NCBI RefSeq assembly: GCF_001434895.1
Contig: NZ_AZEE01000029.1
Coordinates: 101,267 to 165,266 of the forward strand
DNA length: 64,000 bases
Reading direction: 5' to 3'
Source: Secundilactobacillus odoratitofui DSM 19909 = JCM 15043
GTDB lineage: Bacteria; Bacillota; Bacilli; Lactobacillales; Lactobacillaceae
The position numbers and the translations under genes were made by a program. Numbering within the stretch: position 1 is the first letter of the stretch; the number at the start of each line of letters is the position of its first letter. Below, piece by piece: positions 1 through 64,000 of this stretch. Under the pieces are notes generated by a model. It searched no databases and was not told the origin of the DNA. It saw nothing but the letters and a program-made list of their open reading frames with translations.

Positions 1-45
1 ACCTGCCAATCAGTCTGCTGGCGGCCGAAGGCGGACCTCTCCGCA
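1..45. repeat. Possible tail of a structured repeat element
   Basis: The motif GGCGGCCGAAGGCGGAC near the window edge resembles the right flank of the element at 28320-28488 (GGTGGCCGAAGGCGAC). If it is the same family, the rest of the copy lies upstream of the window. Only the tail is visible, so this is a weak call. Confidence 0.3.
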
Positions 46-70
46 CATCGCCACAGCATGAAAAACACCA

Positions 71-120
71 AAGTAAAAGTAGAACGATTGCCAGATAACT
101 AGCAATCGTCCTACTTTTAT
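71..120 (-). terminator. Terminator of the iron-siderophore ABC operon
   Basis: A long inverted repeat (AAGTAAAAGTAG..ACGATTGC / GCAATCGT..CTACTTTTAT) with an 11-nt loop and A/T-rich flanks lies about 60 bp beyond the stop of the substrate-binding protein gene. It fits an intrinsic terminator for the minus-strand operon and may work in both directions. Confidence 0.75.
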
Positions 121-178
121 GGGTTATTATCCTTGTGTGAAACTAGCACATACAAGTTAGCTTCAATGCGTAAACCAT

Positions 179-1123
179 TTACTTGGCTTTGATCATTGCA
201 TCCGTAATCAGCTTCATCTGTTGATAAACGGCTGTCGGGTCAAAGTAATACATCTTATTAAACGGCAGCGATATGACATGCCCCGCTTTTACTGCAGGTA
301 AACTTTTCCAAATTGGGTTAGACTGCAGATCTTTCACCGCCTGATTGCCCTTAGTCGTGGCCGTTGTATTCGTAAAGAACAACCAATCAGCGGCGTATTT
401 ATTGAGTGATTCCAAAGAAATTTGTTGGTAACCAACACCATCGCTAATTTTTTGAATCCGATTTGGCAGTTTAAAACCGAGCCCGGTTGTCAACGCCTGA
501 CCGCCACGGCCCCAAGTACTCCCATCTACGAACAGTTTGCCATTTTGCATATCATACATACCAACAGTTGTGTTTAACGGGTTAATTCCCGCCGCCTTTA
601 GCCGGCTGGCCTGCTGTTTGGCCTCCCGACTAAATTTTTGATTCCAAGCCTTCGCCTGTTTTTGACGGTTCAAAATTTGGCCAAATTTCGTTGCGGTTTG
701 ATTAATATCACCCGTAGTGCCATAGGCGACGTAAACAACGGGTGCGATTTTTTTGAGTGCTTTAACGTCCGATTCATTACTCGTCACAATCAGATCCGGT
801 TTTAATTTTAAGACCGCCTCAGGCTTTAAAGTCAGGCCTAAGTTTTTAATGTGCTGAGTTTGCTGTTTGGTGAGATATGGACTCGCTAAATCCGTTGACG
901 TTGCACCGACCACGTGACCACCCAGTGATAGCACATCTCCCGTGTAAACGTTGGTCACGATACGCGTCGGCTTCGTTGGTACTTTTACTTTACCCGCGCT
1001 TGTCGTTACAACGCGTGTCGCTGCTTTGGACTGACTGGGTTGCGATTTTCCACAACCAGCAAGAAAAAGTCCCACCGCCATTGTAATCATCATTAAACTC
1101 AATAATTGCTTGTTAAATTTCAT
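179..1123 (-). CDS. Iron-siderophore/haem ABC transporter substrate-binding lipoprotein
   Basis: The 314-residue product has a lipoprotein signal (hydrophobic stretch, then LAGC at about residues 21-24). It is followed by a FhuD/FepB-type periplasmic-binding fold, recognisable from RIVTNVYTGDVLSLGGHVVG early on and a PDLIVTSN segment. It should be tethered outside the membrane, capture a ferric chelate or haem, and deliver it to the two permeases encoded just upstream in the operon. It is the last gene of a four-gene minus-strand operon (ATPase, two permeases, binding protein), 24 bp after the preceding permease. The family assignment is secure. The ligand is not evident from sequence. Confidence 0.9.
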   Translation of the reverse strand: MKFNKQLLSLMMITMAVGLFLAGCGKSQPSQSKAATRVVTTSAGKVKVPTKPTRIVTNVYTGDVLSLGGHVVGATSTDLASPYLTKQQTQHIKNLGLTLKPEAVLKLKPDLIVTSNESDVKALKKIAPVVYVAYGTTGDINQTATKFGQILNRQKQAKAWNQKFSREAKQQASRLKAAGINPLNTTVGMYDMQNGKLFVDGSTWGRGGQALTTGLGFKLPNRIQKISDGVGYQQISLESLNKYAADWLFFTNTTATTKGNQAVKDLQSNPIWKSLPAVKAGHVISLPFNKMYYFDPTAVYQQMKLITDAMIKAK

Positions 1124-1147
1124 ATGCCATTTCCTTCCTAAGTAAGG

Positions 1148-2134
1148 TTAAGCTTCCCGTTGCCAGCTAAATAATTGAATAATAAAGTAAGGCATTGTCA
1201 CAACGGCAACAATCAAGCCAACTGGCAACGCCACTTTGCCAAAGGCGTTATTGGCCACGACATCCGCTAACATCATCAAACTGGTCCCCAGTAACCAACT
1301 GACTGGCAAAAGTAAATTCACGCGCTCGCCAACTAACCGTTTGGCAATGTTAGGCGCCATTAAGCCAACGAAACTCATCGCACCGCCCACTGCTACGGCA
1401 ACGGTAGCTAACCCAACCGCCACTAGTAGCAACCATTGTTGACCGCGTTTGACATTGACACCAATTCCGCGTGCCATCGTCTCGCCCAATGTCAGTGTGC
1501 CCAGTGTTGGGAGCAATGCCATCACCAATAGCAGCAGAAGCAAACTCGCTAATCCATTGATCATTAAATAACCTAAATCCAAGTTCCAAAAACTGCCACT
1601 CAGCCAAATCAGAGCCTTATCGAAACTAAATTGGTTCAGTCGCAATTCTAAAATCAAAATTAGCCCGTTCATAATAGCGGTTAAAGCGACACCACCCAAC
1701 AGCACTTGAATTGGCGACCCATTTCGATTAGCGAGCTTCACTAACCCGCAACTAATCAACGCACCAATCAGCGCTGCAACTGGTAGCAAGTCGTTACTCA
1801 AACTGATTGCGGTTAAAATCACCGCCCCCAAACTAGCACCGGCATTTATGCCTAAGATGCTACTATCTGCCAGTGGATTATGGGTGGTCACTTGTAAGAT
1901 CAGGCCACTGACTGCCAGGGCACCACCCGTGATCAACGCGGCAAGCAAATTAGGCAACCGCAATTGCCAGACAACAAAGTTCGCCGTATAGTCTTGCGAG
2001 GTCCCCAGTAGCACGCTAATCACTTGGCCAAACCCTAAGTGAATGTCGCCGATAGACAGTAATAACAGGGTCGAAATCAAAAATAGGAGCGTACAAAGGA
2101 TCAAAATCATCGTCATTCGGATTTTGCTAGTCAT
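1148..2134 (-). CDS. Iron-siderophore ABC transporter permease (FecCD family)
   Basis: This is a FecCD-family integral membrane protein with about 9-10 hydrophobic segments. The family hallmark GINAGASLGAV appears in the first half, and GLMAPNIAKRLVG matches the coupling region that contacts the ATPase. I start it at the ATG at 2134, which overlaps the upstream permease's stop as ATGA. The longer open frame starting at 2182 would overlap the neighbour by 52 bp. With the paralogous permease encoded upstream it would form the heterodimeric channel of a ferric-chelate importer. Final product about 328 residues, normal for the family. Confidence 0.9.
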   Translation of the reverse strand: MTSKIRMTMILILCTLLFLISTLLLLSIGDIHLGFGQVISVLLGTSQDYTANFVVWQLRLPNLLAALITGGALAVSGLILQVTTHNPLADSSILGINAGASLGAVILTAISLSNDLLPVAALIGALISCGLVKLANRNGSPIQVLLGGVALTAIMNGLILILELRLNQFSFDKALIWLSGSFWNLDLGYLMINGLASLLLLLLVMALLPTLGTLTLGETMARGIGVNVKRGQQWLLLVAVGLATVAVAVGGAMSFVGLMAPNIAKRLVGERVNLLLPVSWLLGTSLMMLADVVANNAFGKVALPVGLIVAVVTMPYFIIQLFSWQREA

Positions 2135-3111
2135 ACTTGAATCACCCGCCGATCGAAAACGACCATCATAAACAGCAGACAACCACCAAATAACGCGCTC
2201 AATGCCGCCATGGGCAATTCGACACCTGGCACTGTTGCTTTAGCAATCAAATCAGCGGTGGTCATAAACACACTGCCTCCTAACAAAGTTACCCAGACAT
2301 TTTGCTTGAATGATCCCGGTCTAATGGCCTGAATCAATTGCGGAATACCTAACCCAACGAAGCCAATGTTGCCACCCACCGCGACACTCGCCGCGGTTGC
2401 CAACACAATCAACGAAGCTGCAATCGACCACAAGATACCGGTTGAGACACCGAGTCCGCGAGTTGAAGTTGCATCCATCGCTAACAACGTTAGGCCTGAT
2501 TGAAAGCACGCAGCGGTTACGATTACAATTACGAGTACGATGGCTAGCAACACGACTTGGCCATAAGTACTGCTACTAAAGCCACCGACTAATAAATTTC
2601 TGTACTGTTCAGTTGTGTTGGTCATCACGCTAATGGCGTACGAAATGCAACTGATAAATCCCGAGAAAACCGTTCCGCCGAGAATTAACCGTAGTGGCGC
2701 AATGCCGTGTCGCGACATAGCAAGACTCATCACAACCAAAAACGCCAATCCAGCACCGACTAACGAAAGCCAAACCGTATTAAAAATTGACATGCCAACC
2801 CCAAGGACACCACCAACAATTAATGCTAGATTGGCACCCGCATTGATGCCTAAAATTGAAGGATCGGCAATTGGGTTGTGCGAGACTGTCTGTAACAAAA
2901 GGCCACTCATGGCTAACAGTGCCCCAACCATAACGCTGGCCAATAGCCGTGGCACTCGCATCGTCCAGATTACTTTACCCAATAGAGAGTGCATCGGTTG
3001 CCACAAGGCCGACAACTCATACCAACGCGAGCCACCTAGTACGTTTAAAGTGGCCACAACGATTAACCCAACAATGAGAATTCCCACTAAATGTCGCTGC
3101 CACCAGTTCAT
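2131..3111 (-). CDS. Iron-siderophore ABC transporter permease (FecCD family)
   Basis: This is the second FecCD permease, with the signature GINAGANLALIVG and the coupling-loop segment GLGIPQLIQAIRPG. Its start is placed at the ATG at 3111, which overlaps the stop of the ATPase gene as ATGA; the extension to 3135 is not needed. Four-base overlaps on both sides show translational coupling through the operon. It probably pairs with the next-encoded FecCD protein as the transmembrane part of a siderophore or haem importer. About 326 residues, with no truncation seen. Confidence 0.9.
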   Translation of the reverse strand: MNWWQRHLVGILIVGLIVVATLNVLGGSRWYELSALWQPMHSLLGKVIWTMRVPRLLASVMVGALLAMSGLLLQTVSHNPIADPSILGINAGANLALIVGGVLGVGMSIFNTVWLSLVGAGLAFLVVMSLAMSRHGIAPLRLILGGTVFSGFISCISYAISVMTNTTEQYRNLLVGGFSSSTYGQVVLLAIVLVIVIVTAACFQSGLTLLAMDATSTRGLGVSTGILWSIAASLIVLATAASVAVGGNIGFVGLGIPQLIQAIRPGSFKQNVWVTLLGGSVFMTTADLIAKATVPGVELPMAALSALFGGCLLFMMVVFDRRVIQV

Positions 3112-3905
3112 GAGATTGCCTCTAGTGGCCGACAATTAAGCAGTTGCGGACAATCGCGCTGCGGATCAATCGTAATTTGCGCATGAACCTGAAAGGCCTG
3201 TGCTAACAAGTTGCTGGTCAATACTTGCTTCGGTGTGCCTTCAGCCATGATGCTGCCGTTAACCAAACAGATTAAATGCTGACAATAAGCGGCCGCCTGG
3301 TTCAAATCGTGCAAAATAATCACGATCGTTTTATGTAACTTTTGGTTGAGTTCTTGTAATAATGCCAAAATCTCCAGTTGGTTGGTCAAATCTAAATAAG
3401 TGGTTGGCTCATCCAACATCATAACCGGACTATCTTGAGCTAACGTCATCGCAATAAAAGCGCGTTGACGTTGACCACCAGAAAGGCTGGCAACTTGGGT
3501 TGCGGCAAAATCCGTCAGGTGAACAGCGTCAATCGCTTGGCGCACAATCTTTTGATCCTCGTGTCCTCGATTAAAGCCATGACGGTGAGCATAACGACCA
3601 TAATTAACTAATTCCGTCACGGTGATACCAGCCGGCGCTAACGGATGCTGGCAAAGGCAGGCAATCTGCTGTGCACGCTGTTTCGCCGTCAGTTTAATAA
3701 TTGGCTCACCATTCAACTCTACCGTGCCGCTGGTCGCCTTTTCAAAACCATTTAGTAAATTAAATAACGTGGTTTTACCGCTCCCGTTGGGGCCAATCAG
3801 ACCTGTAATTTGGCCTGATGGGATATTCACGGATTGATTATGAATCACTTCATGTTGCCCATAGCCAGCTGACAGGTGAGTGGCGGTTAAAATATATTTG
3901 TTCAA
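3108..3905 (-). CDS. Iron-siderophore ABC transporter ATP-binding protein (FhuC/FecE-like)
   Basis: The 265-residue ABC ATPase has Walker A GPNGSGKTT at about residues 38-46, the ABC signature SLSGGQRQRAFIA, Walker B PVMMLDEPT and the H-loop ILHDLN. It energises the two FecCD permeases encoded downstream. The start is a TTG at 3905, preceded by a strong AAGGAGG 10 nt upstream; no ATG fits as well. It is the first gene of the operon. A 17-bp perfect inverted repeat lies about 80 bp upstream and may be the operator of a metal-dependent repressor. Confidence 0.92.
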   Translation of the reverse strand: MNKYILTATHLSAGYGQHEVIHNQSVNIPSGQITGLIGPNGSGKTTLFNLLNGFEKATSGTVELNGEPIIKLTAKQRAQQIACLCQHPLAPAGITVTELVNYGRYAHRHGFNRGHEDQKIVRQAIDAVHLTDFAATQVASLSGGQRQRAFIAMTLAQDSPVMMLDEPTTYLDLTNQLEILALLQELNQKLHKTIVIILHDLNQAAAYCQHLICLVNGSIMAEGTPKQVLTSNLLAQAFQVHAQITIDPQRDCPQLLNCRPLEAIS

Positions 3906-3983
3906 GCGAATTTGGCCTCCTTATTGCGATGCTTTATCACTAATAGTTGTAGTAAAATCGATCGCATATCATTTTTATTCTCG

Positions 3984-4000
3984 ATATTCTATATGAATAT
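3984..4000. promoter_or_regulatory. Inverted repeat upstream of the iron-uptake operon (candidate operator)
   Basis: ATATTC-TATAT-GAATAT is a perfect 6-5-6 palindrome followed at once by a further GGAATATT half-site, in the only non-coding stretch upstream of the importer operon. A Fur/DtxR-type metal regulator is the obvious candidate on context, but the repeat does not match a canonical Fur box. Confidence 0.4.
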
Positions 4001-4057
4001 GGAATATTTTATTGGTTAAGTAGGTGCGCACTCAGCGCACCTGTTTGTTTTATTTCG

Positions 4058-4193
4058 TTGATTTTACGTAGCCATATCGGGCTACACAAAGCAGAAGGTT
4101 GCACGTAACGGACTCGGACCATAAAGCCAGGTTCGGGCTTTATGGTCCGAGTCCGTTACGCTCCACCTTCTAAACGCTTTGGTTCCGCACCTA
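4058..4193. repeat. Hairpin repeat family 2, copy 1 (abuts a stop codon)
   Basis: The segment carries ATCGGGCTACACAAAGCAG, then AGAAGGTTGCACGTAACGG, and a near-perfect hairpin (GGACTCGGACCATAAAGCC / GGGCTTTATGGTCCGAGTCC), and ends CTTTGGTTCCGCACCTA. The last CTA is the reverse complement of the TAG stop of the UPF0210 gene. A second copy lies at 8993-9140 with the same relation to argJ. It may act as the operon terminator, but it is clearly a dispersed repeat. Confidence 0.8.
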
Positions 4194-5534
4194 ATTCTTA
4201 AACGAATGAATTGGTGCTGGGATTCTGCCACCCCTCTCCACGAACTGTTTTGGTGAGTTCGTATTGACTGGCATTATTGGGGCCGTTCCGAACAAACCGC
4301 CAAAGTCGATCTGTTCCCCGACGCCTTTTCCTGTCGCTGGGATGACCCGGACTGCCGTGGTTTTATTGTTGATTACGCCAATGGCTGCTTCGTCCGCAAT
4401 CATGCCACTAATCGTTTCTGCGGTTGTGTCACCCGGTACCGCGATCATGTCCAATCCAACTGAGCACACCGCCGTCATCGCTTCCAATTTTTCAATGTTC
4501 AAGTTACCTTTGGATACAGCTCGAATCATTTCAGCATCTTCAGAAACCGGGATGAACGCGCCCGATAAGCCACCCACGTGTTCGCAGGCCATGACGCCGC
4601 CTTTTTTAACAGCATCGTTTAACAACGCTAATGCCGCAGTGGTTCCCGGTGCACCAACACTCTCCAGGCCAATCTCTTCCAGGATTTCAGCGACCGAATC
4701 ACCTTCATTTGGCGTTGGTGCCAACGATAAATCGACGATACCAAACGGTACACCAAGGCGTTCCGCCGCAACGTTGCCGACTAATTGACCCATTCGAGTG
4801 ACCTTAAAGGCAGTTTTCTTAATGGTTTCTGAAACCACGTCGATTGGCTCGCCTTTGACCTGTTCCAACGCCCGTTTGACAACCCCAGGACCGCTAATCC
4901 CAACGTTAATGACGCGGTCTGCTTCACCCACGCCATGAAAAGCACCGGCCATAAACGGATTATCTTCAACCGCGTTAGCAAAAACAACCAGGCTCATACA
5001 ATTGACCGGATCAACTGCAGCGATGTCTTTCACAACCCGGCCCATTTGTGCCACGGCATCCATGTTGATGCCTGACCGGGTAGAACCGACGTTGACGGAG
5101 CTACAAACTCGACTGGTGGCGTTTAAGGCCTCGGGAATCGAATCAATCAATGTCCGGTCACCATTTTGATAACCTTTTTGCACCAAGGCGGAAAAACCAC
5201 CGATTAGGTCCACACCAAGTGCTTCGGCTGCTCGTTCCATGGTTTGGGCGTAAGCAACGTAATTATCATCATGGCTGGCTGCCGCAATCAGAGCAATAGG
5301 TGTGACCGCAATTCGCTTATTCACAATTGGAATGCCATACTCTGCTTGAATCTGGTCGGCAACCTTCACAAGGTCCTTGGCACTGGTCGTCAACTTATCG
5401 TAAATCTTCGCCCGTGCTTTTTGACCATCACTGTCAATGCAATCAAATAACGAAATGCCCATCGTGATTGTTCTGATATCCAAGCGCTCTTCGGAAATCA
5501 TTTGGATGGTTTCAAGAATTTGTTTGGTTTCCAC
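4191..5534 (-). CDS. UPF0210 (DUF711, 'PFL family') protein
   Basis: The 447-residue cytoplasmic protein matches the conserved UPF0210 family throughout, for example [19 protein letters not shown] at the N-terminus and the typical end [13 protein letters not shown]. Its enzymatic role is not known to me; the fold is related to the pyruvate formate-lyase type. It lies 12 bp downstream of a small ACT-domain gene, and this two-gene pairing is conserved in streptococci and lactobacilli. That suggests the ACT protein senses an amino acid for it. Its TAG stop codon is also the first three bases of a dispersed hairpin repeat. Confidence 0.88.
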
Positions 5535-5546
5535 TTTGCAGTCCCC

Positions 5547-5816
5547 CTAAAGTTTCTGAATCGCGTCAAATAAGGCTTGTCGTTGAATCCGAATGTCCAA
5601 GTTTAATGACTTACCAAGGTCAGCTAAGGCCGTTTGCGCCGTCGCAAAACTGGTTTGACCATCATCCCATTCACCCATCAGTACCATTGTGAAGCTACCA
5701 TGCATCAACGTTTGGGTGATATCAATAATGTTAATATTTAAGTTTGCGAGTTGCTTTGATACCGCAGCAACGATGCCAATTTGATCTTGACCGATAACAG
5801 TAATAATTGCTTTCAT
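5547..5816 (-). CDS. ACT domain protein (UPF0237)
   Basis: This protein of about 89 residues is a single ACT domain. It starts [20 protein letters not shown], and the segment [12 protein letters not shown] is the typical first-strand/helix arrangement of GcvR-like regulatory ACT domains that bind small ligands such as amino acids. I choose the ATG at 5816, with AAAGGATG upstream, rather than the longer frame beginning at 5846. It is co-transcribed with the UPF0210 gene that follows. It has no DNA-binding domain, so it likely acts by protein contact. Confidence 0.88.
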
Positions 5817-5997
5817 TGAAAAATCATCCTTTCTCGAAACAGACACGGGTGGTTGACTTCATGAACTAGTGGAACGCATCTAACGTTTAAAACATAGCGT
5901 TCGTTTCCTTAGGTCCATTATGGCTGAATCATGTGGCTTCGACAATCACTTTATCATTAAATTCACATTTCAATCAGTCAAATTATTTTTGAATTGT

Positions 5998-6030
5998 TGA
6001 CAAACGGTTGTCATATTTAAGCGGTATAAT
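5998..6030 (+). promoter_or_regulatory. Promoter with palindromic operator for the PNPOx gene
   Basis: The palindrome TGACAA-ACGG-TTGTCA (6-4-6, 5998-6013) overlaps a TTGACA-like -35 and lies 11 bp before TATAAT (6025-6030), about 30 bp ahead of the start codon. A perfect inverted repeat at this place is a good candidate repressor or activator site. The TTGACA-to-TATAAT spacing (22 bp) is longer than normal, which would fit activator dependence. Confidence 0.5.
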
Positions 6031-6060
6031 AAGTATATTAAATCAAAGGAGTTAACAACT

Positions 6061-6486
6061 ATGTCTACTAAAGAAAATTACAACAACATTTTAAACCAAG
6101 CAACCCACATCGCATTAGCAACCGAAACCCTTGATGGTCACACACCTAGTGTTCGGGTCGTTAACTTCCTTTACTTCGAAGATACCCCTAACACAATTTA
6201 CATTGCTACCGCTCGTGACACAACTAAGGTCCGAGAAATCGAAACTAATAACCACGTTTCGTTTACGACGCTTCCTGTTGATGGGGCTGACGCTGTGCGC
6301 GTTACTGGTGCAACGGCAACCCAAGTTAACGAAAAGAAACCAGAATTATTTGTTGCCATGGACAAAAAATACGATAGTTTCAGCTTTTTCGATGAAGCCG
6401 CTCGTGCAAATATGAACGCCTATGCTTTAACGTTCCCCGCAGCTGAAGTATTCGCTAAAGGCTTGAACACCATTACATTCGATTAA
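6061..6486 (+). CDS. Pyridoxamine 5'-phosphate oxidase family protein
   Basis: The 141-residue cytoplasmic protein of the PNPOx-like split-barrel flavoprotein superfamily has the typical opening THIALATETLDGHTPSVRVV and the strand IYIATARDTTKVREI. Members bind FMN or F420-like cofactors or serve in stress responses. The short length and lack of a C-terminal PNPOx dimerisation domain argue against a true pyridoxal phosphate synthase. The start has AAAGGAG 8 nt upstream. It is monocistronic, with a palindromic operator at the promoter. Confidence 0.85.
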   Translation: MSTKENYNNILNQATHIALATETLDGHTPSVRVVNFLYFEDTPNTIYIATARDTTKVREIETNNHVSFTTLPVDGADAVRVTGATATQVNEKKPELFVAMDKKYDSFSFFDEAARANMNAYALTFPAAEVFAKGLNTITFD

Positions 6487-6895
6487 TAGTTAATAATCAT
6501 ATGACCCGTCCCCAACGGGTCATATTCCCCTGACGATTCATTCAGGGCACTGATTTTTTCAAGATGAAAACTTTCAGTGCCTTCATTACATATTAAACAA
6601 AAACTAAATTTTGAATTCTTTTCTAACTAAAAGTAAATAATCCATCCATAATTTCACCAAGTTATATCGTTTTTAGTGCTATACTAACTTCACCATCGCC
6701 TTAACTCGATCCGATGGCAACTGAATTCCCAGATTCAGAATGGTTTTACATTGTGCATTTCCCCTCAGTTGTGCATCTTTAACTGCCGCCATCGACAGTT
6801 GGTAAAACCGACTCTTTTGGTAATTTTCCCCCTAAAATTATCATTAATATTCAAGTGACGTCCACTAACTTAAATGGTGGACGTTTTTTAGAATC
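6487..6895. other. Intergenic stretch with three hairpins, no gene seen
   Basis: It holds inverted repeats ATATGACCCGT/ACGGGTCATAT (6499-6525), GGGCACTGA/TCAGTGCC (6546-6582) and ACGTCCAC/GTGGACGTTTTTT (6858-6889). The last has a T-run and looks like a plus-strand terminator, although no plus-strand gene reads into it. The 270 bp before it could hold a small RNA or a decayed gene. No convincing open frame is visible. Confidence 0.5.
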
Positions 6896-6942
6896 AAAAG
6901 ACGCCTCGCAGAATCCAAAACGCGGAATCTACGGGGCGTCTT
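6896..6942 (-). terminator. Terminator of the arg operon
   Basis: AAGACGCCCCG pairs with CGAGGCGTCTT across a 25-nt interval on the minus strand and is followed by TTTGATTC. It lies 50 bp after the argD stop. Confidence 0.7.
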
Positions 6943-6988
6943 CTATCTATTCAGAGGGTAATGACGCTCCCAAAAAATTTGGCATGAC

Positions 6989-8128
6989 CTATTTTGATAA
7001 GACTTGATAAATCGTATTTAAACCGCTTGTCAAGTCGTCTTCACTCATCACGAGCGGTGGTAATAACCGCAACGTGTTACCAACTGCCGACAACGTCAAC
7101 AGTCCTTCATGATGCAACGCCTTGATTACATCGTTTACTGGTAAGTCATCCGCAAGGTGAATACCGATCATTAAGCCCTTACCACTCACTGATTTAACGG
7201 TCTTCAACGCATCAAACTTATCGAGTGTCTGCCATACGACAGTTGCCTTAGCTTGAACGTCATCGAGAAAAGCTGGCGTCAATTGTGTTAATACAGCCTC
7301 CGCTGCAGACATTGTCAGGGGGTTCCCTGCAAAGGTTGACCCGTGAGAACCTGGTCCAAACGCTGGTGCGAGCGATGCTTTACCGATCATTGCACCGACG
7401 GGTAAGCCATTAGCCAACCCTTTTGCAGAAGTCACAATGTCTGGATCTAAACCGAAGCCTTCGTAAGCAAATCGATAGCCGGTCCGGCCAATCCCAGTCT
7501 GAACTTCATCGATGATCAGTAATGTATCGGTTGCTTGACACTTGTCTTGAACAGCGTGTAACCAGTCCAAATCGCCAACAATCACGCCGCCTTCACCCTG
7601 AATAACTTCTAAAATGACTGCTGCCAAGTCTGGCGTAATGGCGTTGAGTGACGCATCATCGTTATAATCTGCAAACGTGATGTCAGGTACTAACGGCGCG
7701 TAACCTTCCTGAATATGAGCATTGCCCGTCATCGACATTGCACCATAAGTACGGCCGTGAAATGAGTGGTTAAATGACAGAATCTTAGTTTTACCAGTTG
7801 CTTTACGAGCTAATTTTAAAGCCGTTTCATTTGCTTCAGTACCTGAATTAGCGAAATAAACGAGTTTTTCCTCATCGCCAACCAATAGTGCCGCCACGCT
7901 TTCTTGGAGGTGGTTTTCGTAAAGGTTCGAAATATGCCACATTTTAGTCAGTTGCACTGAAACGGCATTTTGAATGGCGGGATTTTGATAGCCAAAGTTG
8001 CAAACCCCGATGCCAGACGTAAAGTCGAGGTAATCTTGTCCATGATTATCGGTCACAATGACGCCATTGGCCTTGATTGGTTCAAAGGGGAACCGTGCGT
8101 ACGTTGGAAATACATGTGTCATCGTCAT
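6989..8128 (-). CDS. argD: Acetylornithine aminotransferase
   Basis: The 379-residue class-III PLP aminotransferase converts N-acetylglutamate semialdehyde to N-acetylornithine, step four of arginine synthesis. Visible marks are YLDFTSGIGVCNFGYQNP near the start, NSGTEANETALKLARKATG, the cofactor aspartate in LLIIDEVQTGIGRTG and the Schiff-base lysine in SAKGLANGLPVGAMIG. The start ATG overlaps the argB stop by one base (TAATG), showing tight coupling. It is the last gene of the arg operon in this window, with a terminator 50 bp downstream. No argF follows. Confidence 0.95.
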   Translation of the reverse strand: MTMTHVFPTYARFPFEPIKANGVIVTDNHGQDYLDFTSGIGVCNFGYQNPAIQNAVSVQLTKMWHISNLYENHLQESVAALLVGDEEKLVYFANSGTEANETALKLARKATGKTKILSFNHSFHGRTYGAMSMTGNAHIQEGYAPLVPDITFADYNDDASLNAITPDLAAVILEVIQGEGGVIVGDLDWLHAVQDKCQATDTLLIIDEVQTGIGRTGYRFAYEGFGLDPDIVTSAKGLANGLPVGAMIGKASLAPAFGPGSHGSTFAGNPLTMSAAEAVLTQLTPAFLDDVQAKATVVWQTLDKFDALKTVKSVSGKGLMIGIHLADDLPVNDVIKALHHEGLLTLSAVGNTLRLLPPLVMSEDDLTSGLNTIYQVLSK

Positions 8129-8871
8129 TACTTAGTTGCCTCCATTTTTAAAGTAGTGCCTGGGTGAGTCAGCTGATCCGTAATTTTCACCGCCTGCACC
8201 CCAGCGTGAACGGCCTTAACAGCAGCGGATAACTTTGGCTGCATGCCTGCCGTAATCACATGTTCTTCAATTAAATCGGATACATCTTGCGGAATAAGTG
8301 CTGAAATAACGTGACCATTTTTTAATACCCCGGGCACATCCGTAAGTAAGTACAGTTGTGTGGCTTTCAATAACCGAGCGATATCAGCCGCAGCTGTATC
8401 GGCGTTAACGTTAAGCCACTCGCCGTTTTTAGTTAGCGCTAACGGTGCTAGTACGCCAATTTGATCCGTCAACATTTTAGATAGAATCAGTTCGTTGACA
8501 GTATCGATACCACCGACTGCCCCATAGTGAGCTTGGTCAAGGTAGTGACCCGTCAATAATTGCTGATCAGCGGCGTTAAGGCCAACTGCAGCCAACCCCG
8601 CTTCAGCTAATCGCGTTAATAGTGCTGGTTGCGCATCGCCTAACAGCACCATCTTGGTCAAAGCAAGTGTTTGTTCATCCGTTACCCGAATGCCGTTTTG
8701 CTTATTAGTTGGTATGTTGAGCTGCTTAGCTAGCTTTGAAATCTGAGGACCACCACCATGAATCAAAAGCACCTTCTTGCCGGCTTGGCGCCATTCGCGT
8801 AGCTGGTTAAAAAACTCACTGTTTAACTGTTGAATGGCGTTGCCGCCGATTTTTACGATGACTAGATTCAT
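8128..8871 (-). CDS. argB: Acetylglutamate kinase
   Basis: The 247-residue amino acid kinase phosphorylates N-acetylglutamate. It opens MNLVIVKIGGNAIQQL, then carries the phosphate-binding glycine loop LIHGGGPQISKLAK, and ends with the family's TAGMQPKLSAAVKAV segment. The open frame could be extended to 9069, but the extra 66 residues are a translation of the hairpin repeat. The ATG at 8871, with AAAGGA upstream, is the real start. The argJ-argB gap of 266 bp is filled by the duplicated repeat, so expression of argBD may be partly uncoupled from argCJ. Confidence 0.95.
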   Translation of the reverse strand: MNLVIVKIGGNAIQQLNSEFFNQLREWRQAGKKVLLIHGGGPQISKLAKQLNIPTNKQNGIRVTDEQTLALTKMVLLGDAQPALLTRLAEAGLAAVGLNAADQQLLTGHYLDQAHYGAVGGIDTVNELILSKMLTDQIGVLAPLALTKNGEWLNVNADTAAADIARLLKATQLYLLTDVPGVLKNGHVISALIPQDVSDLIEEHVITAGMQPKLSAAVKAVHAGVQAVKITDQLTHPGTTLKMEATK

Positions 8872-8900
8872 AGAATTGTCCTTTCTTTTTTGGGGGCTTG

Positions 8901-9140
8901 TTTTTTGATTCGTTAATTTTACATATCCGTATCGGGCTACACAAAGCAGAAGGTTGCACATAGCGGGCTCGGGGTATAAAACCAAGTTCGGGTTTTTTGA
9001 TTCGCTAATTTTACATAGCTGTATCGGGCTACACAAAGCAGAAGGTTGCACATAGCGGGCTCGGGTCATAAAGCCAAGTTCGGGCTTTTTGACCCGAGCC
9101 CGCTATGCTCCACCTTCTAAACGCTTTGGTTCCGCACCTA
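8901..9140. repeat. Hairpin repeat family 2, copy 2, with 92-bp tandem duplication
   Basis: The unit 8901-8992 (TTTTTTGATTCG...ATCGGGCTACACAAAGCAG...GGTTCGGG-like end) is repeated in direct orientation at 8993-9084. The second unit continues into the full hairpin (CGGGCTCGGGTCATAAAGCC / GGGCTTTTTGACCCGAGCCCG) and ends TTCCGCACCTA at the argJ stop codon. It matches the copy at 4058-4193. It sits inside the arg operon. Confidence 0.85.
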
Positions 9141-10340
9141 AGTTCTATACGTCGCATTAATCTTTACGTACTCATACGTTAAGTCACAGCCCCAGGCTTG
9201 GCCGGTTTTATTGCCGGCATTTAAATCGACGTTAATGGTTACCTTGTCCGTTCCCATTGCATTTGAAGCTTGTTCTTCATCGAATGGTAGCGCTATGCTG
9301 TCCTTAACCATTTGGATGCCATTGACTTCAATCGTGACGTGGTCAGTATCAACGTGTGCGTTGGTTGCACCAACCGTTGACAAGATTCTGCCCCAGTTTG
9401 GGTCCTGGCCGAAAATCGCTGTTTTAACTAGGCTTGACCCCACAATTGCTTTGGCAACCTGTTGCCCCTCTTTTTCGTTAAAGGCGTTTGCCACATTACA
9501 TTCCACCAACTTGGTTGCACCTTCACCATCAGCCGCGATCTGCTTCGCCAGCTCACCTAAGACGTAGTGCAGACCCGCAGCAAATGTGTCGTAGTCAGCC
9601 GATCCAGCCGCCGTTAATTCGGGCGTCCCTGCTTGACCATTTGCCATAACAACGACCATATCGTTGGTAGAAGTGTCGCCATCCACCGTGATCTGGTTAA
9701 AAGTTGTATCAACCTCGGCACTCAAAGTTTGTTGCAACAGCTCACCGTCAATTGCAGCATCCGTTGTGACGAAGCCTAACATCGTCGCCATCTTGGGGTG
9801 AATCATGCCGGACCCTTTCGCAAAACCGGTAATCGTCACCGTTTTGCCTGCCAGTTCAAGTTGAACACAGGCGTGCTTTGGCTTTTTGTCGGTGGTCATC
9901 ACGGCTTTAGTGACCGCGTCCCCATGGTGTGGAGTCAACTGGGCCATACCTGCCTCAATTTTCGCCATTGGCAGTGGTGCCCCAATCAGACCAGTGGAAG
10001 CCACGCCGACTAAGGCTTTGTCAATATCTAACTTATCGGCTAATAACGCTTGTTCCGTCAGGGCATCTGCCTCACCCTGCTTACCAGTACATGAATTAGC
10101 AATTGCACTATTCAGTACCACGGCTTGTAATTGATGGGCGACGTTAATGGTGTTTTTTGTTAACTTCGTCGGTGCTGCCTGAAATTGATTAGTGGTATAG
10201 GTGCCAGCAGCGCTCGCCGGGACTTCTGAAACTAAGTACCCAAAATCAAGCTTATCGACCTGACCTAACCCAATTTCAATTCCATCGTTGTAATAACCCT
10301 TTGGCCATTGAAAACTGACCGCTTCAAATTGTTGTGTCAT
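9138..10340 (-). CDS. argJ: Bifunctional glutamate N-acetyltransferase/ornithine acetyltransferase
   Basis: The 400-residue ArgJ transfers acetyl from N-acetylornithine to glutamate, recycling the acetyl group; many members also use acetyl-CoA. The autoprocessing site is clear: KMATMLGF, with cleavage expected before Thr186, which becomes the nucleophile. GSGMIHPKMATM and FNQITVDGDTSTND are family marks. It lies 15 bp after argC. Its TAG stop forms the edge of the dispersed hairpin repeat at 8901-9140. There is no separate argA or argE in the window, in line with the cyclic pathway. Confidence 0.95.
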   Translation of the reverse strand: MTQQFEAVSFQWPKGYYNDGIEIGLGQVDKLDFGYLVSEVPASAAGTYTTNQFQAAPTKLTKNTINVAHQLQAVVLNSAIANSCTGKQGEADALTEQALLADKLDIDKALVGVASTGLIGAPLPMAKIEAGMAQLTPHHGDAVTKAVMTTDKKPKHACVQLELAGKTVTITGFAKGSGMIHPKMATMLGFVTTDAAIDGELLQQTLSAEVDTTFNQITVDGDTSTNDMVVVMANGQAGTPELTAAGSADYDTFAAGLHYVLGELAKQIAADGEGATKLVECNVANAFNEKEGQQVAKAIVGSSLVKTAIFGQDPNWGRILSTVGATNAHVDTDHVTIEVNGIQMVKDSIALPFDEEQASNAMGTDKVTINVDLNAGNKTGQAWGCDLTYEYVKINATYRT

Positions 10341-10355
10341 TCTCTTTCCTCGATT

Positions 10356-11393
10356 CTATGCAAAGACTGGCAAGGTTGGTAAACCAGCCGTTTCGTCTAA
10401 ATTAAATAAGTGATTAAAGTTTTGAATAGCCTGGCCTGCCGCGCCCTTGATTAGATTATCAATCACACTGATTACCATCACCGTTTGGGTCACCGGGTTA
10501 AAGACTACACCGATATCACAATTGTTAGTGCCAACGACTTGTTTAAGGGTTGGCGTCTGACCATCAAGCACGTGAATAAATGGATGATTGGCGTAAGTTG
10601 TTTCAAAAACGGTCATGAGCGCTTCCTGTGTCACACCAGGTTTGACCTTGGCATAAATACTTGCCATCAAGCCCGTCGTCAGTGGCAACAATGTCGTACT
10701 AAATTGAATCGCGTTGACCTTGTCGTTCCATTTCTGAAGTTGCGCCACAATTTCTGGAATGTGCTTGTGGGTGTTTAACCCGTATAGCTGTAAGTTATCA
10801 TTTACTTCGGTAAAGTGGCTGATTTGAGTTAACTTCTTCCCTGCGCCAGACGTCCCGGACTTAGCGTCCACAATAATTGTGTCCGGATCAATCAGGTCTG
10901 CTTGGACCATTGGCGCCAAGCCCAGCAACGTTGCAGTCGCATAACAGCCAGGGTTAGCTACGTAATTCGTTTGTGGCTGGTCAACGTCAGCTAAATTATA
11001 GGAAGCTTTAGCGAGATCAGCTACTGGTGCTGCCGGTTTGTGATACCACTTTTCGTACACCGCAGGATCTGGCAATCGAAAATCGCCGGAAAGGTCGATG
11101 ACTGGAAAATCAGCTTCAACAAATGGAATGGCGAGCTTACTCGTTACGCCAGCCGAAGTCGCAAAGAAAACCGCGTCATTGCCTGCCATGATCTGGTTTG
11201 CATCAAACTTCTGAAGCTTAACGTGCTGACCATGAAAGCCAGCGATGAGTTCGTCGAGATAGCGGACGTCACCATTTTTCCCTTCATCTGAATGACCGTA
11301 TAACTTAATGTCATCAACGGCTGGGTGGTTCGCAAGCAGTGTATATAACACCGTGCCACTATATCCAGTCACACCTACTATCGCAACGTTCAT
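10356..11393 (-). CDS. argC: N-acetyl-gamma-glutamyl-phosphate reductase
   Basis: The enzyme of about 345 residues reduces N-acetylglutamyl phosphate with NADPH. The Rossmann glycine motif VAIVGVTGYSGT sits at the N-terminus, and the catalytic cysteine is in NYVANPGCYATATLLG. I place the start at the ATG at 11393; an in-frame GTG at 11402 overlaps the AGGTG ribosome binding site. It is the first gene of argCJBD. An ARG-box-like palindrome lies about 140 bp upstream, consistent with arginine repression. Confidence 0.95.
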   Translation of the reverse strand: MNVAIVGVTGYSGTVLYTLLANHPAVDDIKLYGHSDEGKNGDVRYLDELIAGFHGQHVKLQKFDANQIMAGNDAVFFATSAGVTSKLAIPFVEADFPVIDLSGDFRLPDPAVYEKWYHKPAAPVADLAKASYNLADVDQPQTNYVANPGCYATATLLGLAPMVQADLIDPDTIIVDAKSGTSGAGKKLTQISHFTEVNDNLQLYGLNTHKHIPEIVAQLQKWNDKVNAIQFSTTLLPLTTGLMASIYAKVKPGVTQEALMTVFETTYANHPFIHVLDGQTPTLKQVVGTNNCDIGVVFNPVTQTVMVISVIDNLIKGAAGQAIQNFNHLFNLDETAGLPTLPVFA

Positions 11394-11534
11394 CGGCTTC
11401 ACCTCACAAGAAATTTATTTGTCGTTTAAGTATGCGTCTTACTATATTCTCATAATTCAAAAAATGCAATGTTTTTCTGTTAAATTATCAAATTTAAGCT
11501 GTTTTATGTATATTATTTGCAAATAAAACGATAT

Positions 11535-11554
11535 TATACATTTAAAAATGAATA
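11535..11554. promoter_or_regulatory. ARG-box-like palindrome upstream of argC
   Basis: TATACAT-TTAAAA-ATGAATA is an AT-rich imperfect palindrome with the form expected of an ArgR site. It lies in the 340-bp divergent region between argC and the Rgg-like gene. A weaker half-site pair is at 11443-11458. The rest of the region (11394-11733) is AT-rich promoter sequence with no gene. Confidence 0.5.
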
Positions 11555-11733
11555 TCTCTTTTATTTGCTTTAATCATTTTTAACCATTACCCAATTAACG
11601 TCAAAATCGTTTGAACAACGATTAAGATGATTAAGATTGCCAGATTGTACAAGTCATTTACTAATCGAAAGTGCCTATCCATTATCAATCTGTTATACTT
11701 AATTTAAACAACTAAAAATATGGGATGATCAAA

Positions 11734-12582
11734 ATGAATATTGAACGCTTTATCAAAGCCCGTAAAGCGCTCGGATTATCGCAAGCCGAGCTGTGTGACG
11801 GGATCTGTACGCAAGCAACACTAAGTAAATTTGAAAATTCTGGTAAGGCACCCGCTATCCGAATCCTCACGCAACTCTGTGCGCGATTGAGTTTAACACT
11901 GGATGACGTTTTTCCGGTAAACCCACCCGCACAGTCACAAGCCAGTGAACTGTTGGATCAAGCAGAATTTAAGCTCATCACCAGCGAATATGATAGCGCT
12001 TCAACCGACCTCGCTGGCGTTAATTTTAGTGACCTATCAACAAACGGCCAGATGCAGTACTACTTCGTTAAGGGCTACCTGACTGCATTGCTTGAAAAGC
12101 CAATTGCTGATGCACTGTACTACTTTAACTTGATTTTAAATGACCTCGATGACACCCACAGCACTATCTTCACGCAGCTCGCGTACACCGGCAGTGGCAT
12201 TGCTTACAGCCACAACAACGAAAACCAGAAGAGCGAATTCTTTTTCCAGAAGGTGTTTGACGACCTGCACACCCTACCGCTTAACGACAATAAAGCGATC
12301 TGGCGAGCTTTGAACATGGTCTTTTACACCGCGCAGTATTTTGCTCACGTGAAGGACTATGAAACTAGTGATTCGTTACTTAAGTACGGTTATGAGATTT
12401 GTGCAACGAACCACGTCACCTATTACTCAGCCCGAATCTGTTACCGTCTCGCTCAAAACGCCCTGGCAGAAGGCAAGCCAAAGTCAGATGTCATTGACAT
12501 GGTCAACGACGCTAAAGCGTTCGCTCGTATGAACAACAACCAACATCTGCTTGAGATGATCAAGGCTGATAATTGGGATTAA
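11734..12582 (+). CDS. Rgg/MutR-like transcriptional regulator (XRE HTH plus TPR-like helices)
   Basis: The protein of about 282 residues has an N-terminal XRE helix-turn-helix (FIKARKALGLSQAELCDGIC, then ATLSKFENSG, about residues 4-60). A long all-helical region follows that resembles the TPR repeats of RRNPP-type peptide-sensing regulators. It should bind DNA and perhaps a short peptide pheromone. No peptide gene is evident nearby. I prefer the ATG at 11734 over the one at 11725; the GGGATGA upstream is a modest ribosome binding site. It is transcribed away from argC. The target is unknown. Confidence 0.75.
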   Translation: MNIERFIKARKALGLSQAELCDGICTQATLSKFENSGKAPAIRILTQLCARLSLTLDDVFPVNPPAQSQASELLDQAEFKLITSEYDSASTDLAGVNFSDLSTNGQMQYYFVKGYLTALLEKPIADALYYFNLILNDLDDTHSTIFTQLAYTGSGIAYSHNNENQKSEFFFQKVFDDLHTLPLNDNKAIWRALNMVFYTAQYFAHVKDYETSDSLLKYGYEICATNHVTYYSARICYRLAQNALAEGKPKSDVIDMVNDAKAFARMNNNQHLLEMIKADNWD

Positions 12583-12607
12583 TTTTCCATGCTAATAAGG
12601 TAAGCAA

Positions 12608-12642
12608 AAAATCGCCTCTCAATATAATTTGAGAGGCGATTT
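12608..12642 (+). terminator. Terminator after the Rgg-like gene
   Basis: AAATCGCCTCTCA pairs with TGAGAGGCGATTT around an 8-9 nt AT loop, 26 bp after the stop codon. The flanking A and T runs allow bidirectional use. Confidence 0.8.
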
Positions 12643-12700
12643 GTGTACGACATGACGCACTATAAACACTGGCAAAATAGGATTTATGGTTCAATTGTTC

Positions 12701-12730
12701 TGTGTTATATTTTCCAGTGTGTTATATTTT
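12701..12730. promoter_or_regulatory. Direct repeat in the promoter of the secreted-protein gene
   Basis: TGTGTTATATTTT occurs twice (12701-12713 and 12718-12730) at a 17-bp period, directly upstream of AAAAGGAGG and the start codon at 12752. A direct repeat of this kind can be a regulator half-site pair or a duplicated -10 element. Confidence 0.5.
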
Positions 12731-12751
12731 ACATAAAAGGAGGAGATTACA

Positions 12752-13408
12752 ATGAAATTAATTAAGCTTGGGTTGTCTGCGTTAACCTTAACGCTCGGCC
12801 TTTCGTTGTTCGGCTCACCCGCAATGGCCAGCAGTGGCAATAGCTATGCGGTCTCAACGACTACGGTTAAGTCAGGCAAGGTGACACTTCCTAAAAATAC
12901 ACGGGTTAACTTCATCTACAAAACCAACAAAAATAATAAAACTTACGGCCGTATTGACCTCAATACAATACGATATAAGCTTCGGCATCAAACCTCAGCA
13001 AGGTACATTACCGTTCGGATTAACCACAACTTCAAAACGGTTAAGGCAAATGCCGCGGATAAGCTCACCACGTTAGTGAAAGGCACTCCAACCACTTCAG
13101 ATAGTAAAAACGCTAAGTTACCGGTCCTTCGTTTGACGACTGATGGCTACGTTGAATATTTTAAAACCAGTTCGATGACCCAAAAACCAGTTTCTTCGAC
13201 TAAGATCACCGCACTCAAAAAAAGTGGCAACCTGTTACACGTCTACGCCAAATCAAATATGTTGAAATTACCTGATCGTCGAATTAGCCACAAAGGCAAT
13301 TATCAGTACCGGTTAGCGATTCGATACAACCAACAGTTTGATAACTATATGAGTTACTCCGTCGGTCACATGAAAAACGTCTTTTTTGTCATGACGCGGA
13401 ATGCCTAA
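12752..13408 (+). CDS. Secreted protein of unknown function
   Basis: This 218-residue protein has a clear Sec signal peptide (MKLIKLGLSALTLTLG..., cleavage likely after SPAMA at about residue 26). The mature part is basic and rich in Lys, Thr and Asn, with no cysteine, no LPXTG motif and no domain I recognise. It is predicted to be exported or loosely wall-bound through its positive charge. The ribosome binding site AAAGGAGG is strong. It is a single gene between two terminators. Its promoter has a striking 13-bp direct repeat. Confidence 0.75.
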   Translation: MKLIKLGLSALTLTLGLSLFGSPAMASSGNSYAVSTTTVKSGKVTLPKNTRVNFIYKTNKNNKTYGRIDLNTIRYKLRHQTSARYITVRINHNFKTVKANAADKLTTLVKGTPTTSDSKNAKLPVLRLTTDGYVEYFKTSSMTQKPVSSTKITALKKSGNLLHVYAKSNMLKLPDRRISHKGNYQYRLAIRYNQQFDNYMSYSVGHMKNVFFVMTRNA

Positions 13409-13490
13409 TCACCAAGTTCATTTAGAATCATTCTACAGTTAAAGTCATGACGTCATCCAATCGTGACTTGTTTTCAATCGACCCATTAAC

Positions 13491-13552
13491 AAAAAAGTAC
13501 AGTCCCATCAACGGCCGCGTTCAAGGTCAAATGATGGAACTGTACTTTTTTA
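13491..13552. terminator. Bidirectional terminator between convergent genes
   Basis: AAAAAAGTACAGT..CCATCA pairs with TGATGG..ACTGTACTTTTTT. It serves the plus-strand secreted-protein gene and the minus-strand UspA gene. Confidence 0.85.
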
Positions 13553-13578
13553 ATTGTCTGGCGAATTGATTGGCCGTA

Positions 13579-14040
13579 CTACTTCACAATAATCGCCGAA
13601 ACTTCAGCCTCACGGATAATCTCACCCGCAACGTGACCGATTCGTAAGTGCCCGCGACGAGTGTGTGAACCTAGCAATACTAAGTCTGGTTTGAATTCTG
13701 GAATAATTTCTTCCAAAATCACTCGTTCTGGCTTACCTTCACCAATCAGCGGCTGGACGTCCTTAACACCAAAGGCGCGTGCTTTGCTGACGTAGGTGTT
13801 TAAGTCATGATAGATGTCTTCACGACGCGACTTAATAACGTCTGGTGATAGTGATTGGAAAATGTTCATATCGCCAGTCTCCATGACCGACACAATGCCT
13901 AATGGTAAATTGAACGTCCGTGCTAACGTGCAGGCGTAGTTAAACGCCTTTCGTGATGAATCATCATCGTCGTCATCAACGGCCAACAATAGTCGGTGAT
14001 AGCTCATTTCTTCTGCTTCAAAATCGTCTTCGGTTACCAT
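13579..14040 (-). CDS. Universal stress protein (UspA family)
   Basis: The 153-residue cytoplasmic protein has the UspA Rossmann-like fold. It opens YHRLLLAVDDDDDDSSRKAF, and the end DLVLLGSHTRRGHLRIGHVA corresponds to the ATP-binding GxxxxG motif region of ATP-type Usp proteins. The run of five to six Asp after the first strand is unusual. The start has GGAGG 5 nt upstream. It is monocistronic. The role is probably in stress or energy sensing. Confidence 0.9.
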   Translation of the reverse strand: MVTEDDFEAEEMSYHRLLLAVDDDDDDSSRKAFNYACTLARTFNLPLGIVSVMETGDMNIFQSLSPDVIKSRREDIYHDLNTYVSKARAFGVKDVQPLIGEGKPERVILEEIIPEFKPDLVLLGSHTRRGHLRIGHVAGEIIREAEVSAIIVK

Positions 14041-14167
14041 AGTATCCTCCTAGTAGTTCAAAACATCATATAATTAAATGCATTACCCTGCATTAACTAT
14101 AACATGTTAATATTAGAACACAAGAGATATTTTAGGTTAACCAAACTTTTTATTTTAAATTTTTAAA

Positions 14168-14827
14168 CTATTTTGTTTTGCTGATAACTGATTTGGCAAT
14201 TTGGTAGCCGGTTGCCGCCTGCTGTGCCTTCACGTTTGCAACTTGCTTGTTATTCTGCCATGTAATTTGATTAGCCGTTGTGTCCTGAGCACTAGAATAA
14301 ACCGTTACGGCCCCTTTATCAACGTCTTGCGTCGTAATGTCATTTTGCTTGAGTGATTTATTCACCGTCGATGCCAAGGTCGTTGGGTCAGTGTGTAACG
14401 TTTGCGTCGTATCAGTAACCGCCGTCACAGACCAATTGCCCTTCGTCCAACTGACGTAGATGTGCCCCATCACACCCTGTTCCGTTGCCTTGGTGCCGTC
14501 ACTTAATTTAACGGCTTCACCACGATGATCCTGATTTGAAACCTGCTTGGCCGCTTGTGTTGCACTTGTCTTAGTATTGGTTTGATACGTTGCAGCAGGT
14601 GTCGTTTGACCATTTTGCTGATAAGTCACCTTGGCGTTACTGGTCGTACCGCTCACATCCGTTGCCTTAGCCGTTTGTGTTCCTGTTTTAACCGTAGTTG
14701 GTGCCGCTAACTCAGTGGTAGTTGGCGTGGCGTCACCATGTACCAAGAGGAGCGGACCCGCAATTAAAACGGTTGCCAATAATCCGGTTGCTAGTAGCCC
14801 ACCAGTGGCCCAAATTTTTTTCTTCAA
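14168..14827 (-). CDS. Membrane-anchored extracellular protein, unknown
   Basis: The start is a TTG at 14827, with AGAAGGGAAG 8 nt upstream, only 16 bp after the lysozyme gene. The frame can be extended to 14893, but that would run inside the preceding gene. About 219 residues: LKKKIW, one transmembrane helix (about residues 6-27), then a Thr-, Ala- and Gln-rich extracellular part with no known domain. A stretch GHIYVSWTKGNWSVTAV could be a small beta domain. It is the third gene of a wall-hydrolase operon, so a role at the envelope is likely. Confidence 0.7.
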   Translation of the reverse strand: MKKKIWATGGLLATGLLATVLIAGPLLLVHGDATPTTTELAAPTTVKTGTQTAKATDVSGTTSNAKVTYQQNGQTTPAATYQTNTKTSATQAAKQVSNQDHRGEAVKLSDGTKATEQGVMGHIYVSWTKGNWSVTAVTDTTQTLHTDPTTLASTVNKSLKQNDITTQDVDKGAVTVYSSAQDTTANQITWQNNKQVANVKAQQAATGYQIAKSVISKTK

Positions 14828-14843
14828 TGTCGTTACTTCCCTT

Positions 14844-15968
14844 CTACTTGGTAGCATTTGCGTTAACGTAACCCATCCAGGTGTTACCGTCATATAGCGA
14901 GTAGTAAATCGTGCCGTTACCAGCCTGATAGTAATACTTAGCCGTGTACGTCTTTCCTTTCAGGGTCGTACTGGTTGATTTCGCTTTGGCAAACATCAAA
15001 CTACTCCACAGGTTATAGCCACTTTTGGTCAACGTTACGGATTTGTTATAGGCAACCGCCTTCATGGTCGTCATCGCATTCTTGTTCACATAACCAACCC
15101 ACTTACCGCTCTTATTATAAAGTGAATAGTAAGTTGACCCGTTGTAGTGGTTATAGTAGTACTTCGCCGTATAATCAGTGCCAAGCTTAGTCGTACCCTT
15201 CTTGCTGGTAAAGGCCAGGCTGCCCCAAATTGTGTAGCCTGCTTTAGAAGCCGTCACTGTTTTATTGTAGCTAATGGCACGAGATGATAGGAACCAACTG
15301 GTATTTTCGCTATGCTTCTTGCTAGCATCGACATTTTGATTTAACGCTGACGAATACCATGAATCAGTATATTGCCAGAGTACGTGACTGGCCGTTGGTT
15401 CGTTTGATTGATAGGCGGCCAACCAAAATCCGTCGTACTTCTTCATTGCAGTGGCCGCATACTCAGTCGCAAAACTCTGGTAAGAATAAAACAGAATGCG
15501 TTTATGTGGCACTTTGGACCGCAGTTCACTGTACCAAGCAGCCGTCGCGCTATTGGTTGTCCCGCTAGAAACCGTCTGATCCTCATAGTCATTGACGTAA
15601 AACTGTGCTGAAGGTGCCCGTGAATATAGGTCAGCAGCTTCCGTCTTGGCATCCGCGGTGCTGGTATATTGACTAAATGAATAAACACCATACTTCAACC
15701 CATACTTTTTACATAACGCCACGTTTGCTGCAAAGTCTTTGTCCTTATAATCACTTCCGTATTGAACCCGTAAAATTACAAACGGCACGGTTTTTTTCAA
15801 ATTTTGAACTTCAGTTGCCGTCAAAGCACCCTGCCATTCCGAAAGATCCGGAATCGAAGTGCCAACCGCTGCGTGGGCCAGACTTTGAGTAGCACTCACA
15901 CCACACAGTAATGTCGCTGCAAAAATCAGCCATTTTAGACTCATCCGCTTCACTTGTTTTATCATCAT
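14844..15968 (-). CDS. Secreted GH25 lysozyme with two C-terminal wall-binding repeats
   Basis: The 374-residue exported muramidase has a signal peptide ending near SLAHA and a GH25 domain (about residues 35-220) with DLSEWQG and the acidic pair in FYVNDYEDQ. Two homologous repeats of about 65 residues follow (each with SYNK/AYNKxVT, GYxxWxSLxF, YTAKYYY, YYSLY, W.GYV), resembling GW/SH3b-like wall-binding modules. It would cleave N-acetylmuramoyl linkages in peptidoglycan for remodelling or autolysis. It is followed after 16 bp by the membrane-anchored gene and preceded by an NlpC/P60 gene. Confidence 0.9.
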   Translation of the reverse strand: MMIKQVKRMSLKWLIFAATLLCGVSATQSLAHAAVGTSIPDLSEWQGALTATEVQNLKKTVPFVILRVQYGSDYKDKDFAANVALCKKYGLKYGVYSFSQYTSTADAKTEAADLYSRAPSAQFYVNDYEDQTVSSGTTNSATAAWYSELRSKVPHKRILFYSYQSFATEYAATAMKKYDGFWLAAYQSNEPTASHVLWQYTDSWYSSALNQNVDASKKHSENTSWFLSSRAISYNKTVTASKAGYTIWGSLAFTSKKGTTKLGTDYTAKYYYNHYNGSTYYSLYNKSGKWVGYVNKNAMTTMKAVAYNKSVTLTKSGYNLWSSLMFAKAKSTSTTLKGKTYTAKYYYQAGNGTIYYSLYDGNTWMGYVNANATK

Positions 15969-15984
15969 GCTATTTCCTTTCTCA

Positions 15985-16722
15985 CTAAGACAATGTCATT
16001 GGTCGTGCGTAACCCACCAGGTGCCACCAAGGCGCTGAAATGGCCTCAGTGATCACACCGTAATTTTGGGCATCAATCATTTTGCCACCGCCAACGACAA
16101 TCCCCACGTGGGAAATACTTGAAGTACTGCCGCCAAAGAAGGCGAGGTCGCCATCCCTTAGTTTCGAGCTGCTGACGTGTGCGTAAGTGTTGTATTGCGA
16201 CTGGGCCGTCCGCGGTAACGTCTTATCGGCTGCTTTTTTAAAAACGTAGCTCGTCAGCCCTGAGCAATCAAAGGCGCTTGGCCCATTACCACCGTAACTG
16301 TAAGGTTTCCCAAGTTCTTTTTTAGCGTAGCCAAGCACAGTGGTTGCCGTTGCGCCCGCCTTGAGATAGCCATGCCAAATCCAACCGTGGACTGTATTGC
16401 CCTTATTTGAAATATAATAGTAGAGATATGTAACGCCGTTAGCTTTCTTCAAATACATTTTCTTCGTCGCTTCCCAAGTCGTTTTGGGATAATTAGCAAG
16501 CGAATGCGTCTTTTTACTAAATGTGACGCTACTCCCGCTCACCGTTAGATTATAAGTACCACCCGCAGTTGATTTTCGGACGTACGTTTTTGCCGTCATA
16601 TTACTCTGACTCACTAAAGTTGCTGATGTCGCCGCCTGTGCGCGAGTACCAAACACAAAAAACAGCGCCAAACTTAAAATGAGCAGTACGCCTATTCTCA
16701 TTTGTTTTCGATGAACAACCAT
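15985..16722 (-). CDS. Secreted NlpC/P60 endopeptidase
   Basis: The precursor of about 245 residues has a signal peptide ending near TRAQA and an N-terminal module of about 95 residues with GWIWHGYLK, similar to wall-binding GW repeats. A C-terminal NlpC/P60 domain follows (about residues 130-240), with catalytic Cys in FDCSGLTSYVF and His in ISHVGIVVG. Such enzymes cut D-Glu-diamino acid bonds in wall peptides. I start at the ATG at 16722 with GGAGG 10 nt upstream. It is the first gene of a three-gene wall-hydrolase operon. Confidence 0.9.
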   Translation of the reverse strand: MVVHRKQMRIGVLLILSLALFFVFGTRAQAATSATLVSQSNMTAKTYVRKSTAGGTYNLTVSGSSVTFSKKTHSLANYPKTTWEATKKMYLKKANGVTYLYYYISNKGNTVHGWIWHGYLKAGATATTVLGYAKKELGKPYSYGGNGPSAFDCSGLTSYVFKKAADKTLPRTAQSQYNTYAHVSSSKLRDGDLAFFGGSTSSISHVGIVVGGGKMIDAQNYGVITEAISAPWWHLVGYARPMTLS

Positions 16723-16857
16723 AATCACACTTCCTCCTTGATTTACAGTCAAGGTTACGCTGACAATATAACGGTGTGGTTACACGTCATTTTCATCAAA
16801 GTTAATGTTTGTTTTCACGACATCTAACTGCAATATTTTTGTCATGATGCGTCGTCA

Positions 16858-16891
16858 AAAATCCCGCTAAATCAATGATTTAGCGGGATTT
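16858..16891 (-). terminator. Intrinsic terminator-like hairpin
   Basis: AAATCCCGCTAAATCA/TGATTTAGCGGGATTT with a minimal loop and a T-run on the minus strand. Of 16723-17168, only this and the hairpin at 17093 are recognisable; the rest is AT-rich with no gene. Confidence 0.7.
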
Positions 16892-17092
16892 AATTTAACA
16901 ATTAAGTTTGGTGTTATGTGGAGATTGTGAATTTAATCGTATAATAAGATTAATAGCATTGTCAGAAAAAGCGTACGCTAATCTCTACCTTATAGCTAAT
17001 GTTTGAGCGATTATTATACAGTTAGAGTGAATAAGCAATGCCATTTAGACTAATTTATTTGCCAACAACATTCAATCTGTCTATACACAAAT

Positions 17093-17127
17093 AAAAAAAC
17101 CACAAAACATATTCAAATGTTTTGCGG
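17093..17127 (-). terminator. Terminator of the GH127 operon
   Basis: CCGCAAAACAT pairs with ATGTTTTGTGG and is followed by a run of seven T on the minus strand, 40 bp after the GH127 stop. Confidence 0.85.
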
Positions 17128-17168
17128 CTCGTTCAGAATTCCAACACACACAATTATCGATAGCCGAT

Positions 17169-19436
17169 TCACTTCTCCAAGTGAACATAAAGTTGATATT
17201 TTTCATGATTAACCTGGCATAGTGGCATAATTGAAAGTCCCTTAAGGGTTGCTGTTTCAGAATTTTCTTTCAAACATTGCCTACTAAATTCAAGAAAATT
17301 ATTTTGACTCACGCTTACTGGATTATTCAGTTTAGTTATTACTGCCAGACTATACGGTCCAAATTTCATTGAAGCAGAATCAGGCCGATCGATTAATCTT
17401 TCAAGCTTTGCTATTGGTGTCCAAAATATCTCTAGTTTAAATTTTTTTATTTCGGTTAAATTAACTTGGATATAACCATCAACCATTTTAACTTGAGAAA
17501 GTTTTTTTCCTTCATAGCTTACTCCAGTTATTTTTGCCCACTCTGGAACCCTAATTTTAAGACAATCTTGATTAGGCAAAAAAGCCGTTATCTTTAATCC
17601 AGATAATTCTTTTAAATCAGCATCTAAATCAATATATATATGATGATTTGAATCCTCCACTGTGGATGAAATTGGTAAATTGACCCACACTGTCCGGTTA
17701 TCATAAGCGTATATCGCCTCACCATACTTAAAATGATTTTCTAAACCTGTTCCGTGGCAGCAAGTATTATCAACATCAAATTGTTTCTGCTCCCCATATC
17801 CAGTTGGCATAAAGTATGTACTTCCACCACTTGAATCTTGGGCGCTGCTTGCAGCTATGTGATTAAACGTTGCATTTTCGTAGTACGCCATTTTGGCCGC
17901 ACTCGGATCAAATTCAAACAACTTTTTAGTTAGTTTTAGCATATTATAGGTTGCACACGTCTCGGCAGAATCACTTCCTAGTCGTTGACCAAGTTCATCA
18001 CGTCCCTGAAATAATTCACTTTTTCCAACACCCCCAAATGAATAAGTATGATGTTGAACTACCGTTTGCCAGAAGAAGTCAGCCATCTTAAAGTAAGGTA
18101 ATTCATGAGTAACTTTATATATTTCAAGTAGTCCAATTACCTGTGGAATGTGTTGATTTGCGTGCATCCCATCTAGCGCATCAATACTTGCCGCTAGTGG
18201 TGTCATTAACCGATCATGATTAAATAATTTAGCTGTTTGGACGTACTTAGTTTGTTGGGTAATTTCAGTTAATTGAGCAAGCGACTCGTTAATCCCGCCA
18301 AATTCTCCTGCAATATAAGTTTCCCACATGTGATTACGTTTTTTATAACTTAGCTTTGATAGTCTTTCATTAACCCAATCACCAATTTTGCAAGCTACAC
18401 TCAAAGCCGGTTGATTATGGCAATAGTGGTAAATATCAATTAACCCACTTAAAATTTTATGAAGTGTATAATAAGGCGCCCAAATATTAGGATAAGTCGC
18501 GCCAGCTTCTAATTCATCAAATTGTTTTTCACTATATGCTCCTAAATAGCCTTCATGAAATTTCAACTGTTTAGAAAAATTATTTTGAATTTCAGTCAGA
18601 CTTGAAATCATATAGGTGGCTTTCTTCAAAATTTTTGAATCATGAGTAGCAGCATAACAAAGGGCTAACGCAGATAAGTAATGTCCTGTAGTGTGTCCTC
18701 GCAGTAATGAATCTGGTGCATCCCACCCAATTAGGGGGTGTCCAGAAACAACCGGCAATCCAGCGGCTTGACGAAAATTATAAAGATAATCATCCGGATT
18801 ACTTTGCTGTAAAAATTTCAGTCGTGCTTGCTGTAAATTATAAAAAATAGTTCCCTCTTTCAAAGAAATATTCTCTAACGGTTCAAACCACAGTTTTCTT
18901 TGTGGCAATTTCTCTGTTGAATCTTCCGAAGTAACGTTCACACAAAATTTAAATGGAAAATCAACTTCTCGAAAATTACCTTTAAATTCATATTGACCCT
19001 TCTGAAAGGTATGGCCTTTTAAATCGATTTTCGGCCATGAAACTGCTAAGCTAATCAATCGATTTTCATCAGTTTTTACTGGTAACCAAGCTGGCAGATA
19101 AAACTGTTTGTTTGCCTTTACTTTGATTGACGTTAAGCATACTGAACTTATTTTAACTGACAGCGGCATTTGCAAAATTGTGATGTTAAATAATTTCGTC
19201 AGTAAAAATTGTCCATGTTTAATAATCGCCGTTAACTTCACCGTGCGATTACCTATACCATGCCTTGGTCGATGAACCCTACCGGTAATCTCAATGAATC
19301 GATTATCATTCGTTTTCCAACTAATGTTTGAACCATACTTACCCCGTGAGGGTAATTCGAGATTAAAGGTGACTGTTTTTAAGTTTCCAAGATTCAATGA
19401 TGCAAAATCAAGTTGCACATATTGTTTATCATCCAC
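17169..19436 (-). CDS. GH127 beta-L-arabinofuranosidase
   Basis: The protein of about 755 residues has an N-terminal beta-sandwich part (about 1-190) with two Ig-like units, then a GH127 (DUF1680) barrel with GWDAPDSLLRGHTTGHYL. The zinc/catalytic ligands known from Bifidobacterium longum HypBA1 are all present: Glu and Cys in AETCATYNML and the Cys pair in CCHGTGLE. It has no signal peptide, so it is cytoplasmic and needs imported substrate. HypBA1 releases arabinose from hydroxyproline-linked beta-arabinosides of plant extensins. The start is a GTG with AGGAG 8 nt upstream; the upstream ATG at 19463 lies inside a terminator hairpin. Confidence 0.88.
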   Translation of the reverse strand: MDDKQYVQLDFASLNLGNLKTVTFNLELPSRGKYGSNISWKTNDNRFIEITGRVHRPRHGIGNRTVKLTAIIKHGQFLLTKLFNITILQMPLSVKISSVCLTSIKVKANKQFYLPAWLPVKTDENRLISLAVSWPKIDLKGHTFQKGQYEFKGNFREVDFPFKFCVNVTSEDSTEKLPQRKLWFEPLENISLKEGTIFYNLQQARLKFLQQSNPDDYLYNFRQAAGLPVVSGHPLIGWDAPDSLLRGHTTGHYLSALALCYAATHDSKILKKATYMISSLTEIQNNFSKQLKFHEGYLGAYSEKQFDELEAGATYPNIWAPYYTLHKILSGLIDIYHYCHNQPALSVACKIGDWVNERLSKLSYKKRNHMWETYIAGEFGGINESLAQLTEITQQTKYVQTAKLFNHDRLMTPLAASIDALDGMHANQHIPQVIGLLEIYKVTHELPYFKMADFFWQTVVQHHTYSFGGVGKSELFQGRDELGQRLGSDSAETCATYNMLKLTKKLFEFDPSAAKMAYYENATFNHIAASSAQDSSGGSTYFMPTGYGEQKQFDVDNTCCHGTGLENHFKYGEAIYAYDNRTVWVNLPISSTVEDSNHHIYIDLDADLKELSGLKITAFLPNQDCLKIRVPEWAKITGVSYEGKKLSQVKMVDGYIQVNLTEIKKFKLEIFWTPIAKLERLIDRPDSASMKFGPYSLAVITKLNNPVSVSQNNFLEFSRQCLKENSETATLKGLSIMPLCQVNHEKYQLYVHLEK

Positions 19437-19449
19437 ACCCATCACTCCT

Positions 19450-19473
19450 AAAAAAGAGCCCATAAATGAGCTC
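19450..19473 (-). terminator. Terminator between oppA-like gene and GH127 gene
   Basis: GAGCTC-ATTTAT-GGGCTC followed by TTTTTT on the minus strand lies 12 bp after the binding-protein stop, and overlaps the region just upstream of the GH127 ribosome binding site. It would limit read-through into GH127. Confidence 0.65.
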
Positions 19474-19484
19474 TTACCATAACT

Positions 19485-21113
19485 TTATTTTAAATAAGCA
19501 CGTGTATAATCATATTCGCCTACGGAGTGATAAAGAACACCTTTTAGCTTATGGTTAACCAAATGACTTTCCACGTTGTTATACAAAGGCACAATTGGTG
19601 CTGTTTCATTCAATCGCTTTTCAGCTGCTCTCAAATTTTTCCAATAGTAACTGGTACTTGAAGCTTTAGTACTTGTTAGATTTTTTGCATATTGGTTAAA
19701 TTTAGCATCATTATATTTACCGTAATTTTGTGGATTGCCCTTTTCCATAATCGTCAAATAACTAATGGGATCGCCAAAGTCAGCTACCCAGCCAGTTTGG
19801 TAACCATCAAAATCACCTGCGCTTTGCTTTTCAACTGCCGCTTTGCTTGGCAAGTTTGAAGCGTTCACTTTAATATTATTTGTACCAAGTTCCTGTTGAT
19901 ATTCACCCTGCAAGAATTGTGCTAATTCTTTGTAGTTGGTAGTATCTGGACCAACAATCGTAATTTTCACAGGACCCTTCAAGCCGCTTTCTTGCATGCC
20001 CTGTTTCCACAGCTTTTTAGCCTTAGTAACATTGAAGCTTTCTTTTTGACTTGTTTCAGTACCAAAATCTTTACCAGTCGTTGGATCAGTTGTTAAATTC
20101 GTCGAAACCATAGTTGATGATGGTGTTGATCCGTCAGCAACAATCTTTTTAACCAACCGTTCACGATTAACTGCCAAACTCAAGGCCTGACGCATTTTCA
20201 CATTATTCAAAGGTTGACCTGATGCTGTATTTAGCATCAAATATGCTGAATTTGCTTTTTGTACATGCTTTAAATTTTTATTCTTTTGAACGCCCATTGC
20301 CGTTACACCCGTTAAAACAGCGTCATCCAATTTTCCTTCTGAAAACATGTTATGAGCTGTGTTAGGGTCTTTAACAACTTTCATGTTAATTGTTGAAAGT
20401 TTGATTGCCTTTTTATCATAGTATCGGCTATTCTTTGATAACTTCCACGATTCTTCCGAACCAGTCCAACCCTTAACCGTAAATGGTCCATCATAATACA
20501 TCTTCGCTGAGCTCGTCCCGTACGTATTGCCAAATTTTTTAATTGCGTCCTGACTTTGCGGTAAAAATGCTGCCATAGTCATCATCTTATTAAAATATGG
20601 CATTGGATGCTCAAGATCTACCCGCAATGTGTATTTATTAACTGCCTTAACACCCAAAGTTTTATACGATTTTTTTCCTGCCGTGATTTGATCTGCGTTC
20701 TTAATCCCCGAGAATATGTAGTTGTAACCTGATTTTGCTTTGGGAGATACTGAACGCTTCCACGCATTTTCAAAATCTTTCGCAGTTACGCTGCTCCCAT
20801 TACTCCACTTTGCGTTTTTCCGGAGATGAAAAGTATATGTTTTGCCACCATTTGTGGGCTTTACAACCTTTGTTGCAATTCCTGGAGCTGGTTCATTTTT
20901 TGAATTAGACCGATAAATACCTTCCATAGAGTTAGTTAGCACGGTCCATTGTGTCATCTCAGCGGCATTACTTGTATCAAGTGATGTCAAATCAGCTTGT
21001 TGCATTAATGTTATTTGTTGTTTACTACTACTTGTCTTACTATTCCCACAGGCAGCCAACAAAATCATACTGGCACTAACACCAGCAATACTCAACCATT
21101 TTTTCCTATTCAT
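19485..21113 (-). CDS. Oligopeptide ABC transporter substrate-binding lipoprotein (OppA family)
   Basis: The 542-residue lipoprotein has its lipobox at LLAACG (about residues 18-23) and an SBP family 5 fold with FHLRKNAKWSNGSSVTAKDF and the late VPLYNNVESHLVN. It captures extracellular peptides for an Opp permease; no permease or ATPase genes are adjacent, so it is an orphan that must share a core encoded elsewhere. It lies 19 bp downstream of a prolidase gene and just upstream of GH127. It is a close paralogue of the protein at 28592-30244, also paired with a proline peptidase. Confidence 0.9.
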   Translation of the reverse strand: MNRKKWLSIAGVSASMILLAACGNSKTSSSKQQITLMQQADLTSLDTSNAAEMTQWTVLTNSMEGIYRSNSKNEPAPGIATKVVKPTNGGKTYTFHLRKNAKWSNGSSVTAKDFENAWKRSVSPKAKSGYNYIFSGIKNADQITAGKKSYKTLGVKAVNKYTLRVDLEHPMPYFNKMMTMAAFLPQSQDAIKKFGNTYGTSSAKMYYDGPFTVKGWTGSEESWKLSKNSRYYDKKAIKLSTINMKVVKDPNTAHNMFSEGKLDDAVLTGVTAMGVQKNKNLKHVQKANSAYLMLNTASGQPLNNVKMRQALSLAVNRERLVKKIVADGSTPSSTMVSTNLTTDPTTGKDFGTETSQKESFNVTKAKKLWKQGMQESGLKGPVKITIVGPDTTNYKELAQFLQGEYQQELGTNNIKVNASNLPSKAAVEKQSAGDFDGYQTGWVADFGDPISYLTIMEKGNPQNYGKYNDAKFNQYAKNLTSTKASSTSYYWKNLRAAEKRLNETAPIVPLYNNVESHLVNHKLKGVLYHSVGEYDYTRAYLK

Positions 21114-21132
21114 ATGTCTATTCCCCTTTGTT

Positions 21133-22206
21133 TTATGACAATATTTGCAACTCCCGTGTTGCAGTCGTTAATCGCTCATTACCATCTGGCGTAACTAATA
21201 AATCGTCTTCGATTCGCACACCACCCTTATTTGGTAAATAAACGCCTGGCTCAACAGTCATTACATTTCTAGCCTGCAAAACGTTACTTTCATAACGGGG
21301 CCCAAAATTCGGTGTTTCGTGGATATCCAATCCAATACCATGACCACTTCCATGATTATAAAAATCGCCATATCCCTGTGCAGCAATATAATCACGTCCA
21401 GCAGCATCAACGGCTTTACCATTGGCACCAGGTTTGATTGCTCTAAACATACGATCCTGGGCTTCATGGACAACATTGTAAACATGTCTAAGCTCCTCGC
21501 CAGGGTCACCAATTGAAAAAGTTCGTGTCATATCAGACGTATAGTCGTTAACGTAGAAACCAAAATCTACCGTAATCATTTCATTACGATTAATTTCTTT
21601 GTCAGTAGCAAATCCATGTGGTAACGCAGAGCGATAACCACTAGCAACAATCGTGTCAAAACTTGGTTTTTGGGCACCGTGTTGTAACATCCAATTATTA
21701 AGCCAATTTGCTACCTGTAATTCTGTCATACCGGGTTCAACATGTTTTAGTAACTCTGGAAAAGCCTGACTCGCCAATTCTGTTGACTGACGCAAACGAT
21801 GAATTTCCCCATCATCACGATTATGGCGTAACTTTTCAACGACCATTTTTTCAGGTTTTAGTTGCTTCCCAAATAATTGTAACAATTGGTTATACAGCTC
21901 AAAACTCACGGTTGTCTCAAAACCCACAGTTTGAGCCTTCTTGCTACTTAGATATTGTTGTGCAACATCATAGTAATCACGAGTTATTGATAATTCTATT
22001 TCCTTTGGTAAGGCATCCTCCAATTCTTCACGGTATCGTGCATCCGTTACGAAGCGTTGTCCATCCCTGGAGACTGCCAAACATCCATCACCCTGTAATC
22101 CATCAAAGTTTAACAAATACTTCAAGTTGAACTTATCCGTGACAACAAATCCATCAATATGTAAATTATCAAACTGTGCCCTAAGTTTCTCAATTCTGTC
22201 GAGCAT
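21133..22206 (-). CDS. M24 Xaa-Pro peptidase (prolidase/aminopeptidase P type)
   Basis: The 357-residue cytoplasmic metallopeptidase has a creatinase-like N-terminal domain (about 1-125) and a C-terminal pita-bread domain. The five metal ligands are visible: two Asp in TVDFGFYVNDYTSDMTRTF, His in HGSGHGIGLDIHE, Glu in MTVEPGVYLP and Glu in GVRIEDDLLVT. It cleaves Xaa-Pro bonds in imported peptides. The strong ribosome binding site GGGAGGGACG precedes the start. It heads an operon with a peptide-binding lipoprotein and GH127. Whether it is PepQ (dipeptidase) or an aminopeptidase P cannot be decided by eye. Confidence 0.9.
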   Translation of the reverse strand: MLDRIEKLRAQFDNLHIDGFVVTDKFNLKYLLNFDGLQGDGCLAVSRDGQRFVTDARYREELEDALPKEIELSITRDYYDVAQQYLSSKKAQTVGFETTVSFELYNQLLQLFGKQLKPEKMVVEKLRHNRDDGEIHRLRQSTELASQAFPELLKHVEPGMTELQVANWLNNWMLQHGAQKPSFDTIVASGYRSALPHGFATDKEINRNEMITVDFGFYVNDYTSDMTRTFSIGDPGEELRHVYNVVHEAQDRMFRAIKPGANGKAVDAAGRDYIAAQGYGDFYNHGSGHGIGLDIHETPNFGPRYESNVLQARNVMTVEPGVYLPNKGGVRIEDDLLVTPDGNERLTTATRELQILS

Positions 22207-22347
22207 ATCGTCCCTCCCTCATTAAATACAAATTATTTGCTAATCTAATTTTAATTAATTAACGAGATTAATATAACACCGCCTTTTTTAATAATCAAGA
22301 TATTACCAATAAATTATGTAATCAGATAGATTTATAAATGATCAGAT

Positions 22348-22376
22348 TTGATAAATGAATCATTACCTTTTATAAT
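22348..22376 (+). promoter_or_regulatory. Promoter of the MFS gene
   Basis: TTGATA (22348-22353) and TATAAT (22371-22376) are separated by exactly 17 bp, 40 bp before the MFS start codon. The 209-bp divergent region must also hold the prolidase operon promoter. Confidence 0.8.
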
Positions 22377-22415
22377 TGATTACTAATTTAAGCACTTAAT
22401 TAAGGAGGCGAACCT

Positions 22416-23597
22416 ATGCCCAATCTAAAATTACGCTGGTTAGCATTGAGTACGCTTATCAGTAGTTTAGGAATGAGCTTCATCTGGCCACTCACTAGTG
22501 TCTACTTACATAATCAGTTACATATTTCTTTGACTACAATTGGCGTTGTGCTATTAATAAATTCTGTTACCAGCGTACTGGGAAGCTCACTTGGCGGAAT
22601 TTTGTATGATAGATTTAATCCTTTTTACTTGTTAATTTACAGTGTTTCCGCAACCTTCGTCATTTTATGTGGATTATCCATTTGGCACAGCTGGCCTTTT
22701 TTTAGCTTTTGGTTAGGCTTACTGGGCTTTTGTTCTGGTTGGAACATTGCCCTTCTAAACTCAATTAGCACAAGTATCCGTAACATATCAAGTAAGCGAG
22801 TATTCAACGTACTATATCTTTTCCAAAACCTAGGCGTTGTCATTGGTAGCTCACTCGTAGGTTATTTTTATTCAATTAGCGTAACACTTCTATTTGCTGT
22901 TGCAGCTGTGTTGTTTTTAGGACTCATCGTCGTCATTTTAGTTAATTTTCAGGGCATTAACTCATCAAGATCAATTGATCACCAAGCGCATTTACATAAA
23001 AAGGTTGTTAAATTACCAATTAATAATCAAATCTTTCTCAGCATTCTGTTCATTGCGCTTTTAATCATCTGGGTTATGTACCAACAATGGACGTCTAACG
23101 TTTCCGTTTATATGACTGAGCTCGGTTTCCCGCTTTCGAAGTATAGTATTCTTTGGACAATTAATGCAGGTGGCATTGTACTCATTCAATTGATATTAAG
23201 TTATTTAAATCAGTACAACTTCACCAGTCAAGAACAAATTATTTTCGGAATTTCTTCACTAACTATCTCTTTCGTGGTCTTGATATTCGCAAACCAATAC
23301 ATTGGCTTTGTTATAGCCATGCTCCTACTGACTCTTGGTGAAGCAACTGCTTTTCCAGCAATTCCGGCACTAGTCAATCGACTCAGTAGCCGCAACGCTA
23401 AAGGAAAGTATCAGGGAGCTGTTAATGCCTGGGCATCTGCAGGAAGAGCACTTGGTCCACTTATTGGTGGCATCATCATTGAAACAACTTCATATATCTG
23501 GTTGTTTAAAATTGCCGTTATTTTATATATTGTTGTTTTTATACTAGTTCTATCCTGTCTAAAAATACTAAATGGGAAACTTACTTATTTTGACTAA
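22416..23597 (+). CDS. Major facilitator superfamily transporter
   Basis: This 393-residue membrane protein has about 12 hydrophobic segments. The MFS inter-helix motif is seen as SLGGILYDRFNPFYLL after helix 2, with a second-half counterpart near LVNRLSSRNAKGKYQGA. The family includes drug exporters and sugar or peptide importers, and the substrate cannot be told. It is transcribed divergently from the prolidase-OppA-GH127 operon and could take part in the same pathway. The start has AAGGAGG 8 nt upstream. It has an ideal sigma-A promoter. Confidence 0.85.
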   Translation: MPNLKLRWLALSTLISSLGMSFIWPLTSVYLHNQLHISLTTIGVVLLINSVTSVLGSSLGGILYDRFNPFYLLIYSVSATFVILCGLSIWHSWPFFSFWLGLLGFCSGWNIALLNSISTSIRNISSKRVFNVLYLFQNLGVVIGSSLVGYFYSISVTLLFAVAAVLFLGLIVVILVNFQGINSSRSIDHQAHLHKKVVKLPINNQIFLSILFIALLIIWVMYQQWTSNVSVYMTELGFPLSKYSILWTINAGGIVLIQLILSYLNQYNFTSQEQIIFGISSLTISFVVLIFANQYIGFVIAMLLLTLGEATAFPAIPALVNRLSSRNAKGKYQGAVNAWASAGRALGPLIGGIIIETTSYIWLFKIAVILYIVVFILVLSCLKILNGKLTYFD

Positions 23598-23628
23598 AAT
23601 TCTCTTGAATTGTAAAGGATACAACTCT

Positions 23629-23671
23629 AAAAGGCACAACAACAATCTATTGACTGTTGTTGTGCCTTTTT
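23629..23671. terminator. Bidirectional terminator after the MFS gene
   Basis: AAAAGGCACAACAACA pairs with TGTTGTTGTGCCTTTTT around a 10-nt loop. Confidence 0.85.
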
Positions 23672-23697
23672 AAAAGTGTTTAAGAAACTTTCATTTT

Positions 23698-23838
23698 CTA
23701 CAACGAAATCTGCCTCATCACCATCAAAACAATCGTGATTGCGGCACCACTACAAATCAGTATCCTTGCTGAAAGCTCTAACTTATTGAAGTATTTCCCC
23801 TTATCCCGCTTTAAAGTTGCGGCGTAAATAGTCATACC
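23698..23838 (-). pseudogene. Decayed 3' end of a duplicated APC antiporter gene
   Basis: The sequence is nearly the same as the 3' end of the antiporter gene at 26213: by eye about nine mismatches in about 120 positions, including the TAG stop. On the minus strand it still reads in frame, giving KLELSARILICSGAAITIVL and then MVMRQISL, against KLELSATVLICSGAAITIAL and MVMGQISL in the intact gene. Homology stops abruptly at about 23836, with nothing of the upstream 1.3 kb. It is a truncated relic with no start and no function as a transporter. Confidence 0.85.
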
Positions 23839-23867
23839 TCCATTGATTCTCTCAACTAGAAATAACG

Positions 23868-24371
23868 TTATCTCTTAAAATCGTAGCCTAAAACATTTTC
23901 GCTGTAATGAAGATTTCCTTTACTGTTAAGGCTGGCGTAGGCAACGGCACCGTTATCGCTGTTTTTCTTATAGCCCTTAGTTGGTGTAAAGCCGTATAAA
24001 CCCTTTAACTTAGTTTTGTAGACCCTGTTATACTTGTTGTTTTCAATCAAATGCTTGTATGGATGCTTTTTCGTACCACCCCAGTGGTGGAAGTAGCTTC
24101 CTTTACCCGATTTGGTTAGTTTAACAATATATGTGTCCATCACACCGACCTTACCGTGCACCTGCTTAGCAGAATAATAGTACTGTTGTTTCCAGGTTCG
24201 TGCCATCTTTTTAAGGGTTGTCGTTTTAGACGTGAGTGGTACGTATTCACCTTCCGATAAATTCTCCCACTTACTGGTTTTGGCGTTAGCATTCTGCTGC
24301 GTTAAGTTATCGAATGTTGCGAGTGCGGCAACAGCAACAACTGCAGTTAATAATGTTTTAAATTTAGTCAT
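23868..24371 (-). CDS. Small secreted protein, unknown
   Basis: The precursor of about 167 residues has a signal peptide (MTKFKTLLTAVVAVAALATF, cleavage near ANA at about residue 32). The mature part is basic and rich in Tyr, Lys and Gly, with no cysteine. I start at the ATG at 24371 with GAGGA 5 nt upstream; the GTG at 24389 lacks a ribosome binding site. No family is recognised. It belongs to a set of three consecutive minus-strand secreted-protein genes between the intact antiporter gene and its duplicated tail. Confidence 0.7.
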   Translation of the reverse strand: MTKFKTLLTAVVAVAALATFDNLTQQNANAKTSKWENLSEGEYVPLTSKTTTLKKMARTWKQQYYYSAKQVHGKVGVMDTYIVKLTKSGKGSYFHHWGGTKKHPYKHLIENNKYNRVYKTKLKGLYGFTPTKGYKKNSDNGAVAYASLNSKGNLHYSENVLGYDFKR

Positions 24372-24405
24372 TTTTATCCTCGATTTCACTCAAATTCAAT
24401 CAACT

Positions 24406-25311
24406 TTACCAATCCATCTTGTACGATAAATTACTCCGATTAAATTCGTTAATTAACTCGTACAGATACGTTGAAAAATCGTCGGCATCAACGAAACCAG
24501 AATCATTTTCGTGTGCTTCATAATAGTCTTGGTATTCCTTTTGCGACATCTTTGACTGTTTCAATATCTGTCGATAGGCTGCATCAATTCTCTTGGGGCT
24601 AACGAGTTCTTGCACAATTCGTGGTCGGAAATATTGATAAACTTTCACTAAGAACTTGTTGTTTTCTACAGGCCAATAGTCGGCGTCCTCAGTCTCAATC
24701 AGATCAGATTCTGAAACCGCATCACTCATGACAAGTTGAACTGGCGTAAAATCTTCTGCTGCCATTTTTTTCATATTTGCTCCAGTTAGTGGCAGCCACA
24801 GTTGCGTCCAACTATAGCCACTATAAGCGTATCCCGTGACAACTTTTTTCAACTCTGCTCGCGCACGCTGACGATCATTACTGGTCCGCAAATTGTCAAT
24901 CGCCTTATCCATGAAAGCAATGTCCTTTTTCCGCTGTGTATCACTCATTTTGTGATACAAATTCTTATGCCACGTCCAACCCGCTAATGGCGCATCAGAT
25001 ATTTCGTCAATTTGTGGAATGTACGACCCCACACCGTAGTAAATTGCGTGCTTACCGCTGGGCGTAATCACATGGGCCTTGTACTTTGTCCCAAAAATAG
25101 TTGTTTTATGACGATACTTTGAGGTCACCTTTTTCTTAAAATCTGAACGCCAGATGGTGCCCTTTACCCTGTAACGCTTCGGATTCGACACCCGCGTTAT
25201 TTTGGTGATCTTATATTTACCCTTTGCAGATGCCTGATCACGCATGCTCCCTAACGCAAACACCATGGCTATGACTGCAAGTAAAATCGAAAAAACTTTT
25301 ATTCGTTTCAT
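24406..25311 (-). CDS. Secreted protein, unknown
   Basis: The precursor of about 301 residues starts at the ATG at 25311 with GGGGAG 6 nt upstream. A signal peptide (MKRIKVFSILLAVIAMVFAL) ends near ASA at about residue 29. The N-terminal half is basic and beta-like, with an aromatic-rich APLAGWTWHKNLYHK segment. The C-terminal half is more acidic and helical, with YQDYYEAHENDSGFVDADDF. It has no anchor motif. No known domain is recognised. It is the middle gene of the secreted trio. Confidence 0.7.
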   Translation of the reverse strand: MKRIKVFSILLAVIAMVFALGSMRDQASAKGKYKITKITRVSNPKRYRVKGTIWRSDFKKKVTSKYRHKTTIFGTKYKAHVITPSGKHAIYYGVGSYIPQIDEISDAPLAGWTWHKNLYHKMSDTQRKKDIAFMDKAIDNLRTSNDRQRARAELKKVVTGYAYSGYSWTQLWLPLTGANMKKMAAEDFTPVQLVMSDAVSESDLIETEDADYWPVENNKFLVKVYQYFRPRIVQELVSPKRIDAAYRQILKQSKMSQKEYQDYYEAHENDSGFVDADDFSTYLYELINEFNRSNLSYKMDW

Positions 25312-25358
25312 GATGAACTCCCCTATACCCAATCAACAACAATCAACATTAATTTAAC

Positions 25359-25796
25359 TTACCTAACTGCTTTACCGTGATACTTTGGAAAATGATAGAA
25401 CCGCGTCATCGTCCAGTGGCTACTGTTCATGTTTACTGACACTTTCTTAGAACTAAGTTGTTTCACCTTCATATACGTCAATCCGTATTCCTGCCACATG
25501 AAGCCCTTCATACGTAATTGATAGGTCTTCCCCGAACGCTTGTAATAAACACTCGAGCCACCAGTGCTATCTGACTGACTTGGCGTTAAATAAACAGTAT
25601 GTTTAGTACCATGAAGGTAGTAAAATTGCGGTAGTTTTTGATACCCGTACTTGATCTTGGTGCGATAGTATTTTCCCCTTAAGATACTTGGCGTCCCTTT
25701 GTGCCATGTGCTGGCAGTGGCAGTCAAACTTGTCCCCGTAACACCAACCAACGTGGCCACAATCCCAGTTAACAACCACTTATACTTGATATACAT
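25359..25796 (-). CDS. Small secreted protein, unknown
   Basis: This 145-residue precursor has a signal peptide (MYIKYKWLLTGIVATLVGVT, cleavage near TATAS) and a basic Tyr-rich mature part of about 115 residues with no cysteine. The ribosome binding site GAGGGGGAAA precedes the ATG. It has the same style as the next two genes on this strand but no obvious sequence identity. Function unknown; it may be wall-associated through its charge. It is the first gene of the trio and has its own promoter region. Confidence 0.7.
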   Translation of the reverse strand: MYIKYKWLLTGIVATLVGVTGTSLTATASTWHKGTPSILRGKYYRTKIKYGYQKLPQFYYLHGTKHTVYLTPSQSDSTGGSSVYYKRSGKTYQLRMKGFMWQEYGLTYMKVKQLSSKKVSVNMNSSHWTMTRFYHFPKYHGKAVR

Positions 25797-26143
25797 TGTG
25801 TTTCCCCCTCTATGAAATTCAAGCTAACCTATTGATGCAGTTTGAGTAACCTCATAATGAACGGTCAAGATCATCCAAAAAAGCTTGCTCAGTCAATTAA
25901 CTTATACCAGTATAATAGCACAAAACAAGATTAAATTAATGAATAGATAAAATTTTTGTAGAAATACTAGTCAGTTTATGACTAATACTTCAAACGCTAT
26001 CCCCAGTGACTTTGAAAGCAAGTCAAGTTCTTCAATCAATTCATTTGTGTCACGAAAATATGATATTAATTTTCATTTCCACAAAAATTTTGAAAGAATT
26101 AATTTACCGTATTGCTCGTTTTTGTGGTGGAACTCAGAGATAC

Positions 26144-26180
26144 AAAAAAGCACGACAATTTTTGAAAATTTGTCGTGCTT
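26144..26180 (-). terminator. Terminator of the APC antiporter gene
   Basis: AAGCACGACAAAT pairs with TTGTCGTGCTT and is followed by TTTTTT on the minus strand. The rest of 25797-26143 is AT-rich and without a supported gene; a 71-codon plus-strand frame there runs into this hairpin and lacks a ribosome binding site. Confidence 0.8.
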
Positions 26181-26212
26181 AATCAATGATTGAAATTAGT
26201 AGATTCAACGTC

Positions 26213-27631
26213 CTACAACGAAATCTGCCCCATCACCATCAAAGCAATCGTGATTGCGGCACCACTACAAATCAGTACCGTCGCCGAAAGCTCTAATTTA
26301 TTGAGGTATTGCCCCTTATCCCGCTTTAAAGTTGCAGCGTAGAGGATAATGCCTGGTACGTAAACAATCAAACAAATCAGTAAGTACTGCAGGCCAGCCA
26401 AGGTAATCCCGACAAGCTGGAAAGTCAGCGCCGCCACACCGATCCACAATTGCAACCAGTTACCTTGGGTTGCGCGGTGTTGCCATGAATACTTAATTTG
26501 GTAGGCCGCTACGATAATGTAACACACCACGATCGATGCAGTACACAGACTGTAGGCGAATTCATAAGCTTTTTCAGCAAAAATCAGCATAATCATGAAC
26601 GCCTGAACCATACATGCGGTCGTCATCAGCGCTAACGTTGGTACGCCGTGTTTATTCTTTTTACCAAACCGCTTTGGCAGTAAACCTTGTTGTGCCATCT
26701 CACCGAGTGTTTCAGCTGGTAGCATCGTCCAAGACAACCATGCACCAAGAATTGAGATAAACAGCCCAATGCTGATAAAGGCGCCGCCCCAACTGCCAAC
26801 CATTTGTTCAAAGATGTAAACCATGGCCGGTTGTTTGAGCTGAATGAGTTCAGCGCGGGTCATGTAACCATAAGGTAAAATCGAGGCTAGCACGTAGATC
26901 AGTAACAAACAACTCACACCAATTAACGTTGCCCGACCGGCGATTCGCTGGCTTTTTGCTCTGGCAGAAAGGACGGTTGCACCTTCAATCCCGACGAAGA
27001 CCCACATCATGATCATCATACAGCTCTTAATCTGAGACGCGACACTACCAAAGGTTACAGGGCCGGTTAGATTACCCCAAAATTGAGCGGTAAAAATATG
27101 ACCCTTAAATAATATAATGGCGACAACAATGAAGGTAAAGATTGGAATCAATTTACAAACCGTGATGACCGTATTCATCACAGCCGCCGTTTCAATCCCG
27201 TGATTGACCAGCAACGTTAACGACCAAGCAATGAGGCTGGCAACAAAAATGGAGATTGGACTGTTACCCTTTTCAAATATTGGGAAGAAGTAACCTAAGG
27301 TACTCATGCAAACAGTGGCAAACGCTACGTTGCCAAGCCAAGCGGACATCCAATAACCCCACCCACTGATGAAGCCAACGAACGAGCCGAATCCAGCTTT
27401 ACCATATGAAAAAATACCTTCTAAATCTGATCGTTTTGTTAATAAATTATTCAAACAAGCAGCTAACATTAAAATCCCGAATCCAACAATGATCCAAGAC
27501 ACAATGGCAGCACCTGGTGAGGCCGCGGCAGCAAGATCACTACTCAACGCAAAAATCCCGGAGCCAATTGCTGTCGTTACAACCAGGGCAGTAAGAGAAA
27601 CACCGTTGATTTTGTGAGCCTGAGATGCCAT
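26213..27631 (-). CDS. Basic amino acid/polyamine antiporter (APC family, ArcD/AdiC-like)
   Basis: The 472-residue membrane protein has about 12 hydrophobic segments. The APC helix-1 motif is GVSLTALVVTTAIGSGIFAL (unwound Gly region), and GIEGATVLSARAKSQ matches the helix-6/loop hallmark of the arginine/ornithine and related antiporter subfamily. It likely exchanges a basic amino acid for its decarboxylated or deiminated product. Palindromes resembling ARG boxes upstream support arginine control. A truncated copy of its 3' end lies 2.5 kb away at 23698. Confidence 0.88.
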   Translation of the reverse strand: MASQAHKINGVSLTALVVTTAIGSGIFALSSDLAAAASPGAAIVSWIIVGFGILMLAACLNNLLTKRSDLEGIFSYGKAGFGSFVGFISGWGYWMSAWLGNVAFATVCMSTLGYFFPIFEKGNSPISIFVASLIAWSLTLLVNHGIETAAVMNTVITVCKLIPIFTFIVVAIILFKGHIFTAQFWGNLTGPVTFGSVASQIKSCMMIMMWVFVGIEGATVLSARAKSQRIAGRATLIGVSCLLLIYVLASILPYGYMTRAELIQLKQPAMVYIFEQMVGSWGGAFISIGLFISILGAWLSWTMLPAETLGEMAQQGLLPKRFGKKNKHGVPTLALMTTACMVQAFMIMLIFAEKAYEFAYSLCTASIVVCYIIVAAYQIKYSWQHRATQGNWLQLWIGVAALTFQLVGITLAGLQYLLICLIVYVPGIILYAATLKRDKGQYLNKLELSATVLICSGAAITIALMVMGQISL

Positions 27632-27665
27632 AATTTTTCCCTCGTTTCATGGAATAGATTGGTTT

Positions 27666-27913
27666 TGTATAAAATATACATCTACTCCTTTTTGTATATT
27701 TTAAGTGTACCTAAGTTAGGTTAACAAAATATGGGGAAAATGTGAAAGTTTTTCAACAGTTTTTAATTCATATTTATGAAAGCTTTTGAAAACTGGTTTT
27801 TTGGCTAAAAACCAGTTTTATTTTTGTATATTATCAGAAATACACTGTATATTTCACAAGTGAAATCGGTTACAAAAATATTTTGAAATTCTTCTGATTT
27901 CTGTATTTATACA
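27666..27913. promoter_or_regulatory. Cluster of ARG-box-like palindromes upstream of the antiporter
   Basis: TGTATAAAATATACA (27666-27680) is a near-perfect palindrome. Further TGTATA-type sites follow at 27693-27710, 27834-27856 and TGTATTTATACA at 27902-27913. Their AT-rich TGTAT..ATACA form fits Lactobacillus-type ArgR operators. Four sites in 250 bp suggest cooperative binding. Confidence 0.55.
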
Positions 27914-27956
27914 TCTTTACTTTAAGGATAATTTACTACTGCCACTACCACTACGT

Positions 27957-28126
27957 GCTAGCGGGCTTTTGCCGCTGCTGTGGGACCAGCTTCAGCCACG
28001 CGAAGCACGTGTCTTACGCTTCGTTTCTGAGCCCCACCAAACCCGTAGGTCTCAGAAACGTCCAGTTCCACTAAACGCTGAAGCGTTAAGTGGAACTTGT
28101 CACTGCAGCGGCAAAAGCCCGCTAGC
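27957..28126 (+). repeat. Branched structured element A
   Basis: A perfect 22-bp closing stem (GCTAGCGGGCTTTTGCCGCTGC at 27957-27978 in two parts with 28105-28126) surrounds the conserved TGTGGGACCAGCTTCAGCC. Inside are a CACG/CGTG hairpin, a GTTTCTGAG/CTCAGAAAC hairpin, the linker CGTCCAGT and an AGTTCCACT/AGTGGAACT hairpin. Flanks are CCACTACCACTACG on the left and CTCCGTTCTCGTT on the right. No open frame runs across it. Confidence 0.85.
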
Positions 28127-28319
28127 TCTCCGTTCTCGTTACATTTGAGAAATTATCACCATTAAAAACGAAAACAAAATATAAATCGCTCATTTTCTCT
28201 CGTCTTCACACAAGTCCCAAATTAACCATACAAATAGATAACTTTAAACATCCCACCAAGATATACTTTCGACAGCAATTGACGTCATAATTGTAATTAA
28301 CCTCCAACTCAGCCGTAGT

Positions 28320-28488
28320 GCCACCAGGTATTTTTCGACTGGTGGCAGTGACAAGTGGCAGTTGGCGCTTTAGCGCTTACTGCTCACTGGACGGTTATGA
28401 GACTGGTTTTTAGGCTCATAACCGAGGCGGAAGACGCGCAGCGGCTGCAGCCGGTCCCACAGCCACCGGTCGAAAAATACCTGGTGGC
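28320..28488 (-). repeat. Branched structured element B (facing A)
   Basis: A 27-bp closing stem (28320-28346 with 28462-28488) has one G-T mismatch. On the minus strand the core reads TGTGGGACCGGCTGCAGCC, then a CGC/GCG hairpin, CTTCCGCCTCG, a GGTTATGAG/CTCATAACC hairpin, CGTCCAGT and an AGTG..GCGC/GCGC..CACT hairpin. The stem sequences are unrelated to those of element A while the linkers are the same. It lies 194 bp from A in the opposite orientation. Confidence 0.85.
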
Positions 28489-28521
28489 CGAAGGCGACAT
28501 CGAGCACAACCCGTATCCATC

Positions 28522-28558
28522 AAAAAAAGTTGTTCCTAATGAACTAGGAACAACTTTT
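28522..28558 (-). terminator. Terminator of the pip-oppA operon
   Basis: AAAAGTTGTTCCTA pairs with TAGGAACAACTTTTTTT on the minus strand, about 35 bp after the stop of the binding-protein gene. Confidence 0.85.
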
Positions 28559-28591
28559 CGACGTATTTCTTAAGAGAACTGTTTCAATATG

Positions 28592-30244
28592 CTACTTTTC
28601 AAGGTAAGCACGGGTATAATCGTTTTCACCAACTGGATGATACTCGATGCCCTTCAGCTTTGGATTAACCAGGTGACTTTCAACCATTGAATACAGTGGT
28701 ACAACTGGCATCGTTTCGTTTAACCGCTTTTGAGCCGTCCGCATGTCCTTCCAGTACGAGCTCTCGTTAGCAGCGTTTGACGTCGTTGCATCCGTCATCG
28801 CAGCGTTAAACTGACTATCAGCGTAATGACCGTAGTTTTGTGGATTATTCTTAGTCAAGATTGACAAGAAGTTCTCTGGATCCCCAAAGTCTGCTAACCA
28901 GAAGGTTTGATCAAAATCAAAGGTCCCAGCAGCTTCCTTACCTGACCAGCTCTTAGTTGGCAAGTTTTGCGTTGATACTTTCACATTAGACAACTTTTGT
29001 TGCAACGTTCCTTGCAAATACTGAGCAACATTCTTATACATGGTGTCATCAGCGCCCACTAATTCTAGTGTGACGTTACCCTTAACCTTAGCTTCCTTTA
29101 ACCCTTCCTTCCAAAGCTGTTTAGCCTTGGTAACATTGTAAGTTTCGCTAGGTTTCATTTCAGTCGCAAAGTCCTTACCCGTTGTTGGATCAGTTGCTAG
29201 GCCTTGCGCCACGTAAGTATAAGCTGGTGTTGACCCATCAGCCAACACATCCTTGGTCAAATGATTACGGTCAATGGCCAACGAAACGGCTTGGCGTAAC
29301 TTAACGTTATTGAGTGTTTTACCCGACTTGGTGTTCAACCGTAGATAGTAAGTGCCGGCTTTTTGAACGTGTTGCAGGTTCTTATCTTTTTGCAAGCCTT
29401 GCGCCGTGACACCAGTAATCGTGGCATCATCCAATTGACCCTTACTGAACAAGTTGTGCGCCGTGTTGGCATCCTTAACGACCTGCATGTCGATTTCTTT
29501 CAAGTGGATTGCCTTTTGATCATAGTAATGACTGTTCCGCAACAGCTTCCAGCTATCATTGGTCCCAGTCCAACCGGTGACCTTGAATGGCCCATCAAAG
29601 ACTGTCTTATCTGAACTAGTACCATACTTGCTGCCATACTTTTGAACCACTTTTGAATCTTGTGGGAAGAAGGCGGGCAAGATCATCATTTTACTAAAGT
29701 AAGGCATTGGGTGTTCCAAATTAACTTGGAGCGTATGTGCATCAACTGCTTTGGCACCAAGCTTAGTTGGCGATAACTTACCGTCGCTGATTTTATCAGC
29801 GTTTTTGATACCTGAGAATATGTAGTTGTAACCTGATTTTGATTTAGCTGAAACGGAGCGTTGCCATGATTTTACGAAATCGTTCGCTGTGACGGCATCG
29901 CCATTACTCCACTTGGCATTATGTCGGAGATGGAAAGTATAAGTTTTTCCGTTATTAGTGGGTTTAACCACTGATTCGGCAATCCCAGCAGAAACCTTGT
30001 TATTACTGTCTTGCCGGTATAAGCCTTCCATACTGTTTTCCAAGACGTTCCACATCGTTAAGTCAGCGAAGTTAGAATTATCGAGGGACAACAACTCTGA
30101 ATTTTGCATTAATGAGATCTTCGTCGTACTCCCTGAGGTACTGCTCGAACTACTGCTAGCATTACCCGACGCCTTCGATCCACACGCCGCTAACAACACT
30201 GATAATCCAACTGCTAAACCACCTAAAAGAACTTTATTTTTCAT
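28592..30244 (-). CDS. Oligopeptide ABC transporter substrate-binding lipoprotein (OppA family)
   Basis: The 550-residue lipoprotein has a LLAACG lipobox and the SBP family 5 fold, with FHLRHNAKWSNGDAVTANDF and a C-terminal ESHLVNPKLKGIEYHPVGE. It overlaps the upstream proline iminopeptidase gene by 11 bp, so the two are translated together under one T-box. No permease or ATPase genes are near, so it must dock to an Opp core encoded elsewhere. It is a close paralogue of the binding protein at 19485-21113. Confidence 0.92.
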   Translation of the reverse strand: MKNKVLLGGLAVGLSVLLAACGSKASGNASSSSSSTSGSTTKISLMQNSELLSLDNSNFADLTMWNVLENSMEGLYRQDSNNKVSAGIAESVVKPTNNGKTYTFHLRHNAKWSNGDAVTANDFVKSWQRSVSAKSKSGYNYIFSGIKNADKISDGKLSPTKLGAKAVDAHTLQVNLEHPMPYFSKMMILPAFFPQDSKVVQKYGSKYGTSSDKTVFDGPFKVTGWTGTNDSWKLLRNSHYYDQKAIHLKEIDMQVVKDANTAHNLFSKGQLDDATITGVTAQGLQKDKNLQHVQKAGTYYLRLNTKSGKTLNNVKLRQAVSLAIDRNHLTKDVLADGSTPAYTYVAQGLATDPTTGKDFATEMKPSETYNVTKAKQLWKEGLKEAKVKGNVTLELVGADDTMYKNVAQYLQGTLQQKLSNVKVSTQNLPTKSWSGKEAAGTFDFDQTFWLADFGDPENFLSILTKNNPQNYGHYADSQFNAAMTDATTSNAANESSYWKDMRTAQKRLNETMPVVPLYSMVESHLVNPKLKGIEYHPVGENDYTRAYLEK

Positions 30245-31166
30245 CTGCTGCTACCCCCTGTTTTGACTGATTAAACGTGCCAGCTTCCACATCATCCAAG
30301 AATTCACCAAGCGTATGGAAAAATGCCTTGGGATTATCAGTACTGTGGCAGTGGCCGCCATCAGGTGTATAAACCAAACGTGAGTTACTCATCTCGCGGT
30401 GCATCCGTTCTGCCGTATCAAGTGGCATCGTATCGTGATCGCCAAAAGTTAGTAAGGTCGGCGTTTTAATCTTATGTGTATCAGCTCGCCGATCCCACTC
30501 GGTTAACTTACCAACCATCACAAACTCATTATCACCTTGGAAATAGTTATAAACGGGTGTCGCCATCGTCTCAACGTTATGGCTGAAGCCATTTTCAGGA
30601 TGTCTCATGGCAAAATGGTTATTCAAAACGTCGACTAATTCACGGTACTTCGGATCATCGAAGCGCTCATCCGCTTCAACCTCTTTCATGTAAGCAACGT
30701 CGCGTTTTGACAACGTTTCGTCCCGTTCACGATTAATGTTTTCTATGTATTCGTCCAGGTTATCAATCATGCTCATAACCACGAGACCCTTTAAGTGTTC
30801 CGGATAGCGTAAGGCGTATTCTTGTGCTAACAAACCGCCCCATGAATGACCCAATAAGTAAAAGTGATCCAATCCTAACTGTTGTCGAACCTCTTCTAGT
30901 TCAGACAGATAATAATCAATCGTTAAATACTGACGATTTTCCGGTTTCGTGTAATCCGGCTGGTCTGAATAAAACGAGCCAAGCTGATCGTACATGGATA
31001 CTCGCACGTGGTGGTCAGCTAAGTGTTCCGCAAAGTTTTCAAACTCTTCGTGTGTGCCACCAGGTCCACCATGGACACACAACAGATTCACATCACCTTC
31101 ACCAACCGTTCTGGTAAATAAATGAAATCCATTTTTTAACGTAACGATTCGACTTCCTTGATGCAT
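30234..31166 (-). CDS. pip: Proline iminopeptidase (alpha/beta hydrolase, S33)
   Basis: The cytoplasmic serine peptidase of about 310 residues removes N-terminal proline from peptides. The oxyanion motif LCVHGGPGGTHEEF, the nucleophile elbow LLGHSWGGLLAQ and the late Asp (LLTFGDHDTMPL) and His (TPDGGHCHSTDN) complete the S33 set. I start at the ATG at 31166; the TTG at 31172 is too near GAGGTG. It is co-transcribed with an oligopeptide-binding lipoprotein and preceded by a T-box leader, so it is made when an amino acid runs short. Confidence 0.9.
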   Translation of the reverse strand: MHQGSRIVTLKNGFHLFTRTVGEGDVNLLCVHGGPGGTHEEFENFAEHLADHHVRVSMYDQLGSFYSDQPDYTKPENRQYLTIDYYLSELEEVRQQLGLDHFYLLGHSWGGLLAQEYALRYPEHLKGLVVMSMIDNLDEYIENINRERDETLSKRDVAYMKEVEADERFDDPKYRELVDVLNNHFAMRHPENGFSHNVETMATPVYNYFQGDNEFVMVGKLTEWDRRADTHKIKTPTLLTFGDHDTMPLDTAERMHREMSNSRLVYTPDGGHCHSTDNPKAFFHTLGEFLDDVEAGTFNQSKQGVAADEK

Positions 31167-31204
31167 TCCCAATCACCTCAAACAAATTATTTGCTGAAGT
31201 TAAC

Positions 31205-31490
31205 TAAACAAAGACGCCCTACAAAGATCAATCTGATCTTCATAGGGCGTCTCCGCGGTACCACCTATTCTCGTCCGGTGTTTACACACTGGACCTCTTC
31301 ATCTACGGCCAATTGGCGATAGATTGGCGCTTTAATGGGCGCCTCCCAGTTTGGACTCAGTTCTAACTTGGCCCTCACCGCTCGAAGAGGATAGTCACAG
31401 TCTCACGCATACTACCCTTTCACCAACCGGTAGCTCGCTGCTTACGTTTTAACTGCAATGATTCTTGTCATCGCGTTTGTTTAATTAACG
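31205..31490 (-). promoter_or_regulatory. T-box leader of pip-oppA
   Basis: On the minus strand the T-box motif reads AGGTGGTACCGCGG (about 31266-31253), followed by the terminator AGACGCCCTA..TAGGGCGTCT (31252-31212) with a T-rich end. Upstream is a stem I with a CTACC/GGTAG distal hairpin. The specifier region is GTGACTATCCTC; ATC (Ile) is my best guess but ACT (Thr) is possible. The remaining 31491-31615 is AT-rich promoter with no gene. Confidence 0.92.
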
Positions 31491-31615
31491 TTCATTGTTT
31501 CAACGTGTCCTAATTTAGTCACTTTGCAGAATTTTGTCAACTACGAAATATTTTTTACAGGCGTCAATTCGACAGCTAATCACCGTCATAGCAAGGTTAA
31601 AAACAAATTAAAAAT

Positions 31616-32587
31616 TTATTTTTTTGCCACTTTTATAAAACCAATTCGGTGGTTAAACCAAATCTGTTTAAATGGCTGCCCATTTTCACACACCTTTAAC
31701 CGCCCAGCTTGATCTGTCGCATCAATACCGGTTAACTGATCCACAACGGTATAAGCCTGACCCGACGCCATTTCGCCAACCGATTGAGCGTTTCGACCGG
31801 TACTACCATACACAGGTTCATCTGATTGTGCTCGATGAACCGATACTGCGTATTGACTAGCCACTTGACCATTGGTGTTTAAGAACCAAGCAAGTTGACC
31901 GTCATACCAAATCGCCACCCAATCACCCTGAGTCGCTGCACAAACGTAACTTTGACCATAACTGATCGTCCGAGTCCAACTTGGTTCATTTTCCGTTGTG
32001 AATAATTCACCCGATTGACTGGGCGCCTTATATAACGTTGCATTCTGACAAGTAATCACCAACGGTTGATCAACTTGAACCGGTTGTTCAGTATACGCCG
32101 TTTGCCCCAGTGCCTTAAAAAGTCGTGGCCAATCAAAATAGCGGCCAGGATCTTGGTGCATCTGGATTGCTTGATCAGCACTTGGCGTCGGAACCGAATC
32201 GTGGCCAAGGATGTGTGCTCGGTCTAGTGGAATGTGATATTGGACTGCATAGGTTTTGATCTGTGCAACTAAAGCGTTTAGCATCACCGGCGTAAAACTG
32301 ACTGCGCTGTCGACATAGGCCTCCTGTTCAATTCCAAGAGAACGGCAGTTGATGTCCCAATTACCGGCATGCCATGCTACGTTTTGTGACGCCACCATTT
32401 CAGTCACTAAGCCATCGGTCTGGCGAATCACCACGTGGGCACTCACTTCATTGGGCGCCAAAAACCGCGCAACGGTGTCATCATAAGACAGTTGCGTGGC
32501 ATGGATGATAATATAGCGAATCCCTAAATCTGACGGTCGGTTAGCAACCGTGTAGTTACTTGCCAGGGCTGCAATCTGGTTACGCAT
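31616..32587 (-). CDS. N-acetylmuramoyl-L-alanine amidase (Amidase_2) with SH3-like tail
   Basis: The 323-residue protein has an Amidase_2 domain (about residues 15-165) with zinc-ligand histidines in IRYIIIHATQ and AHILGHDSVPTPSADQ. The rest (about 190-323) carries two SH3b-like units. No signal peptide is seen at the N-terminus (MRNQIAALASNYTVANRPSD), odd for a wall enzyme. It may be released by lysis, use another route, or start elsewhere. It overlaps the C39-like gene by 8 bp, so the two are translationally coupled. Confidence 0.85.
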   Translation of the reverse strand: MRNQIAALASNYTVANRPSDLGIRYIIIHATQLSYDDTVARFLAPNEVSAHVVIRQTDGLVTEMVASQNVAWHAGNWDINCRSLGIEQEAYVDSAVSFTPVMLNALVAQIKTYAVQYHIPLDRAHILGHDSVPTPSADQAIQMHQDPGRYFDWPRLFKALGQTAYTEQPVQVDQPLVITCQNATLYKAPSQSGELFTTENEPSWTRTISYGQSYVCAATQGDWVAIWYDGQLAWFLNTNGQVASQYAVSVHRAQSDEPVYGSTGRNAQSVGEMASGQAYTVVDQLTGIDATDQAGRLKVCENGQPFKQIWFNHRIGFIKVAKK

Positions 32588-34088
32588 TTTGAGTACCTAG
32601 TGAAATCGTCCCTACAAGAGTTGGTGCTGCCAACCGGATCACGTAGACGGTCACCGTGCTGGCTTCCGGGTGCGCCTGTTTAAGAGCGTTAACATCTAGC
32701 AAAATTCGACCCTCGTCGTCCGTTTTTGCATACGCAAAGTGCTGTTGGGCAGTCGTTTCGGTCTGGCCACCGTCATCAAGAGTATACGCAACCGTCGTCG
32801 TACTTGCGTCGTACGAGTCCTTTTTGACAATCATTTCTGGTGTGATGGCAATAACCTGTTCGTTCAGATTAATTTGAAAGGCGTCATGCGCTTCATTAGC
32901 GATCAGTTTTACGTTCACTCGATTAGGTTGCATCAATCGCTCATAACCGGCGTAGTTTTCACCAATCATGTAGGCAACTCGTGAGTGCCAAGCCTCGCTA
33001 AATTGATCGAGCTTGTATAATCGCTTGGCATCCTCATCACTATCGGCATAAGAATCATTAACGGCAACATAATCGACGCCATCTAACTTGGTAAAGCCGG
33101 TGACGAGTAGTAAATGACCAGCAGTGTCGCCAGTCGCGTTTTCAACGTATGGATAATCAGCCTGATCTTGATGATTGCTATATTGGACGCTGACCCCAAC
33201 TGGTAAGCCGAGTGCAATCTGCTTACGAAGTCCGTCCAGGTCAGTATAGGCCGTATAGGCTTTGTAGCCCAGGCTCCCCGCCATGGCAGTACTAAACGAC
33301 CAATTACCAAAGCCTCCGTAGGCAACATCCAGATTACGCAAAGCAGCTTCTTCAGGTAAAATATCCGCATTTTGACGGTTAACCGCCATTGAAATTGTTG
33401 TTGGACTGCAAATACCAGGTGCCAACTTTGGATCACGAATCTCTTGCGAATAAGCGGGCGCTGGAATAACCCGGTCAACTTGAACATCATGGTGATCAAC
33501 CATCAAATCACGTTGTAGTGGTTTAACACTGGCTGCAACCAATTTTAAAACTGGTGTTTGTTGACTATCATTCGAGTATAAATGAACTCTCAATTGTGCT
33601 TGCGAAGCCGAACCTGCCTTTACAGTCAGTGTATCTGTATCGACACTGGCCCGTGGATCATCATTATCATCAACGACGCTAGAGCTTGGTGCATTGGTTG
33701 ACCAACGACCCCAGCTATGCCACTCCGACCAGTAGCCATCAACACCAACCCGGGCTTCGACTTCAACTGCAGTCCCTGCTGGCGTTAGTGCATTCCAAGA
33801 AGCAACTAAGTTTTTAAATAACGGCAAGTCAAATGGTGGTGTCGTCAGCGTCCCTTCACTGACATAATCCTCTTGTTGCTGTGCCAGCACCAGAGCTGAC
33901 GGATCAGCAGCCGCAACGGTTAAATGATCAGTGAATTCGCCTAAATCGACTGCCGAAAAGTCATCAAATAACTTTGTATTCGCCTTAACAGCCGGTGCAA
34001 GTGCCCGGGTATCACGCTTGAAATAGAGGGCAGCTAACCCGGCAGCCAACCCAATTGTTGTTCCCAACAGAAATTTTGATAGTTTCAC
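32580..34088 (-). CDS. Membrane-anchored C39-like cysteine protease
   Basis: The 502-residue protein has an N-terminal membrane anchor (MKLSKFLLGTTIGLAAGLAA), a beta-sandwich region (about 60-200) and a Peptidase_C39_2 domain (about 205-375). Its Cys is in PGICSPTTISMAV, His in TAGHLLLVTGF and Asp/Asn in AVNDSYAD. It probably cuts an extracellular protein or peptide; the substrate is unknown. Coupled by an 8-bp overlap to the amidase gene, it may process that enzyme or act on the same wall material. Confidence 0.82.
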   Translation of the reverse strand: MKLSKFLLGTTIGLAAGLAALYFKRDTRALAPAVKANTKLFDDFSAVDLGEFTDHLTVAAADPSALVLAQQQEDYVSEGTLTTPPFDLPLFKNLVASWNALTPAGTAVEVEARVGVDGYWSEWHSWGRWSTNAPSSSVVDDNDDPRASVDTDTLTVKAGSASQAQLRVHLYSNDSQQTPVLKLVAASVKPLQRDLMVDHHDVQVDRVIPAPAYSQEIRDPKLAPGICSPTTISMAVNRQNADILPEEAALRNLDVAYGGFGNWSFSTAMAGSLGYKAYTAYTDLDGLRKQIALGLPVGVSVQYSNHQDQADYPYVENATGDTAGHLLLVTGFTKLDGVDYVAVNDSYADSDEDAKRLYKLDQFSEAWHSRVAYMIGENYAGYERLMQPNRVNVKLIANEAHDAFQINLNEQVIAITPEMIVKKDSYDASTTTVAYTLDDGGQTETTAQQHFAYAKTDDEGRILLDVNALKQAHPEASTVTVYVIRLAAPTLVGTISLGTQNA

Positions 34089-34248
34089 AGGCTTATCCTC
34101 ACTTTGATCTAGTTAGCAAATTTATTTGTACAAAGTATAACATAATGTGTCGTTTGTTGCGTGAACTGGCTTGGTTGTGCGCATTCTTTAGAATTACTTA
34201 TGGTAAATCGTGACATTAAATGGCATTTTTCGCCCACTACCACTACGG

Positions 34249-34409
34249 CCTAGCGACCGGTTGACGTTGCTACGGGACCGGCTGCAACCACTTCGTGTTT
34301 TCCGCCTTGGCTCTAAGCCTCAAGGACCGAGTCTTAGAACCGTCCAGTCTGACTAAGTGCGAAACGCACTAAGTCAGACTTATCGCTGCTACGTCAACCG
34401 GTCACTAGG
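34249..34409 (+). repeat. Branched structured element C
   Basis: The closing stem 34249-34270/34388-34409 pairs at 20 of 22 positions. The core is GGGACCGGCTGCAACC, then CAC-TTC-GTG, TTTTCCGCCTTGG, a CTCTAAG/CTTAGA hairpin, CGTCCAGT, an AGTCTGACT/AGTCAGACT hairpin and TATCGCTGC. Flanks CCCACTACCACTACG and CCTTCGTTCCCGTT resemble those of element A. Confidence 0.85.
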
Positions 34410-34556
34410 CCTTCGTTCCCGTTACAAAGTAAATCATTTAACTTTTTGTTTTCTGAATACTAGGACACATTCATTCACATCCACCGCTCTGAAAAACAAT
34501 GACAACGGACATGTCTCACCATTTGGCGGCCTTCAATGCGCTTTGTTAACCGTAGT

Positions 34557-34735
34557 GTCACCAGTGGTCTTTTCAGTTAATGGCAGTGATTAGTCGCAGT
34601 TGACGCTTTAGCGTTTACTGCGACTGGACGGCTTTTGAGACTCATTGCTTTTTGATGAGGCTCAAAACCGAGGCGTAAAACGCGTAGCGGTTGAAGCCGG
34701 TCCCACAGCCACTAACTGAAAAGGCCACTGGTGAC
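34557..34735 (-). repeat. Branched structured element D (facing C)
   Basis: The 28-nt closing arms 34557-34584 and 34708-34735 pair at 26 positions (plus one wobble). On the minus strand the core reads TGTGGGACCGGCTTCAACC, a CGC-TAC-GCG hairpin, TTTTACGCCTCGG, a TTTTGAG/CTCAAAA hairpin, CGTCCAGT and a CGCAGT/ACTGCG hairpin. It faces C across 147 bp, the same layout as A and B. Confidence 0.85.
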
Positions 34736-34859
34736 CGGAGGTGACAGTCAAAAGAATCCCTACTACTTGTTCTTGAGCATTGTACAACTCAAGTAAAATA
34801 TTTTCTCACCTTTTTCACATTTAAGTGTTGACAAGCCATAATTCAGGGTGTAGATTGAT

Positions 34860-35160
34860 ACCAATCATTAAATTTAGATGAAAGGCGTTGACGAGAAACA
34901 TCAATCCCGTTTCGGATCAAGAGAGTTGCCGTTTGGTGTGAGGCAATGACGAGCGAGTGCGATGATCATCTCTGAGCTGTGTGCCGAACCGGCTAAGCCG
35001 AAGTAGAACACATTGGGTGCACCCATTATCGTGCCAAGCGTATCGCATTTTTGCCGTACGTGAGAGGTTATTTCAGTAATGAAATTTCGAATTAAGGTGG
35101 TACCACGTGAAAGCGTCCTTACTTGCAACGAGTTTGCAGTAAGGACGCTTTTTCGTTTCT
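34860..35160 (+). promoter_or_regulatory. T-box leader without an intact first gene
   Basis: AAGGTGGTACCACG (35094-35107) is the T-box motif, followed by the terminator AGCGTCCTTACT / AGTAAGGACGCTTTTT (35112-35153). Upstream is a stem I with a TTGCC/GGCAA distal hairpin. The specifier region GCGATGATCATCTC allows ATG (Met) or ATC (Ile). The first downstream frame is a 37-codon remnant and the first full gene starts 310 bp later. Confidence 0.9.
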
Positions 35161-35197
35161 AAATTTAACTAACGAACATTAAAGGTGGTGAGGACAA

Positions 35198-35311
35198 TTG
35201 GAAGTTGGCATTAAGAGCACAGACGATAGCGACATTCAGATTTCACATATTGTATTAACACATAGCGTCAATGAAGCGCAATTTCTCATTGAACTCGCCA
35301 AATTAGGGTGA
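35198..35311 (+). pseudogene. Short remnant ORF after the T-box
   Basis: A 37-codon frame starts at a TTG with GAGG 4 nt upstream and stops at TGA. It encodes EVGIKSTDDSD, then ISHIVLTHSVNEAQFLIELA. The VLTH..NE..F pattern resembles the ACT tail of a homoserine dehydrogenase, and EVGI resembles that enzyme's N-terminal strand. This suggests an internally deleted biosynthetic gene of the T-box regulon. It is too short to be functional as an enzyme; identity is a guess. Confidence 0.4.
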
Positions 35312-35314
35312 GTC

Positions 35315-35422
35315 ACACATAACACACATAGTAACAACGATTTCTCAACACATATTGTACCAACAAGTTAGTCATACCATATTTCACACATATGCAACAA
35401 CACATAATGTTTTACACACATA
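35315..35422. repeat. Cluster of ACACATA repeats
   Basis: ACACATA occurs exactly at 35315, 35324, 35348, 35386, 35400 and 35416, plus once upstream at 35258, with extra ACATA cores at 35441-35455. Spacing is irregular. The stretch is strongly C/A-biased on the plus strand and lies between the T-box remnant and the hydratase gene. It could bind a regulator or be unpaired leader RNA. Confidence 0.7.
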
Positions 35423-35472
35423 GCACTATTGATTGACATCACATAACAAACATAATTTTGGAGGTCTCGCCC

Positions 35473-36288
35473 ATGAGTGAACAAGTATTAAGCAAACAAA
35501 CCTTATCAGAAAAAGAAGCTAAGTTAGCAAAGGATCTATTTAACGCCTACACCACCCACAAGCCACTAACCGAAGCTGATTACGATGGCTTCGTTGACAC
35601 AGAAGAAGCCGCTTACCGCGTTCAACGTCAACTCACTGAAGACAAGAACGAGGCAGTTGGTGGCTACAAAGTGTCACTAACCAGTAAGCAAACCCAAGAT
35701 ATGTTCGACTCAGACTCACCATTATACGGTGCGCAGTTAAAGAGTCACTTCGTTAAATCACCACATACGGTTGAAGCAAGCGAAGTCATGGAACCCCTCG
35801 CTGAAGTTGAAATGATGTTTACCGCTAAGGAAGATCTTTCAGCTAATGATTCACTTGAAGATCTCTTCCACAAAACGACGGTTGCGCCCGCAGTTGAAGT
35901 ACCGGACTCACGTTTCAGTGACTGGTTCCCAAGCCTATCGAAGTATATGGTCATGTCTGACGCAGCTGTTGGCGGCTACGTAGTTTACGGTGAAGAAGCA
36001 GACACCGACAAGTTATTTGAAACCACTGATGATTTAGCTCATGTCACTTGTGAACTATTCCATGACGGTAAAAAGCTCAAAGATGGTGCCTCTTCAGAGG
36101 TGCTCGGTAACCCACTCAATTCACTACAATGGTTGGTTAAAAAGCTTGAAGATCAAGGCATGCCACTAAAGGCTGGCCAACGGGTTTCAAGCGGCACTTT
36201 CCTACTACCTGAATCACTCACTAAGGGTGATTGGAAAGCTACCTTTGACAAAGGGATGGGCGCCGTTTATCTCCACGTTAATCGTTAA
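35473..36288 (+). CDS. 2-keto-4-pentenoate hydratase-like protein (FAH superfamily)
   Basis: The protein of about 271 residues resembles the MhpD/HpcG hydratase branch. Marks are YRVQRQLTEDKNEAVGGYKV, YGAQL, and the metal-binding acidic group in EPLAEVEMMF and VAPAVEVPDSRFSDW. Members hydrate or decarboxylate 2-oxo-alkenoates in aromatic breakdown. No other such pathway gene is near, so the substrate here is open. The start is the ATG at 35473 with GGAGG 8 nt upstream; a TTG at 35458 is in frame but would put the ribosome binding site inside the gene. Confidence 0.78.
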   Translation: MSEQVLSKQTLSEKEAKLAKDLFNAYTTHKPLTEADYDGFVDTEEAAYRVQRQLTEDKNEAVGGYKVSLTSKQTQDMFDSDSPLYGAQLKSHFVKSPHTVEASEVMEPLAEVEMMFTAKEDLSANDSLEDLFHKTTVAPAVEVPDSRFSDWFPSLSKYMVMSDAAVGGYVVYGEEADTDKLFETTDDLAHVTCELFHDGKKLKDGASSEVLGNPLNSLQWLVKKLEDQGMPLKAGQRVSSGTFLLPESLTKGDWKATFDKGMGAVYLHVNR

Positions 36289-36381
36289 TTGATGGTAACA
36301 AATTTTTAAAAACCTTCTATATTATAGTTTCACACACACCATTCCAAGTCTGGACCGTTCCCGCGGTCCACAAACACAACT

Positions 36382-36425
36382 AAGGCGTTGCAGCTTTCCA
36401 ATCCCGGAAGTTGCAACGCCTTTTT
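36382..36425 (+). terminator. Terminator after the hydratase gene
   Basis: AAGGCGTTGCAGCTT pairs with AAGTTGCAACGCCTTTTT around an 11-nt loop. The ends allow it to serve the convergent aminotransferase gene as well. Confidence 0.85.
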
Positions 36426-36471
36426 ATGTGATATGCTGACGGCCTTTCATTAAATAATTGTTTACGTCCCT

Positions 36472-37641
36472 TTAAAACAGGTTAAGTTTACCGATTCGTT
36501 CGCAAGCTTCAGTAAAGCGTGGTTCGTCAATTAACAAACCGACCCGGACGTAACCTTCACCGCTAGCACCGAACCCCGTACCAGGTGCGACCGCCACGGC
36601 AGCCTTATCCAATAAAAGATCCGCAAAGCTTTCACTCGTATATCCCTTTGGTACCGGCATCCAAGCATAAAAGGCCCCGCCAGATGGATAAGGTTCCCAG
36701 CCAATTTTGCGTGCAGCTGCATAGAATTGATCACGTTGCTTCTGGTATAGGGCAACGAGCGCCTTGACGCTTGATTGATCACTATTTAAGGCTGCAACGG
36801 CTGCATCCTGAATGGCTGGGAAAACAGATACAAACAAGTGATCTTGAATCAGATTGAGGGCTTCAATCATGTCGGCGTTACCGACCGCAAAGCCGATCCG
36901 CCACCCAGCCATGTTATATGACTTCGATAACGTGTACATCTCGATACCGACTTCTTTGGCGCCGGGTGTCTGTAAGAAACTAGCTGGTCGCTGACCGTCG
37001 AAACCAATCGCACCATACGCAAAATCTTGGACGACCCCAATTTGATGCTGCTTAGCAAAAGCCACCGTCTGCTTGTAAAAATCAGGTGTCGCAATCGCAC
37101 CGGTAGGGTTATTCGGGTAATTGAGATACATTAATTTGGCTTGGTCAACCGTTGCTGGATCCAGTTTTTGGTAATCTGGTAGGTAATGATTGTCAGCAGA
37201 TAAGTGCATTAATGCTAATTTAACCTGCGCTAATGCCACCCCTGAAAGATAATCGGGGTAACCGGGGTCAGGTAACAGCATGGTGTCACCTGGGTTTAAA
37301 AGTGCAAATGGTAACTCAACCAAACCAATCTTGGAGCCACCCAAAATAGCGACTTCCTTTTCAGGGTCAAGCTCAACGCCATATTCACGTTGGTAAAAAT
37401 CAGCAGCCGCTTGCTTTAAATTAGGCATGCCCCGAAATTGAGAGTACTTATGGCTTGCCGGATCTGCGGTCGCTTCTTGCATGGCTTTGACAATAAAATC
37501 TGGTGTCGGTTGGTCAGGATTCCCCTGTCCTAAATTGATAACGTCCGCCCCTGACGCAACTTTGGCGTTGACCTTTGCAACTAAACTGGCAAAGAACTGT
37601 TTCGGTAATTGCTGTAAAACCTTAGATTCTTCAAACTTCAA
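36472..37641 (-). CDS. Class I/II PLP-dependent aminotransferase
   Basis: The 389-residue cytoplasmic enzyme has the fold-type I pattern: INLGQGNPDQPTPDFIV, YLNYPNNPTGAIATP, VVQDFAYGAI, the Schiff-base lysine in LSKSYNMAGWRIGFAVG, and the C-terminal Arg in YVRVGLL. It is closest in look to the MtnE/PatA-type group acting on methionine, aromatic or diaminopimelate-pathway keto acids. The exact substrate cannot be set by eye. It starts at TTG (37641) with AAGGAGG 7 nt upstream. The leader contains an unusual perfect palindrome. Confidence 0.88.
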   Translation of the reverse strand: MKFEESKVLQQLPKQFFASLVAKVNAKVASGADVINLGQGNPDQPTPDFIVKAMQEATADPASHKYSQFRGMPNLKQAAADFYQREYGVELDPEKEVAILGGSKIGLVELPFALLNPGDTMLLPDPGYPDYLSGVALAQVKLALMHLSADNHYLPDYQKLDPATVDQAKLMYLNYPNNPTGAIATPDFYKQTVAFAKQHQIGVVQDFAYGAIGFDGQRPASFLQTPGAKEVGIEMYTLSKSYNMAGWRIGFAVGNADMIEALNLIQDHLFVSVFPAIQDAAVAALNSDQSSVKALVALYQKQRDQFYAAARKIGWEPYPSGGAFYAWMPVPKGYTSESFADLLLDKAAVAVAPGTGFGASGEGYVRVGLLIDEPRFTEACERIGKLNLF

Positions 37642-37667
37642 ATCGTTTCCTCCTTCAACATGGTGGT

Positions 37668-37697
37668 GTGAGTAAAAGTTGCCTAGGCAACCTCACA
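37668..37697. promoter_or_regulatory. Palindrome in the aminotransferase leader
   Basis: GTTGCCTAGGCAAC (37678-37691) is a perfect 14-bp palindrome, extended by TGTGAG/CTCACA arms with a 5-nt bulge. It lies about 30 bp upstream of the TTG start on the minus strand. It may be an operator or an RNA hairpin. Confidence 0.45.
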
Positions 37698-37836
37698 ATC
37701 TATGTAATTTAAAAGTCTCATTAAGATTAAATTAAATCACACTTTGAAAATCAATTCAAATCGGACTTAGTTATCATCAGATTCCAACATTGTGCTATAC
37801 ATGCGGCAGCATTTCTGCTATGATATTGCCATAATA

Positions 37837-37857
37837 CATGTTAGCTTTTATAACATG
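37837..37857. promoter_or_regulatory. Inverted repeat in the glnP-type leader
   Basis: CATGTTA and TAACATG form a perfect 7-bp inverted repeat with a 7-nt gap, 17 bp before the start codon and just upstream of CAGGAGG. It is placed well for an operator or a ribosome-site hairpin. Confidence 0.45.
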
Positions 37858-37874
37858 ATCTCAGGAGGCTCAGT

Positions 37875-39314
37875 ATGAAACGCAGCTTTGCATCGGTTGT
37901 GAGCGGTTTAGCGGTTCTGATCACCCTCTTAGTAACATTAGGGTTCAGCACTACACCGGCGAAGGCAACCACAACTTACCAAATTGGAACGGACGTCACC
38001 TTCCCACCATTTGAATTTGCCAACAAGCAGAACAAGTATGTTGGGATTGATATGGACTTGATGCGTGCCATTGCTAAAGATCAAGGATTCAAGGTTAACA
38101 TTAAACCAGTCGGCTTCAACGCTGCTGTTCAAGCTGTCCAGTCTGGCCAACTCGACGGTGTCATTGCCGGGATGTCGATCACAAAGGAACGTGAAGCCAC
38201 TTTTGATTTTTCAAAGCCTTACTTCACATCCGGTGTGGTCATGGCCGTTCAGCCAAAGGGTTCGGTCACTAAACTCAGTCAGCTTCGTGGTAAAAAGGTC
38301 GCCGTCAAGACCGGTACTTCTGGTGCGGACTATGCTAAAAGCATTCAAAAAAAATACGGGTTTAAAATCGTTACCTTCGATGACTCTAATAATATGTACG
38401 AAGACGTCATGACTGGTAACTCGGCCGCCTGTTTTGAAGATTCCCCCGTTATGCAATATGGGATCAAGCAAGGGACCAAACTTAAAATCGTGACAAAACC
38501 AGCCGAGAGCGGTTCATATGGCTTTGCTGTTCAAAAGGGTAAGAACCAAAAGCTCCTCAAGCTGTTTAACAAGGGGCTTGCTGATTTGAAGGCAAATGGG
38601 ACCTACGATAAAATCACTCAAAAGTATTTGGGCACAACGAAGAGTTCCGATTCTGCTTCTGATCGAAGTATCATTGGCCTGTTAAAGCAAAACAAGAGTG
38701 CTCTAATCAGCGGGTTTGAAGAAACCCTTTGGCTCACCATCGTAGCGATTTTCTTTGCCACCCTATTCGGCGTACTCGTTGGTTTGATGGGCGTTGTACC
38801 AAGTAAATTCATGAACGGTGTATCAACAACTTTGATTTACGTTTTCCGTGGTTTACCATTACTAGTGTTAGCCCTCTTTATTTATACTGGGATCCCAAGC
38901 TTAACGGGACAAAAAATTCCTGCTTTCGTTGCCGGGATTATCACGCTGATGTTTAATGAAGGGGCCTACATTGCCGCCTTTGTTAAGGGCGGTATCAACG
39001 CTGTCGATAGTGGTCAAATGGAAGCAGCACGTAGTCTGGGGCTCCCGTTTGGCAAGGCCATGCGCCGTATCATCCTGCCACAAGGCATTCGAATTATGAT
39101 TCCATCATTTATCAACCAATTCATTATTACCCTAAAAGATACGTCAATTCTTTCCATTATTGGTATCTTAGAGTTAACACAAACCGGTAAAATTATCATT
39201 GCCAGAAACTTGGAGGGCTTCAAGGTGTGGTCCATCATCGCGGTCATCTACCTCGTCATCATCACTCTCTTAACATGGTTATCTAACTGGGTTCAAAGGA
39301 GAACACGACTATGA
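37875..39314 (+). CDS. Amino acid ABC transporter, fused substrate-binding and permease protein (GlnP-like)
   Basis: The 479-residue fusion has a signal peptide ending near TTPAKA, an SBP family 3 domain (about 33-255; [35 protein letters not shown]-type motif) and a HisM-like permease domain (about 280-475) with the EAA loop [20 protein letters not shown]. The binding domain is tethered to its own channel, as in lactic acid bacterial GlnP. It imports a polar amino acid, likely glutamine or similar. The start overlaps none; the ATPase gene overlaps its end as ATGA. Confidence 0.92.
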
Positions 39315-40048
39315 GTACAAAAGTAAAAGTAACGGATTTAATTAAAACTTACGGCGACAATGAAGTACTCAAGGGCATCAACCTATCCGTCGAAAACAAT
39401 GAAGTGGTCGTTGTCATTGGTCCTTCGGGTTCTGGTAAAAGTACCTTTCTGCGCACCCTTAATAAATTAGAGGAACCCACATCAGGCTCAATTATTATCG
39501 ATGACATGGACATTGCTGATTCAAAGACCGATATCAATAAAGTGCGCGAAAACATCGGCATGGTATTTCAACACTTCAACTTATTTAATAACCTCTCCGT
39601 TGGCGAAAACATCATGTTAGCACCGGTTGAGTTGAAAAAAGAAAACAAGGCAGAAGCTGCTGAACAAGCCAAAAAGTTACTGGCAACGGTTGGCCTGGAA
39701 TCAAAGTTTGATGCCACTGTGCAGTCCCTCTCAGGTGGTCAACAACAACGGGTAGCGATTGCCCGCGCCCTCGCGATGAATCCTGACGTCATGTTATTTG
39801 ACGAACCAACTTCGGCCCTTGACCCTGAAATGGTGGGCGACGTGCTCGAAGTCATGAAGAACCTTGCCCAACAAGGGATGACCATGATCGTGGTCACCCA
39901 CGAAATGGGCTTCGCCAAGGAAGTTGCCGACCGCGTTGTGTTCGTGGATGATGGCAATATTCAAGAACAAGGGACGCCGGATGAAATCTTTAATCATCCG
40001 CAAAATCCACGTTTACAGGATTTTTTGAACAAAGTTTTGAACGTTTAA
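39311..40048 (+). CDS. Amino acid ABC transporter ATP-binding protein (GlnQ-like)
   Basis: The 245-residue ABC ATPase of the polar amino acid class has Walker [14 protein letters not shown]-loop region [13 protein letters not shown], signature [17 protein letters not shown], Walker [17 protein letters not shown] and H-loop VTHEMGFAK. It dimerises under the GlnP-like permease encoded just upstream. The overlap (ATGA) shows coupled translation. A strong terminator follows after 10 bp, so the operon has only these two genes. Confidence 0.94.
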
Positions 40049-40057
40049 TGGTTTATG

Positions 40058-40090
40058 AACCGACCTTCAGTACATGGAGGCCGGTTTTTT
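40058..40090 (+). terminator. Terminator of the glnPQ-type operon
   Basis: AACCGACCTTCA pairs with TGGAGGCCGGTT, followed by TTTT, 10 bp after the stop. Confidence 0.85.
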
Positions 40091-40124
40091 CAATTATTGA
40101 GAAGTACATTGCCACTGCCACTAC

Positions 40125-40259
40125 GTCTAGCAGTATTTGGCCGTTGCTGTGGGACCGGCTTCAGCCACATCCAAAAAACGATGTGTCTTCCACCTCGTCG
40201 CTGAGCCTCAAAAACCGGGTCTCAGCGGCTTCCAGTGCCACGGCCAAATACTGCTAGAC
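40125..40259 (+). repeat. Branched structured element E (short form)
   Basis: A perfect 20-bp closing stem (GTCTAGCAGTATTTGGCCGT at 40125-40144 with 40240-40259) surrounds TGTGGGACCGGCTTCAGCC, an ACATC/GATGT hairpin, TCTTCCACCTCG, a CGCTGAG/CTCAGCG hairpin and CTTCCAGT. The last inner hairpin of A-D is missing. Flanks GCCACTGCCACTAC and CTCCGTTCTCGTT match element A. It lies alone, with no facing partner. Confidence 0.85.
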
Positions 40260-40341
40260 TCCGTTCTCGTTCCAACAAACATTCGCAAAAAACATTACAA
40301 ACCATCTATGATCAGTTCGATTAATCAAACAAATTTCAAAC

Positions 40342-40374
40342 AAAAAACAGGCCAATTATCAAAATTAGCCTGTC
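40342..40374 (-). terminator. Terminator of the HesB-like gene
   Basis: ACAGGCTAATT pairs with AATTGGCCTGT and is followed by TTTTTT on the minus strand. Confidence 0.8.
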
Positions 40375-40403
40375 TAAGGAAAATATTCACTACATCATCA
40401 AAT

Positions 40404-40766
40404 TTAGTTTGCTAATACAACGTTATCCAAAATTTCGACGTTTGTGTCTACCACACCAGTATCCGTCACCAAGCTAATCAAGCCGAACTTGTTGGCTTCT
40501 AATCGTGGATGTTCATCCACAAAATTGGCAGCGTAGCCCTTAATCAACACGTCACCTAAAGGACTCGTTAGTTTATCATCGTAAACTGGATCAACAGCTT
40601 GTGACTCATCCACGATCAATAAACGAAAGCTAACGTCTAAGGAGCAAACGCCCACTTTGGAGTAAGCCCCCACACCGTCGTCAAAGTCTAAAATTAATTG
40701 TGAATGTTCGCCCAGTCGTTTTGATAAGCGTGCTTGGACGTCTGAACTCATGGTTAATTCAGTCAT
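40404..40766 (-). CDS. HesB/IscA-like (iron-sulfur biogenesis fold) protein
   Basis: The 120-residue cytoplasmic protein resembles the YneR/HesB-like group of lactobacilli: QLILDFDDGVGAYS, then CSLDVSFRLLIVD, then LISLVTDTGVVD. It lacks the C-terminal CxC (Cys-Gly-Cys) pair of true A-type Fe-S carriers and has only one cysteine, so a classical Fe-S scaffold role is doubtful. GGAGGTGGCATA precedes the ATG. It is a single gene with its own terminator. Function is unproven. Confidence 0.65.
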   Translation of the reverse strand: MTELTMSSDVQARLSKRLGEHSQLILDFDDGVGAYSKVGVCSLDVSFRLLIVDESQAVDPVYDDKLTSPLGDVLIKGYAANFVDEHPRLEANKFGLISLVTDTGVVDTNVEILDNVVLAN

Positions 40767-40945
40767 TATGCCACCTCCGTTTTAATTTACTATCATAGTT
40801 TAACACTGATTGTGCACAATTAGTTAATGATATGCCTGAGTAAATTCAAGACAGTGCCACATCCCGACACAGCTGATCATCATCTTATTAGGCCAATGAA
40901 CTGGTATAATAAAACCAAACTAACCATAAAGGAAGTTACGATAAT

Positions 40946-41791
40946 ATGAAGTTTTCCGTTCTCGGTCCGGCCGGCACTTTTGCCGACGCGGCCGCTAAAG
41001 CTTACCTTAAACAACATCCCATCACCGATATTGAGCTCGATTACCACGCCACCTTTGACCAAGTCTATCAGGCAGTTGAACCAGATGGTATTGGCTTGTT
41101 ACCGCTAGAGAATCAACTGGACGGGTTCGTGTTGGCAACGTTGCAGCGCCTGCAAGTGGCAGACGTCACCGAAATTGGCGAAGTGACCGTCCCCGTTAAC
41201 TTTGGCTTGGCCGGTCGAGTGACCCAATTAACTGATATTAAACGCATATTTGCGCAGTTTAAAACCGAGGGGCAGTGCCAAAAACTATTAAGTCAGTTGC
41301 CCAACGCTCAAATCATCACCACCTCTAGCAATATGATTTCTGTCGAAAAATTACAATCCGGTGAACCAGGCGATGCTGCCATCATCCCGCAATCACAAAT
41401 GGCGGTTCAAGAGTTCCCATTCAAATTAGATAATGTTGCCGACCAAGATGATAACGCCACGCGCTTCATCATTTTCAAAAAAAAGCCGGCGCCACTGGTT
41501 CTACCAGTTACGTCGACTGTCGGTGCGACACAACGCACCTATAAGTATCCACTTTTCATCACACCACCAACGGAGGAACCGGGTGTGCTCTATCAGATCC
41601 TTTCCTACTTAGCTCAGTCAAAACTCAATTTAGTGACCATCATGTCATTGCCAACTCGTCAGCAAATTGGCATCTATGCGTTCTACATTGAAATTTCAAT
41701 TACGGCTGACCAACAAGCCAGCCTGTTCGATACCCTAAACGAGATGAATCAACACTATCAGATTCATCCGCTCGGTTTTTACGCCGTTTGA
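40946..41791 (+). CDS. pheA: Prephenate dehydratase
   Basis: The 281-residue enzyme turns prephenate into phenylpyruvate for phenylalanine synthesis. The catalytic domain (about 1-180) opens KFSVLGPAGTFADAAA, has LLPLENQLDGFV and the key TRF motif in DNATRFIIF. The C-terminal ACT domain (about 200-280) should sense phenylalanine but its usual GALxxxL/ESRP motifs are poorly kept, so feedback control may be altered. A TATAAT lies 36 bp upstream. Its last 13 bp overlap tail-to-tail with the ketoacid reductase gene. Confidence 0.88.
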   Translation: MKFSVLGPAGTFADAAAKAYLKQHPITDIELDYHATFDQVYQAVEPDGIGLLPLENQLDGFVLATLQRLQVADVTEIGEVTVPVNFGLAGRVTQLTDIKRIFAQFKTEGQCQKLLSQLPNAQIITTSSNMISVEKLQSGEPGDAAIIPQSQMAVQEFPFKLDNVADQDDNATRFIIFKKKPAPLVLPVTSTVGATQRTYKYPLFITPPTEEPGVLYQILSYLAQSKLNLVTIMSLPTRQQIGIYAFYIEISITADQQASLFDTLNEMNQHYQIHPLGFYAV

Positions 41792-42771
41792 GTCGCCTTC
41801 TTTTCAGCTGCCTCACGTTCACGACGCTGATTTTCGTGGTGATATTCGGACAAGTGAACTAAGTTGGTTAAGAAGAGGTGGGTTTTGGCTTCGTAGTGGT
41901 ATTGACGACCTAAATCTGCAATATAACCATTTATGTAATCAACTTCGGTTGGGCGATCATGAATCATATCTTGATACATGGATGGGTAGTGCAGTGGCAT
42001 ATCGATTCGCGTATTGATATCGAGCGCAGTCATTTCCTCATCCCGGGTTGAAACCAGTGTAATGCCTGCACGCTCACAAATATCATAGGCTTCATCAATT
42101 AATTGTCGGCCTAAATCATAGGCTTTTTCAAAGTTACCAAATTCGCCCATTTGAATTTCAAACAACGTGCACAACGTGTTAATAACAGAGTTAAAAATAA
42201 CTTTGGTCATTAAAGTTCCCTTGAAGTTCGTTGTCAGGGTTGGATTCATCTGTGCTTTTTGCAGTTCGTCAAATAACCGGTGGGTCATCTCATCTGGCTT
42301 TTCAGTCAAGTTGGCCATGTTCATCTTACCGGCGCCACGCTTGCCCATGAAATCAACGTCGCCAGGGCCGTTCAAAACAGTAGCAATCAAGGCTGTTCCG
42401 GCGATAATTTTATCATCGGCAAAGTACTGCTGTAATTTTTCGATGTGCCCCATCCCATTCATACAAGTGAAGGCATATTGCTTGTCATTAAAGAAATGCT
42501 CACACCGTTCGAGGAACCCAGCCAATTGCATTTGCTTCGTAAAGAAAATTAAGATGTCTGGATCCCCATGATAGGTTTCAGGTGTTTCCAACTTAATTGG
42601 TGTGAGATGTCGATCTTGATGGTCGCGTGAAACATAGACGCCACCTTGCTCGCGAATCTTGTCAATGTGTGGCTGCCACGTGTCGATGAACGTCACATCG
42701 TTGCCTGCCTCTTGAAGTAAAATACCGTAACGTAAACCCATTGCACCTGCACCGATCATTGCAAATTCCAT
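41779..42771 (-). CDS. Ketopantoate/2-ketoacid reductase (PanE/ApbA family)
   Basis: The NAD(P)-dependent reductase of about 330 residues has the N-terminal Rossmann motif MEFAMIGAGAMGLRYGILL and the C-terminal domain with KVIFNSVINTLCTLF (Lys and Asn of the family). It may make pantoate, but in lactic acid bacteria this family also includes reductases of branched-chain 2-ketoacids. The T-box upstream, with a likely Val (GTA) specifier, favours a link to valine metabolism. I start at the ATG at 42771 with GGAGTG 8 nt upstream; the longer frame is the T-box terminator. Confidence 0.85.
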   Translation of the reverse strand: MEFAMIGAGAMGLRYGILLQEAGNDVTFIDTWQPHIDKIREQGGVYVSRDHQDRHLTPIKLETPETYHGDPDILIFFTKQMQLAGFLERCEHFFNDKQYAFTCMNGMGHIEKLQQYFADDKIIAGTALIATVLNGPGDVDFMGKRGAGKMNMANLTEKPDEMTHRLFDELQKAQMNPTLTTNFKGTLMTKVIFNSVINTLCTLFEIQMGEFGNFEKAYDLGRQLIDEAYDICERAGITLVSTRDEEMTALDINTRIDMPLHYPSMYQDMIHDRPTEVDYINGYIADLGRQYHYEAKTHLFLTNLVHLSEYHHENQRREREAAEKKATQTA

Positions 42772-42804
42772 TAAAATCACACTCCAATTTTTTTGTATTT
42801 GATA

Positions 42805-43075
42805 AGAAAAAGCGCCCTTGTTCAAGCTCATCACTTGAACAAGGGCGCTTTGTGCGCTGTACCACCTTAATTTGTCACGTTCTCACAAACGTCACCTTTT
42901 CGCGTACGGCTACCATCGTAACGATACGCTAGTCCAGTAAGGCGGACTCACCGCGAACACTTCCAAACGTCGCATTCGCTGCTCAAAGGTTACTTTCGCC
43001 GTTAACTAGCTGATTCCTTCACACTTACCGGAACTCACTGACAGTTCGTTAACGTTTACTCTCCTCATCATCGCA
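42805..43075 (-). promoter_or_regulatory. T-box leader of the PanE-like reductase gene
   Basis: On the minus strand TTAAGGTGGTACAGCGC (about 42869-42853) is the T-box motif, followed by the terminator AAAGCGCCCTTGTTCAAG / CTTGAACAAGGGCGCTTTTT. Stem I has GAGGAGAGTAAACG at its 5' side and the specifier side reads GCGAAAGTAACCTTT, where GTA (Val) is the best candidate. The interval from here to 43154 is AT-rich with no gene. Confidence 0.93.
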
Positions 43076-43154
43076 TTTATTTTCTCATCAATAATTAATG
43101 TGGCTTTAATATATACCCGAATCTGAACTTCGTCAAGCACCTTTCAAAACTTTT

Positions 43155-44099
43155 TTAAATATCATGATGCCACTTTAAATACCACATCAATATCGCGATT
43201 GGCACTATTGAGATGAAGATGGAGAAAAGCCAGCCCCAGGATTCTTTAACCAGAGGTAACGGCATATTCATCCCCCAGAACCCAGATACAATTGGCGGGA
43301 CGGCTAACGCCAGGGACCAAACCGTTAAAAGACGCATCGTATTATTGATGCTATTATCCAAGATGTTACTGTAACTGCCAACGACCTGTTCCACAATTTC
43401 AGCCGCAATATTAGCCATCTCACGACTCTGTTCGACTTCAACTCGTAAGTCCTTTAGGTGTTGCATTTCAGCCGCTGATAGTTTCAGCGGATCGTCCTCC
43501 GCATCCGACATTACCTGCAGTTGTCGAATCGCAATCACGTTATTATTAGCAGCCGTCTTGAGGTAAACCAGCCGTTTATCAAGGTTAGATAACTGACTAA
43601 TTTGTTTGTTACTTGGTCGTTTGTGGAAAGTTTCCAACCCTTCCCTAGCCTTATTCATCTCATCAATTCGATCTAAATAATCCTCATTTAATTTAAATAA
43701 TAGGTTAAAAGCCACTGTAAACAGACTCTCGTTTGGTTCGGAATAACGCTGCTTAAGGTCTCCAATCACGTTTCTGATATCCGTTATGATATAGGCATTA
43801 TGCGGATGCGTCACCGTAATTAACAAATTGTTCTTGAAAATAAGACAAAACGGCACAGTTTCTAAATATTCCGCACTATCCTCACCTTGTTCACCATGAT
43901 TAACTGACCGAAACACTAATAAACCACAGTCGGTCTGCGCATCATAATCGAAGCGCGCCCGTTCCCGAATATCTTTCATATACATAAGGTACTTTTTGGA
44001 GATCTGATAATCATCACGCAATCGTTCCAAGTCTCGATGATCTGGATCATCGACCGCCACCCAAGTTAAGTCTTGCCAGAGTTGATGTTGTTCAAGCAT
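43155..44099 (-). CDS. CorA-family magnesium/divalent cation transporter
   Basis: The protein of about 314 residues has a large cytoplasmic domain (about 1-250) and two C-terminal transmembrane helices. The pore signature GMN is intact in FWGMNMPLP, and a basic C-terminus ends the protein, as in CorA pentamers. It moves Mg2+ or related ions. I start at the ATG at 44099 with GGAGG 10 nt upstream, since the GTG at 44108 would almost touch the ribosome binding site. Monocistronic. Confidence 0.92.
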   Translation of the reverse strand: MLEQHQLWQDLTWVAVDDPDHRDLERLRDDYQISKKYLMYMKDIRERARFDYDAQTDCGLLVFRSVNHGEQGEDSAEYLETVPFCLIFKNNLLITVTHPHNAYIITDIRNVIGDLKQRYSEPNESLFTVAFNLLFKLNEDYLDRIDEMNKAREGLETFHKRPSNKQISQLSNLDKRLVYLKTAANNNVIAIRQLQVMSDAEDDPLKLSAAEMQHLKDLRVEVEQSREMANIAAEIVEQVVGSYSNILDNSINNTMRLLTVWSLALAVPPIVSGFWGMNMPLPLVKESWGWLFSIFISIVPIAILMWYLKWHHDI

Positions 44100-44351
44100 C
44101 GTCCGCACGCCTCCCTACCCAAAGATCGTTACCCTCATTTTACACTAACTGAATGTTGTCATCACAACGAAATGCGTTGTTTAAACAACCATTCAATCGA
44201 AAAGTGACTGTTTTTCCAGGCCAACGACACCGTTCAAAGCGTTTTCTCCCTGCATTTTTATTTGCGTTAAGGCCTAAATTCGTGTAACATTATTCTCATA
44301 CAAAACTAATAAATACTGATGAGAGCGGGAAATTAACCGACTAGCTCCCAA

Positions 44352-44410
44352 ACATAAGCCCCGCAAACCGGACAATCAAGGTTTGAATTGTCCATATGCG
44401 GGGCTTATGT
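44352..44410. other. Long perfect two-part hairpin in a divergent intergenic region
   Basis: ACATAAGCCCCGCA (44352-44365) pairs exactly with TGCGGGGCTTATGT (44397-44410), and within the loop GGACAAT pairs with ATTGTCC. It lies between the divergent corA-type and permease genes, where no terminator is needed, and has no T-run of note. The rest of 44100-44589 is promoter-like AT-rich sequence. Confidence 0.7.
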
Positions 44411-44589
44411 GGTCATTTACAGCGTTATGTAGCGGTCTGATCCACTATTATAATAATGTTATAATCATTGTCAGTGCTAGCCTTTCCCAATCTAATCTTG
44501 ATATCTCACGCTCAGCACGATTCACATCTGCTGTTGTTTAGGCAACATTCGGGGGAAACATCATATTTATGTGAAAGGGATTAGAAATT

Positions 44590-45948
44590 ATGAAACGAAA
44601 ATTAAGTGCACGTCAGATGCAAATGATTGCGCTCGGTGGAACAATTGGTGTTGGACTCTTCATGGGGGCCACATCCACCATTAAGTGGACGGGACCATCC
44701 GTCCTCATCGCCTACGCAATCGCTGGCGTTTTCTTGTATCTAATCATGCGAGCTTTAGGGGAAATGCTCTATGTCGATCCGGATACGGGTTCTTTCTCAA
44801 AATTCGCAACTGAATACATTCACCCCTTAGCTGGGTATTTGACCGCATGGAGCAACATTTTCCAATTTGTGGTCGTTGGGATGAGTGAAATGATTGCCAT
44901 TGGCGGTTATTTCGAATTTTGGTGGCCCGGACTACCAGCTTGGATACCAGGAATTGTTGCAATCACCTTCCTTTGCTTAGCCAACTTGATTTCAGTCAAG
45001 ATGTTTGGTGAACTGGAGTTTTGGTTTGCCTTAATTAAGGTGGTCACCATCATCTTAATGATTATTGTTGGTCTTGGCCTCATTGTCTTCGGACTTGGCA
45101 ACGGCTTCCACCCAATTGGCATTTCAAACATCTGGCGTCATGGCTTCTTTACTGGTGGTTTTAAAGGGTTCATCTTCGCGTTATCAATTGTGTTGGCATC
45201 CTATCAAGGCATCGAGTTGATTGGGGTCACTGCCGGTGAAGCTGAAAACCCACAACAAACGTTAGTTAAAGCAATTCGTTCAACTGTCTTTAGAATCCTG
45301 ATTTTCTACATTGGTGCGATTTTCGTGATCCTCAGTATTTACCCATGGAACGAACTGAACAACGTTGGTTCACCATTCGTTGAAACTTTTGCTAAGATTG
45401 GAATTACCGCAGCCGCATCCATCATTAACTTCGTCGTGATCACCGCAGCCCTTTCTGGAGCCAACTCCGGAATTTACAGTGCTAGCCGGATGTCATTCAC
45501 CTTAGCTAACAACGGCCAATTACCAAAGCGTTTCTTGAAGTTGAACCGTCATGGTGTGCCATTCTACTCAGTGGTTGCCATTTCACTTGGTATTTTTCTT
45601 GGAGTCGTTTTAGACTTCATCATGCCAATCTTCTTCAAAGATGCTGATAACGTCTTCGTGATGGTTTACAGTTCGAGTGTGCTACCTGGTATGATTCCTT
45701 GGTTCGTGATTTTAATCAGTCAGTTGGAATTCCGTAAGCAACACCGCGACCAAATGGCTAAGCATCCGTTCAAAATGCCGTTATCGCCTTGGTCAAATTA
45801 CCTGACGTTATTCTTCTTACTCTTAACGTTGGTTTTCATGTTCTTCAATCCCGAAACCCGGATTTCGATTATCGTTGGGGTCGTTTTCCTCGCCATTATG
45901 ACAATTCTGTACTTTGTTAAGTTCCATGGCAAAGTTAAGGTTGATTAA
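44590..45948 (+). CDS. Amino acid permease (APC superfamily, AAT family)
   Basis: The 452-residue membrane protein has about 12 helices. The AAT-family N-terminus MQMIALGGTIGVGLFMGATS and the first-half motif FKGFIFALSIVLASYQGIEL with GVTAGEAENPQQTL are clear. It imports a neutral, basic or aromatic amino acid with protons; the substrate cannot be told by eye. It is monocistronic, with AAAGGGA 10 nt upstream of the start and a good terminator downstream. Confidence 0.9.
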   Translation: MKRKLSARQMQMIALGGTIGVGLFMGATSTIKWTGPSVLIAYAIAGVFLYLIMRALGEMLYVDPDTGSFSKFATEYIHPLAGYLTAWSNIFQFVVVGMSEMIAIGGYFEFWWPGLPAWIPGIVAITFLCLANLISVKMFGELEFWFALIKVVTIILMIIVGLGLIVFGLGNGFHPIGISNIWRHGFFTGGFKGFIFALSIVLASYQGIELIGVTAGEAENPQQTLVKAIRSTVFRILIFYIGAIFVILSIYPWNELNNVGSPFVETFAKIGITAAASIINFVVITAALSGANSGIYSASRMSFTLANNGQLPKRFLKLNRHGVPFYSVVAISLGIFLGVVLDFIMPIFFKDADNVFVMVYSSSVLPGMIPWFVILISQLEFRKQHRDQMAKHPFKMPLSPWSNYLTLFFLLLTLVFMFFNPETRISIIVGVVFLAIMTILYFVKFHGKVKVD

Positions 45949-46004
45949 CAAAATAGGCTTGTAACTTCGAATCAAACCCAATTATGGTTGATACCGAAGT
46001 TGAG

Positions 46005-46045
46005 AAAGATTGTCGTTTTCCAATCCGGAAAGCGACAATCTTTTT
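46005..46045 (+). terminator. Terminator of the amino acid permease gene
   Basis: AAAGATTGTCGTTTTC pairs with GAAAGCGACAATCTTTTT, about 55 bp after the stop. Confidence 0.85.
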
Positions 46046-46137
46046 ATATTCCAGCACGCTCTTCGTCATTACCTATAAATTTCAGAACCTGTGATTGCCT
46101 GCCATGCTTAATCACATTGACTCATATTTGCAAAATT

Positions 46138-46184
46138 AAAAAGCCTTTACACAAAGATTGCGAACAATCAATATGTGAAGGCTT
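46138..46184 (-). terminator. Terminator of the EAL gene
   Basis: AAGCCTTCAC..GATTG pairs with CAATC..GTGTAAAGGCTT, followed by TTTT on the minus strand, about 20 bp after the EAL gene stop. Confidence 0.75.
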
Positions 46185-46203
46185 GAACATTATTCTTATT
46201 TTG

Positions 46204-46869
46204 CTATTCCAATTTCACGAGATGAGGTTTACCATAAAAATAACCCTGACGATATGAGATATCAAGTTTATTGAGTAACTCATCTTCCTCAGCCGTTTCA
46301 GTTCCCTCTACGACCATCCGAATTCGATACCGAGAAGCCACTTCTTTCCAAAATTGCAATTGATCGACAATTTCACCTTCGCGGGTTTCGCGGCGAAAGT
46401 TTTGCATCGCGAACTTTATCTCATCCGCGTATGGTAGCAGTGGTTTAATGTTATTATAGGTATTGAACCCACTGCCCACATCATCCAAACTGATTTGTAC
46501 CCCTTTTTCGGCGTACTGTTTAGCTTGGGCCACCAATGCTTCTTCCGGGACGAGTTGGTCGCTTTCTTCCTCAGTGACTTCTATAATAAGTTTTACTGGG
46601 TAAAGTTCATGTTGGGCTTGAATGAGGGCTTCAGCCATGTGATCGTCAATGAATTGGCTGCGATTAAGGTTAAACGAGATTGAACCAACTTTTAATCCTA
46701 ATCGGTTGGCAGTCTGTTTAAGTAAGTTCACCTGTTCATCGACCGAAATCGCCGCGAAGTTCTGCGGTAGCTTCCAGTGCTGATCATCGTATTTGCGAAT
46801 CAACATCTCATAGCCGACCAGTGAATTGGTAAATTTATTCAATTGTGGCTGGATAAAATACCGGTACAC
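46204..46869 (-). CDS. EAL-domain cyclic-di-GMP phosphodiesterase
   Basis: The single EAL domain of about 221 residues degrades c-di-GMP to pGpG. The signature is YEMLIR (EML in place of EAL). The other metal and catalytic residues look kept: Asn in SFNLNRS, Glu in IEVTEE, the Asp pair in SLDDVGSGF, Lys in DEIKFAM, Glu in VVEGTETAEE and Gln in QGYFYGKP. So it could be active. I start at the GTG at 46869 with AAGGGGGG 8 nt upstream. It lies near the exopolysaccharide operon, separated by nox. Confidence 0.85.
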   Translation of the reverse strand: MYRYFIQPQLNKFTNSLVGYEMLIRKYDDQHWKLPQNFAAISVDEQVNLLKQTANRLGLKVGSISFNLNRSQFIDDHMAEALIQAQHELYPVKLIIEVTEEESDQLVPEEALVAQAKQYAEKGVQISLDDVGSGFNTYNNIKPLLPYADEIKFAMQNFRRETREGEIVDQLQFWKEVASRYRIRMVVEGTETAEEDELLNKLDISYRQGYFYGKPHLVKLE

Positions 46870-47004
46870 GGTGAAGCCCCCCTTTTTTCTCGCCACACTC
46901 CAAATGGTTCACTCTGATTATAGCATTTATAAAATAGTTTTTTGAACGTTTCACTTAATTTCCGTCGTTATTCCCGAAAATTCACGAAATAAGGAGTTTT
47001 AAAA

Positions 47005-48405
47005 ATGAAAGTTATTATCGTTGGCTGTACCCACGCTGGTACAATTGCAGCAACAGAAATTATGAAAAACCATCCCGAAACCGAACTAACCATCTACGAA
47101 CGCAAAGATAACTTCTCGTTTTTATCTTGCGGTATCTCTCTTTATCTTGAAGGCAAGGTTCAACGACTCGAGGACATGTTTTATTCCTCACCTCAAGAAC
47201 TACGCGAAATGGGCGCTGAAGTTCGTGATAATCATGATGTTCTCAAAATTGATGCCATTCATCACCAGATTCAAGTTGCCAATATGACGAATGGTGACAT
47301 CTTCACTGATACTTACGACAAGCTAATTATGACTACTGGTTCTTCAGTGCTCGTACCACCATTATTTGGTATCGATAACTCACGCGTGCTGTTGTGCAAG
47401 AATTATCAACAAGCCCAAGCTATCTACAGTGCCGCCAAAGAATACCACAACATTGCAATTATTGGTGCTGGGTATGCAGGTGTTGAATTCGCTGAGGCTC
47501 TATCTGAAACTGGTCACCACGTCTCCATGTTCCAAAGCCGTAAGCAGGTATTAAATAACTACGTTGACGATAACATGTCTGAGTGGGCTGTCAACTTATT
47601 GAGAGACCACAACGTTGATATTCACCTTGAGCATGAAGTAACCGCCTTTACAGGTGATTAAGATGGTCAAATCACGATTGAAACCAATCAAGGTGATTTC
47701 AAGACTGACGTTGCCATTGTCAGCACTGGGTTTACACCGAATACGTCCTTGTTAGCTGGTCAAGTCGACATTGAAAAACACGGTTCATTCCTCACCAACC
47801 GTTACTTACAAACGTCTGATTCAGATATCTACGCCGCTGGTGACTGCTGTATGGTCCGTTTCAATCCAACCGGACAGCCAGCCTACACGCCTCTTGCAAG
47901 TAGTGCCATTCGTCAAGGTATGTTAGTTGCTCACAACATCTTCGGGCACACACACCCTTACATTGGTACCCAGGCCAGCTCAGCCCTTGAACTCTATGGC
48001 AACACACTGGCTACCACTGGTTTAACGCTTCAACACGCACTTAATTCTGGACTCAACGCTGCAAGTGTTACCTATGAAGGTACTTGGCGACCAGAATACA
48101 TGCCATCCACTGATGCGCTCACCATCGTCCTCGTCTATGACCGTGATGATCGCCGTGTCTTGGGCGCCCAATTACTCAGCAAGCACGAGATCACCCAATC
48201 AGCAAACGCCATTTCGGTTGCTATTCAAAACAACAACACCATTGACGACCTTGCATTCGTTGACATGCTCTTCCAGCCAAACTTTGACTTCCCGTTCAAC
48301 TATTTAAACATGGTTGCTCAACTGGCGGTTGATCAAGAACGCACTGAAGGCCGCGATGAACCGCGCTTTACTGCGATGGGTTACATTAACCCGAATAACC
48401 ATTAA
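47005..48405 (+). pseudogene. nox: NADH oxidase gene interrupted by one in-frame TAA
   Basis: Two frames, 47005-47661 and 47662-48405, are the same reading frame divided by a single TAA at codon 219 (context GGTGATTAAGATGGT). Joined, about 466 residues give a full flavoprotein: FAD motif VIIVGCTHAGTIAA, redox cysteine in FLSCGISLYL, NADH motif IAIIGAGYAGVEFAEAL, FAD-binding DSDIYAAGDCC and a dimerisation domain. The intact enzyme reduces oxygen to water with NADH. A one-base change of GAA, CAA or AAA to TAA would explain it. The rest is not decayed, so the mutation is recent or a sequencing error. Confidence 0.9.
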
Positions 48406-48420
48406 TTTAACGATTTCTAT

Positions 48421-48455
48421 AAAAGCCGTGATGTAGCCTGCATCACAGCTTTTTT
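48421..48455. terminator. Bidirectional terminator between nox and the exopolysaccharide operon
   Basis: AAAAGCCGTGATG pairs with CATCACAGCTTTTTT around a 7-nt loop, between convergent genes. Confidence 0.85.
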
Positions 48456-48460
48456 GTTGG

Positions 48461-49318
48461 TCAAACATCATACTCAGTTTCTCGAATACCAGACTGAAGC
48501 AAATCATGCGGTGAATGCATTAACGTTGCATCCCAGTCAATCACGCCAGCAATGAGAGATACATCGAGGGATTGCATGCTTTCATTTTGTTGTAATTGTG
48601 CGTTAACGGCCGCTTTAATCTTCAAAACCAACTGTTGTGCACGATTCTTATCCGCGTGCAGTAACATCCCCCAAGTTGGATGGTGTGCGTCAAGAAAGTA
48701 CGTTAAGTCGTTATCCTGTGCGACGGCGGTTAAGCTAGTGGTAATGACCCTAATTAACGTTTGTTGTTGTTGGCTGCTCATTAATCGCTTCAACTCTGGA
48801 TAATACCGAATCCTAAGCACAATCATTGCAACTGGTAAATCATACTGTCGATGATTGGCCACGTATACGCGCGCGTCAGTCATAAATGCCACAATTGTCC
48901 GCAAGTGGGTCTGACTATCAAAGGTTCCCCGTTCCGTTAATTGCGCACGCAGAAACCGATTATACGCGCGAAGTCGCTGCTGTCGGTTGACCATCATCGC
49001 AACCGCAATCGATAACAACCCTGGTAAAATCAGCCAGAGCATCATTTTAGTGGGCACAACCTGGTGTAATTTAAAGTTAAAGTAAGCCGTCACGGCAATC
49101 TGTAGAAAAATAAAGGCCAAGTTACTCAATAATCCCGCCATAATACCGTTAAAATAAGTGATCAAAACGACTACAACCGTAACGGCAGTGTACGCAATAC
49201 TCCAGGTAAAAGCGGGTGTAACACTTACTAGTATCACCATTAGACTAAGAAGTGTTAGAAAAGCTACAAAGCTAACGTCTGCTTGTAGACCTGTTTGATT
49301 ATGATCCTGATTATTCAT
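48461..49318 (-). CDS. Membrane protein with degenerate GGDEF domain (PssE-like)
   Basis: The protein of about 285 residues has four to five N-terminal transmembrane helices (about 12-110) and a C-terminal GGDEF-like fold (about 130-285). Where GGDEF is expected the sequence reads YFLDAHHPTWGML, so it cannot make c-di-GMP. The RxxD inhibitory site is QDND, with Arg replaced. By position it matches PssE of the Listeria pss operon, a membrane partner of c-di-GMP-controlled polysaccharide synthesis. Its ATG at 49318 overlaps the previous gene by 8 bp. Confidence 0.72.
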   Translation of the reverse strand: MNNQDHNQTGLQADVSFVAFLTLLSLMVILVSVTPAFTWSIAYTAVTVVVVLITYFNGIMAGLLSNLAFIFLQIAVTAYFNFKLHQVVPTKMMLWLILPGLLSIAVAMMVNRQQRLRAYNRFLRAQLTERGTFDSQTHLRTIVAFMTDARVYVANHRQYDLPVAMIVLRIRYYPELKRLMSSQQQQTLIRVITTSLTAVAQDNDLTYFLDAHHPTWGMLLHADKNRAQQLVLKIKAAVNAQLQQNESMQSLDVSLIAGVIDWDATLMHSPHDLLQSGIRETEYDV

Positions 49319-51413
49319 CCGTTTGGTCCCCCTTTGTCCAAAAACCATTTTGTTGCGTGAGCCGAATCGCCACAATCCCGAATATCAATAAAATCACCGT
49401 GGCAACACCGACAAACAGCCAGAAGGTCCGATAATGATGGGCTGCAGCCTTAAAACTAGTGGGGTAAATTACAGCTCGTTTTTTAAATCGATAACTAAAG
49501 TGCTGGTTATCCTCATCTACAACGATTGCATCCGTTTGTGGGTACTGCGCCACGTTTATTTGCCGATTAAGTTGAGTCGAGGCTCGATATACATCATCGC
49601 GATGTGGTCCGGTCACAACTAATAACCCTCGTCGTGAATTATAAGGTGATCGCAATAGCTGAGCGGTCCCGATATGTTTAGCGTATTCTGATTCTAAACT
49701 GAGTTTTTCATTGCCATTAAAAGCCGTTGCTTGATGATTGAACTGAAAGTATAAGTTTGAATTCAATTGTCGAATGAATGGCGTTGCTTGTGGTGTACCA
49801 AAGGCAATCACATTAGAATGAGCCAAGTTATTTCGGGATGGCGTTTGCTGATATATCGTTAATTGACCGGTATTTTGCTTGGCGTAAGTCCCGATGAGAC
49901 TCATTAAATTGGTGAGTGTTGCAAAGTCCGTATCGGTCATCCGTTGTGGCCGAATTAAGGCCATATTTTTTACCGCCCGGTCGGCCATAAATAACGTTGG
50001 GTAATTATTAAACAACAGGGTGTTGCCTGGACGGTCTGGAATTTTTGCGTATGATTGCCTTAAGACTGTCGCCCATGGCGTCTGTCGGGATTTTGCCGTT
50101 ACCTTGCCAGGCATCACCAAATCAAAAATGACTTGAACTGTAAACGTACTTGGTAATGCCATCTTGGCTGGTAATTTAATTTGAATGTGATCACCATCGG
50201 CATGACTTGCGTGCAATCGCCGGCTACCGATAGTTTGGTCATTCACTTTGATTGTGACCATCGACTGTTTAAAGTTCAGGTTTTGCGCATACCTCAAATC
50301 CAGGTTGATTGTTGCATCAATCGCGTTAGTTTGACTATTGGGCATCTGCACAAAATAAGTGACCACGTGACGGCCCGTGCCAGTGACCTGATTATCCATC
50401 ATCGTTAATGGTTGTCGGTTCTGAAAATGTTGTACGGAAGTCGTCGTCCGAGTCCCTTTGGTAATCAGCTTAACCGGTGATTTCGTTTGCTGCATCAATT
50501 CTTGATTGGCAATGTACTTGGCCGCTTGGTTCAATAATTCAGTTGAAGATGCCGTTACTAATAAGAACTGCCGTCCTTTTTGCTTAACGCACTTAATGAC
50601 TGCATGGTGCCGGAGTTGGTTCGCAGACACCTGCCGTTGCAAACTGGCCGGTAAATGATCTGCCCTGGCCACCATGACTTGATAATCATGCAAGTCAACC
50701 GACTTCTTCAAAGGAAGCATCGGCACTATTTGATCTTCAGAAGTGACAAAACGGGATAATCCCATCAAAACCCGTGTACTGGCGGCCAGCTCAGCATCAG
50801 ACGCATCCGGTGGCGTCAAAACTGCCGATTTATGATGCGCCAAGGTATCCGCACCAGTTAAGTGGGCGTAATAGGACCTAATCTGAAAATCTGGCTCGCT
50901 GATGCGATAATCAAAGTTTACGTTACTGGAACGATCTAATGTCAGCCAATTAGCCGGTGTTTGGGACGCCACAGCAATTTTCTTACCAGCTTGATTTAGC
51001 AGCTGACCGCTGACTTTTAAATTATTTTGAGACTGAATCAAACGTTTAGGGATGATAATTTGTCGGGTTTGCATCCCCGTCGTTTTCTTCGGTCGAAACG
51101 AATCGAACGTGATGCCATTCACAGCTACAGTAATATCAGAGGTTTGTCGGTTGGTCAGTTGTGACACTTGAAAATTCAAGTTAAGAGTTGCTTGATCAAC
51201 CTGCCAGTAACCCATTTTGACAAAGTACATATTTGCCTGCACAGCTTGTCCAGATAAGGTCGTCGTGTTGTTTTGAAATGACTGAACGTATTGTTTGGCA
51301 CTGGCCGGCAACGTCGTAACCGCAAGCATCACCAGCAGACTCATGATGACTAAGACACTATCGATAACGCTTTGTTTTATACCAAGTTGCTTGTTGATGA
51401 AAAATTTGTTCAC
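49311..51413 (-). CDS. BcsB-like exopolysaccharide synthesis/export protein (PssD-like)
   Basis: The protein of about 700 residues has a signal sequence (SVLVIMSLLVMLAVTTLPAS), a long extracellular beta-rich region resembling the cellulose synthase subunit BcsB (MYFVKMGYWQVDQATLNLNF is the BcsB-like jelly-roll opening), and one C-terminal transmembrane helix (about 655-685). It probably guides the nascent glycan outside the membrane. The GTG at 51413 with GGTGGGG 7 nt upstream is the likely start, overlapping the glycosyltransferase gene by 56 bp. Confidence 0.8.
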   Translation of the reverse strand: MNKFFINKQLGIKQSVIDSVLVIMSLLVMLAVTTLPASAKQYVQSFQNNTTTLSGQAVQANMYFVKMGYWQVDQATLNLNFQVSQLTNRQTSDITVAVNGITFDSFRPKKTTGMQTRQIIIPKRLIQSQNNLKVSGQLLNQAGKKIAVASQTPANWLTLDRSSNVNFDYRISEPDFQIRSYYAHLTGADTLAHHKSAVLTPPDASDAELAASTRVLMGLSRFVTSEDQIVPMLPLKKSVDLHDYQVMVARADHLPASLQRQVSANQLRHHAVIKCVKQKGRQFLLVTASSTELLNQAAKYIANQELMQQTKSPVKLITKGTRTTTSVQHFQNRQPLTMMDNQVTGTGRHVVTYFVQMPNSQTNAIDATINLDLRYAQNLNFKQSMVTIKVNDQTIGSRRLHASHADGDHIQIKLPAKMALPSTFTVQVIFDLVMPGKVTAKSRQTPWATVLRQSYAKIPDRPGNTLLFNNYPTLFMADRAVKNMALIRPQRMTDTDFATLTNLMSLIGTYAKQNTGQLTIYQQTPSRNNLAHSNVIAFGTPQATPFIRQLNSNLYFQFNHQATAFNGNEKLSLESEYAKHIGTAQLLRSPYNSRRGLLVVTGPHRDDVYRASTQLNRQINVAQYPQTDAIVVDEDNQHFSYRFKKRAVIYPTSFKAAAHHYRTFWLFVGVATVILLIFGIVAIRLTQQNGFWTKGDQTDE

Positions 51414-52605
51414 GGCTATACCCCACCATTCCATAAATTGCGACAAGCAACCACATCTGACTATACGCGAGGTACATCAAGCAGATGAGGCCTAAATTCT
51501 GAAGGGTCATTTCACCCTTTTCAGTTGTGATCGTGATAAACGTACTCAAAATGAATAACAAAATAGCTAATCCCCAGACCACGTTACTAAACCCTTGAAG
51601 GGTGACGTGGACTATCCCGGCAACTGATAGCACAAAAATTACGTCTGAAAAAACCAGTGCGGTCATTAGGAAAAAATAAGTGGCCATAAAATAAATCAAA
51701 TCAAACCAGATTCGGTATGCACTTGGCTTTAGAAGCAGCCTAACGTTTTTTGCAATAACGTAAATATTACCTTTCACCCAACGCGTCCGCTGATGAAACC
51801 AGACTTCAAATGTTTGGGGCTCTTGTTCCCAAGTGACGGCGTGTGGTTCAAAACCAATTCGATAGCCGTTTTGATATACCCGAAAACTAATTTCAGTATC
51901 TTCAGCCAGCGCTTTAACATCCCAACCACCAATCTGTTCAAGTAAGTCACGGCGAATCACGTAATTAGTGCCCGGAATGGTGCACAGGTGAAAGAGCTGC
52001 TGTCGACCAGCCTGTGCCATCCACTGAAACGCCAGCGTCTCGATGTTGATAAACTTGGTGAGCCAACTGGCCGCCTTATTTCGCGTCCTAAATTTCCCGA
52101 TGACGGCGCCTAACTTAGCATCGTGGCAGAGGGCTGCCACCAGACTGCGTAAGGCTGCGGCCTCAGGTGTATTATCGGCATCGTAGACCGAAATCAAGGT
52201 CCCCTTAGCTTGTTTTAACCCGATATTAAGCGCATTCGATTTACCAATACCGCCGTTTTGCGGCGTTGTGTTGATCACTGATAAGCGACCATTAGTTGTC
52301 CTTGTTTGCAAAGCAGCTAACAACGCAGCTGACTGGTCGCTTGAATTATCATTGATAATAATCACTTCATACCGGTCCTGCGGATAATCCATTGCCAATA
52401 ACGCCATGACGGTTTTTTCAAGCACCACTGCTTCGTTATGTGCGGGTACTAAAATTGAAACAAACGGTACCCGTTGTGGCAAAGTCACCACCGGCTCTCG
52501 CTGCCACTTTAAGTAATATACGTAGCCGGCAATCGTTAAGATTAAGTTCACAATTAAGATGCCCCAAATTGCGATGATTGCTAAAAATAACGTCCAATTT
52601 AACAT
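51358..52605 (-). CDS. Membrane glycosyltransferase family 2 (processive polysaccharide synthase, PssC-like)
   Basis: The 415-residue GT2 has one N-terminal helix, a catalytic domain (about 45-300) and four C-terminal helices. The substrate-binding Asp are in IIINDNSSDQ and VYDADNTPEA, the catalytic base in LAEDTEISF and the product-binding motif is HQRTRW (QxxRW). This is the cellulose/poly-GlcNAc synthase pattern. It lacks a PilZ domain, so any c-di-GMP control must come from a partner, likely the degenerate GGDEF protein in this operon. The product sugar is unknown. Confidence 0.9.
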   Translation of the reverse strand: MLNWTLFLAIIAIWGILIVNLILTIAGYVYYLKWQREPVVTLPQRVPFVSILVPAHNEAVVLEKTVMALLAMDYPQDRYEVIIINDNSSDQSAALLAALQTRTTNGRLSVINTTPQNGGIGKSNALNIGLKQAKGTLISVYDADNTPEAAALRSLVAALCHDAKLGAVIGKFRTRNKAASWLTKFINIETLAFQWMAQAGRQQLFHLCTIPGTNYVIRRDLLEQIGGWDVKALAEDTEISFRVYQNGYRIGFEPHAVTWEQEPQTFEVWFHQRTRWVKGNIYVIAKNVRLLLKPSAYRIWFDLIYFMATYFFLMTALVFSDVIFVLSVAGIVHVTLQGFSNVVWGLAILLFILSTFITITTEKGEMTLQNLGLICLMYLAYSQMWLLVAIYGMVGYSREQIFHQQATWYKTKRYR

Positions 52606-54207
52606 CTAATCCCTCATTTTTTGCTTTCTAAACAACCGGCGTTGAATTCGCCAGCCATACCAAAGTAGCCCTGTCAGACTGAGACCAATAATGGTGAACA
52701 ACCACATCAGGGCCTTTGTTTGCCAGACAATAACTCGATTCAACCCTACCGTTGATTCTTTTTGGTGAGAGGCAACAACGTGTCGCTGAGGTTTGGTACC
52801 CAAGTCATGGACCACCACCCCGTTTATCCAGTACCGGCCAGCCTCATAACGATAATGCGTTGCACCGACATGAAGGATGGCTGCCGACGAATTGGCCGGA
52901 TCAAGCCAAGATACATTCAGCTGCCGTAATCGCTGAAGCGCTGATTTAACGGCCACTTCACTGGTTGGCATCCGCAGTAGTAGCACTGTAGGTTCACGAA
53001 ATAATAATCGCCGTGGTTGAGATACTGTTTCAATTGTTCGCAACGGCAGACCAACGCTACCAGAAGTAAAAACTCGGCTGTGCGTCATTTTTGATGACTG
53101 CCATGGCGCCTTAGCGTTCACCATAATATCGGAATTTGGCAGTAGCAGCGCGTGATTTCCTCTGCTCAAAACAGCTTGCTGTCGACTCAGCGACTGATTC
53201 CAAAAACCAGCGGCACTGACACCAATTGGTAACACGTGTTTTTCACGTAATTGATGTAACTGTCGCCGAAAAAGTGCTGTCAATTCAGCCTGCGTAAGTC
53301 GCTGGACACCAGTCTCAAGCGGTGGTCTGAAATAAACCACACCACCATGTAGTTGTGCATACTGCAACTCGCGCGTAAAGCGGTAAAAGGCGGCCAATTC
53401 CGTGTTGTGATCAAGACTACGGACACTTAACGCAAATGGGGTTCGGGTGCGCACAAGTCCCTTAATCAAGTGATGCAACTGCGCGACGTTCGTGTAAGGC
53501 GTAATATCCGTAATCGCCAGCAACGGTTTTTGACTCGGTACGTCACTACTAAACAATTGCGCCATCAAACCCACGGTCGCCATCACTGCCACACCATCTG
53601 GTACAACTATCGGTAAAAAACCTTGATTGTGTCGAATAATGCCAAAGGGTAAATTGCGCTGTCGGGTTGTCTGTGGCATGAGTGTTCCGAATTGAGTCCC
53701 ACTTGAAGGCGATTTTTCAATAATCGGCAGACTCTTTTGGGCCGTTAACCACTGTTTTTGCTGACTGAATTGCAACTGAAATTGCTGATGTGGCTGAGAC
53801 TGAACCTTGCCTAGCGCGCGTTCCTCATCTTGAGTCAGTAATGCACCAATATGTAGCTTTGGTCCGGTAAAGTGGCGCCGGTCGTTGATAAAAGCCCGTT
53901 GCTTGATTCTTGCGTTTGGCCAGTTAATTAATGTGACGATTCCTTGGTAGTGTCCGTTGTTAATCATTCCAGACTGATAATCGCTCAATCTTATTGTCGT
54001 AACCGATAAGTTCAACCCAGTTAACTCCCGCTGAACTAAATCAAGTGTCCGATCACCATGCTGTGCAATATTTTGTGAATCATAGACTAGTAAAATATTA
54101 GCAGGGTGGTTCGCTGTGGCTTGGGCGTTCGCCACTGTGGTCATACTACCAACCCCGATACTCAAAATGAGGCCAAGCAATACTCGCCACAAAACAATCA
54201 GCTTCAT
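52606..54207 (-). CDS. Exported deacetylase-like protein of the exopolysaccharide operon (PssB-like)
   Basis: The 533-residue protein has a signal peptide ending near VANAQA and a C-terminal transmembrane helix (about 498-520). The middle region resembles the polysaccharide deacetylase-like DUF2334 fold (LAITDITPYTNVAQL, then FALSVRSLDHN, RFTRELQYAQLHGG), though I cannot see a full metal triad. It may trim or modify the glycan. It overlaps the upstream membrane gene by 4 bp and abuts the GT2 gene. Confidence 0.65.
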   Translation of the reverse strand: MKLIVLWRVLLGLILSIGVGSMTTVANAQATANHPANILLVYDSQNIAQHGDRTLDLVQRELTGLNLSVTTIRLSDYQSGMINNGHYQGIVTLINWPNARIKQRAFINDRRHFTGPKLHIGALLTQDEERALGKVQSQPHQQFQLQFSQQKQWLTAQKSLPIIEKSPSSGTQFGTLMPQTTRQRNLPFGIIRHNQGFLPIVVPDGVAVMATVGLMAQLFSSDVPSQKPLLAITDITPYTNVAQLHHLIKGLVRTRTPFALSVRSLDHNTELAAFYRFTRELQYAQLHGGVVYFRPPLETGVQRLTQAELTALFRRQLHQLREKHVLPIGVSAAGFWNQSLSRQQAVLSRGNHALLLPNSDIMVNAKAPWQSSKMTHSRVFTSGSVGLPLRTIETVSQPRRLLFREPTVLLLRMPTSEVAVKSALQRLRQLNVSWLDPANSSAAILHVGATHYRYEAGRYWINGVVVHDLGTKPQRHVVASHQKESTVGLNRVIVWQTKALMWLFTIIGLSLTGLLWYGWRIQRRLFRKQKMRD

Positions 54208-55625
54208 CTATCCCACCTCCACCATAAACGATGATTCATTAAATCAGCGGCTAAAACCAAACCACCAAGGCTTAAACTTAAAACGACCATGAGTAGATGT
54301 GAGGCCAGATCAACCATGCCATACAAAAATAAACTCATTACTGGAACCAAAATAACGGCTGTCATGAGCCCGATTACGAGCCAACCGCGACCCATTGGGT
54401 GATGATGACGGCGCCTTAACCAAATATCGATTAGATAAACGCTAATCACAATGCCCGCCATTAAGCAGTCAAAGGTGTACTTGCGTGGAAAAAAGGTGGC
54501 CAGACTTTGACTGAAAAGCATGAAACTCGTTGTAAGAGACTGGCGATGAGCTGTTGAACCACTAGCAACGGTTGCCACTTGTTGTCGCTTAATCAAGGTT
54601 AGGTTAGTGGCAGAAGCATCTAGTAACGTCTCGAATTGTTGTTGGTCACGAGCGTACGCCATCACCAACCATGGCAGGTCATACTGGTTCATAACGCGAT
54701 GTTGAATCAACGTATCTGTCGGTAAACTGGCCGCGAAAGCATTCGGAAAGTAGGCTTGACCTCGCAATAGTGAAAATTGAGGCTCGATGTTAGCCGTTTT
54801 GACTGCTCGTTCTGGTCTTTGATTTAGCAAAATTCCCTGTGATAACGCCTGAAATTTATTTGCCGCTTGATTTTGACGGGTCAGGTTATTTGCTGAAAAG
54901 CCACCCACCATCAACAAGCCAATGATCACCACGACAGTCATTGATTGAGATGAGCGTGTTAAGAACGTCACGCCCATTAGAATTAAGCTTAACGTGAGTA
55001 AACTGGTACTTTCTTGTGTTAATAATAAGAGCGCCGCCAGCAAAGTAAAAAAGACCATTCGCCATTTATTACCAGTTTTATATCGCAAATAATATAAACA
55101 AAAGCCAACTACAGCAATCATCAAAATATACGCCAGGGCTTCCGGATAAAATGAATTAAAGTACAGCGTAAAGGCTGTATCAGCGAGTACGATCACGACT
55201 AATCCAGCTAAACAATAATCTCTCAGTCGTCGTCGCTGACCCAACAGTCCCCGGCAAAAAAGGAAGATACTGCCGACATACAGCACTAAATAAACGGCAC
55301 CTAAAAATTCAAGGTTAAAATATCGCTGACTATAAAACACACGGTTAAACCAAATTGCGAGTTGAATGGCCAAATCTTGACTCGTTAAATGTGACAGGTA
55401 AAGCGGATTATGATACTTCATGATTCCCAGTTGAGACGTTACCCCACCATGATTTGATGGCTTCAACCAGTACAGACCGTTAGTCGCCAATAACCAATCA
55501 AAACTACCGTTATTGCCATAACCATGAACCGGCGTGCTAAAAACTAGCCATCCCGTAATTATGGCACAGCCCAACGTAGCAACAACCGCTGGACTGATCA
55601 TTTTTAGTCTTTTTAAGCGCCTCAA
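54204..55625 (-). CDS. Polytopic membrane protein of the exopolysaccharide operon (PssA-like)
   Basis: The 473-residue protein has about 10-11 transmembrane helices and a long extracellular loop after helix 1 (about 35-105, with NGSFDWLLATNGLYWLKP). No conserved catalytic domain is recognised. By order it corresponds to the first gene of the Listeria pss-type cluster. The start is a TTG at 55625 with GGAGG 7 nt upstream. All five genes of the operon overlap or abut, so they form one transcript. Confidence 0.65.
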   Translation of the reverse strand: MRRLKRLKMISPAVVATLGCAIITGWLVFSTPVHGYGNNGSFDWLLATNGLYWLKPSNHGGVTSQLGIMKYHNPLYLSHLTSQDLAIQLAIWFNRVFYSQRYFNLEFLGAVYLVLYVGSIFLFCRGLLGQRRRLRDYCLAGLVVIVLADTAFTLYFNSFYPEALAYILMIAVVGFCLYYLRYKTGNKWRMVFFTLLAALLLLTQESTSLLTLSLILMGVTFLTRSSQSMTVVVIIGLLMVGGFSANNLTRQNQAANKFQALSQGILLNQRPERAVKTANIEPQFSLLRGQAYFPNAFAASLPTDTLIQHRVMNQYDLPWLVMAYARDQQQFETLLDASATNLTLIKRQQVATVASGSTAHRQSLTTSFMLFSQSLATFFPRKYTFDCLMAGIVISVYLIDIWLRRRHHHPMGRGWLVIGLMTAVILVPVMSLFLYGMVDLASHLLMVVLSLSLGGLVLAADLMNHRLWWRWDR

Positions 55626-55849
55626 GGAAACCCCTCCACGAATTAATTGTTTTAAGAAACAGATTTATCTTACCTGACACACGTAAGCTGAAACAATAGG
55701 AGTAAGCTTACATTCTTCGTAGAATAAACTGTCGCATTAATGGCAATTTCATGATGCTAGAATTAGTTCGTATTAGACGCGCCATATCAGCATTTCTAGT
55801 TAAACAATTTTAAATAACTGGTTAATTTATAATTTTATTTAAATGCAAA

Positions 55850-55894
55850 AAAATAACTGTTAGATTTTTGAGTTAAAATCTAACAGTTATTTTA
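55850..55894 (-). terminator. Terminator of the VIT-family operon
   Basis: AAAATAACTGTTAGATTTT pairs with AAAATCTAACAGTTATTTT around a 6-nt loop, a nearly perfect 19-bp stem. It is 18 bp after the transporter stop. The rest of 55626-55849 is AT-rich promoter for the exopolysaccharide operon. Confidence 0.85.
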
Positions 55895-55912
55895 AATTCA
55901 TCATTGTGCCAA

Positions 55913-56614
55913 TTACAGCATCAGCCCAACACCATAGTGAATAATCATGGTAATAATCCCCACAATAACATTCCGAATAATTGCTGTCTTAACTAGGCCA
56001 TTACCCAACTTGGCACTTAAAAAACCAGTAATGGCAACCGATAAACAAACCGCTAGAATAGTGGCCTGCCATTGAAAACCAACCGGTGCCAATGTCATGG
56101 CTGCCAATGGGAAGACCCCGCCTGCTGCAGCTGAAAATAATGATGAAAAAGCAGCGTTCCACGGATTCATGTAGTGGTTAAGGGTTAAGTCATATTTGAC
56201 ACTCACCACCGTTTCCAATGGCTTTTTAGCCATCAATTCATTGGCAATCTTAGTCGCCGTAGCTTCCGTCACACCACGATCTGTGTAGTGATTAATGACA
56301 GCTTGAACTTCATCTTCATAATTGGTCTTTAATAGCCGTTCTTCAGTTCTAACAACGGCTTTTTCAGTATCCTTTTGGGTACTAACCGATGCGTACTCAC
56401 CAGATGCCATCGAAAAGGCACACGCTAACAAATCGGCCAGTCCAGCAATAAAAATTGTAAATTGATTAGTCGTTGCGACGGCCACACTAAACAGCACGCC
56501 GACAACAGTTAAGATACCATCGTTTGAGCCCAACACACCTGCACGTAAGGTATTCAACTTTTCTTCCATCGTTTGGGTGGGCTTCTTAGTTGGTTTTGTT
56601 GCGATTTCACTCAT
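55913..56614 (-). CDS. VIT1/CCC1-family iron/manganese transporter
   Basis: The protein of about 233 residues has five transmembrane helices. The family opening NTLRAGVLGSNDGILTVVGV and the second-helix region ACAFSMASGEYASVSTQKDT are clear. A cytoplasmic acidic loop lies between helices 2 and 3. It exports Fe2+ or Mn2+. I start at the ATG at 56614 with GGGAGG 8 nt upstream; the frame up to 56641 overlaps the previous gene. It is a tandem paralogue of the next gene upstream. Confidence 0.88.
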   Translation of the reverse strand: MSEIATKPTKKPTQTMEEKLNTLRAGVLGSNDGILTVVGVLFSVAVATTNQFTIFIAGLADLLACAFSMASGEYASVSTQKDTEKAVVRTEERLLKTNYEDEVQAVINHYTDRGVTEATATKIANELMAKKPLETVVSVKYDLTLNHYMNPWNAAFSSLFSAAAGGVFPLAAMTLAPVGFQWQATILAVCLSVAITGFLSAKLGNGLVKTAIIRNVIVGIITMIIHYGVGLML

Positions 56615-56630
56615 AAATAAGTCCTCCCTT

Positions 56631-57311
56631 TTAACCACCAATTAGGCTGCCGATAACGTAAGTCACGATCATCGTTAAAATGCCTGAGACAACGTTTCTC
56701 ACAACACCGTTAAGTTTATTGGCATTACCTAACGCAGCAGCTGAAAAACCAGTTGCACTCAACGCAATCACCACAGCGATGAAAGTACCGAGTACTCGAA
56801 TCGAATTAGGTAACATGGTAATTGCAACTAGTGGTAAAATAGAACCAATTGGAAATGAAATCATTGATGAAACCGCGGCAGCATACGGACTAGTATATTC
56901 ACCAACATCGAAGCCATAGCGTTCGCGTACGGTTGTCACTAGCGAATCCTGCGCCATCATCTCACTGGTCGCCTGACTTGCTAGTTCTTCATCGATACCA
57001 TCATCAATGTATTTTTGTTTCACGAAATTAAATTCGTTATCGTACTCATCTTTGAGTGCCGTTTTTTGGGTCATGATTGCTCGCCGCTGCGCATCCTTTT
57101 GCGTGTTAACCGAAACGTATTCACCCATCGCCATCGAAACCGTACCGGCCAGCATTCCTGAAATACCCGAAATAAAAATAGCAAAGTTATTTGTTGTCGC
57201 ACCGGCAACCCCAATAACGATACCGGCAACTGAAAGGATACCATCGTTGGCACCCATTACGGCAGCACGCATAATATTGATGCGTTGTGCTAACGTTTGC
57301 TTTTTCTTCAT
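56631..57311 (-). CDS. VIT1/CCC1-family iron/manganese transporter
   Basis: The 226-residue five-helix protein has NIMRAAVMGANDGILSVAGI and TVSMAMGEYVSVNTQKDAQR, the same family marks as its tandem paralogue. The pair may work as a heterodimer or serve two metals. GAGAGGGGATAAACGCT precedes the ATG. A palindrome 39 bp upstream (57350-57365) overlaps the promoter and is a candidate metal-regulator site. Confidence 0.9.
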   Translation of the reverse strand: MKKKQTLAQRINIMRAAVMGANDGILSVAGIVIGVAGATTNNFAIFISGISGMLAGTVSMAMGEYVSVNTQKDAQRRAIMTQKTALKDEYDNEFNFVKQKYIDDGIDEELASQATSEMMAQDSLVTTVRERYGFDVGEYTSPYAAAVSSMISFPIGSILPLVAITMLPNSIRVLGTFIAVVIALSATGFSAAALGNANKLNGVVRNVVSGILTMIVTYVIGSLIGG

Positions 57312-57349
57312 AGCGTTTATCCCCTCTCTAATTTAGAATGATTCTTATC

Positions 57350-57365
57350 TACAATGATTATTGTA
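57350..57365. promoter_or_regulatory. Palindrome between VIT genes and the divergent gene
   Basis: TACAAT-GATT-ATTGTA is a perfect 6-4-6 inverted repeat of the AT-rich Fur/PerR-like style. It sits in the very short divergent interval and also contains the ATG at 57354, which argues against that ATG as a real start. Confidence 0.5.
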
Positions 57366-57440
57366 GGCTATTTGTCTGGAAAAGTAAAACAAATTTCTCA
57401 ATTTCTTTCGGTAGTCAACAACTCAATTGGAGGCGACATT

Positions 57441-57833
57441 ATTATAGAAGCAATTGTCTCAAAATATCGTACACTCTACGAAGCAACCCGCACAAAAATT
57501 CTTGCTAAGCGCCTTACCAACAGCGAAGTAACAACTTTTAAAACTCAACTTGATCAGCTGTCAACGCAAAACAGTGAAATTGACCAACTGACCCATAATT
57601 TAGTTCAGGCTTATCAAGATCTGATTAACGCCAACCTCACTTATTCATCGCATCAGCTGTTTTTTGTCCTAAATCTCAATTATGATCACACAACAATTGC
57701 ACTGCCAATTTCTCAAAAGCAACTGACTGACTGGCAAAAGTACCACAATCCTAATGCAACGCTTTTCACCCAGAATGCCTTTCTCTTTAACGGTCTATCG
57801 ATTGATGAAACCGCCGCTGAAGCGTTATTGTAA
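57441..57833 (+). CDS. Small helical protein, unknown, probable non-ATG start
   Basis: The open frame is clear to 57833, but its only upstream ATG (57354) lies inside the operator palindrome and has no ribosome binding site. A strong GGAGG at 57429-57433 sits 7 nt before an in-frame ATT at 57441 (others: ATT 57438, ATA 57444). If ATT is used, the product has about 130 residues: IIEAIVSKYRTLYEATRTKI, helical, Gln/Asn-rich, with no known domain. It is transcribed divergently from the VIT genes. The next 30 bp lead to a good terminator. Confidence 0.6.
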   Translation: MIEAIVSKYRTLYEATRTKILAKRLTNSEVTTFKTQLDQLSTQNSEIDQLTHNLVQAYQDLINANLTYSSHQLFFVLNLNYDHTTIALPISQKQLTDWQKYHNPNATLFTQNAFLFNGLSIDETAAEALL

Positions 57834-57863
57834 CATCCGCTTAATATTTCACTTAATATATAC

Positions 57864-57908
57864 AAAATAGCCATCCTATCCGTTCAAACTTGATAGGGTG
57901 GCTATTTT
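57864..57908 (+). terminator. Terminator
   Basis: AAAATAGCCATCCTATC pairs with TGATAGGGTGGCTATTTT. The 310 bp beyond, up to 58223, is an AT-rich leader of the LysM gene with no gene seen. Confidence 0.85.
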
Positions 57909-58223
57909 CAACTTGTTTTCAATTTATATCCATGTTTGTACTACCAAAAATGCGTTGCTAAATTCTCATTTGCACAGTTTTTGCTCATTTATACGTAACA
58001 TGTTTGTCATTTATCGCTTACATATTTCAATTCGTAACAGTCATATGACAAAATTTCAATTATATTTCCCATTTCTAAATTAATGTAGTGAGTTTGTTAC
58101 TGAAAAGGTAATTTAGCATGTTATAGTAGCACTCGTGGCATGAATAACTAATAGTTTACTTATGCACACATTAACTCAATTCCTATGCTTCGGCATAAAA
58201 TCGAAAGGTTGGAAATACACAAT

Positions 58224-58832
58224 ATGTTACAGAAAACATTTGTTACACGTAGTTTAGTCCTATTTGGTACCTTAATTGGTCTTGGTTTTGCTACTACCTC
58301 TGCATCCGCTAAAACATACACGATTAAGGCTGGCGACAGCCTTTGGAAGATTGCCGACGCCAATGACACAACGCCTAATGCCATTGCTAAGGCAAACGGA
58401 ATGGGTTCGGTTAACGCTGTGATTTTACCAAACCACAAGCTCACTATTCCAACTAGCAGCAAGACTGCTAAAAACACGACTGTGAAGTCACTAACTGAAA
58501 GTGACACCAGCACGACAACCAAAACCACGAGTCAATCAACTGCCAAGAGTGGTTGGACGACAATGGTCGCAACTGCTTATGATCCACAAGTTGCTGCCGG
58601 TGGACAAGGTACTTCAATTCCTACTGGAACTGGCGTTGCTGCTGCTTTGGATCGTTATCCAAAGGGCACCCAGCTTGAAATCAAGTTCCAAGACGGGCAT
58701 ACTGAGAATCGGGTTGTCAACGATACCGGTACTTTTGCCGCAAGTAACCCTAACCAATTGGATATCTCAATGACAAATGCCGAAGCAATGCAATTCGGTC
58801 GTCAATCAATCCAAGTTCGCGTTGTCGGTTAA
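58224..58832 (+). CDS. Secreted LysM and 3D-domain wall protein
   Basis: The precursor of about 202 residues starts at the ATG at 58224. A signal peptide ends near SASA (about residue 28). One LysM domain follows (about 30-75; TYTIKAGDSLWKIADAND), then a Thr/Ser linker and a C-terminal 3D domain (about 118-200) with acidic residues in RVVNDTGTF and NQLDISMT. 3D domains belong to the MltA/RlpA double-psi barrel group, often with peptidoglycan-cutting activity. It is exported and binds peptidoglycan. The leader is long and may be regulated. Confidence 0.85.
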   Translation: MLQKTFVTRSLVLFGTLIGLGFATTSASAKTYTIKAGDSLWKIADANDTTPNAIAKANGMGSVNAVILPNHKLTIPTSSKTAKNTTVKSLTESDTSTTTKTTSQSTAKSGWTTMVATAYDPQVAAGGQGTSIPTGTGVAAALDRYPKGTQLEIKFQDGHTENRVVNDTGTFAASNPNQLDISMTNAEAMQFGRQSIQVRVVG

Positions 58833-58927
58833 TATGACACAGATGATCCGCTGACCAGCTCCACATTCCTCCCCTGATTACCGATGGTTAGGCGCGTCAT
58901 CCTCATCCTTTAAAAATCAAACAGCGA

Positions 58928-59043
58928 GTGTGGGACAGAACTCGTTTAAGTCCCAGAATAGAAGTGAGAAAATCGTGGATTCCTGATTTGTAGGAATCCA
59001 CGATTTTTTCGCTTCTATGACCGGGGCTTGAGTTCTGTCGCAC
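58928..59043. repeat. Long nested hairpin element (GTGTGGGACAGAACTC type)
   Basis: The outer arms GTGTGGGACAGAACTC and GAGTTCTGTCGCAC enclose a second perfect hairpin (AATCGTGGATTCCT/AGGAATCCACGATT) within AGAAGTGAG/TCGCTTCT. Elements with these ends are, to my recollection, common between genes in lactobacilli. The remainder of 58833-59308 is AT-rich with no gene. Confidence 0.8.
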
Positions 59044-59308
59044 GATTAGGCTAGATAATAGTCTTGAAATTAGTGAAAATTTTTAATTAACTTGAAGCTA
59101 AGAAACTAGTTCAATTTTTGACAATATAAACTTTTTTCCTCAGACTCACTGTTTTTTGAAAATATTACCTAATAGCTGATATCTCGTGCACCAATTTAGT
59201 CTCAATGCCAAAGACAACTCATCAACCTCACCCCGCACAAACCAGATTTACAAGAATTCTGCAAAAAAGTGCTACAATAGTATCATTATCTTTTTAGGAG
59301 GCACTACA

Positions 59309-59725
59309 ATGGGAAAATACATCGTCCATTCAACCCTGCGGCCCGCAGGAACACAAGTCATGAACCGCACAGGTAGTCACAGCTACATTGCCGATGAGCC
59401 AATTGTCGCTCGTGGTACCGATGCCGGCCCCAACCCCGTTCAATATCTTTTAGGTGCCGTTGGCAGTTGCATGAGCGTTACAGCTCGTGATATCGAAAAC
59501 GACGAAGCCAATTTAACGATCAAAAAATTTCAAGTGGATGTTTCGGGTGAAACAACCCATTATCAAGACGGCAGTTCCAAAGTAACCAACATTGATATCA
59601 AAATCACCGCTGAAACCAACCTTTCACCGGCTGACCACCAATTTTTCTTAAACGAAGTCGTTCGGAAGTGCACCGTTCACGAATCTCTGATCGGTTCGAT
59701 TCCAATGACCATTAACTTCGTTTAA
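59309..59725 (+). CDS. OsmC/Ohr family protein
   Basis: The 138-residue protein of the OsmC family has the first cysteine in LGAVGSCMSVTARDIEND and the second in EVVRKCTVHESLIGS. These form the thiol-peroxidase site in the Ohr/OsmC group, which reduces organic peroxides. The YhfA-type subgroup is possible. The ATG at 59309 has AGGAGG 8 nt upstream; the frame extending to 59186 is not supported. Monocistronic, with a shared terminator downstream. Confidence 0.88.
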   Translation: MGKYIVHSTLRPAGTQVMNRTGSHSYIADEPIVARGTDAGPNPVQYLLGAVGSCMSVTARDIENDEANLTIKKFQVDVSGETTHYQDGSSKVTNIDIKITAETNLSPADHQFFLNEVVRKCTVHESLIGSIPMTINFV

Positions 59726-59739
59726 TCGTAATTAAACGC

Positions 59740-59788
59740 CAAAGCCCCATCAAAGACGATTGTTCATCGTACTTTGATGGGGCTTTTT
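59740..59788. terminator. Bidirectional terminator between osmC-like and HAD genes
   Basis: AAAGCCCCATCAAAG..ACGAT pairs with ATCGT..CTTTGATGGGGCTTTTT between convergent genes. Confidence 0.9.
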
Positions 59789-59791
59789 GAA

Positions 59792-60613
59792 TTATAGCGC
59801 CATTTTGAGTGTTTCAAGGACCCCGCTATGGTTATTATCAAACTGTGTGACATGAGCAGCTGCGTTTTGAATCTTAGCGGCTGCATTTTTCATCGCATAA
59901 CTATTTGGCGTCATTGTCAGCATACTTAAATCATTCTCATTATCACCAAACGTCATCAACTCATCGTCTGCCACTTGATAATGTTCTTGCAAGGCCCGGA
60001 TACCGGACCGTTTATTCGCATTGGCAGAGCCGACTAGATCCGTGTTAAATCCCGAAGTTTCACTACTTAACTTCTGTGGTAATAACTTAGCCAAACGACT
60101 AGATGCCTGATCAAAATCAACTCCTGGTGTGAAACTGATTGCCAACTTAGTGAACTGATCCTTAACAGCTCTAGCGGCAATTTGGCGCAAACTCGTCACA
60201 CCGATAACTGGTCGGTAGTAATATTTGACGATTTTAAGTGCCTCTGGATCCATATCTTGGTTAACGTATGTTGCATTTAAACCAGCCACAACTTCTTGAT
60301 TAATCTCGCCTGGCGCAAATGTTTGACTCAACAATTGCAAAACATCGTGAACCTGGTCATCACTAATAGCCTCAATGTGTTGAAGGTCGTGACCACGATG
60401 AACAATTGCGCCATTTTGCGAGATGTAATCCATTTGATCAGCCACTTCAGCAAACTCGTGCCGGAGCCGTTGATACTGCGACCCGCTGGCGGCGACGAAG
60501 TGGACGTTGTTTTGTTTCATCCGTTTAAATAACGTTAGAAACGCCTGTTTATCATACGTCCGCTCGTCATTTAAGAACGTGCCATCCATATCGACCGCTA
60601 CCATTTTAATCAT
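59792..60613 (-). CDS. HAD-superfamily phosphatase (Cof type)
   Basis: The 273-residue cytoplasmic phosphatase has motif I VDMDGTFLND with the nucleophilic Asp, motif II AASGSQYQR, and motif IV TFGDNENDLSML. The large C2 cap (about 85-190) is typical of the Cof/YbiV group, which acts on sugar phosphates or cofactors such as FMN and PLP. Substrate unknown. It is monocistronic, about 80 bp downstream of the MetE-like gene. Confidence 0.9.
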   Translation of the reverse strand: MIKMVAVDMDGTFLNDERTYDKQAFLTLFKRMKQNNVHFVAASGSQYQRLRHEFAEVADQMDYISQNGAIVHRGHDLQHIEAISDDQVHDVLQLLSQTFAPGEINQEVVAGLNATYVNQDMDPEALKIVKYYYRPVIGVTSLRQIAARAVKDQFTKLAISFTPGVDFDQASSRLAKLLPQKLSSETSGFNTDLVGSANANKRSGIRALQEHYQVADDELMTFGDNENDLSMLTMTPNSYAMKNAAAKIQNAAAHVTQFDNNHSGVLETLKMAL

Positions 60614-60695
60614 CTGAATACCTCGCTTTGTATTTTTCTCAATACCATATATGATAGCGAAATTTCAGACAAATTGCATGTGCAAAATCAAAAAC

Positions 60696-61826
60696 TTAAG
60701 CTTCTGGCCAGACTTTTTCGGCAATCGTTTTAACTAACGTCAATTTTGCCCACTGTTGGTCTTCCGTTAATTGGTTACCTTCTTCGGTAGAAGCAAAACC
60801 ACACTGTGTTGACAACGCGAGGTTTTCTAGTGGTACAATCTTGGCCGCTTCCTTAATTCTGGCAATCACGGCATCCTGATCCTCTAATTCTGGGAACTTA
60901 GACGTCACCAGACCAAGTACTAGTCGCTTGTGTGCATCTTGATTCCAGATGCGTGCAAGGGATGCAAAACTACCTGCACGTTCGCTATCATACTCAAGAA
61001 ACAGACCATCGTAGTGTAATTGTCCTAATTGATCAGCCACGTCATCATAACTACCTGAGAAAAGATACGTTGATTTAAAGTTGCCGCGACAAATATGGGT
61101 CGCAACGGTTAAATCAGCTGGTAAGCCTGCCAAAAAGGCGTTGATTACACGAACACCGTCATTAGCGAGTTGCTCGTATTTCGCGTGTTCTGCTGGCTGA
61201 TCCTTAGTTTCATTTAGTTTACTAATCAAAAAGGCCCACGTCGTATCATCAATTTGTAAGTAACGACAACCTAAAGCATAGAAGTGTTCGGCCGTATCGT
61301 GATAAGCCTTAGCGACATCGTCCAAATAGGCATCCCAAGTTTCGTAAAATTCGTGCCAGCGGTCACTTCGATTATCGCGGAACAACATGGTTGGGGACGG
61401 AATCGTCTGTTTAACTAACACACCGTCAGGAACGATTGACTGAAGGTATTTGAAACTATCGTAGAAGGGATGATTGGGGTTCTCAGAAACGTGACCGGTC
61501 AGCTCAACATTATCGGTTCTGGTCGTGTCACCCTTGAACTTATAACTCTTATGGTAATCGTACTTATCCACACCAGTAAGGTTCCATAAGAAATCCAGAT
61601 GCCACCAGCTACGGTTAAATTCACCATCTGTAACCGCCTTAAAACCGAGAGCGACTTGTTTTTCAACGATTCGTTTGGTTTCTTGACGCTGAATGCGAGT
61701 TAATTCTGCCTGATCAATTTTACCAGCAGCAAAATCTTGGTGGGCTTGTTTTAAATCTGCTGGCCGTAATAAACTGCCAACGACGTCGTAACGATATGGA
61801 TACTGCGTTAAAGTAGATGCTGTCAT
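60696..61826 (-). CDS. Cobalamin-independent methionine synthase family protein (YxjG/MetE C-terminal type)
   Basis: The 376-residue protein corresponds to the C-terminal catalytic barrel of MetE. It has EFNRSWWHLDF, RYLQIDDTTWAF, the zinc-site His and Cys in VATHICRGNFKS, Glu in LFLEYDSERAGSF and Cys in LSTQCGFAST. It lacks the N-terminal MetE half, as in the YxjG/YxjH group, and probably transfers methyl groups to homocysteine from folate or another donor. A T-box with a clear ATG (Met) specifier controls it. AGGAGG precedes the ATG. Confidence 0.88.
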   Translation of the reverse strand: MTASTLTQYPYRYDVVGSLLRPADLKQAHQDFAAGKIDQAELTRIQRQETKRIVEKQVALGFKAVTDGEFNRSWWHLDFLWNLTGVDKYDYHKSYKFKGDTTRTDNVELTGHVSENPNHPFYDSFKYLQSIVPDGVLVKQTIPSPTMLFRDNRSDRWHEFYETWDAYLDDVAKAYHDTAEHFYALGCRYLQIDDTTWAFLISKLNETKDQPAEHAKYEQLANDGVRVINAFLAGLPADLTVATHICRGNFKSTYLFSGSYDDVADQLGQLHYDGLFLEYDSERAGSFASLARIWNQDAHKRLVLGLVTSKFPELEDQDAVIARIKEAAKIVPLENLALSTQCGFASTEEGNQLTEDQQWAKLTLVKTIAEKVWPEA

Positions 61827-61861
61827 AATTATATTTCCTCCTGAGCGTTAATGATTGAATA

Positions 61862-62100
61862 AAAAAAGCGCCCCTTGTTCAATTGAACAAGGGGCGACGA
61901 GTCGCGGTACCACCCTAATTTTACACTACTTACAGTGCCTTCCAGTACAATGACTGGACCGTTAACGGTGGCTACCCGGAAAGTCAGCCTGATGACCGAC
62001 AATCAGCTACTCAGAGTTCATCTTTGCAGACCTTCTGAATGCTCCCTTTCAGCTACCGGAGTTCTCTGTAATCAGTCATTCTGCGCTCTTCTCTTCAAAG
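61862..62100 (-). promoter_or_regulatory. Methionine-type T-box leader
   Basis: On the minus strand TAGGGTGGTACCGCG (about 61916-61902) is the T-box motif, followed by the terminator CGCCCCTTGTTCAA / TTGAACAAGGGGCG and a run of T. Stem I has a CTCC/GGAG distal hairpin, a GCAGA/TCTGC stem and the specifier side AAAGATGAACTCTG, with ATG (Met) fitting the gene below. The rest up to 62178 is AT-rich. Confidence 0.95.
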
Positions 62101-62178
62101 CAATCGATTAACAAATTAAAATTTAATGATAAATATAATCGCTTCTGTCCGGAATGTCAAGCCGGCAGCCAACTCAAA

Positions 62179-62667
62179 TTAAACGCGTTTGGCCAAATCC
62201 ATTAGATACCAAGTGTCACAAGCACCATGCCCTGACTGAGGCAGTGGCGCTGCCAAAGACTGAAACCCCACTTTTTGATAAAGTTGATTAGCCGCAGTCA
62301 TCGTTGCAAACGTTTCTAGGTAAAGGGACTGATAGTGAGCCTTGGCATAATCAAAACACGGCGGCAGTAACTTGGTCGCCGTACCGTGGTGCCGAAAAGA
62401 AGGGTCAACGTAAAGCTTTTGGAGCTCTGCAATCCCATCATCAGGCGCAATCGGCCCAACCCCACAACCACCAACAACTCGTTGCTGATCGGTTACCGCT
62501 ACGAAATAACGTGCTGCCGGTGTTTGACCATACCACTCACTCAAATGATCCACAAACGGATCAAAATACGCCGTTCCTGGTAAGTTGAGGTGTAATTGTT
62601 CCAGACAAGACCGTAATATTGTCGCCATCTGAGCGTCATCTCGTGATTGAATCTCTCGAATTTCCAT
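62179..62667 (-). CDS. GNAT-family acetyltransferase
   Basis: The 162-residue protein has the GNAT fold. The acetyl-CoA loop is FRHHGTATKLLPPCFDYAKA (Q/RxxGxG/A), preceded by the strand AELQKLYVDPSF, and NQLYQKVGF closes the domain. It acetylates a small molecule or protein; the substrate is unknown. It is monocistronic, with GAGGAAGATG upstream. Confidence 0.85.
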   Translation of the reverse strand: MEIREIQSRDDAQMATILRSCLEQLHLNLPGTAYFDPFVDHLSEWYGQTPAARYFVAVTDQQRVVGGCGVGPIAPDDGIAELQKLYVDPSFRHHGTATKLLPPCFDYAKAHYQSLYLETFATMTAANQLYQKVGFQSLAAPLPQSGHGACDTWYLMDLAKRV

Positions 62668-62732
62668 ATGTATATCATCTTCCTCTATGTTTGTTTCAGA
62701 TTATAACAAACGCAGGAGAAGATGAACATCCT

Positions 62733-63404
62733 TTACGCCGTTGCCCGCCAATTTTGTTTATCCATCGCCATTTGCCAAAAAGCTAGCTCGTAAGCACTGC
62801 TTCGTACAAAGGCTGTTTGCATCTTATCACGACCGGCTGCATCGACCTGAGTGGCTGCCTCATTAGTTAACGCAATCATTTGATCCACACTTTGGGTATA
62901 GTCGTCACTATCGTACGTTTCAATCCAGCGCTGATACAGTTGATCAGGCGAGCCTTGAGCAACAAGTTGTTGCCCAATTTGATTATATAACCAGTAACAT
63001 GGTAATAGCCCGGCAATCGCTTGTTGCGGTGTACCACGGTAAAGTTCCGCATACATATGATTCACGTAGTTGTAAGCTGTTGGCGCAATTGGTGTGCTGG
63101 CCAGTTCGTCATCCGTAATCCCAAGTTGCTCAAAGAAGCCTTCGCGCACCGCTATTTCACCATCTTTAAGGCCCTGTGCCCCCGCCAGCAAAAATGCCTT
63201 GTCCTGCGCGTTATCCACCTGCTGGGCGATCAATTCATGGAGCTTGCCAAACTCACTAAGGTAATAGCGGTCTTGGATCAAGTAATAACGAAAAACGTCA
63301 GCTGGTAACGTGCCAGCTTGTAATTCATGAATAAAAGGATGTTCAAAGCTCTTTTGCCATAGCGGTGCTGCACTTTGATGAATTTGATCGGTAAAGGTTG
63401 TCAC
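62733..63404 (-). CDS. tenA: Thiaminase II / aminopyrimidine aminohydrolase
   Basis: The 223-residue all-helical enzyme hydrolyses base-degraded thiamine to hydroxymethylpyrimidine for salvage. The catalytic cysteine is in AGLLPCYWLYNQIG, the active-site Tyr and Glu sets in RYYLIQDRYYLSEF and SSAYELAFWQMA. It starts at GTG (63404) with GGAGG 7 nt upstream. It is the only gene under a TPP riboswitch here, with no thi genes in the window, pointing to salvage rather than full synthesis. Confidence 0.92.
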   Translation of the reverse strand: MTTFTDQIHQSAAPLWQKSFEHPFIHELQAGTLPADVFRYYLIQDRYYLSEFGKLHELIAQQVDNAQDKAFLLAGAQGLKDGEIAVREGFFEQLGITDDELASTPIAPTAYNYVNHMYAELYRGTPQQAIAGLLPCYWLYNQIGQQLVAQGSPDQLYQRWIETYDSDDYTQSVDQMIALTNEAATQVDAAGRDKMQTAFVRSSAYELAFWQMAMDKQNWRATA

Positions 63405-63439
63405 AAGAATCCCTCCTGTTAGAGCACATATGACTTGAA

Positions 63440-63582
63440 CTAGAAAAAACCGACCGGAGAAATTCCCCAGCCGGCAGTTTTAGACGTTATTTAACAACGT
63501 TAACTTTCCTACGCGAGGGTTAGCTCACAGGTTCAAAGGGTTCGGTCGGTCACCGTCTCAGCAATATGCGCCCCTAGTTAAT
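63440..63582 (-). promoter_or_regulatory. TPP riboswitch with terminator
   Basis: On the minus strand ACTAGGGGCGC, GCTGAGACGG and GAACCTGTGAGCTAACCC followed by GCGTAGGAAAGTTAACG are the conserved thi-box parts (about 63580-63495). A terminator follows (CCGGCTGGGGA / TCTCCGGTCGG, 63477-63450, then TTTTTT). Thiamine pyrophosphate should shut off tenA by early termination. Confidence 0.95.
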
Positions 63583-63798
63583 TGATTTATTTAATCAAGT
63601 ATACCACAGCTCAAATGATTCGTTCGGGAATTGTATTTGCCCTTTAGAGGATTCCGATGGCTTCTCCAGTCAGCGATTATTTCAAACCGTAATTCCTGAA
63701 TTAGGGTAGCTTTTGGCGAAAATAGCTAGTATGATAAATTAAACTTTTCAAATAATTACATTAAATTCGTTTTAATTTTTCACAATAAACTGAAATTC

Positions 63799-63922
63799 GA
63801 ATGAAAGCTGCTTATTAAATCGTATGATTTAATCGCTCACTTCCCATGAAAAAAGCTTTCATTCAGAATAGCTCGTTTATTCTTCCCGTTCAAAGTTCAA
63901 CCGCTATCGCGTTGAACTTTTT
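63799..63922 (+). other. Hairpin array, possible small RNA or element
   Basis: GAATGAAAGCT (63799-63809) pairs exactly with AGCTTTCATTC (63854-63864), enclosing ATTAAATC/GATTTAAT (63814-63833). AAAGTTCAAC/GTTGAACTTTTTT (63892-63922) follows, a plus-strand terminator. A TATGATAAAT box lies at 63731. No gene covers 63583-64000; a small transcript ending at 63922 is possible. Confidence 0.45.
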
Positions 63923-64000
63923 TCCAAATGAAAACTATTTCAATCACACACTTACAATCCTTTAATTTTCATCCAGCCAATTATTTTTTCAATAAGACGT

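What the first reader, a model, noticed from the sequence alone, without database searches (positions are those of the whole stretch)
27957..40259. A family of five branched intergenic elements with covarying stems
Elements at 27957-28126, 28320-28488, 34249-34409, 34557-34735 and 40125-40259 share one layout: a 20-28 bp closing stem, then TGTGGGACCGGCTnCArCC, a short CAC/GTG or CGC/GCG hairpin, TTCCGCCTCG, a ..TGAG/CTCA.. hairpin, CGTCCAGT, a third hairpin (missing in the last copy) and TnTCrCTGC. The linkers are conserved while the stems change completely yet still pair: A GCTAGCGGGC.., B GCCACCAGGT.., C CCTAGCGACC.., D GTCACCAGTG.., E GTCTAGCAGT... Compensatory change over whole helices means the fold matters, as RNA or as single-stranded DNA. 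I do not recognise the family. It could be a structured RNA, an attC-like recombination substrate, or a MITE read by a structure-sensing transposase.
Basis: seen in the sequence. Interest (0 to 1): 0.92.

Follow-up and report, generated by a model that had tools for sequence, protein, structure and literature searches.

The report
Branched, paired mobile repeats of Lactobacillales
The window holds copies of an apparently undescribed family of intergenic DNA repeats, each folding into a branched tree and often set in mirror-image pairs, found in many lactic acid bacteria; the fold is kept while its letters change, so something in the cell probably reads the shape.

Summary
The five elements belong to a family with at least 111 listed places in this genome. 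A covariance model finds it in 12 of 15 genomes of the genus (own included), in 69 of 301 of the family, and in 7 genomes of a second family of the order. No Rfam family matches the elements at its threshold.

In this genome all 39 close neighbours form inverted doublets: A+B and C+D are each one unit, E a lone half. Pairing is kept through double changes, also at loci shared by several species. Orientation to replication is fixed in 47 of 52 main units, 48 of 57 with five diverged loci. Two clean empty sites show insertion.

Best reading: a REPIN-like mobile doublet read as folded single strands by an unknown enzyme; Y1 transposase and reverse transcriptase are each missing from several multi-copy genomes. 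A structured RNA is the main rival, though no promoter was found.

The parts
27940..28499 (.). Unit 1: inverted doublet (L element A, spacer, R element B) with outer ends TGCCACTACCACTACG (left) and CGAAGGCGACA (right)
   Evidence: sequence; cmsearch; similar ends in other copies
27956..28126 (-). Element A (L type), branched fold; the strand favoured to fold is the minus strand
   Evidence: 181.1 bits; strand asymmetry
28128..28142 (-). L inner motif, GTAACGAGAACGG on the folding strand
   Evidence: 35 of 88 elements fit the L pattern used as anchor, 34 the R pattern, 19 neither
28143..28310 (.). Spacer of unit 1; spacers are mostly not conserved and show no promoter signal
28320..28488 (+). 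Element B (R type); folding strand is the plus strand
   Evidence: 158.2 bits
34231..34747 (.). Unit 2: inverted doublet (elements C and D)
   Evidence: sequence; cmsearch
34248..34409 (-). Element C (L type)
   Evidence: 144.6 bits
34557..34736 (+). Element D (R type)
   Evidence: 156.7 bits
40110..40273 (-). Unit 3: lone L element E (40126-40259) with outer and inner L motifs; third hairpin missing, no R partner found by the model
   Evidence: 72.3 bits, E = 1.3e-17, not in the training set; sequence

Best explanation
The elements are the two ends of a small non-autonomous mobile unit (about 430-700 bp in this genome) of the REPIN/BIME kind: two homologous branched elements, L and R, in inverted order around a mostly unconserved spacer. 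Shown: the family and doublet architecture, pairing kept through compensated change, one-strand wobble asymmetry, a strong orientation rule to replication in this genome, intergenic placement, and presence or absence of whole units at otherwise matching sites. Inferred: the unit spreads when a protein recognises each element as a folded single DNA strand, the strand whose 3' end points out of the unit. L would be read on the lagging-strand template at the fork, which would give the orientation bias. The mobiliser is unknown; a Y1 transposase or reverse transcriptase encoded today cannot be the general answer, since several multi-copy genomes lack each. Some lone elements are decayed or incomplete doublets. 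Exchange between copies, or re-insertion, may explain why about 20 bp of the closing stem can differ at one site between close species.
For: Doublets: neighbours closer than 700 bp run (-,+) in folding-strand sense, 39 of 39 in this genome and 34 of 35 in other genera. Orientation: 47 of 52 main G000 units have the L folding strand on the G-rich strand, including 4 of 4 between genes that run against the fork (recount); in low-copy relatives 17 of 19 R-like elements fold on the C-rich strand, though many are orthologues of each other. Insertion: a doublet (about 600 bp) and a lone L (about 230 bp) present in G337 and G293 are missing in G322, G323 and G235, with only 2-7 bp between the matching flanks. 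Placement: 0 of 171 units inside an ORF of 80 aa or more (ORFs with over a quarter of their length in an element were set aside first); convergent junctions 52 of 149 against 111 of 636 for all junctions in the same loci. Wobble asymmetry has the same sense for L and R although they lie on opposite strands, so a replication-strand mutation bias does not explain it.
Against: No mobiliser found. Y1_Tnp: none in multi-copy G000, G293, G337; present in 7 of 15 and 18 of 36 genomes, among them multi-copy G010 and G322, a fragment in G323, and low-copy genomes. RVT_1: none in G000, G337, G323, G316, G081; present in G010, G293 and G322, and in 0 of 7 low-copy genomes, so a weak link is not excluded. 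Five diverged own-genome loci (L061-L065), left out, go 1 with and 4 against the orientation rule, 48 of 57 in all. In low-copy relatives only 1 of 3 close neighbours is an inverted doublet, two are tandem. Lone unclassified elements of other genera show no rule (19 against 13, 3 undecided). G.U content (4.2%) is near that of 19 tRNAs (6.0%), which suits RNA as well. L and R fold on opposite strands, so a one-strand IS608-like excision does not follow directly. At one locus sites that looked empty held what I read as decayed remnants, so some absences are losses.
Confidence: 0.47

Rival explanations
1. A structured non-coding RNA family: each element is transcribed on its folding strand (outward from the spacer) and the folded RNA binds a protein or acts in trans; copies multiply by an unknown route.
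For: G.U against A.C of 148:31 in this genome and 118:39 in the further copies; lower energy of the folding strand in 57 of 58 and 59 of 61; G.U fraction near that of tRNAs; paralogues of 90-95% identity differ by 63 wobble-type, 43 compensated and 30 broken pairs; shared loci keep the fold.
Against: No promoter excess over shuffles in 38 own and 34 other spacers and no fixed -10/-35 upstream; several relatives have terminator-like hairpins on one or both sides (by eye); no Rfam family at threshold; an RNA gene needs no orientation to the fork that ignores gene direction.
Confidence: 0.27
2. Host-useful chromosome element (protein-binding cruciform, fork or supercoil element) spread long ago and kept copy by copy by selection on the host.
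For: Copies at four loci shared by 2-5 species keep pairing: 151 pair comparisons with compensated double change, 45 one-sided, 60 broken; orientation to the fork; no unit inside an ORF.
Against: Matches run from 0 to over 100 per genome within one genus; decay and loss are seen; about 594 kb of contig C5 holds no listed copy.
Confidence: 0.13
3. Palindrome correction: replication template switching copies one arm onto the other, so the stems stay paired without selection.
For: About 20 bp of the closing stem can differ at one site yet stay palindromic.
Against: Correction alone would give no G.U excess on one strand and would not conserve unpaired linkers between genera (sequences).
Confidence: 0.07

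Closest known systems
REPIN / BIME with RAYT transposase (Bertels and Rainey 2011, PMC3116915; passages seen)
   Same: Two inverted copies of an intergenic palindromic element around a less conserved spacer form the unit; compensatory changes are called common; lone REPs are described as remnants.
   Different: Each half is about 170 nt with three hairpins on a long closing stem, not a REP of about 20 bp; no Y1 gene in multi-copy G000, G293 and G337; hosts found here are Lactobacillales; orientation to the fork in this genome.
Intergenic stem-loop repeat families such as BOX, RUP, ERIC, YPAL and Efa-1 (Cozzuto et al. 2008, PMC2267715; passages seen)
   Same: Intergenic and structured. Efa-1 of Enterococcus faecalis (model of 163 nt, 65 copies, 18 complete, two adjacent stem-loops) is of similar size and order.
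   Different: No sequence of Efa-1 was at hand, so kinship is untested; the passages seen do not describe inverted doublets with a three-hairpin core.
IS200/IS605 ends (recalled)
   Same: Hairpins read as single strands, link to the lagging-strand template, no target duplication.
   Different: There both hairpins act on one strand; here L and R favour opposite strands. No Y1 gene in G000.
Integron attC sites (recalled)
   Same: A folded single strand with conserved unpaired features.
   Different: No inverted core sites flank the stem; inverted doublets rather than a direct array.

Membership tests
REPIN/RAYT | Unit is an inverted doublet of a palindromic intergenic element | tested here: met
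   39 of 39 own and 34 of 35 other-genera close neighbours are (-,+); in low-copy relatives of the genus only 1 of 3
REPIN/RAYT | A Y1 (RAYT-like) transposase gene in the genome | tested here: not met
   PF01797: 0 matches in G000, G293 and G337, all multi-copy; present in multi-copy G010 and G322
REPIN/RAYT | Short REP core of about 20 bp | tested here: not met
   core of about 170 nt with three hairpins
Rfam structured RNA families | Match at gathering score | tested here: not met
   only a TPP riboswitch elsewhere in the window; 0 in 9 loci of relatives. Sub-threshold over B: SSRC8_2, a Streptococcus sRNA, 17.0 bits against 72, E 0.019, not repeated, where only a miRNA model, MIR837, 23.7 bits against 117, appears; in 8 further loci no listed match overlaps an element
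Structured RNA gene (general) | Covariation with G.U on one strand | tested here: met
Structured RNA gene (general) | Own promoter or transcript | tested here: inconclusive
   no promoter signal; no RNA data available
MITE (TIR plus target duplication) | Target site duplication | tested here: inconclusive
   none seen at site 1; a possible 4-bp AACA at site 2 that may be microhomology
MITE (TIR plus target duplication) | Clean insertion against empty site | tested here: met
   two sites
Integron attC | Inverted core sites beside the stem | tested here: not met
   L flanks GTAACGAGAACGG and GTAGTGGTAGTG are not inverted copies (by eye)
Integron attC | Integron integrase in the genome | not tested
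   no search was made for it
Group II intron or other retroelement | Reverse transcriptase available | tested here: not met
   PF00078: none in G000, G337, G323, G316, G081; present in G010, G293, G322

The most novel reading that the evidence does not exclude
A Lactobacillales-wide class of mobile genetic element made only of two branched folding ends, moved at the replication fork by an enzyme that reads the fold and is neither a Y1 transposase nor a reverse transcriptase, with folded copies kept by selection at fixed loci over the life of a genus.
Probability: 0.32. Interest if true: 0.85.

Novelty: new variant of a known kind. Interest (0 to 1): 0.72.

Why it matters
It is an unusually elaborate structured repeat for bacteria, with over 100 copies in one genome and none or a few in relatives of the same genus. 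If DNA, it points to an unknown enzyme that reads branched single strands; if RNA, to a large unlisted RNA family. Either way the pair A/B gives a ready bait.

Tried and rejected
Promoters in the spacer: no fixed motif, no excess over shuffles. Y1 transposase as general driver: missing from three multi-copy genomes. Reverse transcriptase: missing from five of eight multi-copy genomes tested; found in 3 of 8 of these and 0 of 7 low-copy ones. Autonomous partner: two gaps of about 0.8-0.9 kb between outward elements were read; one holds a 271-aa gene I take to be recX (recalled, not searched), the other ORFs of at most 108 aa. Viral contigs gave 4 pattern hits, none with a model hit, and 0 for a second pattern; no blastn match with unit 1 in plasmids or phages. 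Ten loci of the second family (f5) showed no evident transposase by eye, without a domain search; two have a gene resembling Rpn nucleases beside partial elements (name recalled). The first empty-site attempt turned out to hold what I read as decayed remnants. In the complete genome G337 blast hits do not separate L from R, so no replichore map was made. Kinship with Efa-1 could not be tested. Literature: searches showed no description of this family in the listings; passages were seen of PMC3116915 and PMC2267715 only, all others are listing only.

Full report
WHAT IS THERE. The five elements are real and at the stated places. Each element has a long closing stem (P1) and up to three hairpins joined by conserved linkers, with GGAC/GTCC enclosing two of them. 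E lacks one hairpin.

SCALE. blastn with A gives 61 matches at about 50 places in the own genome and none in 40 relatives, 14 of them of the same genus, at E <= 1e-4. A covariance model from 57 copies lists 111 distinct places in the own genome, none closer than 257 bp to the next (130 matches were reported, some unlisted, and matches on both strands of one palindrome may be among them). It has matches in 12 of 15 genomes of the genus at E <= 0.01, own included: 83 in G010, 1-7 in ten others, none in three. It finds 69 of 301 genomes of the family, 12 of 40 genera, at E <= 0.001, with only 9 candidates scored per genome. In 395 genomes of the order it finds 22 at E <= 1e-4, 7 of them in a second family with few copies. 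A pattern scan of named genomes followed by the model names hosts: Companilactobacillus nantensis, huachuanensis, hulinensis, nodensis, jidongensis, insicii; Lactiplantibacillus mudanjiangensis, herbarum; Levilactobacillus mulengensis, lanxiensis; Furfurilactobacillus milii. G293 is probably C. nantensis, since its contig C3 and NZ_AZFV01000011.1 both have 84,981 bases. Rfam: no match over an element at gathering score; below it, SSRC8_2 (a Streptococcus sRNA, 17.0 bits against 72, E 0.019) spans B but is not seen, and one search lists nothing over an element in 8 loci.

KEPT FOLD. Sequence-only alignment of 58 copies: 47 of 61 pairs with double-sided change. Sixty-one further copies: 94.8% paired, none of 500 shuffles as high on any measure (alignment fitted to the model). 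Among own-genome paralogues of 85-90% identity, compensated double changes number 501 against 181 broken and 295 one-sided; at 90-95% they number 43, 30 and 63 (sequence pairs are not independent). At four loci shared by 2-5 species, comparisons give 151 compensated, 45 one-sided and 60 broken pairs. A flanking protein compared at three of these four is 86-97% identical; at one locus only one neighbour is shared by all five species, and one species (L077) was left out.

STRAND. The reverse complement folds better in 57 of 58 and, in the further copies, the same strand in 59 of 61. Because L and R lie on opposite chromosome strands yet show the same sense, a replication-strand mutation bias does not explain it. 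The folding strand has its 3' end at the outer end of the unit for both elements. Its wobble content, 4.2% in this genome and 3.5% in the further copies, is near the 6.0% (25 of 420 pairs) of 19 tRNAs; A.C is 0.9% and 1.1%, and none of 420 in the tRNAs.

ARCHITECTURE. Neighbours within 700 bp are (-,+) in folding sense: 39 of 39 in the own genome, 34 of 35 in other genera, but 1 of 3 in low-copy relatives of the genus, where two are tandem. L carries GTAACGAGAACGG before and GTAGTGGTAGTG after the fold; R carries AGCCGTAGTG before and CCGRAGGCG after. These served as anchors: 35 of 88 elements fit L, 34 R, 19 neither. Unit ends often read TGYC inwards (32 of 35 L and 28 of 34 R could be anchored). 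Most spacers are not conserved.

POSITION. 0 of 171 units lie inside an ORF (ORFs with over a quarter of their length in an element were set aside first). Of 149 units with both neighbours within 1.2 kb, 52 lie between convergent, 84 between co-directional and 13 between divergent genes; all junctions of the same loci are 111, 426 and 99 of 636, the units' own included. In the own genome 47 of 52 units have the L folding strand on the strand that is G-rich over the contig, taken as the leading-strand sequence; between genes against the fork it is 4 of 4, so gene direction does not explain it. Five loci with diverged copies (L061-L065) were left out of that count; they go 1 with and 4 against, their typing being less sure, so the full tally is 48 of 57. 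In low-copy relatives 17 of 19 R-like elements fold on the C-rich strand, many being orthologues. For lone, unclassified elements in other genera it is 19 G-rich, 13 C-rich, 3 undecided. dnaA lies on contig C24.

MOBILITY. Site 1: a doublet (about 600 bp) at L235:17228-17829 in G337, also in G293, is missing in G322, G323 and G235, with flanks meeting at ACAAG/GTCTAT in G322 and no duplication seen. Site 2: a lone L (about 230 bp) at L236:631-863, also spanned in G293, is missing in the same three, with a possible 4-bp AACA repeat. Loss in all three is less simple than one gain but is not excluded. Site 4: G337 has a doublet where G293 has only L; outer flank and core match, but the outer 20 bp of the stem agree at 7 of 20 positions and each stem is palindromic. 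At the L101 locus G337 and G323 hold what I read as decayed remnants. So there is gain, decay and replacement.

MECHANISM. The data fit a REPIN-like doublet mobilised through folded single strands at the fork. No mobiliser is known: Y1_Tnp is absent from G000, G293 and G337, though present in multi-copy G010 and G322; RVT_1 is absent from G000, G337, G323, G316 and G081, though present in G010, G293 and G322. G316 and G081 count as multi-copy because 9 of 9 scored candidates matched. The RNA reading is not excluded, but no promoter was found.

STANDING. Closest in architecture are REPINs (PMC3116915, passages), but the enzyme test fails, so it is 'works like', not 'is'. That IS200/IS605 elements and group II introns favour the lagging-strand template is recalled knowledge. 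I found no description in the listings of the held library (searches under Tried and rejected); most subscription journals are not in it.

Noticed in passing
G000 contig C5, about 86-680 kb: No listed copy of the family in about 594 kb, where about 17 units would be expected at the genome-wide rate (based on 111 listed places of 130 reported matches).
   Followed up: partly
L235, L236 (G337) against L244, L272 (G293): At matching sites parts of the closing stem, or the whole R half and spacer, are unlike between close species while flanks and core stay alike; exchange between copies or re-insertion is possible.
   Followed up: partly
L236:16559-16730 and L235:17474-17631: Some spacers in G337 share a terminator-like hairpin, about GGCTAGGTATTT...ATACCTAGCC followed by T6 (by eye).
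   Followed up: no
L010, L019, L022, L026, L029 (own genome): A subclass of R elements has a much longer third hairpin (CCAATGATGTAAGGGTGAAG...); in L010 and L022 a run of 10 N lies inside the element, perhaps a scaffold gap caused by the palindrome.
   Followed up: no
L277:6167-7030 and L280:5207-6070: A gene resembling Rpn recombination-promoting nucleases (name recalled, no domain search) sits beside a partial element in two genomes of the second family.
   Followed up: no
window 28320-28490, plus strand: A weak full-length match of element B to SSRC8_2, a Streptococcus sRNA model (17.0 bits against 72), in one Rfam scan, not seen in a second.
   Followed up: partly
window 63489-63585, minus strand: TPP riboswitch (RF00059, 61.7 bits).
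   Followed up: no
most aligned elements: The hairpins tend to keep one mismatch at a fixed place (A.G within AGAC/GGCU in two, U.U in the third), as if a protein reads it (by eye).
   Followed up: no
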